Of a DNA stretch of 36,927 nucleotides, positions 1 through 36,927 are shown in pieces (position 1 is the first letter of the stretch; each line of letters begins with the position of its first letter). A model generated the notes under the pieces. The model did no database searches, was not told the DNA's origin, and was given only the letters and a program-made list of their open reading frames with translations. A program made the translations under genes and the position numbers. This stretch comes from an uncultured Clostridia bacterium (GTDB taxonomy: Bacteria > Bacillota > Clostridia > Oscillospirales > Ruminococcaceae), in contig CANQNY010000008.1 in assembly GCA_947625335.1 (NCBI GenBank), positions 1 to 36,927 on the forward strand, given 5' to 3'.

Positions 1-281
1 CCGCCCGAAAGCCCCGTTTCTTCGGGATAGCTCTGCGGATAACACCCGCACAAAACCACAACGCCCTGCGGATTGTCCCGCCTAGCGCGAGAAACCGCCT
101 GCCGCGTCTTTGCGGCGGCAGCTCCCGTCACCGCGCAGGAGTTTATCACGCAGATGTCGGCTTTTTCGCCCTCCGCCGCGCGGGAAAAGCCGTGTTCTTC
201 GAGGCTTTTCGCAATCGCCGCGCTTTCGCAAAAATTCAGCTTGCACCCGAGCGTTACTATTTCAAAGGTTTTGTTTTCCAT
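1..281 (-). CDS. mtaB: MtaB-type tRNA methylthiotransferase, N-terminal part (cut by window edge)
   Basis: The leftward reading frame starts at an ATG at 281 and runs off the window start without a stop (93 codons seen). The visible part is the N-terminal MTTase domain (UPF0004) of the radical-SAM methylthiotransferases. It has the opening TLGCKLN and three cysteines expected to hold the auxiliary 4Fe-4S cluster: C13 in LGCKLN, C49 in INSCAVT and C80 in LCGCYPQ. The TLGCK start and the spacing fit MtaB (methylthiolation of t6A37 in tRNA) better than MiaB or RimO, but the radical-SAM and TRAM domains that would settle this lie outside the window. The Shine-Dalgarno site is weak (GCGGTGAAAA). 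A promoter at 407-435 faces the gene. TsaD, encoded at 7569-8582, makes the t6A substrate of this enzyme. Confidence 0.88.
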   Translation of the reverse strand, partial: MENKTFEIVTLGCKLNFCESAAIAKSLEEHGFSRAAEGEKADICVINSCAVTGAAAAKTRQAVSRARRDNPQGVVVLCGCYPQSYPEETGLSG

Positions 282-406
282 AAATGTGAATTTTCACCGC
301 CTTTTACAATTTTTGCCGTTCAAAACAGGTCTGACTTCTATAATGCCCAAATTGTGCAATAACTTTTTGTGCAAAATTTACAAGAACGATTTTTCTTTAC
401 TTCTAT

Positions 407-435
407 ATTATATCTTAAATTTACGAAATTTGCAA
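407..435 (-). promoter_or_regulatory. Sigma-A promoter for mtaB
   Basis: On the minus strand, TTGCAA (435-430), a 17-base spacer and TATAAT (412-407). It points at mtaB and leaves about 120 nt of 5' UTR. It sits back to back with the promoter at 443-471. This is a consensus match only. Confidence 0.6.
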
Positions 436-442
436 TAAGCTA

Positions 443-471
443 TTGACTAATTTTCAATTTATTGTTATATT
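443..471 (+). promoter_or_regulatory. Sigma-A promoter for the HPr-like pair
   Basis: TTGACT (443-448), 17 bases, TATATT (466-471). Predicted transcription start is near 478, about 60 nt before the first HPr-like gene. This also argues against any start codon upstream of 540, since the longer frame would begin inside the promoter. Confidence 0.75.
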
Positions 472-539
472 ATTATGTAGAGGGGCGATTTTACAGAAAA
501 ACTTTACGCCCCGACGAACACATGAAAGGTGGGGACATT

Positions 540-776
540 ATGAAAGAGTGTATGGTAAAGCTGAATTCCATTGACGATGTAAAGGAATTCTGCGCGCTGA
601 CAAACGGCGCGAGGTTCGACGTGGATTTGCTTTCGGGCAGATACGCCGTCGACGCAAAGTCCATTATGGGCATTTTCAGCCTTGACCTCACAAAATCGCT
701 GAAACTGGTTATCCACGCTGACGGCGAGGAATGCGAGGACTTTATGGACGAAGTGAAGAAGTTTCTTGCCGACTGA
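540..776 (+). CDS. HPr-like protein lacking the phosphorylatable His15
   Basis: 78 residues with the size and fold pattern of HPr, the PTS phosphocarrier. The region around regulatory Ser46 is well kept (residues 38-49, DAKSIMGIFSLD, Ser at 41). The His15 loop is gone: where HPr has GLHARPAA this protein reads NSIDDVKEFCAL, and there is no His in the N-terminal half. It therefore cannot carry phosphate between EI and EIIA. A regulatory role through the serine, like Crh in Bacillus (Gln15), is one possibility; no HPr kinase gene is in view. The start at 540 follows AGGTGGGG at a good distance and lies downstream of the promoter. It is followed 52 nt later by a paralogue. The family is widespread in Clostridia, but its function is not known to me. 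Confidence 0.82.
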   Translation: MKECMVKLNSIDDVKEFCALTNGARFDVDLLSGRYAVDAKSIMGIFSLDLTKSLKLVIHADGEECEDFMDEVKKFLAD

Positions 777-828
777 CGGCGGAGCTTAAAAAAGAGGGCA
801 TCGACCCGACGACGAAAGGAAAGTTACT

Positions 829-1059
829 ATGACAACTGCAAAAATCCGCATTAACGCAATTAACGATGTTAAAGAGTTCGTATCTATCGTTACCGGCTGC
901 GAGTACGATGTGGACATCGTAAGCGGCAGATACGCTATCGACGCGAAGAGCATTATGGGTATTTTCAGCCTTGATCTGTCCAAGGAGCTTGAGCTTAAGA
1001 TCCACAGCGACGACTGCGGCGAATTCCTTGACGAGATAAAGAAGTTTATCGTAGCGTAA
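829..1059 (+). CDS. Second HPr-like protein lacking His15
   Basis: 76 residues, a close paralogue of the protein at 540-776. They share DVKEF, the FDVD/YDVD strand, SGRYAxDAKSIMGIFSLDL and an acidic C-terminal helix (FLDEIKKFIVA). Ser41 sits in the position of HPr Ser46. As in its neighbour, the His15 motif is replaced (NAINDVKEFVSI), so PTS phosphotransfer through His is not expected. ATG at 829 follows AAAGGA with an 8-base gap. The two genes share one promoter and one terminator, which implies balanced expression of two diverged copies. Confidence 0.82.
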   Translation: MTTAKIRINAINDVKEFVSIVTGCEYDVDIVSGRYAIDAKSIMGIFSLDLSKELELKIHSDDCGEFLDEIKKFIVA

Positions 1060-1084
1060 ACCAAACAAACAGTACAAAGCAATG

Positions 1085-1113
1085 CGGGGCGGCTTTCGGG
1101 CTGCCCCGTTTTT
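1085..1113 (+). terminator. Intrinsic terminator after the HPr-like pair
   Basis: CGGGGCGGC pairs with the matching arm GGCTGCCCCG (one G-U pair) around a short loop, followed by TTTTT. It closes the two-gene unit. Confidence 0.85.
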
Positions 1114-1114
1114 C

Positions 1115-1271
1115 TGTGTTTCAACGGCGCGTTTTACAACTTGCGATATGCTTTGTTAAATATTTTTGTTCAACTTGCCCAAATCGGCGGTATTGCGGAG
1201 TTTTAGTTAAATTTACAACAAGAATTTTAATTTTTTACAAATAATTTCCAAAATCGCTTGTTTTTTCAAAA
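1115..1271. other. AT-rich non-coding stretch
   Basis: No credible ORF or RNA gene. Two TTTACA strings at 1212 and 1234 lie 22 bases apart (two 11-base steps) and could be weak members of the box series described at 1273-1421, but they are out of phase with it. Confidence 0.5.
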
Positions 1272-1272
1272 G

Positions 1273-1289
1273 GTTACAAAAAGGTTACA
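1273..1289 (-). promoter_or_regulatory. WalR-type direct repeat, upstream pair
   Basis: GTTACA at 1273-1278 and 1284-1289, separated by AAAAG. On the minus strand this is TGTAAC-N5-TGTAAC, an exact fit to the WalR (YycF) consensus TGTWAH-N5-TGTWAH known from Bacillus and Staphylococcus. It lies about 45-60 bases upstream of the -35 of the 3D-domain gene. The regulator itself is not in this window. Confidence 0.6.
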
Positions 1290-1334
1290 AAACAATTTTG
1301 TGAAAACTGCACAAATTCAACCATCGGTTTATGT

Positions 1335-1363
1335 TTGACATTTACTAAAAAACGGGTTATAAT
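1335..1363 (+). promoter_or_regulatory. Consensus sigma-A promoter for the 3D-domain gene
   Basis: TTGACA (1335-1340), 17 bases, TATAAT (1358-1363): a perfect match. Predicted start near 1370 gives a leader of about 200 nt, which contains a triple box (1394-1421) and two hairpins (1456-1514). So strong a core promoter suggests that control is by repression or in the leader. Confidence 0.85.
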
Positions 1364-1393
1364 AGCATTAAACCTTGATAAAGGCGCGGAAAA

Positions 1394-1421
1394 GTTACAA
1401 AAAGGTTACAAAAAAGTTACA
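1394..1421 (-). promoter_or_regulatory. WalR-type direct repeat, downstream triplet
   Basis: GTTACA at 1394, 1405 and 1416, each exactly 11 bases apart, starting about 25 bases after the predicted transcription start. Read on the minus strand each is TGTAAC with N5 spacing. The distance from the upstream pair (1284 to 1394) is 110 bases, ten 11-base steps, so all five boxes could face the same side of the helix. The position after the start site fits repression or a roadblock. Confidence 0.6.
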
Positions 1422-1455
1422 ATTCCGCAAGATAAATAAAACCCCCTTTATCATC

Positions 1456-1514
1456 GGCAAATTCTTCTGTAGGGGACAGAAATTTGCCCGCGTTTGCCGA
1501 CCCCTGCGGCAAAC
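1456..1514 (+). promoter_or_regulatory. Two-hairpin leader with complementary loops
   Basis: Hairpin 1 spans 1456-1488: GGCAAATT and TCTGT pair with ACAGA and AATTTGCC, with a two-base bulge, around loop AGGGG (1471-1475). Hairpin 2 spans 1492-1514: GTTTGCCG pairs with CGGCAAAC around ACCCCTG. Loop 1 is fully complementary to CCCCT (1501-1505) in loop 2, so a kissing interaction is possible. It ends about 50 nt before the start codon of the 3D-domain gene. It matches no riboswitch consensus I can recall. Confidence 0.5.
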
Positions 1515-1567
1515 GGCACATACAAGTTAAAAGCCTGATATGCGCTTGATTTTGATTGGAGGCAATT

Positions 1568-2638
1568 ATGAAACCGCAGATAGTAAATTCTAAGATGAAC
1601 CGATTGCTTATGCAGAGCAAAATGGTAAAGCTTGCCATTTTCACCGCGTTTATGGTGACGATTGTGCTTCTTACCGGTTCGCTTTATTTCAAAAGCACGG
1701 TCTACATCACCGACAACGGAATTACCCGCGAGGTAAGAACTAACCAGTCGGACGTTTATGCAATTCTTCGCGAGGAAGATTACACGCTGAACCCGAACGA
1801 CACCGTAAGCTATAATAAGGATACCGAAAACAACGCAGGTTATATCACAATTCACCGCGCTTTCGACGTGAAAGTCACCGCCGACGGCAAGACCTCTTCG
1901 GTTGAGATTGCAGAGGGTACTGTCGAGCAGGCTCTCGCGAAAGCGGGAGTTGAGCTTGGCGAGGACGACAAGGTCGACAGACTTCTTACCGCGGATATTT
2001 TCCCGGGAATGGAAATAAATATTACCCGCGTAAAATATGTTGAACGCTCGGAAACTTCCGAGATACCGTTTGAGACCGAATATGTAGACAACACAAACCT
2101 TGCAATAGGCTATGAGGAAACTCTCACCGCGGGCGAAAACGGCGTTCACACCGTGAAGTACAAGGAAACCTATATAAACGGCAAGCTTTCGTCTACCGAA
2201 CAGCTGTCCGAGACCGTTTCAAAAGCTCCCGTGACCGAAGTTATAGAGCGCGGAACGGCTCTTAAAGCGCCTTACGCGAAGATGTCCGATCCGACGTCGC
2301 TGAAACTTGTAAACGGCATTCCCGAAAATTACACGAGAGTGGTTTCGGGCAAGGCTACCGCATACTCCGCAAAGCCCGGCGCGCTTACAGCAAGCGGCAG
2401 AAAGGCGGTTGTGGGAACGGTTGCCGTAAACCCGAATGTTATCCCTTACGGCAGCGAACTTTATATCGTAGCGCAGGACGGCTCGATAGTTTACGGGTAC
2501 GCAATTGCGGCGGACACGGGTCTGGGCATGATGAACGGCACAGTCGCAGTCGACGTGTTTATGGGAAGTTATGCCGATTCCTGCAAGTGGGGAGCGCATT
2601 ATGTGGATATTTATGTGCTTTCCGAAGGAAATGGTTAA
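1568..2638 (+). CDS. Secreted G5 and 3D-domain cell-wall protein (YabE/RpfB-like)
   Basis: 356 residues, exported and probably anchored by one N-terminal membrane segment (about residues 22-42). After it come a DUF348-type ubiquitin-like repeat (VYITDNGITREVRTNQSD), a second repeat (ITIHRAFDVKVTADG), a G5 domain (about residues 160-235, with PFETEY and YKETYINGK) and a C-terminal 3D domain (about 255-352). The 3D domain resembles the MltA/YocH peptidoglycan-lytic fold. It keeps TAYS, VIPYGSELYI, AADTG and VAVDVFM, but the first of the three name-giving aspartates is Asn (AVNPN), so it may be a natural variant. Start chosen at ATG 1568, 5 bases after GGAGG. The control region carries WalR-type boxes, which in Bacillus regulate cell-wall hydrolases including the 3D protein YocH. 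Confidence 0.85.
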   Translation: MKPQIVNSKMNRLLMQSKMVKLAIFTAFMVTIVLLTGSLYFKSTVYITDNGITREVRTNQSDVYAILREEDYTLNPNDTVSYNKDTENNAGYITIHRAFDVKVTADGKTSSVEIAEGTVEQALAKAGVELGEDDKVDRLLTADIFPGMEINITRVKYVERSETSEIPFETEYVDNTNLAIGYEETLTAGENGVHTVKYKETYINGKLSSTEQLSETVSKAPVTEVIERGTALKAPYAKMSDPTSLKLVNGIPENYTRVVSGKATAYSAKPGALTASGRKAVVGTVAVNPNVIPYGSELYIVAQDGSIVYGYAIAADTGLGMMNGTVAVDVFMGSYADSCKWGAHYVDIYVLSEGNG

Positions 2639-2655
2639 TAAAACAGGATTTGAGT

Positions 2656-2683
2656 GCGCCGCCTTGTGCGGCGCTTTTGTTTT
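2656..2683 (+). terminator. Intrinsic terminator after the 3D-domain gene
   Basis: GCGCCGC, loop CTTGT, GCGGCGC, then TTTTGTTTT. Perfect 7-bp GC stem. Confidence 0.9.
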
Positions 2684-2739
2684 ACCGCAAATTGCACAAA
2701 ACAAGTCGCGCATTTTTGCTAAATTTGTAATGTTCTACA

Positions 2740-2768
2740 TTGACGAAACTCCAAAAATGAGTTATAAT
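2740..2768 (+). promoter_or_regulatory. Sigma-A promoter for the zinc-ribbon membrane protein
   Basis: TTGACG (2740-2745), 17 bases, TATAAT (2763-2768). About 50 nt of leader before the start codon at 2827. Confidence 0.8.
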
Positions 2769-2826
2769 TAAATTGTATACTACCAACCGTTTCCACACGG
2801 AAACACAGCTATGAAAGGATCTAATT

Positions 2827-5355
2827 ATGAATTGTCTTAAATGCAACAGCACAGTCCCCGACGGCGCGAAATTTTGCCCGAACTGCGGCGCGAGTTTTGC
2901 CGTGGGCGCGGACGTAAAGCCCGCCGAAACTCCCGTGCAGGAACATAAGTATTTCTGCGAAAAATGCGGTCTGGAACTTCAAAGAGGTGCGAAATTCTGC
3001 TCTGTCTGCGGAGCGGAGGCAAAACAAAGCCTTGACGTTAAAACCACCTCCGCAACGGAGACTTTCGGCGAGGGCGCAATGTCGGCGGTGTCCCTTGACA
3101 AGAATTCCCCGTCGGAAAGCCTTGTTTCCGCTATGAATAAGGCTGCAGAACCGAAACCCTCGGACGTTATTCCCAAACCCTCAGACGCTATTCCAATGCC
3201 GTCAAATTCCGTTCCCACGCCGTCAAACAGCTCGTTTTCGGCGGCAGGCTACGGCACGGCGGCTTATACCGCTTATTCCGCGCCCGCAGAAAACGCAACC
3301 GCGCCTGCGGCTGCTACTGCTCCCGCATACGCAGGAGAGGCTGTAAAGCCCGTTAAAAAGGGTAAGGGCGGGATTGTCGCGCTTATCATTGTCGGCGTGC
3401 TGGCGTTGCTTATCGCGGTGGGAGCGACGGTTTTCCTTACGAATAAGGCGACCGTGATGTCGATGATTTTCGGCAAGCAGAAATATGCCGCAATGGTTGA
3501 GGGCAACTCCATAAAGGAAGTTACAAGCCAAATCGACGCACCCGCGCTTTCAAACGGCATAAAATCCGCGTCGGAACTGTATGCCGCGTTGGCTAACGTA
3601 AACGGCGGCGCTGCTTCGTCCTACGATGGGGCGGCTATGATGACGAATTCTGCGGGCAGTTCCGTAGAATTTGACACAAAGGCTGCCGTGGAGGCTGTAA
3701 GCAGCGTGCTTGCGGAATATTACGGCACAAACTGCGTTAAAATGACCGCAAGCGGCGAAGTAAAGCTTACCGATTCCGCAAAGGCACTTATGGGTGACGG
3801 CGCGGACGATGTCGCGGAACTTCTGGACTTCTTGAACGGCTTTGAGGCAAGCTACACAATAGCCGCAAACGACAATTCCGCAGGCTATCTTTTGGACGTA
3901 TCTTCGGACAAGATAACTATAAACGCGAAAATGCTGATTTCCGACGACGGGAAAGTGTACATAGCGTTGCCGTTCGCGTCGGACAAGGCTGTTATGTTCG
4001 AGTGCAAAGCCCCCGAAAGCTCCGCTCCCGAAATCGAGCCGCTGGAGCTTGACGAAAAAGAGATCGAACGCCTTATCGGCGAGGTTGTTGAGATTTATCT
4101 CGAAAACTACAACGACGCTGTTGAGGAAATGGAAAACGGCTCTATGAAAGCCGACGGCGTTGAGGTAAGCGGCAAGCTTATCACCGCGAAATTCGAGGGC
4201 AAGAGCCTTGAAAAGCTGTTTTCCGATATTTTCGAGCATATCGCAGACGACGAGTATTTCTCCGAGAAAATTGTGGACTACATAAACGAATGCGGCGGGG
4301 ATATTACAACTTCCGACTACAAAGAAGCGATTACCGATATTGCCGACTTTACGGCAACCGACGACGACAAGCTGATTATTGAAACGATTATCGACAAAAA
4401 CGGCAATGTTCTCGGAAAGACCTACACCGCAAAAGCGGAGGGCGGCGACGAGGCTGTAGCGGCGTATGTAAAGAACGGCTCTGTGGAGGGTCTGGAGCTG
4501 TCTTACACCGAGGACGGCGAAGACGTTTTCGTGCTTACGGCTAAAAACACCGCCGAAAGCGAGACCGACGGCGAATGCGATTTCGATGTAACTGTCGATG
4601 GCGAGAGCGTTGGTTTCAATGTGAAGTACAGCGGCGTTAAAACCGAGAAATTCCTGAAAAAAGACGTTGCTGTCGGCACTTACGAATTTTCTGTAAAGCT
4701 CCCCGAAGACTTTTCCGACGCGCTGACAGAAGAAGGCATGGCGGCTGTAAATAACGTTACGCTGACGCTTTCAACCGGCTTAGACGGGGACGTTCTCGAA
4801 AACAAAATCAGCCTTGACGTTCCGCAGTACGGAAGTGTTTCGTTCACTCTTAAGACCGAGGGCATGGACGATACTTCGCTGCTTTCGGTGCCCGAAAACG
4901 TAATTGACGCAACGCCCATAATAAACGGGAACGTCGATTCCGACGCGGAGGCGGAGCTTGAAAAGTTCTCCGAGGAGATTACCGCGGCGTTTGAGGATAT
5001 TTCCGACAACCTGCCCGGGGTGTTTGATACGCCTGTTCCGGATTATGATTTTGACAACAATAACGATTTTGATTTCGACAATGATTACGACAACGATAAC
5101 GACTATGAAACCTACTACACTCTTGCCGACATCAGAGATTTCCTTGCAGAGGATTATGAGGAAATGTCGGAGATGTATGCCGAAGGGCTTCCAAGCGAGG
5201 CAGAACAGGCTCTTGACGACCTTAAGGCGGAATACGACGTATTCGCCGCGAAGGTAAATACTGCAAGCGAGGATATGGTTTACGAGCTTATAAAAGAATA
5301 CTGGGATCTTTACGACCGGCTTTTGGATATTCAATTTACATATATCGGTTTCTGA
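2827..5355 (+). CDS. Double zinc-ribbon membrane protein with large ectodomain
   Basis: 842 residues. Two cytoplasmic zinc ribbons come first: C3/C6/C17/C20 and C44/C47/C58/C61. A low-complexity linker with repeated PSD/PSN-xIP units (about 107-135) and an Ala-rich stretch follow. One membrane segment (about 181-204, GGIVALIIVGVLALLIAVGA) leads into about 630 residues predicted outside the cell, rich in Asp and Glu and mostly beta-like. Near the C-terminus is a striking Asp/Asn run (DNNNDF, DNDYDNDND), then a helical tail. The ectodomain family is not recognised; the acidic run might bind calcium or be a flexible spacer (inference). The start is set by AAAGGATC at 2814. It is a single-gene unit between its own promoter and terminator. 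Similar architecture recurs at 10275 and 10995. Confidence 0.8.
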   Translation: MNCLKCNSTVPDGAKFCPNCGASFAVGADVKPAETPVQEHKYFCEKCGLELQRGAKFCSVCGAEAKQSLDVKTTSATETFGEGAMSAVSLDKNSPSESLVSAMNKAAEPKPSDVIPKPSDAIPMPSNSVPTPSNSSFSAAGYGTAAYTAYSAPAENATAPAAATAPAYAGEAVKPVKKGKGGIVALIIVGVLALLIAVGATVFLTNKATVMSMIFGKQKYAAMVEGNSIKEVTSQIDAPALSNGIKSASELYAALANVNGGAASSYDGAAMMTNSAGSSVEFDTKAAVEAVSSVLAEYYGTNCVKMTASGEVKLTDSAKALMGDGADDVAELLDFLNGFEASYTIAANDNSAGYLLDVSSDKITINAKMLISDDGKVYIALPFASDKAVMFECKAPESSAPEIEPLELDEKEIERLIGEVVEIYLENYNDAVEEMENGSMKADGVEVSGKLITAKFEGKSLEKLFSDIFEHIADDEYFSEKIVDYINECGGDITTSDYKEAITDIADFTATDDDKLIIETIIDKNGNVLGKTYTAKAEGGDEAVAAYVKNGSVEGLELSYTEDGEDVFVLTAKNTAESETDGECDFDVTVDGESVGFNVKYSGVKTEKFLKKDVAVGTYEFSVKLPEDFSDALTEEGMAAVNNVTLTLSTGLDGDVLENKISLDVPQYGSVSFTLKTEGMDDTSLLSVPENVIDATPIINGNVDSDAEAELEKFSEEITAAFEDISDNLPGVFDTPVPDYDFDNNNDFDFDNDYDNDNDYETYYTLADIRDFLAEDYEEMSEMYAEGLPSEAEQALDDLKAEYDVFAAKVNTASEDMVYELIKEYWDLYDRLLDIQFTYIGF

Positions 5356-5372
5356 ACAGCATAACAAGAAAA

Positions 5373-5399
5373 CGGCTCCTTTCGGGGAGCCGCTTTTTT
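5373..5399. terminator. Bidirectional terminator between convergent genes
   Basis: CGGCTCC, loop TTTCGG, GGAGCCG, then C and a T run on the plus strand; the minus strand gives CGTTTTCTTG after the stem. It ends the 2827 gene and overlaps the stop of the leftward TM2 gene. Confidence 0.85.
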
Positions 5400-5952
5400 A
5401 TACATAATATGTCGAGGGTTTACACAACAGTATAATAAAGTCGACAAGCCAGCCGATGGCGAAAAGCCCTCCGGTGAAGAGCCACAAAATCCCCGTGCCG
5501 ATTTTGCCCTCGTAAAAGCGGTGCGCGCCGACGCATCCGAGGAAAAAACACAACAGCAAGGCGACTAATTTACTTTTGGGACGACCCGCGGCGATGTTGT
5601 TGTTATTGTTATTGTTGTTAATAATTATCGGCTGAGGGGGAGCAGTCTGAATTTGCTCTACCTGACACCCGCAATGCACACAAAACACCGCGTTTTGCGG
5701 TATCCTCGCCGCGCAGAACTTACAGTATTTCATACCGTCGTTTATTATCCCCTGCGGCATTTGCGTTGCCGTTTCGGGAGCAGCAGGAGCGGGAGCAGGC
5801 GCTGCAACAGGCTGTTGAATATTCTGCGACAAAATAGGCTCGGAAACCGCGTTCGGATTGCCGCCGGGATAAATCTCCCCCGTCACGGGGTCTGTCCACG
5901 GCGTGGGTTTCGTTTCTTTCTTCAGGCTTACGCGGGAGGAATTGTTGTCCAT
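5398..5952 (-). CDS. TM2-domain protein with an internal zinc ribbon
   Basis: 184 residues. An N-terminal low-complexity region (WTDPVTGEIYPGG, then Ala/Pro-rich) is followed by a zinc ribbon (YCKFCAARIPQNAVFCVHCG, about residues 76-95), an eight-Asn run (about 111-118) and a C-terminal TM2 domain. The TM2 domain has two membrane hairpin helices with the signature GxxGAHRFYEGKxGTGILW and a conserved Asp in the second helix. The TM2 function is unknown; it is often fused to zinc ribbons in Clostridia. The start follows GAAAGGAGAAG. It is the last gene of the leftward operon that begins with the DUF6062 gene, 30 nt after the CPBP protease. Confidence 0.85.
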   Translation of the reverse strand: MDNNSSRVSLKKETKPTPWTDPVTGEIYPGGNPNAVSEPILSQNIQQPVAAPAPAPAAPETATQMPQGIINDGMKYCKFCAARIPQNAVFCVHCGCQVEQIQTAPPQPIIINNNNNNNNIAAGRPKSKLVALLLCFFLGCVGAHRFYEGKIGTGILWLFTGGLFAIGWLVDFIILLCKPSTYYV

Positions 5953-5982
5953 TTTAAACTTCTCCTTTCAAAACTGATAAAT

Positions 5983-7047
5983 TTACCCGCCAAGCTTTAA
6001 AATAAGCCAATAAAGCCCGCTTGCGAGAAACTTCGCCGAAAAAGCGTCCGCCGCGAGAATTATCATTATAATAACAGTCGCGCGGGAGAGAAAAATTCCC
6101 CAGCGTTTTGGTGTGGAAAGCTCGGTCTGGACCTTGGGAACTTTGTATTTTTTTATCTTAATAAACTTATAGATAGCCATAATAACGCCCACCACCATAA
6201 GCGTCATTACAAGCCCCAGCCACGCGAAATACAGCACCACCGCGGGCGTTACGACGGCTTGCTCGGCGTCTTTTGCGAGGAGGTAATCCCCCACGCTTTC
6301 GTTTGCGGACAAAAGCACCATAAGCCCCGAAATGCTGTTGAACATCGCGTGCATAATCGTGGTGGTGACAATGCTCCTTGTCGAAACTGCGATATACCCG
6401 AGGAAAATTCCCAACGCCGCCGCATAGAAAAACTGCGCGAAATTTGAGTGCGTAAGCCCGAAAAGTATCGCCGAAATAAAGATTGCAAAGCCGTTTCCGT
6501 AGGGGCGAAGGCTTTCCATTACCATTCCGCGGTACCACATCTCTTCAAGTATGGGAGCCATTATCGTCATTTGCAAAAACAGCACCACAGCACTCGCCGT
6601 ATCGGGTACTACGAACGCGTCCCGCGTTGCGGTAAACGACTCGCCTACCGATGTACCCCGGAAAAGCGTTCCCACAAGGATTGTAACCAGATTTACCGTG
6701 ATAGCAACTCCGTAACCCGCGGGGAACATTGCCATTGCCCTGCCGAAATATTTAGGCTTTGAGTAAACTTTCGACCCCTTAAGCGGGTTTCCCAGCAAAA
6801 ACACCGCCGAGATCATCGGCACGCCGTACAAAAACACCAGAGACATTCCCGCCTGAAAAACATAAAACCAAACGGGTTTCAGACCGTCGAAATACGGCTG
6901 CAAAAGCGTCGCACCCACCTCGGCTGCTATTCTCGACAAAAACACGATTATCATCATCGCGCCTAAGCGCATGCAAACGCTCTTAAATCCCGGCAGCAGC
7001 GAGGGCTGCTCGGGTTGTTCGTCATTTACGGTTATAACTTCTTCCAT
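5983..7047 (-). CDS. CPBP-family intramembrane glutamic protease
   Basis: 354 residues, polytopic membrane protein with about eight hydrophobic segments. The C-terminal half carries the CPBP (Abi/CAAX protease-like) motifs: motif 1 E168-E169-xxx-R173 (APILEEMWYRG), motif 2 FGLTH with H200, and motif 3 HAMFN with H233 and N237. These residues form the active site of Rce1-type intramembrane proteases, so catalysis is likely. The substrate is unknown. Bacterial members include bacteriocin-immunity and protein-maturation factors, and no bacteriocin gene is nearby. The start follows AAAAAGGAGAATT. The gene lies between the shikimate-kinase-like gene and the TM2 gene in one leftward unit. Confidence 0.88.
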   Translation of the reverse strand: MEEVITVNDEQPEQPSLLPGFKSVCMRLGAMMIIVFLSRIAAEVGATLLQPYFDGLKPVWFYVFQAGMSLVFLYGVPMISAVFLLGNPLKGSKVYSKPKYFGRAMAMFPAGYGVAITVNLVTILVGTLFRGTSVGESFTATRDAFVVPDTASAVVLFLQMTIMAPILEEMWYRGMVMESLRPYGNGFAIFISAILFGLTHSNFAQFFYAAALGIFLGYIAVSTRSIVTTTIMHAMFNSISGLMVLLSANESVGDYLLAKDAEQAVVTPAVVLYFAWLGLVMTLMVVGVIMAIYKFIKIKKYKVPKVQTELSTPKRWGIFLSRATVIIMIILAADAFSAKFLASGLYWLILKLGG

Positions 7048-7062
7048 AATTCTCCTTTTTGG

Positions 7063-7569
7063 TTATCCGATATTCCTGTGATACTCGCAAATCTCCGCAA
7101 CGGTGTCCTCGGCGGATTTTCCCATGCAATCCACCGTTATATCCGCATACTCGGAATAAAGCTCTGCGCGGCGGCGAAAAACGTCCTCTATGCTGTCGCC
7201 GGGGCGCATTGCAATGCCGCGCGTCTTGATATTCGACAGCCGTTTTTCAAGCTCCTCCGTCGACAAAGACAGATAATACACCACCCCGTGTTTTTTGAGG
7301 TGGAGCATTGCCTCCCTGCTGTAAACCGCGCTGCCGCCCGTCGCGATAACGGCGTTTTCGGAGTCCTCAACCGAGCAGATTGCGCGTTCCTCCGCAATGC
7401 AAAACGCATCCAGCCCTGAATTGTCGATTATCTGCTGCAGCAGCTTTCCCGTGGTCTGCTGAATTATAAGGTCGGTGTCGACAAACGTAAAACCCAGCGT
7501 TTTCGCCGTAAGCACGCCGATTGTCGACTTCCCCACCGCGGGCATTCCGATAAGTACGATATTTTTCAT
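7063..7569 (-). CDS. Shikimate-kinase-like P-loop kinase with altered substrate site
   Basis: 168 residues, the usual length of AroK. Walker A is GMPAVGKST (8-16), DTD is at 31-33, and the lid-to-C-terminal region RRRAELY (132-138) keeps the shikimate-binding Arg of the RAxLY motif. Two other shikimate contacts differ from true AroK: the FRxxE motif reads FCIAE, with Cys57 in place of the conserved Arg, and the GGG motif reads GGS (78-80). The lid reads TRGIAMRP instead of RPLL. The fold assignment is firm; shikimate as substrate is doubtful, and a different small-molecule kinase is plausible. Its ATG overlaps the tsaD stop by one base (TAATG), so translation is probably coupled. No other aro gene is nearby. 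Confidence 0.8.
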   Translation of the reverse strand: MKNIVLIGMPAVGKSTIGVLTAKTLGFTFVDTDLIIQQTTGKLLQQIIDNSGLDAFCIAEERAICSVEDSENAVIATGGSAVYSREAMLHLKKHGVVYYLSLSTEELEKRLSNIKTRGIAMRPGDSIEDVFRRRAELYSEYADITVDCMGKSAEDTVAEICEYHRNIG

Positions 7570-8582
7570 TAGTAAACCACCTTGCCAAGATTCATAGTAG
7601 CGTAGGCGTTAAGGCTCTCGTCCGCCGTATGCCCCGCCATAAACTCATAATACCCCTGCGCGCCTACCATCGCCGCATTGTCCCCGCAAAGAGATTTCGG
7701 CGGCAAAAACAGCTCAAGCCCCCGCTCGTCCGCCGCTTTTGTGAGCATATCTCTAAGTCCCCCGTTTGCGGCAACTCCCCCCGCGGCGGCGATTTTTTTG
7801 CAGCCTCTCTCGCTTACCGCCGACAGGAATTTATCCGTCAGCATTTCGCATATAGTTTTCTGAACGCTTGCCGCAAGGCTGTTTATATCAAGCTGTTCTC
7901 CCTTTTGCTCGGCGTTGTGGACAAGGTTCACCACCGCCGTTTTAAGTCCCGAAAAGCTGAAATCATACGGGTTTTGGGTGTGCGGTTTCGGCAGCTTGTA
8001 CTTCGACGCGTCGCCCTGCTTTGAGGCGTTGTCGATATAAATTCCCCCCGGATACGGAAAACCCATAGCCCGCGCCGATTTGTCAAACGCCTCTCCAGCT
8101 GCGTCGTCGATTGTGCGCCCTATTACCTCAAATTCGGTGTAGCTTTTAACCTCCACAATATGGGAATGTCCTCCCGACACGACAAGGCACATATACGGCG
8201 GGGAAAGTTCGGGGTAGGCTAAATAATTCGCGGCAATATGCCCGCGGATATGATGCACGGGAATAAGCGGCTTATTAAGCGAAAAAGCAAGCCCTTTCGC
8301 GAAATTCACCCCCACCAGCAGCGCGCCTATAAGCCCCGGCGCGAACGTCACCGCCACCGCGTCAACGTCCGCGGAGGTCATTCCCGCCTTTTCGAGAGCC
8401 TCCGATACCACCGCGGAAATGCTCTCGCAATGCCGCCGAGACGCTATTTCGGGGACAACTCCCCCGTAAAGCTTATGCTCCTCTATCTGCGTTGCGACAA
8501 CGGAGGAAATAATTTCCCGTCCGTCCCGCACGACCGCCGCGGCGGTTTCGTCGCAGGAGCTTTCTATAGCAAGAATATCCAT
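7569..8582 (-). CDS. tsaD: tRNA t6A37 threonylcarbamoyltransferase TsaD
   Basis: 337 residues, normal TsaD (Kae1/Gcp) length. It transfers threonylcarbamoyl from TC-AMP to A37 of ANN-decoding tRNAs together with TsaB and TsaE, which are not in this window. Visible hallmarks are the ASKHA N-terminus ILAIESSCDETAAAVV, the metal-binding motif HIRGHIAANY (HxxxH), VVSGGHSHIV, and DDAAGEAFDKSARAMG. The start is set at ATG 8582, five bases after GGAG; a longer frame to 8636 would overlap the preceding gene and adds residues unlike the family. It overlaps the downstream kinase gene by one base. Its product's substrate class links it to mtaB at the window start, which modifies t6A further. Confidence 0.96.
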   Translation of the reverse strand: MDILAIESSCDETAAAVVRDGREIISSVVATQIEEHKLYGGVVPEIASRRHCESISAVVSEALEKAGMTSADVDAVAVTFAPGLIGALLVGVNFAKGLAFSLNKPLIPVHHIRGHIAANYLAYPELSPPYMCLVVSGGHSHIVEVKSYTEFEVIGRTIDDAAGEAFDKSARAMGFPYPGGIYIDNASKQGDASKYKLPKPHTQNPYDFSFSGLKTAVVNLVHNAEQKGEQLDINSLAASVQKTICEMLTDKFLSAVSERGCKKIAAAGGVAANGGLRDMLTKAADERGLELFLPPKSLCGDNAAMVGAQGYYEFMAGHTADESLNAYATMNLGKVVY

Positions 8583-8598
8583 ATCTTCTCCGTAAATA

Positions 8599-9306
8599 TT
8601 ATTTATAGTCGGGTTTGCGCGAGGTGATAAACTCAATCGCGCGCTCTATCGAGTTGCGGACGTGTTCCATTTCCTCGTTGTGGAGCATTTTGGCGTTTCG
8701 GTAGTCAAAGCTGTCGCAAAACTGTGCCACATCGTCGTTCAACGCCTTGAGGTAATCCCCCGCGAGTTTGTCCGTAGCCTCGTAAAACGCCTTTAAATCG
8801 TCTTTTTTCAGAAACTGCTCGGCTTTGGTCATAAGCAGGTTGTAATGCGGGATACAAATATATTCCTGCTCGGAATACAGCTTTCTGAAGCCCTCGTCCA
8901 CCTTGAACATCTTGTAAAACGTCTCCAACATATGCGACACGCCCCACTCCACCTTCGAGCAGACAAAGCAGGTTTTTTCGATTTCGGAGCTTTTTTTGAG
9001 CTTTGCGTCCTTTTTCGTGAAAATCGTTTCCTTTTTCTCGAAGATCTCCGAGCGAATCTCGGCAAGTCTTGTGTTTAACATAAGTCCGAGAGATAAGCGG
9101 TTGTTCTGCTTTAAAAGCAGGTTGAAGTGCCTGTGACAGAAACCCAGAGCGTTTGTTTCTATCCGCACATCGGGCTCCATCATCGCCGCGCCCATAATAT
9201 ACTCGCTTATGTGATCCTCCACGGTGTTCCGCATAGCGCAAATCGGACAGCCGCACTTCGGCTCGAACACCTCGTTTACCGGAATGGTGAGTATGCTTTC
9301 CCTCAT
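8599..9306 (-). CDS. DUF6062-family protein with duplicated Cys/His motif
   Basis: 235 residues, soluble, mainly helical. I recognise the DUF6062 family (EPKCGCPICAM near the start, MMEPDVRIETNALGFCHRHF), common in Clostridia and uncharacterised. Two copies of the same pattern are visible. C20-x2-C23 is followed 34 residues later by C57-x2-H60-FNLLL, and C113-x2-C116 is followed 35 residues later by C151-x2-H154-YNLLM. This suggests an internal duplication with two metal sites (inference). The start at 9306 follows GGGAGGCAGG. It is first in the leftward operon, 16 nt before tsaD, behind a promoter at 9387-9415. Confidence 0.82.
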   Translation of the reverse strand: MRESILTIPVNEVFEPKCGCPICAMRNTVEDHISEYIMGAAMMEPDVRIETNALGFCHRHFNLLLKQNNRLSLGLMLNTRLAEIRSEIFEKKETIFTKKDAKLKKSSEIEKTCFVCSKVEWGVSHMLETFYKMFKVDEGFRKLYSEQEYICIPHYNLLMTKAEQFLKKDDLKAFYEATDKLAGDYLKALNDDVAQFCDSFDYRNAKMLHNEEMEHVRNSIERAIEFITSRKPDYK

Positions 9307-9370
9307 TTTTCCTGCCTCCCGCCTAAATTTGAAATTTATGTACAAATTTGATGAAATTTTCGCAAACAAC

Positions 9371-9399
9371 TTGAAATCTTATTTATATTGTATTATAAT
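9371..9399 (+). promoter_or_regulatory. Sigma-A promoter for ogg
   Basis: TTGAAA (9371-9376), 17 bases, TATAAT (9394-9399). It interleaves with the leftward promoter at 9387-9415. Confidence 0.7.
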
Positions 9400-9415
9400 T
9401 AAAGTAAATAATCAA
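9387..9415 (-). promoter_or_regulatory. Sigma-A promoter for the DUF6062-tsaD operon
   Basis: On the minus strand, TTGATT (9415-9410), 17 bases, TACAAT (9392-9387). Its -10 lies directly beside the -10 of the rightward ogg promoter, so the two cannot be occupied by polymerase at once. Confidence 0.55.
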
Positions 9416-9432
9416 GGGGTTTTTGAAAAATA

Positions 9433-10254
9433 ATGAAATTAAACATAAAAAAATCCGAATTTGACCTCGCGAAAACGTTTACCTGCGGTCAATGTTTCCG
9501 CTGGAAAGAGTTGGAAAACGGCTCGTTTGCGGGAATTGTCCGAAAACGGAGGCTGGTTCTGACCCAAAACGGCGATGAAATAACGATTGACGGTATTGAG
9601 GACGGGGAATTCCCCGAATGGGAGGATTATTTCGACCTTAAAACCGATTATTCGGCGTACATAAGGCGGTTTTCCGAGGACAAAACGCTGCGCGCCGCCT
9701 GCGAAAGCTCCGCGGGGATAAGAATTCTGCGGCAGGAGCCGTTTGAGACGCTGTTAAGCTTTATCATCTCCCAAAACAACAATATTCCGCGAATAACGGG
9801 CATAATCGAGCGTTTTTGCGAGAATTTCGGCGAAAAAACAGACGGCGGTTTCGCTTTCCCGACAGCGGAAAGTTTACGCGGTATAACGCCCGATGACCTC
9901 GCGCCGCTTAGGGCGGGCTTTCGCGCGAAATACCTCGTTGACGCGATTGAAAAAGTGAATTCCGGGGAAGTTGACCTTTCCGAGCTTTGCGGGCTTTCGA
10001 CGGAGGAAGCGCGGGAGCGGCTAAAACTTATCAAGGGCGTGGGAGATAAGGTCGCGGACTGCGTGCTGCTGTTCGCGTACCGAAAGACCGACGCTTTCCC
10101 GAAAGACGTATGGGTAAAGCGCGTTTTGGCGGAATTTTACCCGAACGGATTGCCTGAATGCGTAAAAGGCGCGGAGGGCGTCGCCCAGCAGTTTTTGTTC
10201 GATTATGTCAGAAACCGCGGAGGGTTGACGACGGATTGTATAAATTTAACTTGA
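9433..10254 (+). CDS. ogg: 8-oxoguanine DNA glycosylase/AP lyase, OGG1 type
   Basis: 273 residues. The N-terminal OGG_N domain (TFTCGQCFRW, about 15-24) is followed by the HhH-GPD glycosylase domain (about 105-270). The helix-hairpin-helix reads LIKGVGDKVADCV with the catalytic lysine K206, and the conserved aspartate D225 lies in PKDVW; the K-to-D spacing of 19 equals that of human OGG1 (K249/D268). It removes 8-oxoG opposite C and nicks the strand. The Shine-Dalgarno site is weak (AAGGGG, about 12 bases from the ATG). The downstream zinc-ribbon gene begins 20 nt after its stop, so the two are probably co-transcribed. OGG1-type rather than MutM-type enzymes occur in a subset of Clostridia. 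Confidence 0.92.
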   Translation: MKLNIKKSEFDLAKTFTCGQCFRWKELENGSFAGIVRKRRLVLTQNGDEITIDGIEDGEFPEWEDYFDLKTDYSAYIRRFSEDKTLRAACESSAGIRILRQEPFETLLSFIISQNNNIPRITGIIERFCENFGEKTDGGFAFPTAESLRGITPDDLAPLRAGFRAKYLVDAIEKVNSGEVDLSELCGLSTEEARERLKLIKGVGDKVADCVLLFAYRKTDAFPKDVWVKRVLAEFYPNGLPECVKGAEGVAQQFLFDYVRNRGGLTTDCINLT

Positions 10255-10274
10255 GATAAGAAAGGAATTTGATT

Positions 10275-10847
10275 ATGTTTTGTGTAAACTGCGGTAAAGA
10301 AATTGCAAGCGACGCGAGATTTTGCAGCTATTGCGGCGCGCCCGTGAAAGACGTTATCGTGAGGTCGCCCGCTCCCGAACCTCAAAAAGAGGCGTTTGCG
10401 GAAAACGAGACGCTGCCGCCTGAGCAGGCTGTTTCGGAGAATACAGTTTTGACTTCCGAGCAGACTGACCCCCAAAACGCCGTTTTTGAAGAACAGCCGA
10501 ACGATGTCCCCCGAAATACTCCTTTAGAGGAGGGAACGCCGCTCCCCATGCCGAATGATATCCCGACTTCGGGTGTGGGAACATCTTCGTCTGCGGAGCT
10601 TTCCGCGCCCGCTAATGCGAATATTCCGAATACCCCGATTACTCCTAATTCCCCGAATACCGAAAATACAAACGCCGCCCCCGCAGCCTTTGCTGCGACT
10701 ACTGCACCTGCTGCGCCTGGTGCTCCTGCTCCCGAAAAACCCGAAAGACGGTTCACCCTCGGGCACATTTTCATCTGCCTTGCGGCGGTGGCAGTTATGG
10801 CTATAACGGCGGGAGTTTTCGCGGGGTTGTATTTCTCCGTTGTTTAG
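10275..10847 (+). CDS. Zinc-ribbon protein with C-terminal membrane anchor
   Basis: 190 residues. A single zinc ribbon (C3/C6/C17/C20, FCVNCGKEI and FCSYCGAPV) is joined by a disordered Pro/Glu/Asn/Thr/Ala-rich linker (about 25-155, with TPIT/NSPN-type repeats) to one membrane segment at the extreme C-terminus (about 163-187). Only a few residues can lie outside, so it is tail-anchored with its ribbon in the cytoplasm. Function is unknown. Start at ATG 10275, eight bases after AAAGGAA; the in-frame TTG at 10269 is not needed. It shares its N-terminal pattern with the proteins at 2827 and 10995. Confidence 0.78.
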   Translation: MFCVNCGKEIASDARFCSYCGAPVKDVIVRSPAPEPQKEAFAENETLPPEQAVSENTVLTSEQTDPQNAVFEEQPNDVPRNTPLEEGTPLPMPNDIPTSGVGTSSSAELSAPANANIPNTPITPNSPNTENTNAAPAAFAATTAPAAPGAPAPEKPERRFTLGHIFICLAAVAVMAITAGVFAGLYFSVV

Positions 10848-10864
10848 CACAAAATAGAACGCTC

Positions 10865-10879
10865 GGTTTGGTTCAAACC
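10865..10879 (+). terminator. Weak hairpin after the zinc-ribbon gene
   Basis: GGTTTG, loop GTT, CAAACC, then ACAATTTTG. The stem is short and the T run interrupted, so termination is uncertain. Confidence 0.3.
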
Positions 10880-10900
10880 TACAATTTTGTTTCCAATCGA

Positions 10901-10929
10901 TTGACAAAGAGACGTTTTTATAGTATAAT
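10901..10929 (+). promoter_or_regulatory. Consensus sigma-A promoter
   Basis: TTGACA (10901-10906), 17 bases, TATAAT (10924-10929). It drives the triple zinc-ribbon gene at 10995, leaving about 60 nt of leader. Confidence 0.85.
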
Positions 10930-10994
10930 AGAATTTAACCACTAAGTATTTTTTAGTATTTTGCGGTTATTTTTCAGACAAGGGGTAAATGCAT

Positions 10995-13886
10995 ATGTTT
11001 TGCGAAAATTGCGGAAAAAAACTGATAAGAGGCTATTCGTTTTGTATGGAATGCGGTTCGCCCATTCCCGCTAACGCGTTTGACGAGGACGACGACAACG
11101 AAAAGCCTGTTTCCGAGGAGAACGAAACCGTCGGCGAACAGCTTGCCGCAGGCGAGGAAAGCCAAAACGACGCCGAAAACGCCGAGGAAACTCTTGTATT
11201 CTGTCCCAACTGCGGAATGCATATGCAGAAAAACCCGAATAAATGCGATAAATGCGGAATGATACTCACCGATACCCCGCAGGGCGGCATGCTGTCCAAC
11301 GGGAGCGGAGTTCCGCCGATAAACACAAATCCCATCGATTTCGGCGGGTTTGGCGGAATTTCCGACAACGACGCGGCGAGAATTGACAACTTCGTCGGCG
11401 GGGGAATTCCCGCGTTCAACGATAACGCAAATTCCGCGGATATGTTCTCGAATAAGGGCATTTCCGAGGAAGATATGAATACCCTTACCGCCCAGCTTGA
11501 AAGCTTTAAGGCGTCCGACAACGAAATGCCGTCGATTGACGTTCCCGTGCGGCAAAACACGGTTCGTCAGAAAGAGCCGAAAAGGGGCGAGGAACGCAAA
11601 ATGGAGAATTTCTCCATGGGCGAAACCGACGGCGAGGAGGAAATTATTTCCGCGAACGCCGTTCCCGTTATCGAGGGTTGTTCTATGGACGAAGACCCGT
11701 CCGCGGACATTTCGCTTGATCCGTATAAGTTCTTGAATAATTCGATGGAGGATATGACAGAGCCTCCCGCCGAGGAGAAAATACCCGAACCTGTCGCGCC
11801 TGTGGTGGAGAGTGTTCAGCCCGAGCCGATTGCTCCCGTGCCCGAACCTATAACTCCTCCCGTAGAGGAGATTGCTCCCATTCCGGAGCCTGTTGCTCCT
11901 ATTGTAGAGAATATTGAACCCGAGCCTATAACTCCCGTGCCAGAACCTGTTGCTCCTGTTGTGGAGAACATTCAGCCCGAGACTATCGCTCCTGTTCCCG
12001 AACCGATTGCTCCGACTGTGGAGGAAATTGCTCCCGCTGTGGAAAAAGTTGACGAAAAGGCAAAGGTTGACGATTTTATTCCCGAAGAAGTAGGATTTAT
12101 TGCGGAAACCGCTCCGTTTGTTGCGGAAACCCCCGCCGAGCCGAAACCCGTGAATAACACGGTCAACACGGCAAATGCTGAAAATACGGAAAAAACCGAA
12201 AATACAGAGAATACGGCGGCTATGGCGGCAGTCGGAGCAGCGGCAACTGCGGCAGGAATTGCTGCGGTTGGCGTTGCCGCAACCGCTGCGGCTGCGCCAA
12301 AAACCGAAAGTTCTCAAAAAACCGCAGGCGGACTTCCCGAACCGCTCGATATTAAGCCCCCTGTTTCGGATAAGCCCGAACAGCCCGCGCAGCCTGCCCA
12401 AACGGCACAATTGCGCCGTCCGAGCGACGTTATCCCGCCAAAGACCGAGGACGATACGCCCAAGGGCAAGTTGGTTTACTGCCGAACCTGCGGTCAGGAT
12501 ATGTACGATACCGAAAAGGTGTGCAAGAACTGCGGCGCGCCGTATAAGGGCGCGTACGTCCCGCCGAAACACGCTCCTTCAAGGGAAGTTAAAAAGCCCA
12601 AAGAGCCTATAAAGCTGTTTGGGAAAATTCCGCTGCCGACAGCTATCGGCGCGGCGGTGGTGATAGTCGGGATAATCGTTTTGCTTATTGCAGTTAAATC
12701 GAATAAGCCCGCTGTTCCCGTTGTCAATCCGAACAGCAGCTCTTCCTCGGCGAAATCGTCGTCGGTAAGCACGGTAAGCACGCCCGATAACTCTTCCGCT
12801 CCCGCGTCTACCGATACAAATTCCACCGAAACCGGAAATTCCGAGCCTGAAAGCTCAGTTCCCGAGTCGTCGGAAACTCCCGTTTCTTCGTCGGAGAATT
12901 CTTCTTCGACGGCAGTTTCCTCGTCAAAGCCCGCTGTTTCGTCAAAGCCTGCGTCTTCGTCAAAGCCGGCATCTTCATCGAAACCTGCGTCCTCGTCGAG
13001 ACCCGCGTCTTCGTCAAAACCGTCCGGGCAGACAGGCACGGGGACTGTGCAGTCGCTTGAGGCGGACCGTGTAAATATTATGAACGCGGCAGTCGCTATT
13101 GCGGGTGAAGTCGGGAAATTGGACGCGTTCTCAAAGAGAACATATTGCGTTGTCAAAAACTCCGGAAAGAGCAATACTGCCGCAAGAAACGATTTTTACA
13201 GCAGCACTTTCGGCAAGTCGTTCCTCAATTCCTTAAGCAGCGGAAATTCGTCGGTAAATTCCCTTATGAAATCCGCAAATCCCAAGAATTCCTCGCTGAA
13301 CTCGATGTACAACGCGCTTAACACGGCGTATTCGACCTACATGAAATATTATAATTTCATCAAGTCGCCAAGCGGTACAAACGACGCTTTCAACAGCACC
13401 TGCAAAGGCTATTTCAGCACTTTTGAAAACAATATACGCGGTTTGACCCTTACTAAATTTATGACAAGCGCGTATAGCGCAGCCGACCGCGACAACACAT
13501 ATGCCTCGATGATGAAAACCGCGGCGAAATCCATAAGGACCTCGATCGCCTCGCTTAATATTGTTCGCACGGACGTTACAAAGCTCGGCAGCAACTACAA
13601 AAAATCCGTTGAGGCAACAATCGGCAAAAACGCGACAAATGTGGCAAACGCTGCGGCGCAGACAATGCGCGTTCGCGCGTATCAGCTGATGCTTTCGGGC
13701 ACGTCTACTTCCTACAGCAACTACTTAACGAACCTTGCAAACGGTTATACCGCGCTTTGGGACTGCGTGACGATAATTTCGTCCGCTGAAAATTACACGC
13801 TCTCGGAATTTTCCGATGGAACGAATTCCGATATACTTAACGCAACCACGGCGGCAAACCGCATTGCAAACGTTCTCGGAGAATAA
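10995..13886 (+). CDS. Triple zinc-ribbon membrane protein with helical ectodomain
   Basis: 963 residues. Zinc ribbons lie at C3/C6/C17/C20, C70/C73/C84/C87 and C496/C499/C510/C513. Between the second and third are a disordered acidic region, a Pro/Val/Glu repeat (about 258-352, units like EPVAPVVE and EPIAPVPE) and an Ala-rich stretch. A membrane segment (about 538-560, AAVVIVGIIVLLIAV) is followed by a Ser/Thr-rich wall-spanning linker with PASSSK repeats (about 575-680) and a helical domain of roughly 280 residues outside the cell. The last domain is not recognised. ATG 10995 is preferred to 10989 because of spacing from AAGGGG and agreement with the MFC start of its paralogue. It is transcribed alone between a consensus promoter and a terminator. 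Confidence 0.78.
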   Translation: MFCENCGKKLIRGYSFCMECGSPIPANAFDEDDDNEKPVSEENETVGEQLAAGEESQNDAENAEETLVFCPNCGMHMQKNPNKCDKCGMILTDTPQGGMLSNGSGVPPINTNPIDFGGFGGISDNDAARIDNFVGGGIPAFNDNANSADMFSNKGISEEDMNTLTAQLESFKASDNEMPSIDVPVRQNTVRQKEPKRGEERKMENFSMGETDGEEEIISANAVPVIEGCSMDEDPSADISLDPYKFLNNSMEDMTEPPAEEKIPEPVAPVVESVQPEPIAPVPEPITPPVEEIAPIPEPVAPIVENIEPEPITPVPEPVAPVVENIQPETIAPVPEPIAPTVEEIAPAVEKVDEKAKVDDFIPEEVGFIAETAPFVAETPAEPKPVNNTVNTANAENTEKTENTENTAAMAAVGAAATAAGIAAVGVAATAAAAPKTESSQKTAGGLPEPLDIKPPVSDKPEQPAQPAQTAQLRRPSDVIPPKTEDDTPKGKLVYCRTCGQDMYDTEKVCKNCGAPYKGAYVPPKHAPSREVKKPKEPIKLFGKIPLPTAIGAAVVIVGIIVLLIAVKSNKPAVPVVNPNSSSSSAKSSSVSTVSTPDNSSAPASTDTNSTETGNSEPESSVPESSETPVSSSENSSSTAVSSSKPAVSSKPASSSKPASSSKPASSSRPASSSKPSGQTGTGTVQSLEADRVNIMNAAVAIAGEVGKLDAFSKRTYCVVKNSGKSNTAARNDFYSSTFGKSFLNSLSSGNSSVNSLMKSANPKNSSLNSMYNALNTAYSTYMKYYNFIKSPSGTNDAFNSTCKGYFSTFENNIRGLTLTKFMTSAYSAADRDNTYASMMKTAAKSIRTSIASLNIVRTDVTKLGSNYKKSVEATIGKNATNVANAAAQTMRVRAYQLMLSGTSTSYSNYLTNLANGYTALWDCVTIISSAENYTLSEFSDGTNSDILNATTAANRIANVLGE

Positions 13887-13898
13887 TCGACAATAAAA

Positions 13899-13940
13899 AC
13901 CCGCGAAGGCTTAGTTGCTTTCGCGGGTATTTTTATTTTT
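13899..13940. terminator. Bidirectional terminator between the zinc-ribbon gene and nth
   Basis: ACCCGCGAAGGC pairs with GCTTTCGCGGGT (one G-U) around TTAGTT, followed by ATTTTTATTTTTT on the plus strand and TTTTTATTG on the minus strand. Confidence 0.88.
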
Positions 13941-14595
13941 TCGGCTCGGACAACTTTTTGTATTCCGCGCATACGCCTTTAAGCGAACAGCGTTCGCAGG
14001 CGGGATTTCTCGCGGAGCAGACAAGCCGCCCGTGCCACACCAAACGGTGACAGAAATTAAGTCCCTCGTCGTCGGGAATTACCTCGCGGAGCTGTTTTTC
14101 AACGCTTATGGCATCTTTGCCGCTTGAAAGTCCCAGTCTTCCCGAAAGTCGTATAACATGCGTGTCGCAGACCATCGCCGACTTCCCGTACAAATCTCCC
14201 GCAACGAGATTTGCTGTCTTTCGACCCACTCCGGGGAGCTTTACAAGCTCTTCTATCGTGTCGGGGACAACGCCCTTGTAAACGTCGCGCAATACCCTTG
14301 ACATCTCGACAATATCCTTAGCCTTTGTGTGATACAGCCCGCAGGACTTTATGTACTCCTCTACTTCGGACACTTCCGCGTTCGCAAAAGCGTCTATATC
14401 GGGAAACCGCCGAAACAGCGCGGGAGTGACCATATTCACGCGCTTGTCGGTGCATTGCGCCGAAAGCCGCGTCGCTATAAGCAGTTCGTGCGGCTTGGAG
14501 TAGACGAGAGCGCATTTTACATCGGGGTATTCGAGTTTCAAAAGCTCGATTATTTTCAAAGCCTTTTCCTGCTTTTTCTTTAAACCGCTTTTCAA
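13933..14595 (-). CDS. nth: Endonuclease III (DNA glycosylase/AP lyase)
   Basis: 220 residues, standard Nth length. It excises oxidised pyrimidines in base-excision repair. The helix-hairpin-helix LPGVGRKTANLV carries the catalytic lysine K126. The conserved aspartate D144 is in CDTHVIRLSGRLGL. The C-terminal 4Fe-4S loop is intact as C193-x6-C200-x2-C203-x5-C209. The start is a TTG at 14595, four bases after the corC-like stop, with AGAGGG upstream; no ATG fits the family's N-terminus. It is the last gene of the leftward run from 17348. Confidence 0.95.
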   Translation of the reverse strand: MKSGLKKKQEKALKIIELLKLEYPDVKCALVYSKPHELLIATRLSAQCTDKRVNMVTPALFRRFPDIDAFANAEVSEVEEYIKSCGLYHTKAKDIVEMSRVLRDVYKGVVPDTIEELVKLPGVGRKTANLVAGDLYGKSAMVCDTHVIRLSGRLGLSSGKDAISVEKQLREVIPDDEGLNFCHRLVWHGRLVCSARNPACERCSLKGVCAEYKKLSEPKK

Positions 14596-14599
14596 AAGT

Positions 14600-15541
14600 T
14601 CAATCCCTCTTTTCGGGCTCGGCGCGGCTTACGCGGATTTTCACCATATTTCTGTCCTCAACCTGCAAAACCACAAGCTTTACGCCCTCGTATTCAACGC
14701 TTGGAGGAACGGGTTCGCCGCCCTCGGGAATATATCCCAGCTTATCCGCGACAAAGCCCGAAATGGTTTCGTATTCGTGATTTTCGGGAAGCTCTATCGA
14801 AAACAGCTTGAACACATCGTCGGGGTTTGCCTCGCCCTCGACGTCGTAAACTCCGCCGCCGAGATCTGTTATCATCTGCTTTTCATCGTCGTATTCGTCC
14901 TGAATATTGCCCATGACAGCCTCGATAATATCCTCCAGCGTCAGAATTCCCGCCGTGCCGCCGTATTCGTCAACCACGACCGCCATTCCCGATTTTTTAT
15001 CGGTAAGCGTTTTGAAAACATCGGGACAGGAGCAAGCCTCGGGAACAAAACTTACCTCGCGCAGGAAATTGTCTATCCGAAAATCCGAAAGATCGGTTTT
15101 CCCGATAAGGCAAAGCAGATCCTTTACAATGACAATTCCGACGATTTTGTCAACCGTGCCGCTGTACACGGGAATTCTTGAAAATCCCATATCCAGAGCA
15201 AGGTAAATAAGATCATCAAGCGTGATGGTATTGATGTCAACGCCCACAATTGACGTGCGGTGGGTCATAACGTCCGCGGCGGTGAGGCTGCCGAACTCGA
15301 AGATGTTGTTTATCATCTGCGCGGAATTTTCCTCAATGCCGTCCTCGTCGTCGTCGCTTGCGAGAGCGTCCACCAAATCGCGGACCTCGTCCTCGGTCAC
15401 ATCAGCGTAATTCGCGCCGACCGCCCTTTTAAGGAGCGCGGAAAGCCCCTTTTCAAGCCAGATAAGCGGCGCGAGCAAAACCCTCGCCGCCTTGTGATCG
15501 TTTTCCTGATTGTTCGTACTTCGACTGCCGTCTGTGTCCAT
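14600..15541 (-). CDS. CBS-pair/CorC_HlyC domain protein
   Basis: 313 residues. A short hydrophilic N-terminus with one amphipathic helix (RVLLAPLIWLEKGLSALLKR) is followed by the paired CBS domains (about 85-205, with VMTHRTSIVGVD, FSRIPVYSG and GGTAGILTLEDIIEAVMG) and a CorC_HlyC domain (about 220-305). The DUF21/CNNM membrane domain of the larger relatives is absent, as in E. coli CorC (YbeX). The role of these proteins is debated: magnesium/cobalt efflux, or a link to ribosome maturation for YbeX. ATG 15541 follows GGAGG at five bases. The gap to nth is 4 nt. Confidence 0.88.
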   Translation of the reverse strand: MDTDGSRSTNNQENDHKAARVLLAPLIWLEKGLSALLKRAVGANYADVTEDEVRDLVDALASDDDEDGIEENSAQMINNIFEFGSLTAADVMTHRTSIVGVDINTITLDDLIYLALDMGFSRIPVYSGTVDKIVGIVIVKDLLCLIGKTDLSDFRIDNFLREVSFVPEACSCPDVFKTLTDKKSGMAVVVDEYGGTAGILTLEDIIEAVMGNIQDEYDDEKQMITDLGGGVYDVEGEANPDDVFKLFSIELPENHEYETISGFVADKLGYIPEGGEPVPPSVEYEGVKLVVLQVEDRNMVKIRVSRAEPEKRD

Positions 15542-15566
15542 AAAACCTCCGATTTTTTGCTGTAAT

Positions 15567-15908
15567 TTAAGACAAACGCATTCTGACGCCGTTTATCTGA
15601 ATTTCAAGAGTTACGCCGTAATCCCCCGCCCACGGAACGCAGCGTTTTAACTGCTCGGAAATAATTTTGTCGGGCTGTTCGGTGAAAGTTACCCTCAAAA
15701 TAACGGGAGAGTTGCGGAAAGTGCTGCGGAATTCCGCGCTTTGAGTGTACAGGAAATAATTTTCCATTTTATCAAGCAAAGCCGTTTGCGTTTCGGGACT
15801 GCCGTCAACAAAGCCGTTTGTCACCAGCACCATAACCGCACCGCCGTTATTCGACTTTGCAAGAATGTCAATCCCGTTCGGCTCTCCGAACATTTCAACA
15901 ACGTTCAT
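15567..15908 (-). CDS. Small DUF6572-like protein
   Basis: 113 residues, soluble alpha/beta. The pattern GIDILAKSNNGGAVMVLVTNGF followed by a helix LLDKMENYFLYTQS and a second strand-helix-strand half (VILRVTFTEQPDKIISEQLKR, VTLEIQING) resembles DUF6572 proteins. I base that on memory of the family pattern, so it is tentative. No catalytic residues stand out. ATG 15908 follows GAGGGA at a good distance. It lies between tatD (19 nt upstream) and the corC-like gene (25 nt downstream) in one leftward unit. Confidence 0.7.
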   Translation of the reverse strand: MNVVEMFGEPNGIDILAKSNNGGAVMVLVTNGFVDGSPETQTALLDKMENYFLYTQSAEFRSTFRNSPVILRVTFTEQPDKIISEQLKRCVPWAGDYGVTLEIQINGVRMRLS

Positions 15909-15927
15909 ATTCCCTCACATTTCGGGT

Positions 15928-16689
15928 TCACACCCCGAAAAGCCGCCTTGCATTCTCGCGGGCAAGCGTTATCATGTCCTCCGCCGAAATGCCCTTTATT
16001 TCAGCCATTGCCGCCGCGGTGAATTTAATCATCGAGCTGTCCGAACGCCGCCCCCGATACGGTTCGGGAGCCATATACGGGCAATCCGTTTCCAGCAGCA
16101 GCCGCTCTGTCGGCACAGCCTCGCACGCGGCGCGCGCTTTCTTGGAATTTTTGAACGTAAGCACGCCCGTAAACCCGATGTACATACCGAGTTTTACGAC
16201 CTCCAGCGCGCTCTCCGCGCTCCCCGAAAAGCAATGCATTACCCCCTGCGGCTTGTATTCCCGCAGAATTTCGAGGGTATCGCCCATAGCGTCGCGGGAG
16301 TGGATAATAACGGGCTTTTTCACGCGTTTTGCAAGCTCAAGCTGCCGAACAAAAACGTCTTTTTGAACATCGCGCGGCGCGCCGTCCTCGTAGTGATAAT
16401 CAAGCCCTATTTCCCCGAGAGCGACGGTTTTTTCCCCGGAGAGCAGCTCCAAAAGCGCGTTTTCCCAGCCGCTCGGAAGATTTTCGGCATATTCGGGGTG
16501 AATTCCCGCCGCGGAAAACACAAAATCGTATTTTTTCGCAAGTTCAGCCTCCTCGACCGAACTCGGCAGATCGCACCCCACGGCGATTACCCTCTCAACG
16601 CCCTTTTCGGGCAGAGAAGATACAAGTGCGTCAAGCTCCTCCCCGAAATCCGCCTTCATATAATGCGCGTGAGTGTCAAAAATTCCCAT
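15928..16689 (-). CDS. tatD: TatD-family metal-dependent hydrolase
   Basis: 253 residues. TatD-type TIM-barrel nuclease/hydrolase with the expected metal ligands: D5-T-H7-A-H9 at the N-terminus, the glutamate in ALGEIGLDYH, histidines in VIIHSRDA and VMHCFSG, and the aspartate in LLETDCPYMAPEP. The closest named relatives are TatD and YabD (3'-5' DNase activity reported for E. coli TatD). ATG 16689 overlaps the stop of the preceding gene by one base (TAATG), so translation is likely coupled. Confidence 0.93.
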   Translation of the reverse strand: MGIFDTHAHYMKADFGEELDALVSSLPEKGVERVIAVGCDLPSSVEEAELAKKYDFVFSAAGIHPEYAENLPSGWENALLELLSGEKTVALGEIGLDYHYEDGAPRDVQKDVFVRQLELAKRVKKPVIIHSRDAMGDTLEILREYKPQGVMHCFSGSAESALEVVKLGMYIGFTGVLTFKNSKKARAACEAVPTERLLLETDCPYMAPEPYRGRRSDSSMIKFTAAAMAEIKGISAEDMITLARENARRLFGV

Positions 16690-17348
16690 TACGCCGCACC
16701 GTTTGCGCCGTTGAAATAGCTTTCCATTACAAGCTTGCGCGTTTCATAGCTTTCAAGCGGAAGTCTGCCGCGCCCGCCGAAAAGCTGCTCCGCGTCGTTG
16801 AACGCGCCGATAAACGAACGCTCCAGCAGATTGTATTTATTCTCGCCCTCGACACTTACGCAGTCGAAGAACATCAGCATTCTAGCGGCGGTCTCATCGG
16901 GCTGCCAGTATTCGGGAGAATTTTCCTCGGCAGCGGAGTTGCCGTAAAGCTGTCTAAGCTGCGACAAAAGCTCCTCGGCGTACATCTTCGCCCCGACGCT
17001 CGGAACGTTCCCCGAAATAACCTCGCCCTGTTTTACCAGCATCGCGCGGATAATATGGCTCACGCCCTTGGTCATAAGTTCCCCGTGAGACGCCTGTTTT
17101 TCGCCCTCGGCGTCGACATGGTCTACCGTGCGGTCGGAATTTTCGCGCTGGGTGAGATTGTTGTCGGAATTCTGCTTTTGCGCGGATTTTTTAGTGTATG
17201 CGGGAATATACGCCGCCTCGGATTTTATAAAGCTGTCGGTATGCTCCGCGGCAAGCGTCGTGCCCTTGGTCTCGGTGCGGTGTTCCGCAGATTTTGTAAG
17301 CGTGGTCTGATTGACAGTACCTATGTCCGCTATACGAGATATATCCAT
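16689..17348 (-). CDS. Uncharacterised protein, possibly DUF5610-like
   Basis: 219 residues, no signal peptide or membrane segment. The N-terminal 100 residues are polar and low in order. The C-terminal half holds EYWQPDETAARMLMFFD and an AFNDAEQLFGGRGRLPLESYETRKLVMESYF block. This arrangement (W-x-P-E/D-x-T-A-x-R, then an FGG/LP motif) reminds me of DUF5610; confidence is modest. The start is ATG 17348, seven bases after a GGGGG run; a longer frame would read through a repeat element. It is first in the leftward run that contains tatD, the corC-like gene and nth, and it lies directly downstream of a heptamer-armed repeat. Confidence 0.65.
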   Translation of the reverse strand: MDISRIADIGTVNQTTLTKSAEHRTETKGTTLAAEHTDSFIKSEAAYIPAYTKKSAQKQNSDNNLTQRENSDRTVDHVDAEGEKQASHGELMTKGVSHIIRAMLVKQGEVISGNVPSVGAKMYAEELLSQLRQLYGNSAAEENSPEYWQPDETAARMLMFFDCVSVEGENKYNLLERSFIGAFNDAEQLFGGRGRLPLESYETRKLVMESYFNGANGAA

Positions 17349-17366
17349 AGCATAACCCCCTTTTGG

Positions 17367-17514
17367 CAGTTTACAGTATATAGTATATAGTAAACAGTAG
17401 TCGGAGCGTCCGCAAAGCGGACAGAATTTGATTGTATGCAAGGCTAAAGGCAGACAACTCTGTTTTGTACGAGTACCAATACTGTTTACTGCTTACTGTT
17501 TACTGTAAACTATC
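17367..17514. repeat. Heptamer-armed inverted repeat element, copy A
   Basis: The left arm (17367-17401) is five tandem heptamers: CAGTTTA, CAGTATA, TAGTATA, TAGTAAA, CAGTAGT. The right arm (17480-17514) is five heptamers in inverted sense: TACTGTT, TACTGCT, TACTGTT, TACTGTA, AACTATC. The core holds a hairpin (GTCCGC, AAA, GCGGAC at 17408-17422) followed by ATTTGATTGTATGCAAG, which recurs with small changes in copy B at 34706. The right end contains the TAG stop of metG (17512-17510, reading TAGTTTA on the minus strand). It encodes nothing and looks like a small non-autonomous dispersed repeat. Confidence 0.75.
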
Positions 17515-19447
17515 TAACAACACTACCATTGGGTACGTCCTTGTCAAGGAACAGCACCCGAACATCGTCTTCTCCCGCGTCGCACGCGAGAATCATTCCC
17601 TCGGAAAGCTCCCCGCGAAGTTTCGCGGGCGCAAGATTTGCCACAAAAACTATCTTCTTCCCGACAAGCTCCTCGGGCTTGTACCATTTCGCAATTCCCG
17701 AAACAATCTGCCTGCCGCCCCTGCCGTCGTCAACGCTAAGTTTCAGCAGCTTATCCGCTTTCGGCACCTTCTCACAGGCGGTAATCTCCCCGCTGCGGAG
17801 CTTTATTTCGGAAAACTGATCAATCGTGATAACGTTCGCGCGGTCAAGATCCTCGTCCTCGCGTTTTTCCTTTTTGGGAGCCAACAGAGCGTTAAGCTCC
17901 TCTATCTCCTTTTCAACGTCAATTCTCGGGAACAGCACCGCACCCTTGTGAACCGTGACGTCTTCGGGAAGTTTCCCAAATTCTCCGAGAATATCGTATT
18001 CGCAAAGCTCTTCTGACGCGCCGATCTGCTCCCATACCGCAGGCATTGTCTTCGGCATAAACGGGAACAGCAGCCCCGAACAAATTCTTATCGTTTCAAG
18101 CAGGTTGTAGAGAACGCTTGCAAGACGCGCGCGCTTTTCGGGAGTTTTCCCGAGAACCCACGGCTCGGTTTCGTCGATATACTTGTTCGCGCGGGAAATT
18201 ACCTTGAATATTTCCGCTAAAGCCTGCGACAACTGCGCCTCGTCAATAAGCGGGGACACCGTATCACGCAAAGCCTTTGCCATACCGACAAGCTCGCCGT
18301 CAAGGGGAGCAGCCTCGCGCTCGGAGGGCAATGTTCCGCCGAAATACTTATCCGCCATTGCTACCGTGCGGGACACAAGATTGCCTAAATCGTTCGCAAG
18401 ATCGGAATTTATGCGGTTTATCATAATTTCATTTGAGAAATTGCTGTCCGAACCATACGGCATATCGCGGAGTATCTGATACCGCACAGCGTCCGAGCCG
18501 TACCGCTCGACAAGCACGAACGGATCGATTACGTTCCCGACGGATTTTGACATCTTGGCGTCGTTGAAAGTTATCCACCCGTGACCGTACAGCTTTTTCG
18601 GCAGCGGAAGTTCCAGCATCATAAGCATGATTATCCACACAATCGAATGAAAACGCACGATCTCTTTCGCGGTCATATGCATATCCGCGGGCCAATATTT
18701 CTCAAAATCGTTGTAAGTGTCGTTTTCATAACCTAGCGCGCTTATATAGTTTGTAAGCGCGTCCACCCAGACGTACACAACGTGTTTCGGGTCGAATTCA
18801 ACGGGAATGCCCCACGTGAACGACGTCCTCGAAACGCACAGGTCTTCAAGTCCCGGCTTTATGAAGTTGTTTACCATCTCGTTTACTCGGCTTTTGGGCT
18901 TTAAATAATCCGTTTCGGTGAGGAATTTTTCCACCTTGTCCGCAAAATCCGAAACTTTAAGGAAATAAGCCTCCTCTTTCGCGTCGATAACCTCGCGCCC
19001 GCAGTCAGGACATTTTCCGTCGACAAGCTGAGATTCCGTCCAGAAACTCTCGCACGGAGTGCAATATTTCCCGACATACTCGCCCTTGTAGATATAACCC
19101 TTGTCGTACAGCTTTTTAAACACCGCCTGAACGGTCTTTACGTGGGCGGGGTCGGTGGTTCTTATAAAGCGGTCGCAGCTTACGTCCATAACCTTCCACA
19201 AACGCTTGAAATTCGCGACAATGGGGTCGACGTACTCTTTGGGAGTAACTCCCGCCGCTTTGGCTTTCTGCTCGATTTTAAGACCATGCTCGTCCGTTCC
19301 CGTAAGGAACATCACGTCATAGCCCTCCATTCTCTTAAAACGCGCGATGGTATCGCACGCCACCGTCGTGTAGCAATGTCCGATGTGCGGGTTGCCCGAC
19401 GGGTAATAAATGGGCGTTGTAATATAATATTTCCCCTTATTGTTCAT
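17510..19447 (-). CDS. metG: Methionyl-tRNA synthetase
   Basis: 645 residues, the long form with a C-terminal tRNA-binding (EMAP/Trbp111-like) domain (about 540-645, FSEIKLRSGEITACEKVPKADKLLKL). Class I signatures are HIGH (residues 21-24) and KMSKS in FNDAKMSKSVGN. The zinc knuckle CTPC and CPDC is kept. It charges tRNA-Met for initiation and elongation. The start follows GAGGAAGAAAG. No T-box leader is visible; a plain promoter lies at 19513-19541. The final codons read NGSVVR then TAG, and that stop is the edge of repeat copy A. Confidence 0.97.
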   Translation of the reverse strand: MNNKGKYYITTPIYYPSGNPHIGHCYTTVACDTIARFKRMEGYDVMFLTGTDEHGLKIEQKAKAAGVTPKEYVDPIVANFKRLWKVMDVSCDRFIRTTDPAHVKTVQAVFKKLYDKGYIYKGEYVGKYCTPCESFWTESQLVDGKCPDCGREVIDAKEEAYFLKVSDFADKVEKFLTETDYLKPKSRVNEMVNNFIKPGLEDLCVSRTSFTWGIPVEFDPKHVVYVWVDALTNYISALGYENDTYNDFEKYWPADMHMTAKEIVRFHSIVWIIMLMMLELPLPKKLYGHGWITFNDAKMSKSVGNVIDPFVLVERYGSDAVRYQILRDMPYGSDSNFSNEIMINRINSDLANDLGNLVSRTVAMADKYFGGTLPSEREAAPLDGELVGMAKALRDTVSPLIDEAQLSQALAEIFKVISRANKYIDETEPWVLGKTPEKRARLASVLYNLLETIRICSGLLFPFMPKTMPAVWEQIGASEELCEYDILGEFGKLPEDVTVHKGAVLFPRIDVEKEIEELNALLAPKKEKREDEDLDRANVITIDQFSEIKLRSGEITACEKVPKADKLLKLSVDDGRGGRQIVSGIAKWYKPEELVGKKIVFVANLAPAKLRGELSEGMILACDAGEDDVRVLFLDKDVPNGSVVR

Positions 19448-19512
19448 TTCTTTCTTCCTCTTTTCCGGTTTTTGGTATATTATTCCCTTAAGGGTACAGT
19501 ATACTTATAATT

Positions 19513-19541
19513 ATTATATTACATTTTAATAATTTTTTCAA
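19513..19541 (-). promoter_or_regulatory. Sigma-A promoter for metG
   Basis: On the minus strand, TTGAAA (19541-19536), 17 bases, TATAAT (19518-19513). The leader is about 60 nt, too short for a T-box. Confidence 0.75.
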
Positions 19542-19589
19542 GTATCGGCAAAAAAAACAAGAAAATTTTACATATTACATAAAAAAGAC

Positions 19590-19618
19590 TTGATTTTTTT
19601 GAAGTTTTTTAGTACAAT
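19590..19618 (+). promoter_or_regulatory. Sigma-A promoter for the CdaR/PucR-type regulator
   Basis: TTGATT (19590-19595), 17 bases, TACAAT (19613-19618). The 130-nt leader holds a hairpin TTTTGTG, T7 loop, CACAAAA (19649-19669), enclosed by CAGC and GCTG. No further structure was recognised in it. Confidence 0.65.
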
Positions 19619-19756
19619 AGAGATAGGGCATAAATTTCAGCGGGATAGTTTTGTGTTTTTTTCACAAAAATTTTGCTGAACGGTTTGCTTGAAAACACAC
19701 CGGCAACAAGACGGAAGGTATCGGCGTTACCGAAAATCGGAAAGAGGTATAAACAG

Positions 19757-20842
19757 ATGTCAAACAGACTATTTCAGGGGATCGTCCACCAGATGAAAGA
19801 CACTGTAAACAGGGTCATAGGGGTTATCGACGAAAACGGAACGATAATTGCCTGCAGCGATCTTGCAAAGGTGGGCAACGGGAGCAATTTCTTCGCGATA
19901 GAGCTTGGCGAGTCGCACGAGGTGTTTATCCGCGACGGCTACACCTACAAGCCTTTCGGCGTTCACATCAAGCCCGACTACGCGGTGTTTGTGGAGGGCA
20001 CGGACGAGGCTGCGGCAAAATACGCGGGGATCATTTCGATCTCTCTTTCCAGCATAAAGCAGTATTACGACGAAAAGTACGACAGAAACAACTTTGTTAA
20101 GAACATAATCCTTGACAACGTTCTGCCGGGGGATATAAGCCTTAAGGCGAGAGAACTTCATTTCAACGGCGATATAAGCCGCGTGGTGTTCTTGATAAGC
20201 GTGATTTCCGCGAACGACGTTTCCGCTTATGATGTAATTCAGAACCTCTTCCCCGATAAGAACAAGGACTTCGTGTTCAATATCACAGAAAGCGATATTG
20301 TTCTTGTAAAGGAAGTCAAGAACAATATTGACGTTAAAGACCTTGAAAAGCTGGCGAGAAGTATTTCCGATACGCTGTCAAGCGAATTTTTCACCAAGGT
20401 AAACGTTGGTATCGGCACTCCCGTGCTGGGCGTGAAAGATCTGGCGCGCTCGTTTAAAGAGGCGCAGACCGCTCTTGAGGTCGGAAAGGTGTTTGATACC
20501 GACAAGAATATCGTCTCTTACGACAATCTGGGCATTGCAAGGCTTATTTACCACCTTCCGACGACTCTTTGCGATACGTTCCTTAAAGAGGTGTTCAAGA
20601 AAAACTCTATAGAGTCGCTTGACCACGAAACGCTGTTTACCATTCAGAAGTTCTTTGAAAACAGCCTGAACGTTTCGGAAACGTCCAGAAAGCTGTTCGT
20701 TCACAGAAACACGCTGGTTTACCGTCTTGACAAGATAAAAAAGCTTACCGGGCTGGATTTGCGGGAGTTCGACCACGCGATTATCTTCAAAATCGCCCTT
20801 ATGGTGAGAAAATACCTCGCGGCAAATCCTACAAAGTTCTGA
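19757..20842 (+). CDS. CdaR/PucR-type transcriptional regulator
   Basis: 361 residues. The N-terminal ligand-binding region (GIVHQMKDTVNRVIGVIDENGTIIACSD) resembles the sugar-diacid-sensing domain of CdaR, the middle is a degenerate GGDEF-like/CdaR domain (VNVGIGTPVLGVKDLARSFKEA), and the C-terminal PucR-type helix-turn-helix reads ETSRKLFVHRNTLVYRLDKI. These regulators usually activate small-molecule uptake or breakdown genes; the target here is unknown and no sugar-diacid genes are nearby. Start at 19757, eight bases after AGAGGT; a longer frame to 19673 lacks a ribosome site. A 53-residue membrane protein follows 13 nt downstream. Confidence 0.85.
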   Translation: MSNRLFQGIVHQMKDTVNRVIGVIDENGTIIACSDLAKVGNGSNFFAIELGESHEVFIRDGYTYKPFGVHIKPDYAVFVEGTDEAAAKYAGIISISLSSIKQYYDEKYDRNNFVKNIILDNVLPGDISLKARELHFNGDISRVVFLISVISANDVSAYDVIQNLFPDKNKDFVFNITESDIVLVKEVKNNIDVKDLEKLARSISDTLSSEFFTKVNVGIGTPVLGVKDLARSFKEAQTALEVGKVFDTDKNIVSYDNLGIARLIYHLPTTLCDTFLKEVFKKNSIESLDHETLFTIQKFFENSLNVSETSRKLFVHRNTLVYRLDKIKKLTGLDLREFDHAIIFKIALMVRKYLAANPTKF

Positions 20843-20855
20843 TTTGAGGCGGGCT

Positions 20856-21017
20856 ATGAAAAAGGCTGCTTTGGCATTGACTATAATTTTTATAATCCTT
20901 ACATTTGTCGGCGCGGGATATGTTCTTATGAACGAGGGAAAGGTAAACGCGGGGTATGCGGTTGTTCCGATGGTATTTGCTCTTGCGGGCTTTGCCTTTT
21001 ACCGAAAAAAATGCTGA
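20856..21017 (+). CDS. Small two-helix membrane protein (53 aa)
   Basis: Begins MKKAALALTIIFIILTFVG and ends FAFYRKKC. Two hydrophobic segments (about 4-25 and 33-48) are joined by a short polar turn (MNEGKVNAG), with a lysine-rich C-terminus. ATG 20856 follows GAGGCGGG. It sits 13 nt after the regulator gene and is probably co-transcribed with it. No family was recognised. The strong start site and the hydrophobic pattern support a real gene. Confidence 0.6.
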   Translation: MKKAALALTIIFIILTFVGAGYVLMNEGKVNAGYAVVPMVFALAGFAFYRKKC

Positions 21018-21055
21018 AACTAAACTTCTTGTTGCGACCGTCTAAAGAAAAATAC

Positions 21056-21099
21056 GGCTGTCCCGATAATTCCGCAAAACGCGGTCTTACCGGACAGCC
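21056..21099 (+). other. Nested hairpin upstream of ftsE
   Basis: GGCTGTCC (21056-21063) pairs perfectly with GGACAGCC (21092-21099). Inside, CCGC and GCGG close a small loop AAAAC. No T run follows, so it is not an ordinary terminator. It may be a processing or stability element in the ftsE leader, or a remnant repeat. Confidence 0.4.
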
Positions 21100-21171
21100 T
21101 TAAGGTTTGTATGCGGGGGCTTTGAAAAAGATAAAACAAAGCTTTGCGTTAATCGGGGGGAATTACAGAAA

Positions 21172-21858
21172 ATGGTAGAAATGAAAAATGTCAACGTGCA
21201 TTACGCAAGCGGCGTGGACGCGTTGGTGGACATAAATCTTCGGATAAACGACGGCGAGTTCGTGTTTATCGTCGGAAAAAACGGCGCGGGAAAATCCACC
21301 CTTATGAAACTTATGATGCGGGAGATTGTTCCAAGCTCGGGGCGCGTTTTTGTGAACAGCTACAGCCTTTCAAAGCTTAAGGGCAACAAAGTCGCGAAAT
21401 TCCGCCGCTCGATAGGGGTGGTTTTCCAAGAATTCAGACTTATACAGGATTTCACGGTGTATGAAAACGTGGCGTTCGTGCTGAGAATTGCCGATAAGTC
21501 GAATAAGTACATCAGGCAGAGAGTGCCGTATGTTTTAAATCTTGTGGAACTTGCGCATAAGGCAAAATGCAAGACCCGCGAGCTTTCGGGCGGCGAACAG
21601 CAGAGAGTCGCAATAGCGCGCGCTCTTGCGAACGACCCGGGACTGCTTATTGTCGACGAGCCGACGGGAAATCTCGACCCGAAACGCTCTTACGAGCTGG
21701 TGGGGCTGCTTAAGGAAATAAACCGCTGCGGGACGACGGTGGTTATGATTACTCACGAACACGAGCTTGTGCGATATTTCGGCGGCAGAATTATCAACAT
21801 CGAGGCGGGAAAGATAACGTTCGACAAGACTATTGGAGGCAGCGATGAGGACGAGTAA
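21172..21858 (+). CDS. ftsE: Cell-division ABC ATPase FtsE
   Basis: 228 residues. ATPase partner of FtsX; the pair sits at the membrane and gates peptidoglycan hydrolases. Walker A is GKNGAGKST (35-43), the ABC signature is LSGGEQQ (137-143), Walker B is LLIVDEPTGNLD (157-168), and the H-loop is in MITHEHELV. The start is ATG 21172 after a CGGGGGGAA site; the in-frame ATG at 21181 is possible. It overlaps ftsX by 14 bases. No clear promoter was found in the 150 nt upstream, which hold a nested hairpin. Confidence 0.95.
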   Translation: MVEMKNVNVHYASGVDALVDINLRINDGEFVFIVGKNGAGKSTLMKLMMREIVPSSGRVFVNSYSLSKLKGNKVAKFRRSIGVVFQEFRLIQDFTVYENVAFVLRIADKSNKYIRQRVPYVLNLVELAHKAKCKTRELSGGEQQRVAIARALANDPGLLIVDEPTGNLDPKRSYELVGLLKEINRCGTTVVMITHEHELVRYFGGRIINIEAGKITFDKTIGGSDEDE

Positions 21859-22747
21859 TGTCAGCTATTTGGTAAAAAAAGGAATTGCCTCCGTCTGGAA
21901 GAACTTCATTATGTCGTTCGCGAGCTTTTCGATACTGCTTGTAAGCTTGTTGCAGATAAGCTGTACGGCGTTGTTTATGATGAATATAAACATCGTTATG
22001 AGCAATATCGAGGACACCAACGAGGTTACGATATACGTTAAAGACGGTGCGACGGACGAGCAGATACAGCATATAGGCGACGTTTTGCACAGCAACAGCA
22101 ATCTCACGGATATTACGCATTACACCAAAGAACAGGCTCTGGAGGACTTCAAAAAGGATATGGCGGAGTATTCCGAGCTGTTAAACTACCTCGAAGAAAA
22201 CCCCATGCCGGAGACTTATCTCGCGAGAGTGACCGATCTTTCGCAGATAAGGGCGACGGTCACGGCGATTTCGGGGATTGAGGGCGTAGAGCAGGTTAAA
22301 GCGCCGTATGATTTCGCAAACGCTCTGGTGAACATCAGAAACGCGCTGTCGATAATCGTTGTCGCAATGCTGCTGACGCTTATTGTTGTAAGTATAGTTA
22401 TAGTGTCCAACACCATACGAACCAGCGTTTTCGCGCGGCGCACGGAGATTACCATTATGAAATACGTCGGCGCGACAAACGGCTTTATAAAGCTGCCGTT
22501 CTTTGTGGAGGGCTGCTTTGTCGGGATCCTCGCGGGGACTGCCGCGTGGGGACTTACATGGTTCATTTATGACGCGGTGTATTCGCTGTTTACGGACAAT
22601 CTCACGCTTTGGGAGATGTTCGGGTTCTTTAACCTCATTCCGTTCAGCAGCGTCTGCTGGATAGTGCTTGGGGCAAACTGCGTGGCGGGAGCGTTTTTGG
22701 GCGCGGTCGGAACTATGATAAGTATGGGAAAATATCTGAAAGTATAA
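21845..22747 (+). CDS. ftsX: Cell-division membrane protein FtsX
   Basis: 300 residues with four membrane segments: one near residues 22-45, then an extracellular domain (about 50-165) that in other bacteria contacts peptidoglycan hydrolases or their adaptors, then three C-terminal segments (about 175-200, 222-250, 265-292). The FtsX permease core TSVFARRTEITIMKYVGATN is intact. ATG 21845 is inside the ftsE end and follows GGAGG at five bases. The likely hydrolase partner is not known; candidates would be secreted peptidases elsewhere in the genome. Confidence 0.94.
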   Translation: MRTSNVSYLVKKGIASVWKNFIMSFASFSILLVSLLQISCTALFMMNINIVMSNIEDTNEVTIYVKDGATDEQIQHIGDVLHSNSNLTDITHYTKEQALEDFKKDMAEYSELLNYLEENPMPETYLARVTDLSQIRATVTAISGIEGVEQVKAPYDFANALVNIRNALSIIVVAMLLTLIVVSIVIVSNTIRTSVFARRTEITIMKYVGATNGFIKLPFFVEGCFVGILAGTAAWGLTWFIYDAVYSLFTDNLTLWEMFGFFNLIPFSSVCWIVLGANCVAGAFLGAVGTMISMGKYLKV

Positions 22748-22774
22748 ATTATTGCGGTCTGAAAGGAAATTCTC

Positions 22775-24028
22775 GTGAACAGAAAAATATCTCTCGGCAT
22801 TACCATAAGTCTTATCGCGATAGGCTGCGCGATAACGTTTGTGCTGACATGGACGGTGTCGCTCGGGATCTATAATTCCAAAATCGCCAGCAGCGAAAAA
22901 TACGCGGGCGTTTATGAAAAGCTTAAAGAAATGGACGCGACGGTGCGCGGAAACTACATCGGCACAATTTCCGACGAGGCTCTCGAAAACGCGATAATAA
23001 ACGGTTATGTCAGCGGCATAGGCGATAAATATGCGTCGTATATGCCGGCAAATTCGTATTATGTGCTCCAGCAGACCACCGGCGGCGTGGTCACGGGCGC
23101 GGGTTTTGAGGCTGAGGAGGACGGCAGCGGGTATCTGCGCGTTACAAGAATATACAAAAACAGCTCCGCGGAGCAAAACGGCATGATGACGGGCGATATA
23201 ATCACAGCGATAGACGGTCACAGCCTGCTTTCCATGACCGCTGCGGACGCGTTTGAGAGAATTTCGGGCGACGTGGGGTCGAAACTGTCGTTAAATCTTG
23301 TGCGAAACGGCGAGGAGGTCTCGGTGACCTTGGTTCGCCAGCAGATAGAGATTGAATCCGTCACCGATAAATTGCTTGAAAACAACATCGGCTATATTCG
23401 CATTCTCACCTTTAACGGGAAAACGTCCGACCAGTTTTCAACTTCTCTTGATTCGCTGCTTGCGAGAAATATCTCGTCGCTTATAATAGACCTTCGCCGA
23501 AACAGCGGGGGCGTTGTATCGGAGCTGAAACCGATGTTAAACCGCATTATCAAGTCGGCGGTTGTGGCGACGGCGGAATACGCGGGAGGGGTCAAGAAAA
23601 ACCTTATCGAGACCGACTCCGACGAATCCCTCGATATTCCGATAGCTATCCTCGTGGACGGCGGCACGTCTTCCGCGGCGGAGCTTTTCGCGGTGGCTCT
23701 GCGCGATGAGTACGGCGCAGTTTTGATAGGCACGCAGACATACGGAAAAGCGGTTATGCAGAATACCTATGAGTTTTCCGACGGCGACGCGCTTACTATT
23801 TCGGTGGCAACTATTCTCCCGTCAAAATCGGAATCCTATGACGGCGTGGGGCTGAAACCCGATTATATCGTAGAACTTCCCGCGGGGATAACCTACGAAT
23901 ATATCACGGACGAGACCGATACGCAGCTGCAAAAGGCTACGGAAATTCTGTCTACGGGCGTTTCGGCGCAGCAAAATCAGCAAACTCCGTCAAATTCGTC
24001 AAGTTCAAGTAATTCAAGCGGTTCATAA
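22775..24028 (+). CDS. S41 carboxyl-terminal processing protease (CtpA/CtpB-like)
   Basis: 417 residues. An N-terminal membrane anchor (about 5-32) is followed by a helical lid, a PDZ domain (about 95-185, GAGFEAEEDGSGYLRV and GMMTGDIITAIDG) and the S41 peptidase core. The catalytic dyad is S300 (DGGTSSAAELFA) and K325 (QTYGKAVMQ), 25 residues apart as in Bacillus CtpB. A Ser/Asn-rich tail ends the protein. The start is a GTG at 22775, seven bases after AAAGGA. Position directly after ftsEX matches the ftsE-ftsX-ctpB order of Bacillus. It is predicted to act outside the membrane on envelope or signalling substrates. Confidence 0.92.
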   Translation: MNRKISLGITISLIAIGCAITFVLTWTVSLGIYNSKIASSEKYAGVYEKLKEMDATVRGNYIGTISDEALENAIINGYVSGIGDKYASYMPANSYYVLQQTTGGVVTGAGFEAEEDGSGYLRVTRIYKNSSAEQNGMMTGDIITAIDGHSLLSMTAADAFERISGDVGSKLSLNLVRNGEEVSVTLVRQQIEIESVTDKLLENNIGYIRILTFNGKTSDQFSTSLDSLLARNISSLIIDLRRNSGGVVSELKPMLNRIIKSAVVATAEYAGGVKKNLIETDSDESLDIPIAILVDGGTSSAAELFAVALRDEYGAVLIGTQTYGKAVMQNTYEFSDGDALTISVATILPSKSESYDGVGLKPDYIVELPAGITYEYITDETDTQLQKATEILSTGVSAQQNQQTPSNSSSSSNSSGS

Positions 24029-24052
24029 AAATCAAATAACAGGAGGAAAATT

Positions 24053-24541
24053 ATGAATAAACCCAGTATGGTACTGACAAGAAAAGGTGAAAAGCAGCTT
24101 AAAGACGAGCTGAACGAGCTGAGATCCGTTCGGCGCAGAGAGGTTGCGGAAAAGATAAAAGTCGCGCTTTCGTTCGGAGATCTTTCCGAAAACAGCGAGT
24201 ACGACGAGGCTAAAAACGAGCAGGGCATTATCGAGTCGAGAATTGCCGAAATAGAGCAGACCTTGGCTCACGCGCAGATTATCGACGACGAGGATATTTC
24301 CACAGAAAAAGTGGGAATTGGAACGACCGTAAAACTGCTTGATATGGAAATGGACGAGGAAATGGAATTCCGCATTGTAGGCACAAAAGAGGCGGATATA
24401 AACAGCGGAAAAATGTCCGATGAGTCGCCCATAGGCTCGGCGATACTCGGACGCGAAGTCGGCGAAGAAGTGGAAGTCGAAACGCCGTCGGGAGTTATCG
24501 GGTTTAAGATACTTGAAATCAGAAAGGACGACGAGGAGTAA
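24053..24541 (+). CDS. greA: Transcription elongation factor GreA
   Basis: 162 residues. The N-terminal coiled coil carries the acidic tip FGDLSENSEYDEAKNEQG that reaches the polymerase active site, and the C-terminal FKBP-like domain ends with SPIGSAILGREVGEEVEVETPSG. It stimulates transcript cleavage in backtracked RNA polymerase. The start follows AGGAGG. It lies 24 nt after the S41 protease gene and 3 nt before lysS; greA-lysS pairing is common in Bacillota. Confidence 0.97.
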   Translation: MNKPSMVLTRKGEKQLKDELNELRSVRRREVAEKIKVALSFGDLSENSEYDEAKNEQGIIESRIAEIEQTLAHAQIIDDEDISTEKVGIGTTVKLLDMEMDEEMEFRIVGTKEADINSGKMSDESPIGSAILGREVGEEVEVETPSGVIGFKILEIRKDDEE

Positions 24542-24544
24542 ATA

Positions 24545-26071
24545 ATGCCGGAAAATAAAGAGAAAAACGAAATACAAGAGGAATTGTCGGAAGAGGAGCT
24601 TGAACAACAGCTTGACGAACAGCACAGAGTTCGCCTTGAAAAGCTTGCGGCACTCAAGGAAAGCGGGCGCGACCCCTATACCGTGACAAAATTCCCGGTG
24701 GATATTTATGCTGCGGATATCCGCGCGAGGTTTGAGGAACTCGAAAACAAGGACGTGTGCATTGCGGGCAGAATTATGTCCCGGCGTGATATGGGCAAGG
24801 CGAATTTTATCGACGTTCGCGACAGCTCCGACAGAATGCAGGTCTATGTCAAGATTGACGAGATAGGCGAGGAGAATTTCGCCGAGTTCAAAAAGTGGGA
24901 TCTGGGCGATATTGTGGGCGTTAAGGGGTATGTTTTCAAGACAAGACGCGGGGAAATTTCCGTTCACGCAAAGGAGATTACCCTGCTTTCAAAGTCGCTG
25001 CTGCCGCTGCCCGAAAAATGGCACGGTCTTAAGGACAAGGAGGAGCGTTATCGCAAACGTTATCTTGACCTTATCGCAAACCCCGAAGTTAAAGACGTTT
25101 TTGTAAAGCGTTCTAAGATACTCTCGGAAATAAGAAAATTCCTTGACGGGCACGGGTATATTGAAGTTGATACGCCGACGCTGCTGCCGCTTGAAATAGG
25201 CGCGGCGGCAAGACCGTTTAAAACGCATCACAACGCTCTGGATATCGATATGTATCTTCGCATTGAAACTGAATTGTACCTCAAAAGGCTTATCGTGGGC
25301 GGCTTTGACAAGGTTTACGAGGTCGGGAGAATTTTCCGCAACGAGGGCATGGACGCGACGCATAATCCCGAATTTACGTCTATCGAAATGTATCAGGCGT
25401 ATATCAACTACTTTGATATGATGGATCTTATCGAGGAGCTTTACCGCACGGTGACTCTCAATGTCTGCGGCACGGACACCGTAATATATCAGGACAAGGA
25501 GATAGCTGTAGGAAAGCCGTGGGAACGCCTTACTATGATCGAGGCGGTCAAGAAGTACGCGGGCGTGGACTACAACGACTGGAAAACCGACGAGGAGGCG
25601 AGAGCCTGCGCGAAGGCAAAGGGCGTTGAGGACGGCGTGGACGCAAATTCCACCAAGGGTCACGTTCTTATCGCGTTTTTCGAGGCGTTTGTAGAGGACA
25701 AGCTTATCCAGCCGACGATAATTTACGACTATCCCGTGGAAAATTCTCCGCTTGCAAAAAGAAAGTCCGATTGTCCCGCATTTACCGAAAGATTTGAGTA
25801 TTTTATCAACGGAACGGAGTTCGGAAACGCGTTTTCGGAGCTTAACGACCCGATTGACCAGAAGGAGCGTTTTGTAAAGCAGGTTGCGGCAAAACGCGCT
25901 CAGGGCGGAAACGACGCGCAGGTAGACGAGGATTTTATCACCGCGCTGGAATATGGACTGCCTCCTACGGGCGGCTTAGGGTTCGGGTTTGACAGGCTGG
26001 TAATGCTGCTGACAAATTCCCCGAGCATAAGGGACGTTTTGCTGTTCCCGACAATGCGTCCGCAGGTTTAA
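24545..26071 (+). CDS. lysS: Lysyl-tRNA synthetase, class II
   Basis: 508 residues. An acidic N-terminal extension (EELSEEELEQQLDEQ) is followed by the OB-fold anticodon-binding domain (about 60-175) and the class II core: motif 2 FRNEGMDATHNPEFTSIE and motif 3 GLGFGFDRLVMLLT. It charges tRNA-Lys in the cytoplasm. It starts 3 nt after greA, so the two are co-translated. One variation was noted: the motif 1 region reads PLEIGAAARPF, where most relatives have a GGAxARPF string; this should not affect function. Confidence 0.97.
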   Translation: MPENKEKNEIQEELSEEELEQQLDEQHRVRLEKLAALKESGRDPYTVTKFPVDIYAADIRARFEELENKDVCIAGRIMSRRDMGKANFIDVRDSSDRMQVYVKIDEIGEENFAEFKKWDLGDIVGVKGYVFKTRRGEISVHAKEITLLSKSLLPLPEKWHGLKDKEERYRKRYLDLIANPEVKDVFVKRSKILSEIRKFLDGHGYIEVDTPTLLPLEIGAAARPFKTHHNALDIDMYLRIETELYLKRLIVGGFDKVYEVGRIFRNEGMDATHNPEFTSIEMYQAYINYFDMMDLIEELYRTVTLNVCGTDTVIYQDKEIAVGKPWERLTMIEAVKKYAGVDYNDWKTDEEARACAKAKGVEDGVDANSTKGHVLIAFFEAFVEDKLIQPTIIYDYPVENSPLAKRKSDCPAFTERFEYFINGTEFGNAFSELNDPIDQKERFVKQVAAKRAQGGNDAQVDEDFITALEYGLPPTGGLGFGFDRLVMLLTNSPSIRDVLLFPTMRPQV

Positions 26072-26088
26072 CAACTAAAACGAAAACG

Positions 26089-26111
26089 GAGATCGACAGG
26101 CTGTCGGTCTC
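26089..26111 (+). terminator. Hairpin after lysS, possible weak terminator
   Basis: A 10-bp stem (GAGATCGACA with TGTCGGTCTC, one T-G pair) and GGC loop, followed only by TGTTCTG. The missing T run suggests partial termination or an mRNA-end structure. Confidence 0.4.
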
Positions 26112-26137
26112 TGTTCTGTATAATGTGGGGTGAGTTT

Positions 26138-26893
26138 ATGCAAAACAACGACGACCGCCGCGAACTTCTTAAAATAAAGCAGTCGCGGCAGGAGATGTTG
26201 AACGAAGATAATACGAAGAATGAAGAGCCGAAAAAAACGGCTTACGAAAAACCGCACGGTATGGCAGCCGTTAAAAACTTCCTTTACTATCACAAAGTGA
26301 CGATAATAATTGCGGCGGCGATAATCGCTCTTGCGGCGTTTCTCGTTTTACAGACCGTACTCCGCGAAAAAGGAGACATAAGGGTGCTGGTAATTTCGAC
26401 GGAGGCAACCTCCGAGCTTTCTGCGCGCGCCGACGCGATTGGAAACGCTTTGGCGCGGTATTGCCCCGATTTCGACAAAAAACACGGCGTTGTCGTGGAG
26501 ACCGTTTTTATTGACCTTTCGGCAGGGCAAAATCAAGGGCAATATTACCTTGTCGAGCAGGAAAAACTGGATCTTGAAATGCAAAACCCCAAATCGCAGA
26601 TAATTATTACCGACGAGGGTTTTCGGGCATATGCAAGCGACGAAAACGGCTTTCAAAGCAGGTTTTTCACCGACCTTACAAGCCTTTACCCCGAAAAACA
26701 AGGCTATCTTGACAGAGCAATCCGCTTTAACGACACCGCTCTTGCGAAAGACGCGGGCTGGAACAGCTGTCCCGACAAAACGGTGATTTTCGTGCGTTCG
26801 GTGACTTCCGAAGATAAAGATGAAATTGAGGCAAACCGCAGGGCTTTGGAGGTTATTGAAAACGTGATAAACGAAACCAAAATAAATTCCTAA
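26138..26893 (+). CDS. Single-pass membrane protein, conserved, unknown function
   Basis: 251 residues. A charged cytoplasmic N-terminus (NDDRRELLKIKQSRQEML) and one membrane segment (about 53-72, TIIIAAAIIALAAFLVLQTV) are followed by an extracytoplasmic domain of roughly 175 residues (GDIRVLVISTEATSELSARA, VVVETVFIDLSAGQNQGQYY, IIITDEGFRAY). The alternating strands and helices suggest a Rossmann-like or periplasmic-binding-like fold (inference). I have seen similar proteins in Ruminococcaceae but know no function. ATG 26138 is preferred over 26123, as GGGGTGAG stands five bases before it. Its stop overlaps the stop of a leftward small ORF. Confidence 0.72.
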   Translation: MQNNDDRRELLKIKQSRQEMLNEDNTKNEEPKKTAYEKPHGMAAVKNFLYYHKVTIIIAAAIIALAAFLVLQTVLREKGDIRVLVISTEATSELSARADAIGNALARYCPDFDKKHGVVVETVFIDLSAGQNQGQYYLVEQEKLDLEMQNPKSQIIITDEGFRAYASDENGFQSRFFTDLTSLYPEKQGYLDRAIRFNDTALAKDAGWNSCPDKTVIFVRSVTSEDKDEIEANRRALEVIENVINETKINS

Positions 26894-27000
26894 CTGAACG
26901 GGTCTTTTTTCTCGCAGTTTATGGGAGTGTGCTGCATTTTCCCCGAACCCGCGCGAATGTCGCAAGGAATATATTCCGTCTTCTTTACGGGGTCTTTCAT
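26890..27000 (-). CDS. Translationally coupled 36-residue ORF
   Basis: Starts MKDPVKKTEYIPCDIRAG and ends EKKDPFS. Its ATG overlaps the stop of the preceding ferritin-like gene in the classic ATGA arrangement, and it runs up to the stop of the convergent gene at 26893. Two cysteines (C13, C29) could bind metal or form a bridge. It is hydrophilic with no membrane segment. No family was recognised. The coupling is the main argument that it is real. Confidence 0.5.
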   Translation of the reverse strand: MKDPVKKTEYIPCDIRAGSGKMQHTPINCEKKDPFS

Positions 27001-27440
27001 AAAAACCTCTTCAAGCCGTCGCAGAAGTCCTGTTCGCGCGCTAAAAGCTGCTCCGCGCTTTCGCGGATACCCGCATATGCCCCGTGAGAACGGTTTACGG
27101 TGCGCTGCATATCGATAATGCCCATAGTCGTGCCTTTAAGCATTATCTGCGCGAGATTGGAGCTGCTTTTGTTGTGAGCGGTTTTCATTGCAATGCCCAT
27201 TTTCGTCATGGAAACAAGATACGGCGAAACCTTTCGTGCGGGTTCGCCGCGCCGCGAAAGCTCCCGGCTTGCCCTTGACGCTACGGTTTTATAGCGTTTT
27301 TGCTGACCCGAAATCTCTCTGTAAAGTTCGCGGCTTTTGCACCGTTTTAGAACATCGCCGCTTGCCTCGTACGCCATTTGCGCGTTCTGGTAGACGCTGT
27401 TTAAGATAGCCGCGCTTTGCTTATTTCTGTATTCCGACAT
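26997..27440 (-). CDS. Ferritin-like four-helix protein, unknown function
   Basis: 147 residues, all helical, no signal peptide. Four helices fit a ferritin-like bundle: SAAILNSVYQNAQMAYEASG, REISGQQKRYKTVASRASRE, SYLVSMTKMGIAMKTAHNK-like and AQIMLKGTTMGIIDMQRTVN. The repeated TKMGIAMKT and KGTTMGIIDMQR pieces are typical of a clostridial family I recognise by pattern only. The usual di-iron ExxH ligands are not apparent, so metal chemistry is doubtful. The start follows GGGGG. It is coupled to a 36-residue ORF by ATGA overlap. Confidence 0.7.
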   Translation of the reverse strand: MSEYRNKQSAAILNSVYQNAQMAYEASGDVLKRCKSRELYREISGQQKRYKTVASRASRELSRRGEPARKVSPYLVSMTKMGIAMKTAHNKSSSNLAQIMLKGTTMGIIDMQRTVNRSHGAYAGIRESAEQLLAREQDFCDGLKRFL

Positions 27441-27523
27441 AATATACCCCCGTTTTTAGTTTTTCGCTATTATTTTGAACATTTAACCCGCGATTATTAC
27501 GAATTTTGTTTTGGAGGGAAAAT

Positions 27524-28090
27524 ATGGAAATCAAAAGATGCTCCTGGGTGGGGTCCGACCCGCTTTATATCGAATATCACGACCGCGAGTGGGGAAAACC
27601 GCTCCACGACGACAGAATGCTTTTTGAAATGTTGATTTTAGAGGGCATGCAGGCAGGGCTTTCATGGATAACGGTTTTGCGTAAGCGCGAGAGCTTTCGG
27701 CAGGCGTTCGACAACTTCGACCCGGAAAAAATTGCGAATTACGGCGAAGACAAAATTGCCGAGCTTATGGGAAATTCTTCCATAATCCGAAACGAGCGCA
27801 AAATCCGAGCCGCCGTTCAGAACGCGAGGGCTTTTCTGGCGGTAGAAAAGGAGTTCGGGAGCTTTGACAGGTTCATCTGGGGGTTTGTGGATTACGCGCC
27901 CATGGTAAATTCCCCGAAAACCGAAAAAGACGTCCCCGCGAACACGCCGCTGTCCGACAAGATAAGTAAGGAACTTAAAAAACGCGGGTTTAAGTTTGTC
28001 GGAACGACTATCGTTTACTCGTTTTTGCAGGCGGTGGGAATTGTGAACGACCATGTGCAGGGGTGCTTTTGCTGTTTGAAAAATAAGTGA
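27524..28090 (+). CDS. tag: DNA-3-methyladenine glycosylase I
   Basis: 188 residues, the usual Tag length. It removes 3-methyladenine from alkylated DNA. It has the N-terminal RCSWVGSDPLYIEYHDREWG with a zinc Cys and His, the substrate-pocket stretch LEGMQAGLSWITVLRKRE, and the C-terminal zinc ligands in VNDHVQGCFCC. The start at ATG 27524 follows GGAGG at good spacing; a longer frame from 27506 is not supported. No terminator is visible before htpG, but htpG has its own promoter. Confidence 0.95.
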   Translation: MEIKRCSWVGSDPLYIEYHDREWGKPLHDDRMLFEMLILEGMQAGLSWITVLRKRESFRQAFDNFDPEKIANYGEDKIAELMGNSSIIRNERKIRAAVQNARAFLAVEKEFGSFDRFIWGFVDYAPMVNSPKTEKDVPANTPLSDKISKELKKRGFKFVGTTIVYSFLQAVGIVNDHVQGCFCCLKNK

Positions 28091-28138
28091 AAATTCAAAA
28101 AAGTTTGAAATAATTCTCACTTTTGTTAAAAATAGCAC

Positions 28139-28166
28139 TTGAAATTTCAGAAAAAAGGTGTATAAT
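28139..28166 (+). promoter_or_regulatory. Sigma-A promoter for htpG
   Basis: TTGAAA (28139-28144), 16 bases, TATAAT (28161-28166). The predicted start falls at the first bases of the CIRCE element. Confidence 0.75.
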
Positions 28167-28170
28167 ATAA

Positions 28171-28197
28171 TTAGCACTCTAAGGAAGAGAGTGCTAA
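28171..28197. promoter_or_regulatory. CIRCE operator (HrcA site)
   Basis: TTAGCACTC, nine bases, GAGTGCTAA: a perfect CIRCE inverted repeat. It overlaps the predicted start of the htpG transcript, so HrcA binding would block initiation, with release on heat shock. Neither hrcA nor groESL is in the window. Confidence 0.95.
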
Positions 28198-28220
28198 TTA
28201 TTATTTAAGGTGATGATTTT

Positions 28221-30119
28221 ATGGGTGAAACAAAGGAATTTAAGGCGGAATCCAAGCGTTTGCTGGAAATGATGATAAACTCTATCTACACGCACAAGGA
28301 GATTTTCCTGCGCGAGCTTATTTCCAACGCCTCGGACGCTATGGACAAGCTGTATTTTAAGTCTATGTCGGATGGGAACGGCGAGGCTGTCACGCGGTCG
28401 GATATGGAGATAAAACTTGACGCGCAAAAAGACGCGAGAACGCTTACTATTTCCGACAACGGCATCGGAATGACTGCGGAGGAACTCGAAAACAACCTCG
28501 GCACTATCGCGCAAAGCGGCTCGCTTGCGTTTAAAAAAGAAAACGAAAACGCCGAGGACGTGGATATTATCGGGCAATTCGGCGTGGGATTTTATTCCGC
28601 GTTTATGGTGGCAAAAAAGGTCACGGTGATTTCCAAGGCTTACGACTCGGACAAGGCGTTTATGTGGCAGAGCGAGGGCGTGGACGGGTACACTATATCC
28701 GAGGCTGAAAAGGACGGTCACGGCACGACAATCACGCTTGAAATTAAGGATAACACCGACGAGGAAAATTACGATGAATTCCTCACTCCGTACAAGATAA
28801 AGGAGCTTGTCCGCAAGTACTCCGATTATATACGCTATCCGATTAAAATGGACGTGGAACACGAGCGTCTGCGCGAGGGGACGGGCGTTGACGGAAAAGA
28901 GCCCGAATACGACAAGGAAATAGTTACCGAAACGCTGAATTCCATGATACCCGTGTGGAAAAAGTCAAAATCCGAGCTTAAGGACGAGGATTACAACCAG
29001 TTCTACAAGGACAAATTCTACGACTACTCCGACCCGCTGCTGCATATCCACACCAAGACCGAGGGCGCGGCGACCTATTCGGCGCTGCTTTATGTGCCGT
29101 CGAAAGCTCCCTATGATTATTACACAAAATCGTTTGAAAAGGGCTTGCAGCTCTATTCGGGCGGCGTTATGATAATGGAAAAATGCGGGGACTTGCTGCC
29201 GGATTATTTCAGCTTTGTAAAGGGACTTGTAGATTCGGAGGATTTGTCGCTGAATATCTCCCGTGAAATGCTCCAGCATGACAGACAGCTTAAGGTTATC
29301 GCGAAATCTATCGAAAAATCGATTAAAAACGAGCTGAAAAAGCTGCAAAAAAATGACCGCGCAAAGTACGAGAAGTTTTTTGAAACGTTCGGAACGCAGA
29401 TAAAATACGGCATTTACGAAAGCTACGGAATGAATAAGGACGAGCTTTCGGACCTGTTGATGTTCAAGACCTCGAACGGCGGTATGACTACTCTTGAGGA
29501 ATATGTTTCCCGTATGAAAGACGGTCAGCAGTACATTTATTTCGCGTCGGGCAGCAGCGTTTCACGCATTGAAAGCCTGCCCCAGACTGAGCTTGTCCGC
29601 GACAAGGGTTTTGAGATACTCTATCTTACCGACCATGTTGACGAATTTTGCCTGCAAATGATGCACGACTATGACGGCAAGGAATACAAGTCGGTTTCCG
29701 CGGACGATCTGGAGCTGGGCTCGGAGGAGGAAAACAAGGAGATCCAAAAAGAGCAGGACGACAACAAGGCTTTGTTCGACTTTATGACGGAAAAGCTATC
29801 GGGCAAGGTGAAGGCTGTAAAGCTCTCTCACCGCCTTAAAAATCACCCCGTTTGCATTACAAGCGAGGGAAATCTCTCGGTTGAAATGGAAAAAGTGCTT
29901 TCGGCTATGCCGAACGGCGAGGGCGCGAAAGCGGAAAAGGTTCTCGAAATAAATCCCAACCACGCGATTTTTGAAAAGCTGAAGTCGCTTTTCGAGAACG
30001 ACAAGGACAAAGCGGCGGAATATGCGGAAATTTTGTACGATCAGGCGTTGCTTATAGAGGGAATGCCGATAGAGGATCCGGTGGGATTCTCAAACAAGGT
30101 GTGCAAGTTCTTAGCGTAA
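28221..30119 (+). CDS. htpG: Hsp90-family chaperone HtpG
   Basis: 632 residues. The GHKL ATPase domain is at the N-terminus ([38 protein letters not shown]), followed by the middle client-binding domain and the C-terminal dimerisation domain. Length and order are normal for bacterial Hsp90, and no MEEVD tail is present, as expected. It is cytoplasmic. Start follows AAGGTGATG. A CIRCE element directly upstream places it under HrcA. In B. subtilis htpG is not in the HrcA regulon, so the wiring here differs from that model. Confidence 0.97.
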
Positions 30120-30123
30120 CTTC

Positions 30124-30251
30124 AGGCTGTCGATAAGCCCCATCTACTTCGTCATCGTAACCGCGGCAGGCAAAAGCCTAGCCGCGGTCACGTTTCCAGC
30201 GTTTTCCGCTGTAAGCGGATAATGCGGTATATGGAGCTTTCTCAACAGCCT
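30124..30251. mobile_element. MITE-like element with AGGCTGT terminal inverted repeats
   Basis: The left end (AGGCTGTCGATAAGCCCCAT, 30124-30143) and the right end read on the minus strand (AGGCTGTTGAGAAAGCTCCA, from 30251) are imperfect inverted repeats of about 25 bases. Inside are a near-perfect 12-bp hairpin (ACCGCGGC-AGGC, AAAA, GCCT-A-GCCGCGGT) and a smaller CCGCT/AGCGG one. The 128-base unit has no ORF and sits between the htpG stop and its terminator. No clear target duplication was found. Confidence 0.6.
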
Positions 30252-30266
30252 ATTAAAATGTGAAAA

Positions 30267-30295
30267 AATCCTCTCCGTAAAAAGAGAGGATTTTA
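30267..30295. terminator. Bidirectional terminator between htpG and the NERD gene
   Basis: AATCCTCTC, loop, GAGAGGATT then TTATTTAT; a run of A before the stem gives a T run on the other strand. It serves both convergent units. Confidence 0.85.
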
Positions 30296-30296
30296 T

Positions 30297-31034
30297 TTAT
30301 ATATTGTTTCGTGCGTCGTTGAGTATTTGAGCGTATTTTTCCATCTGTATTTTGGAAATAACTTGGTTTTTGTCGTAATTCTCCAGAAACCGGAGCAATT
30401 CGCGGCTGCCAAGACACACGTAATCCGTCTCGCGCAGCGATAACCGAAGTTTAGCATTGGAACTTGAAAAAAACAGCACCGTGTCTATCCACACATCTTC
30501 GCCCGCGGCGTTTAAAATGCTCTTTACAATGTCCCGCTGGCGGCGCATTTGCTTTATGGGGTTGTCCATTTCAATAACGGCGGTTTTGTCGCGGTAGTAT
30601 TTGCGCTGTTCCCATTTTTCCGCTTTCCAACTGCCTTGAATTGTCCCGGAATGGTTCTTTACTTCGACGATTATAACGCCCTTGTGGCTGATTATCAGCA
30701 TATCAACCTCCGAACGCCCGCGTTTATAGCGAATGGGGAGATTGCAGAAGATGATATTGTTCCCGGAAAGATGCTTTACCGCCTTGTACAACAGCTTTTC
30801 TCCGCGCCTACCGCTGTTTAAGACGTTGTAACGCCTTGCAAGGATAACATAAGCGGCGTTGCAGAGAAAAATCAGAGAGATGACCACTATTGCCGTTATC
30901 TTGGTTTCGTACAGCTTGAACCACACAAACGAAATAAGCAGCAGCACGGGAGCTACTCCCAAGAAAACCTGCATTATCACAAGAACGATAATGCGTTTGT
31001 TATTTGTATTTTTACAGCGAATGACCTTGTTCAT
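30297..31034 (-). CDS. Membrane-anchored NERD-domain protein
   Basis: 245 residues. Two N-terminal membrane segments (about 14-36 and 45-65) are followed by a NERD (nuclease-related) domain (about 75-190): SGRRGEKLLYKAV, then YKRGRSEVDMLIISHKGVIIVEVKNHSGTIQG. The glutamate, aspartate and E-x-K residues of the restriction-endonuclease-like core are all present, so nuclease activity is possible but unproven for the family. ATG 31034 follows GAGGTATAA. It is 15 nt after ychF and shares its promoter. Confidence 0.85.
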   Translation of the reverse strand: MNKVIRCKNTNNKRIIVLVIMQVFLGVAPVLLLISFVWFKLYETKITAIVVISLIFLCNAAYVILARRYNVLNSGRRGEKLLYKAVKHLSGNNIIFCNLPIRYKRGRSEVDMLIISHKGVIIVEVKNHSGTIQGSWKAEKWEQRKYYRDKTAVIEMDNPIKQMRRQRDIVKSILNAAGEDVWIDTVLFFSSSNAKLRLSLRETDYVCLGSRELLRFLENYDKNQVISKIQMEKYAQILNDARNNI

Positions 31035-31049
31035 TTATACCTCTACACA

Positions 31050-32144
31050 TTACACATTAAATCGGAAAAGCGTAACATCGCCGTCCTGCATGACATAATC
31101 CTTGCCCTCCAGACGAACAAGCCCCTTTTCCTTTGCGGCAGCCATAGACCCGCAGTTTATAAGGTCGTCGAACGACACTATCTCGGCGCGGATAAAGCCT
31201 TTTTCAAAGTCGGTGTGGATTTTTCCCGCCGCCTGCGGAGCTTTCGTGCCTTTGGTGATAGTCCACGCGCGCACCTCGGGAGTTCCCGCCGTGAGGAACG
31301 AAATAAGTCCAAGCAAGCGATATCCCGACTTGATTATTCTCGCAAGACCGGAGCTTTCAAGCCCGAGTTCGCTTAAAAACATGGTCTTGTCCTCGTCGGA
31401 CATATCGGAGATTTCAGCCTCGATTTCGGCGCATATCGGCAGAACCTCGGCGTTTTCCTCGCGGGCAATTTCACAAACGGCTTTATACTGCGGATTATCG
31501 TCAATGTTACCCGTAAAATCCGCCTCGGAGAGATTTGCCGCGTAAATCACGGGCTTGTTGGACAGCAACGGCGTATCCTTCAGGAATTCAAGCTCCTCCT
31601 CGGTGTAACCGAAACTTCTCGCGGACTTTCCGTCTTCAAGGTGAGATTTCAGACGCTCGAAGAAATCAACCTGCTTTTGCACGGATTTATCGCCCTTGAG
31701 AGCCTTTTTTGCGCGGTCAATGCGGCGTTCGAGGATCTCCAGATCGGAGAAAATAAGCTCGAGATTTATCGTTTCAATATCGCGTGCCGCGTCAACGCTG
31801 CCGTCGACGTGAATGATATTATCGTCCTCAAAACAGCGCACAACGTGGACGATAGCGTCCACCTCACGGATATTCGAGAGGAATTTATTGCCCAGACCCT
31901 CGCCCTTGGACGCGCCCTTTACAAGACCCGCAATATCGACGAATTCAAGCGTCGCGGGAGTGAACTTCTCGGGGTTGAACATGCGTGCAAGCGCGTCAAG
32001 CCGCTCGTCGGGAACGGAAACGATGCCGACGTTCGGCTCTATCGTGCAGAACGGATAATTTGCGGACTGTGCGCCCGCGTTTGTAAGAGCGTTGAAAAGG
32101 GTGCTTTTGCCGACGTTCGGCAAGCCTACCATACCTAACTTCAT
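31050..32144 (-). CDS. ychF: Redox-regulated ATPase YchF
   Basis: 364 residues, full length. Obg-family P-loop protein (GLPNVGKST at 7-15, [20 protein letters not shown]) with a coiled-coil insert and a C-terminal TGS domain (about 280-364). The family (OLA1/YchF) binds ATP rather than GTP, associates with ribosomes and modulates stress responses. The Shine-Dalgarno site is AAGGTGGGA. It has its own promoter (32188-32216), divergent from the thiamine promoter. Confidence 0.96.
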
Positions 32145-32187
32145 TTAAAATTCCCACCTTAACCGTTAGAAATAAAAATACACTATA

Positions 32188-32216
32188 ATTATAACACGAA
32201 CAAATCATTTTTTCAA
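32188..32216 (-). promoter_or_regulatory. Sigma-A promoter for ychF
   Basis: On the minus strand, TTGAAA (32216-32211), 17 bases, TATAAT (32193-32188). Confidence 0.75.
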
Positions 32217-32231
32217 GATGTTTTTTTGTAC

Positions 32232-32260
32232 TTGACAATTTAAATTATTTGTGATACAAT
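32232..32260 (+). promoter_or_regulatory. Sigma-A promoter for the thiamine operon
   Basis: TTGACA (32232-32237), 17 bases, TACAAT (32255-32260). The transcript should begin near 32267, right at the first stem of the TPP riboswitch. Confidence 0.85.
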
Positions 32261-32264
32261 AAAA

Positions 32265-32350
32265 GTTGCCGGAGGTACTTCGTGAGAAGTTGAGAGGGCT
32301 CTGCCCAACTCCTTGAACCTGTTGGTTAAGACCATCGTAGGGAAGGCACA
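32265..32350 (+). promoter_or_regulatory. TPP riboswitch (THI box)
   Basis: All conserved parts are present: a short closing stem (TGCC with GGCA), P2 (GGAG with CTCC), P3 (ACTTC, GTGA, GAAGT), the pyrimidine-sensing TGAGAGGGC with a small extra hairpin, TTGAACCTG, and the pyrophosphate-sensing arm ending in ATCGTAGGGAA. Binding of thiamine pyrophosphate should favour the terminator at 32358-32378 and switch off thiD and thiC. Confidence 0.97.
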
Positions 32351-32357
32351 GTTTGCG

Positions 32358-32378
32358 CCGCCCTATGGGGCGGTTTTT
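32358..32378 (+). terminator. Riboswitch-controlled intrinsic terminator
   Basis: CCGCCC, TATG, GGGCGG, TTTTT, starting 8 nt after the TPP aptamer. It is the expression platform of the switch. Confidence 0.85.
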
Positions 32379-32452
32379 CAGTCGCGCTTTCACCCGCGCA
32401 TTCGGGGAAGATTGCCCTGTTTTGGGAAATGCGCATTAAGGGGGAGCCTGCG

Positions 32453-32531
32453 GGGGGCGGGCGGATTTGCAAAGCAAATCCGTGCCGCCAAAGCGGCGGC
32501 TCCCGCGAAAGCGGGAGCCAAGCCCGCCCCC
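32453..32531 (+). repeat. GC-rich cloverleaf-like palindrome in the thiD leader
   Basis: A 10-bp outer stem (GGGGGCGGGC at 32453-32462 with GCCCGCCCCC at 32522-32531) encloses three perfect hairpins in a row: GGATTTGC/GCAAATCC (32463-32481), GCCGC/GCGGC (32484-32497) and GGCTCCCGC/GCGGGAGCC (32498-32519). The loops are AAA, CAAA and GAAA. It lies in the 216-nt non-coding stretch between the riboswitch terminator and thiD. It is not a tRNA. The rest of that stretch (32379-32452, 32532-32586) shows only a possible long-range pair, GCGCATT with AATGCGC. Confidence 0.65.
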
Positions 32532-32594
32532 GCGCCCCGGGAAATCGTCCGCGCGCGGGAGGCGATACACAAATAATCTTCCGAACGGAGGAGC

Positions 32595-33398
32595 ATGCTG
32601 TTGAAATTTTGTTTAACTGTCGCGGGGTCGGACTGCTCGGGCGGCGCGGGGATACAGGCGGATCTTAAAACGTTCGCGGCGCACGGGTGCTACGGCGCAA
32701 GCGTTGTTACAGCCGTTGTCGCGGAAAACACCCGCCGTGTTATTTCCGTGTTCAATTTGCCCGCAATTGAAGTTGCAAACCAGCTTGACGCGGTTTTTGA
32801 GGATATTGAGATTGACGCGGTAAAGCTCGGTATGCTGCCGAATGCGGAAATAATCCACACCGTCGGGGAAAAGCTTTCGGAATACAAGCCGAGGTTCTCG
32901 GTGTGCGATCCTGTTTTGTCCTCGACAAGCGGGACGGCTCTCTCGGCGGAAAACTCGCTCGACGCATTCAAAAAGTTCATCTTCGCGAATGTCAGCCTTA
33001 TAACGCCGAATATCCCCGAGGCGGAGAAGTTCTGCGGGTTTGAAATACACGGCATACCCGATATGGAAAAAGCCGCGCGAAAGCTGTTTGAATTCGGCGC
33101 GGGAGCGGTTCTCGTAAAGGGCGGACATCTCCCCGGCGACGCTGTCGACGTTCTTTTTGACGGGGAGGAATTCACAAAATTCACGTCCGCGCGGATAAAT
33201 TCCGAAAACACTCATGGGACAGGCTGTACGTTGTCCTCGGCGATAGCCGCGAATTGCGCGAACGGTATGGAGCTTTCCAAGGCGGTGGGTTCTGCTAAAA
33301 ATTACCTCACACAGGCTATTGAAAATTCATACAAGGTGGGAAAAGGCAAAAGCCCCGTAAACCACTTTTACCAAATACACAAAGGAGATTTGTTATGA
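32595..33398 (+). CDS. thiD: Hydroxymethylpyrimidine (phosphate) kinase ThiD
   Basis: 267 residues. Ribokinase-fold enzyme that phosphorylates HMP and HMP-P to HMP-PP. It has the N-terminal [19 protein letters not shown], the conserved VCDPV, and the catalytic [15 protein letters not shown] with C211. ATG 32595 is only three bases after GGAGG; the TTG at 32601 has better spacing and is a possible true start. Its stop overlaps the thiC start (ATGA). It is first in the thiamine operon under the TPP riboswitch. Confidence 0.95.
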
Positions 33399-34708
33399 GA
33401 GAATACAAAACCCAAATGGAGGCGGCAAAAAAGGGCATTATCACACCCGAAATGGAAGTTGTCGCAAAAAAAGAATATCTTGACGCAGAGACTGTCCGCG
33501 AACGGGTGGCTTGCGGCTCGGTATGTATTCCCGCGAACGTCAATCACACCGCGCTTTCCGCGGAGGGTATAGGCGAGGGTCTTCGCACCAAAATAAACGT
33601 TAATCTCGGAATTTCGGGGGACGCGAACGACTACGCTCTCGAAATGCAAAAAGTCGATATGTCGATAAAATTCGGCGCGGAAGCGATTATGGATCTGTCG
33701 AATTACGGCAAAACCAACACGTTCAGAAAAGAGCTTGTCGCAAAATCTCCCGCAATGATCGGGACTGTGCCGATGTACGACGCTATCGGGTATCTTGATA
33801 AGGATCTTCTCGAAATTTCCGCGCAGGATTTTCTGAAGGTCGTCCGCGCGCACGCCGAAGAGGGCGTTGATTTTATGACTATCCACGCGGGAATAAACCG
33901 CCGCGCGGTTGAGGCGTTTCGGCGCGATCCGCGAAAGATGAATATCGTGTCCCGCGGAGGGTCGCTGTTGTTTGCGTGGATGATGATGACGGGCAACGAA
34001 AACCCGTTTTATGAGTATTATGACGATGTTCTCGAAATTCTTAGGGAATATGATGTGACGATTTCCCTCGGCGACGCGCTGCGCCCCGGCTGTATAGACG
34101 ACAGCACTGACGCGGGGCAGGTAGCCGAGCTTATAGAGCTTGGCGCGCTTACCGAACGCGCATGGGCAAAAGACGTTCAGGTTATGGTCGAGGGTCCGGG
34201 ACATATGGCAATGAACGAAATTGCCGCGAATATGGCGCTGCAAAAGCGCATTTGCCACAACGCGCCGTTTTATGTGCTGGGTCCGCTGGTGACGGATATT
34301 GCCCCCGGCTACGACCATATAACTTCTGCTATCGGCGGAGCTATCGCGGCGGCAAGCGGCGCGGATTTCCTGTGCTATGTAACTCCCGCCGAGCATTTGC
34401 GGCTGCCCGATTTGTCGGACGTTAAAGAGGGAATTATCGCGTCAAAAATCGCTGCTCACGCGGCGGATATTGCAAAGGGAGTTCCGCATTCGCGCGACCG
34501 TGACAACGAAATGGCTGCGGCGCGGCATGCGGTGGACTGGGATAAAATGTTTGAAATAGCTATCGACCCCGAAAAGGCGAGAGCGTATTTTGAAAGCTGC
34601 CCTCCCGCGGACAGGCACACCTGCTCGATGTGCGGGAAAATGTGCGCTGTCCGCACAACTAATATGATACTCGAGGGGAAGGAGGTTAAGTTTTGTTCTG
34701 AGAAATAG
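33395..34708 (+). CDS. thiC: Phosphomethylpyrimidine synthase ThiC (short clostridial form)
   Basis: 437 residues, without the N-terminal extension of proteobacterial ThiC. This radical-SAM enzyme converts AIR to HMP-P. It has [74 protein letters not shown] and [19 protein letters not shown]. The C-terminal cluster motif reads C410-SM-C413-GKM-C417, that is CX2CX3C, one residue shorter than the canonical CX2CX4C. Translation is coupled to thiD by ATGA overlap. The TAG stop forms the first bases of repeat copy B. Confidence 0.96.
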
Positions 34709-34909
34709 TTTATAGTGTACTACTCAAAGTGAACAATGCACAGCGCATAGTGAACAGCAAAGGTGCGCCTTCGGCGCGATTTGGATTGTCTGCAAGTACG
34801 CACGTAACCGAAACGGTAATTTTTGTTAACTTTTCCGACTTGTGACAATCTAAAATATCCGCGAAGCGGATACCTATACTATTCACTGTAAACTGTACAC
34901 TGTAAACTG
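34706..34909. repeat. Heptamer-armed inverted repeat element, copy B
   Basis: The left arm begins at the thiC stop codon and runs as heptamers: TAGTTTA, TAGTGTA, CTACTCA, AAGTGAA, CAATGCA, CAGCGCA, TAGTGAA, CAGCAAA (34706-34761). The right arm is TATACTA, TTCACTG, TAAACTG, TACACTG, TAAACTG (34875-34909). The interior carries GCGCC/GGCGC (34765-34777), the core ATTTGGATTGTCTGCAAG that matches copy A, a partial inverted partner of that core (ACTTGTGACAATC) and TATCCGC/GCGGATA (34856-34872). It encodes nothing. Like copy A it starts exactly at a stop codon. Confidence 0.75.
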
Positions 34910-34939
34910 CCATCGGGGCGGGGAGCGCCGCTCCGACTT

Positions 34940-35046
34940 GAAAAATCAGCGAGGGAACCCGTGTTTCGGGGTGAGAGGGCAGAATAGACTGCCGACCGAA
35001 GAATATGCAAACCATATTCTATTACGCCGACGGCGCGCTGATTTTC
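34940..35046 (+). promoter_or_regulatory. Structured thiW leader, candidate riboswitch related to the TPP pyrimidine arm
   Basis: AAAATCAGCG (34942-34951) pairs with CGCTGATTTT (35036-35045) to close a multibranch structure. Inside, in order: GAGGGAAC, hairpin CCCG/CGGG (34958-34970), the string TGAGAGGGC (34972-34980) leading into hairpin GGCAG/CTGCC (34978-34993), GACC, hairpin AGAATATG/CATATTCT (35000-35020), and CGCC/GGCG (35025-35035). The first half mirrors the pyrimidine-sensing half of the TPP riboswitch at 32265; the AACCTG and GCGTAGGGAA elements of the pyrophosphate half are absent. CGGCGCG (35031-35037) can alternatively pair with CGCGCCG downstream, breaking the closing stem. The ribosome site AGAGG lies in a possible small hairpin. 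The ligand is unknown. Confidence 0.5.
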
Positions 35047-35081
35047 ATGGACGCGCCGCGGAGAAAAGAGGATTTTTCAAC

Positions 35082-35639
35082 ATGAAAAAAACAGATCTTC
35101 ACAAGCTTGCAGCAGCGGCGTTTTTGACCGCGCTCGCAGTAGCCGGTTCGCAACTTCAAATCCCGTTATTCGGCGCGAAACTCAGCCCCGTCCAGCACCT
35201 TGTAAACATAATTGCGGGTGTGTACTTAGGACCTTGGTGGGCAATGGGTTCGGGCTTTTGCGCCGCGCTGATACGCAATTTTACGGGTCTGGGGACTCCG
35301 CTGGCGTTTCCGGGATCGATGATAGGGTCGTTTTTGGCGGGAGCAATGTATCATTGGGTATTCAGGAAAAAATCCAACGCCTGGAGATTGCCTGCCGCAT
35401 ATGCGGGAGAGCTTTTCGGAACTTCTGTTCTCGGAGGACTTGCGGCGTACCCGATAGCTTATCTTATTCTGAAAAATAAAGAGGCAACGCTGTTTACATA
35501 TGTTATGCCGTTTTTCTCGTCCTGCGCGTTGGGCACGGTTATCGCGATTATAATCGTAACCGCTATGAAGCGTTCCCGCGCGCTTGACAGAATTTTCGGC
35601 GCAGATGTTGAGTTTAAGACAGACAAGGCGAAGTCGTAA
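35082..35639 (+). CDS. thiW: ECF transporter substrate-binding protein ThiW
   Basis: 185 residues, five or six membrane segments. It matches ThiW, the S component predicted to import the thiazole moiety: LSPVQHLVNIIAGVYLGPWW, RNFTGLGTPLAFPGSMIG, YAGELFGTSVLGGLAAYPIAY. It needs the shared EcfA/A'/T module, not in this window. The neighbours thiM (thiazole kinase) and thiE fit a thiazole-salvage role. ATG 35082 follows AGAGG at about 11 bases, rather far, consistent with control of this start by the structured leader. Confidence 0.9.
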   Translation: MKKTDLHKLAAAAFLTALAVAGSQLQIPLFGAKLSPVQHLVNIIAGVYLGPWWAMGSGFCAALIRNFTGLGTPLAFPGSMIGSFLAGAMYHWVFRKKSNAWRLPAAYAGELFGTSVLGGLAAYPIAYLILKNKEATLFTYVMPFFSSCALGTVIAIIIVTAMKRSRALDRIFGADVEFKTDKAKS

Positions 35640-35732
35640 CGGCTGTTTTCGGGCAGCTGTTGCTGAAAATATAATTTAAGATTGACAAGGCAAAACGGGC
35701 GGGGGAAACTCCGCCTGTATTTTGAGGTAATT

Positions 35733-36551
35733 ATGGATAAATTCCAACAAGACGCGGCGGGCACGCTTGAAAAGCTGCGCGACATGCGCCCCGTGGTTCA
35801 TTCTATCACTAACTACGTCACGGCGGGCGATACGGCGAATATGCTTTTGGCGGCAGGTGCGTCGCCGATTATGGCTGACGACCCCGCCGACGCCGCTGAA
35901 GTAGCCGCAGGAGCAAACGCCCTAATGCTGAATATGGGAACGCTCTCCAAAAAGCACGTTCTGGCTATGCTTAACGCGGGGAGAGCCGCAAACGAGCGCG
36001 GCGTTCCCGTTGTTTTCGACCCCGTAGGCGTTCATTTGACGGAATTTCGGCAAAATTCTGCTCTGGAAATTCTTTCCAAAGTAAAAATATCAATAATCCG
36101 CGGAAATCTCTCGGAAATGCTGTTTATGGGCGGAATTCCCGTCAAATCGCACGGTGTGGACAGCTCGGACGCGGAAAACGAGGATCTGAAATTTACCGCG
36201 GCGCGCGAAGTCGCGGGGAAATACGGCTGTATTTGCGCTGTGACGGGCAAAAACGACCTTATTACCGACGGACGGGTGGCTGTGCGGCTCGAAAACGGCA
36301 CGGCTCTGCTGCGGAAAATCACCGGCGCGGGCGATATGACCTCGGCGGTAACGGCGGCGTTCTCGGCGGCGGCTGAGCCGTTCAAAGCGGCGGTTTTCGG
36401 CACGGCGTTTATGGGGATTTGCGGCGAAATAGCCGAAAAATTATCCGAAAACAAGGGAATGGGAACGTTTCGCGCGGAACTTTTCAACGCTGCGGGAATG
36501 AGTGCCGAAACATTCTCCGAAAAGATGAAATTTGAGGTCATAGAGGTCTGA
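35733..36551 (+). CDS. thiM: Hydroxyethylthiazole kinase ThiM
   Basis: 272 residues. It phosphorylates the thiazole alcohol (salvage) for ThiE. It has RPVVHSITNYVTAGDTANMLLAAGASPIM and VFDPVGV. The catalytic loop reads ITGAGDMTSAV with Asp201 where most ThiM enzymes have Cys (TGTGC). Aspartate is the general base of other ribokinase-fold enzymes, so activity is expected. Start at ATG 35733, five bases after GAGG; a longer frame to 35682 has no ribosome site. The 93-nt gap after thiW holds a GGCGG/CCGCC hairpin and a short copy of the thiW end. thiE begins one base after its stop. Confidence 0.95.
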   Translation: MDKFQQDAAGTLEKLRDMRPVVHSITNYVTAGDTANMLLAAGASPIMADDPADAAEVAAGANALMLNMGTLSKKHVLAMLNAGRAANERGVPVVFDPVGVHLTEFRQNSALEILSKVKISIIRGNLSEMLFMGGIPVKSHGVDSSDAENEDLKFTAAREVAGKYGCICAVTGKNDLITDGRVAVRLENGTALLRKITGAGDMTSAVTAAFSAAAEPFKAAVFGTAFMGICGEIAEKLSENKGMGTFRAELFNAAGMSAETFSEKMKFEVIEV

Positions 36552-36552
36552 T

Positions 36553-36927
36553 ATGAATAAAAAAAAGATAGATTACACGCTGTACCTTGTCACGGACAGG
36601 GAACTTATGAGCTGCGAAACCATCGAGCAGTCCGTCGAACGCGCGATAGCGGGCGGAGCGACGGTGGTCCAGCTGCGCGAGAAAAACGCGACATCGCGGG
36701 AGTTTTTCGAGCTTGCGGTTCGCGTAAAGCAGATAACCGAGCCTTGTCAAGTACCGCTTATCATAAACGATAGAATAGACATCTGCATAGCGGCGGGCGC
36801 GGACGGCGTTCATCTCGGGCAGAAAGACATTCCGTGCGATATTGCTCGGAGAATTTTAGGCTCGGAGAAAATCATCGGCGTGTCGGCAGCGACCCCCGCG
36901 GAGGCTGCGAAAGCCCAGCGCGACGGC
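36553..36927 (+). CDS. thiE: Thiamine-phosphate synthase ThiE (cut by window end)
   Basis: 125 codons seen of about 210. TIM-barrel enzyme joining HMP-PP and thiazole phosphate to thiamine monophosphate. Visible hallmarks: YTLYLVTDRELM, GGATVVQLREKNATSREF, LIINDRIDICIAAGADGVHLGQKDIP and IIGVSAATPAEAAKA. The ribosome site GAGG lies in the thiM end and the start is one base after the thiM stop, so translation is coupled. The frame is open to the window edge. Confidence 0.95.
   Translation, partial: MNKKKIDYTLYLVTDRELMSCETIEQSVERAIAGGATVVQLREKNATSREFFELAVRVKQITEPCQVPLIINDRIDICIAAGADGVHLGQKDIPCDIARRILGSEKIIGVSAATPAEAAKAQRDG

Follow-up and report, generated by a model that had tools for sequence, protein, structure and literature searches.

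The window, by which we mean the whole 36,927-nucleotide stretch of DNA analysed here, contains five thiamin genes. By profile search these were identified as thiD (at 32595), thiC (33395), thiW (35082), thiM (35733) and thiE (36553). The TIGR00693 match of thiE (130.9 bits) lies below the cut-off of 145.1; this gene is cut by the window end. ThiW has been described as a HET transporter (PMC6593275). The canonical TPP aptamer of the window is the sole RF00059 match of this genome at E values up to 0.001. The element reported here sits in the gap between thiC and thiW and spans about positions 34913-35045. Its parts and the neighbouring features are given in Table 1. Repeats were seen at two nearby places: inverted repeats, long and rich in GC, in the interval that separates the TPP aptamer from thiD (32434-32545), and short direct repeats (ACTGTAAACTG and similar) directly 5' of the first hairpin of the element, P0 (34884-34909).

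Table 1. Features of the thiW leader and its surroundings; positions are those of the window.
Feature	Position	Strand	Basis
Canonical TPP aptamer before thiD-thiC, head of upstream thiamin genes	32261-32361	+	RF00059, 58 bits (cut-off 54.3)
P0 hairpin, stem 34913-34921/34928-34936, loop with GGAGC (34922-34926)	34913-34936	+	GGAGC hairpin in 110/116 members
Outer helix, 5' strand (TTGAAAAATC)	34938-34947	+	Pairs with 35071-35080; in MFE fold of 34930-35083
P1, 5' strand (AAAATCAGCG)	34942-34951	+	Pairs with 35036-35045; covaries in genus
GGGAA, P2-like 5' strand, GG with CC at 34996-34997, register uncertain	34953-34957	+	GGGA invariant in 103 cores
P3, CCCG-UGUUU-CGGG, pentaloop UGUUY conserved	34958-34970	+	4/4 pairs changed on both sides
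GUGAGAG, counterpart of TPP J3-2 pyrimidine pocket (UGAGA)	34971-34977	+	Same place in 14 TPP loci
P3a, GGCAG/CTGCC	34978-34993	+	4/5 pairs changed on both sides, 99.8% paired
GACCG, P2-like 3' strand	34994-34998	+	Invariant in 103 cores; ACCG required by cutting script
P4, 8-bp hairpin	35000-35020	+	Alignments: position kept in genus, sequence and length variable
Anti-P1 hairpin, CGGCGCG/CGCGCCG, 35036-35037 common to P1	35031-35058	+	Sequence; comparable hairpins in relatives by eye
P1, 3' strand (CGCTGATTTT)	35036-35045	+	Pairs with 34942-34951
Ribosome-binding site AGAGG	35067-35071	+	Sequence
Outer helix, 3' strand, between ribosome site and start codon	35071-35080	+	Sequence; MFE fold
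thiW, ECF S component for thiamin precursor (HET)	35082-35639	+	TIGR02359, 137.4 bits (cut-off 84.35)
thiM, hydroxyethylthiazole kinase	35733-36551	+	NF006830, 276.4 bits (cut-off 180)
thiE, thiamin phosphate synthase, incomplete at window end	36553-36927	+	TIGR00693, E 3.3e-38, 130.9 bits; Pfam TMP-TENI above cut-off

A sequence-only reading of this DNA had described the thiW leader as half of a TPP riboswitch with a new second half. The string TGAGAGGGC, on which this was built, is indeed common to the thiW leader and the leader with the TPP aptamer, and the stems CCCG/CGGG (34958-34961/34967-34970) and GGCAG/CTGCC (34978-34982/34989-34993) are both present. The proposed 10-bp closing stem was found as well, in the form of two overlapping pairings (34942-34951/35036-35045 and 34938-34947/35071-35080). 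The 8-bp hairpin (35000-35007/35013-35020) exists in the window, but it is a variable helix, P4, whose sequence is not conserved. Likewise, the alternative stem CGGCGCG/CGCGCCG (35031-35037/35052-35058) is present but unconserved in sequence, although comparable hairpins are possible in relatives by eye. A CGCC/GGCG turn that was part of the proposal is not conserved in relatives. The leader element itself is real, but it starts about 27 nt upstream of the claimed start, with the conserved hairpin at 34913-34936. The fold of the leader is better than that of dinucleotide shuffles (z -2.8); among 200 shuffles, 3 did as well.

BLAST with the leader matched 12 of 60 relatives besides the own genome, all from one genus. 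Two of these matches were full-length and ten covered a core of 30-33 nt only. An alignment of ten leaders contained the 5' hairpin P0, P1, P3, P3a and the variable P4, with compensating changes in 11 of 28 predicted pairs. With a covariance model (R1), the motif was found in 16 of the 43 genus-level genomes; in the order, 37 of 394 genomes, from 27 of 168 genera, had a match at E up to 0.1 (own genome included in each case). Pattern scanning of named genomes yielded at least 118 stretches, and R1 confirmed the motif, at E up to 0.01, in all 80 loci among the matches listed. Among these listed matches are Faecalibacterium prausnitzii, Gemmiger formicilis, Angelakisella massiliensis, Veillonella, Floccifex porci, Faecalibacillus intestinalis and Roseburia; the carriers belong to Clostridia, Negativicutes and Erysipelotrichia, the class having been looked up for three titles. 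The 125 loci represent 117 distinct motif sequences; counts over 125, 116, 112, 104 or 73 members are counts of loci and include up to 8 repeats. From 116 of the loci, 103 distinct cores were aligned. The other nine did not fit the cutting pattern; some lie at contig ends and four read UACCG (L038, L042) or GACCA (L072, L128). A model built from the 103 cores (R2) matched 6 of 398 genomes of the phylum at 69 bits or more; the next score was 36.6 bits, and 72 of the 398 had some match at E up to 0.1.

Next, the helices were evaluated for covariation. P3 is paired in 100% of the 103 distinct cores, with both-sided changes at all four pairs. For P3 and P3a together, 180 cells were changed on both sides compared with a shuffled mean of 47, and this signal was lost when the partner strand was slid. 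Relatedness alone can beat shuffles, but sliding preserves relatedness and nevertheless fails. The segments GGGA, UGAGAG and GACCG are invariant in the 103 cores (UGAGAG in 103 of 103), which is partly by construction, since the scan and cutting patterns demanded most of these bases. Weaker members found by the model read GGGAG with AUGAGAG or UUGAGAG. P2 consists of GG/CC only and, being invariant, gives no covariation information. P1 reached an ungapped score of at least 6 in 80 of 116 members, against 13.8% of shuffles, and stayed under 6 in the other 36 in this ungapped test. Pairs of P0 showed both-sided changes in the leader alignment A1. A P0 with the GGAGC loop and a stem of at least 3 bp is found in 110 of the 116 members; the GGAGC hairpin is absent from L065 and L099, which have an identical motif sequence, and from L135, and the loop is altered in L053, L117 and L122. 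In one member (G023, L030:1488-1695) the P3 hairpin contains a hairpin-like insertion of about 80 nt, suggestive of a small mobile repeat that has inserted into the loop.

The thiW leader element is a real, widespread and covarying RNA. The sequence-only reading had allowed for a resemblance by chance; this is ruled against by the BLAST and covariance-model matches in relatives and by the covariation of P3 and P3a in 103 distinct sequences. The stems are kept in the thiW leaders of relatives and covary there.

Scanning the leader with RF00059 and with all Rfam families gave no confident match to a known family. At gathering thresholds none of the families of Rfam 15 matched the element. When RF00059 was run on 401 bases with E up to 10, it aligned to 34941-35053 with 15.6 bits (E 1.5, cut-off 54.3), and this alignment places P1, P3, J3-2 and P3a as in the earlier reading. 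In each of 20 loci scanned, no Rfam family matched the motif region at E up to 1. A literature search of limited reach found no paper describing the element, which does not by itself establish its absence from print.

The pyrimidine arm of TPP aptamers has its counterpart in the order GGG-P3-GUGAGAG-P3a-GACC. Ranked below the true members, the best remaining R2 matches were canonical TPP aptamers in the same register, as read by eye in 14 of 14 fetched loci (L186-L199). In these loci the TPP arm reads GGGGAGC-P3-GCUGAGAGG-P3a-CGACCC. With UGAGA directly after P3 (34972-34976 in the window), the layout of P3 and P3a, and a P2-like GG/CC, the pyrimidine arm is kept, in agreement with the idea of half a TPP riboswitch. 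The pyrophosphate arm is missing, as had been proposed: ACCUGA, UAAUGCC and GUAGGGA do not occur in 34998-35045, and none of them was seen by eye in the relatives inspected. The element shares with the TPP riboswitch (RF00059) the arm GGG-P3-(N)UGAGAGG-P3a-CGACC with a P2-like GG/CC of uncertain register, the closing stem P1 and the association with thiamin genes. In contrast to it, the element is without the P4/P5 pyrophosphate arm, has a new 5' P0 with the loop GGAGC, a short P3 of 4 bp with a UGUUY loop, and ACCG instead of ACCC, the last C being replaced by G.

In the TPP aptamer, the T-loop U39-A43 of J3-2, the triple G19-G42-A47 and A41 on G18-C48 contribute to holding the HMP ring; P4, J4-5 and J5-4 contain other bases of high conservation (U59, A80, G60, C77 and G78), and P4 is needed in pyrophosphate recognition (PMC3764141). 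Judged by position, UGAGA, the GG/CC pairs and the A of GACC appear to be kept and the pyrophosphate side appears to be wholly gone; the assignments of single bases we infer. A register with G34955 opposite A34995 would mimic the G19-A47 contact of TPP aptamers. Two further ideas were rejected. A circular permutation of the TPP aptamer was considered because GCGAGGGAA at the 5' end of the core resembles GCGUAGGGAA of the TPP 3' end, but distant members read GCGAUGGGAAG by eye at the place of the TPP P2 strand GGGGAGC. Candidate transitional forms, weak R2 matches before motif-less thiW genes (L230-L232), were ordinary TPP aptamers. The element is related to half of the TPP aptamer and is not matched by Rfam 15.

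Gene context was determined with the five thiamin genes of the window as tblastn queries. For the 125 loci, the first thiamin gene downstream is thiW in 114 and thiM in 3; the contig ends within 500 nt in 7, and none was found for one. Over the 117 distinct motifs the corresponding numbers are 106, 3, 7 and 1. In these distinct motifs the thiW match begins at a median of 55 nt after the motif, and beyond 250 nt in 4. In the order-level sample, 35 of 38 matches lie within 500 nt upstream of a thiW above cut-off. Of the 84 order-level thiW genes above cut-off, 35 have the motif and over half are without it; three motif-less thiW leaders, chosen for a weak R2 match, carried a TPP aptamer alone. 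Exceptions in context came from two genomes of this sample, G143 and G156. G143 has no thiW match, and its motifs stand before thiM-thiE (L054) and before an ABC importer of the PhnD-PhnC-PhnE type (L241:593-3999). In G156 the motif also precedes a PhnD-PhnC-PhnE-type importer (L242:603-4185), and the thiW of this genome is without motif. Judged by its place behind the motif, the PhnDCE-type importer is a candidate non-homologous thiazole importer. A strong terminator-like hairpin lies behind the motif in L242. In the locus for which none of the five genes was found downstream (L122, 7380-7830), an intact motif precedes a truncated thiW-like frame of about 70 codons, read by eye, followed by a gene for a HAD-family hydrolase.

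We also searched the 37 motif genomes for ThiG and ThiC. ThiG gave a match at E up to 0.001 in 18 of them, 15 above a loose cut-off. Only three have a full-length ThiG (E 1e-99); the remaining matches are short and do not exceed 33.5 bits. Therefore, most carriers seem dependent on outside thiazole. ThiC was found in 21 of the 37 genomes and not in the other 16. Several operons have thiD and thiC behind thiW.

The element often stands in tandem with a TPP aptamer. By Rfam, a TPP aptamer lies just upstream on the same strand in 25 of 29 order-level loci (18/20 and 7/9), the 29 being the fetched part of the 38 matches; L039 and L046 have two upstream TPP aptamers. A looser text pattern, which misses seven aptamers found by Rfam, located one upstream in 61 of 94 loci outside the genus of the window with at least 350 nt of upstream sequence. 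Within that genus none of 11 loci has a TPP aptamer within 1.5 kb, and in the window it stands before thiD-thiC. The presence of a TPP aptamer just upstream speaks for a second riboswitch whose ligand is not TPP. A second sensor behind a TPP riboswitch was also the reasoning that led to HMP-PP as the ligand of the thiS motif (PMC6478431). Of 65 loci, 63 had a terminator-like site in the gap that follows the TPP aptamer; behind the motif such a site was seen in 14 of 112, or in 17 when the folded window was extended slightly. Thus the TPP riboswitch probably acts on transcription and the element mostly on translation. In L101 (345-600) the motif is apparently sandwiched between two TPP-like aptamers (text pattern and eye), and in L040 and L050 Rfam places two TPP aptamers on opposite strands, where divergent thiamin operons appear to share an intergenic region.

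P1 of the window (34942-34951/35036-35045) and its anti-P1 hairpin (35031-35037/35052-35058) have bases in common. The outer helix, in its part 34938-34945/35073-35080, can cover the start site around an inner 6-bp P1, as 8 of its 10 pairs are compatible with this P1. Comparable arrangements were seen by eye in relatives, namely AUGAUAC/GUAUCAU in the genus and P1 against the ribosome site in a short-leader clade. Forcing P1 in the window lowered the predicted access of the ribosome site from 0.52 to 0.09, which favours an OFF switch. Across 73 members, forcing P1 raised access in 8 and lowered it in 10 with no trend, 33 further members without a usable P1 being left out; for the family as a whole, folding thus does not support the switching model. 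Pairing between upstream sequence and the ribosome site was enriched against mononucleotide shuffles (29 of 104 members at rank 0.05, 74 of 104 at rank 0.5). This again favours OFF and so fits thiamin or TMP better than HMP-PP, although part of the enrichment may come from the U-tract of the TPP terminator. When the sequence 5' of P0 was tested for duplexes with the entire downstream region, base composition dominated the result (mean -25.9 versus -22.5 kcal/mol with swapped partners). With a T-run behind it, the anti-P1 hairpin of L035, L046 and L048 looks terminator-like, which favours a ligand acting as ON. For the direction of switching, OFF is slightly favoured over ON.

We consider it probable that the element is a second thiamin-pathway riboswitch, derived from the TPP aptamer, that recognises an HMP-bearing ligand other than TPP and acts mostly on thiW translation; ligand, kissing loops and switching we infer. 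The element would have descended from a TPP aptamer by keeping the arm for the aminopyrimidine (HMP) ring and losing the pyrophosphate arm. An added 5' hairpin, P0, would use its GGAGC loop to kiss the UGUUY loop of P3. Binding of the ligand, an HMP-bearing compound of the thiamin pathway other than TPP, would stabilise P1 and thereby set the choice between P1 with the outer helix covering the thiW start and the anti-P1 hairpin. The element would act mostly on translation of thiW, and hence on thiazole uptake, and the TPP riboswitch, usually with its own terminator, would control transcription. This account has weak points in P2, which offers two GC pairs at most that never vary, and in the 36 of 116 members in which P1 scores under 6. 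As ligand, HMP-PP or another HMP form is most likely, though at less than even chances; thiamin or TMP is a lesser candidate, and HET forms and TPP are each improbable.

More tentatively, the element may be a new class in which the pyrimidine arm and a docking 5' hairpin (GAGC with GUUY) would build an HMP-type sensor, most likely for HMP-PP, widespread in Clostridia. It would then form part of a two-input gate, with TPP setting operon transcription and the precursor setting translation of thiW alone. The name of a separate riboswitch class hangs on the ligand.

An ON switch for HMP-PP, analogous to the thiS motif, would open thiazole uptake as the partner HMP-PP accumulates; we regard this as possible but somewhat doubtful. 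The HMP-PP riboswitch controls thiazole genes including thiW, and some 30% of its members are preceded by a TPP riboswitch (PMC6478431, PMC6429828). The element has the same kind of gene behind it and the same tandem order, as the thiS motif is described upstream of thiazole genes including thiW and often directly behind a TPP riboswitch (PMC6478431), and in L035, L046 and L048 P1 competes with the terminator-like hairpin. The architecture differs, however. The thiS motif is a short aptamer embedded in a terminator hairpin, whereas the element comprises several helices in about 130 nt and mostly has no terminator; by eye, the window shows no hairpin ending in a U-run in 34998-35082. By the description of the thiS motif as terminator-embedded, the element is therefore no member of it. 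Unlike the thiS motif (as described in PMC6478431), it is mostly found in genomes without full-length ThiG. An HMP-PP ON switch over a whole operon would also be odd with 16 of 37 motif genomes showing no ThiC and with thiD and thiC behind thiW in several operons; the latter objection is eased by the split between transcription of the operon and translation of thiW. In addition, the outer-helix data lean towards OFF. These data suit an OFF switch for thiamin or TMP instead, that is, a TPP variant freed from pyrophosphate that would shut thiazole uptake once finished thiamin is present. Thiamin and TMP both carry the HMP moiety. P1 can form together with the start-covering outer helices, both in the window and, as judged by eye, in relatives. 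Pairing of the ribosome site with upstream sequence is enriched, and in the window this site is hidden when P1 is forced. A review mentions, from unpublished work, that some RNAs classed as TPP riboswitches prefer thiamin or TMP (PMC9481103). The likeness to these variants would lie in descent from the TPP aptamer and possibly in tandem placement; compared by their description in that review, they are currently classed as TPP riboswitches and the element is not, its score being only 15.6 against a cut-off of 54.3. Moreover, among the fetched loci the element stands almost only before thiW and not before thiamin importers, and we judge an OFF switch for thiamin or TMP to be unlikely.

The remaining explanations carry far less weight. 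A degenerate TPP aptamer that still binds TPP and serves as a second TPP input is highly improbable: the arm is TPP-like, and there are known cases of TPP riboswitches in tandem that share one ligand (PMC9481103), but the elements of the pyrophosphate arm are gone, and a core that is near-invariant over many genera and has conserved parts of its own (P0, UGUUY) is not a product of decay. A sensor of HET or HET-P, substrate or product of ThiW and ThiM, would account for the motif standing with thiW-thiM and, in G143 and G156, with a different importer; since the kept arm holds the pyrimidine ring and not the thiazole (PMC3764141), it is very unlikely. That the predicted folding gives no clean switch would suit a structured leader that is bound by a protein or acts in RNA stability, with no riboswitch involved. 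Against this speak the kept UGAGA pocket, the tandem with TPP aptamers and the near-exclusive link to thiazole genes, and we give this explanation very little credence.

If a second riboswitch derived from the TPP aptamer is correct, a riboswitch class would have been born by swapping one half of a very widespread aptamer, with the ligand half traceable base by base. It would also add an RNA sensor for a thiamin-pathway compound, and with it a regulator of thiazole (HET) uptake in carriers such as Faecalibacterium, Gemmiger and Veillonella. As 34 of the 37 carrier genomes show no full-length ThiG, thiazole uptake likely matters to the carriers. The motif would further mark unrecognised importers, such as the PhnDCE-type system, as candidate thiazole transporters.
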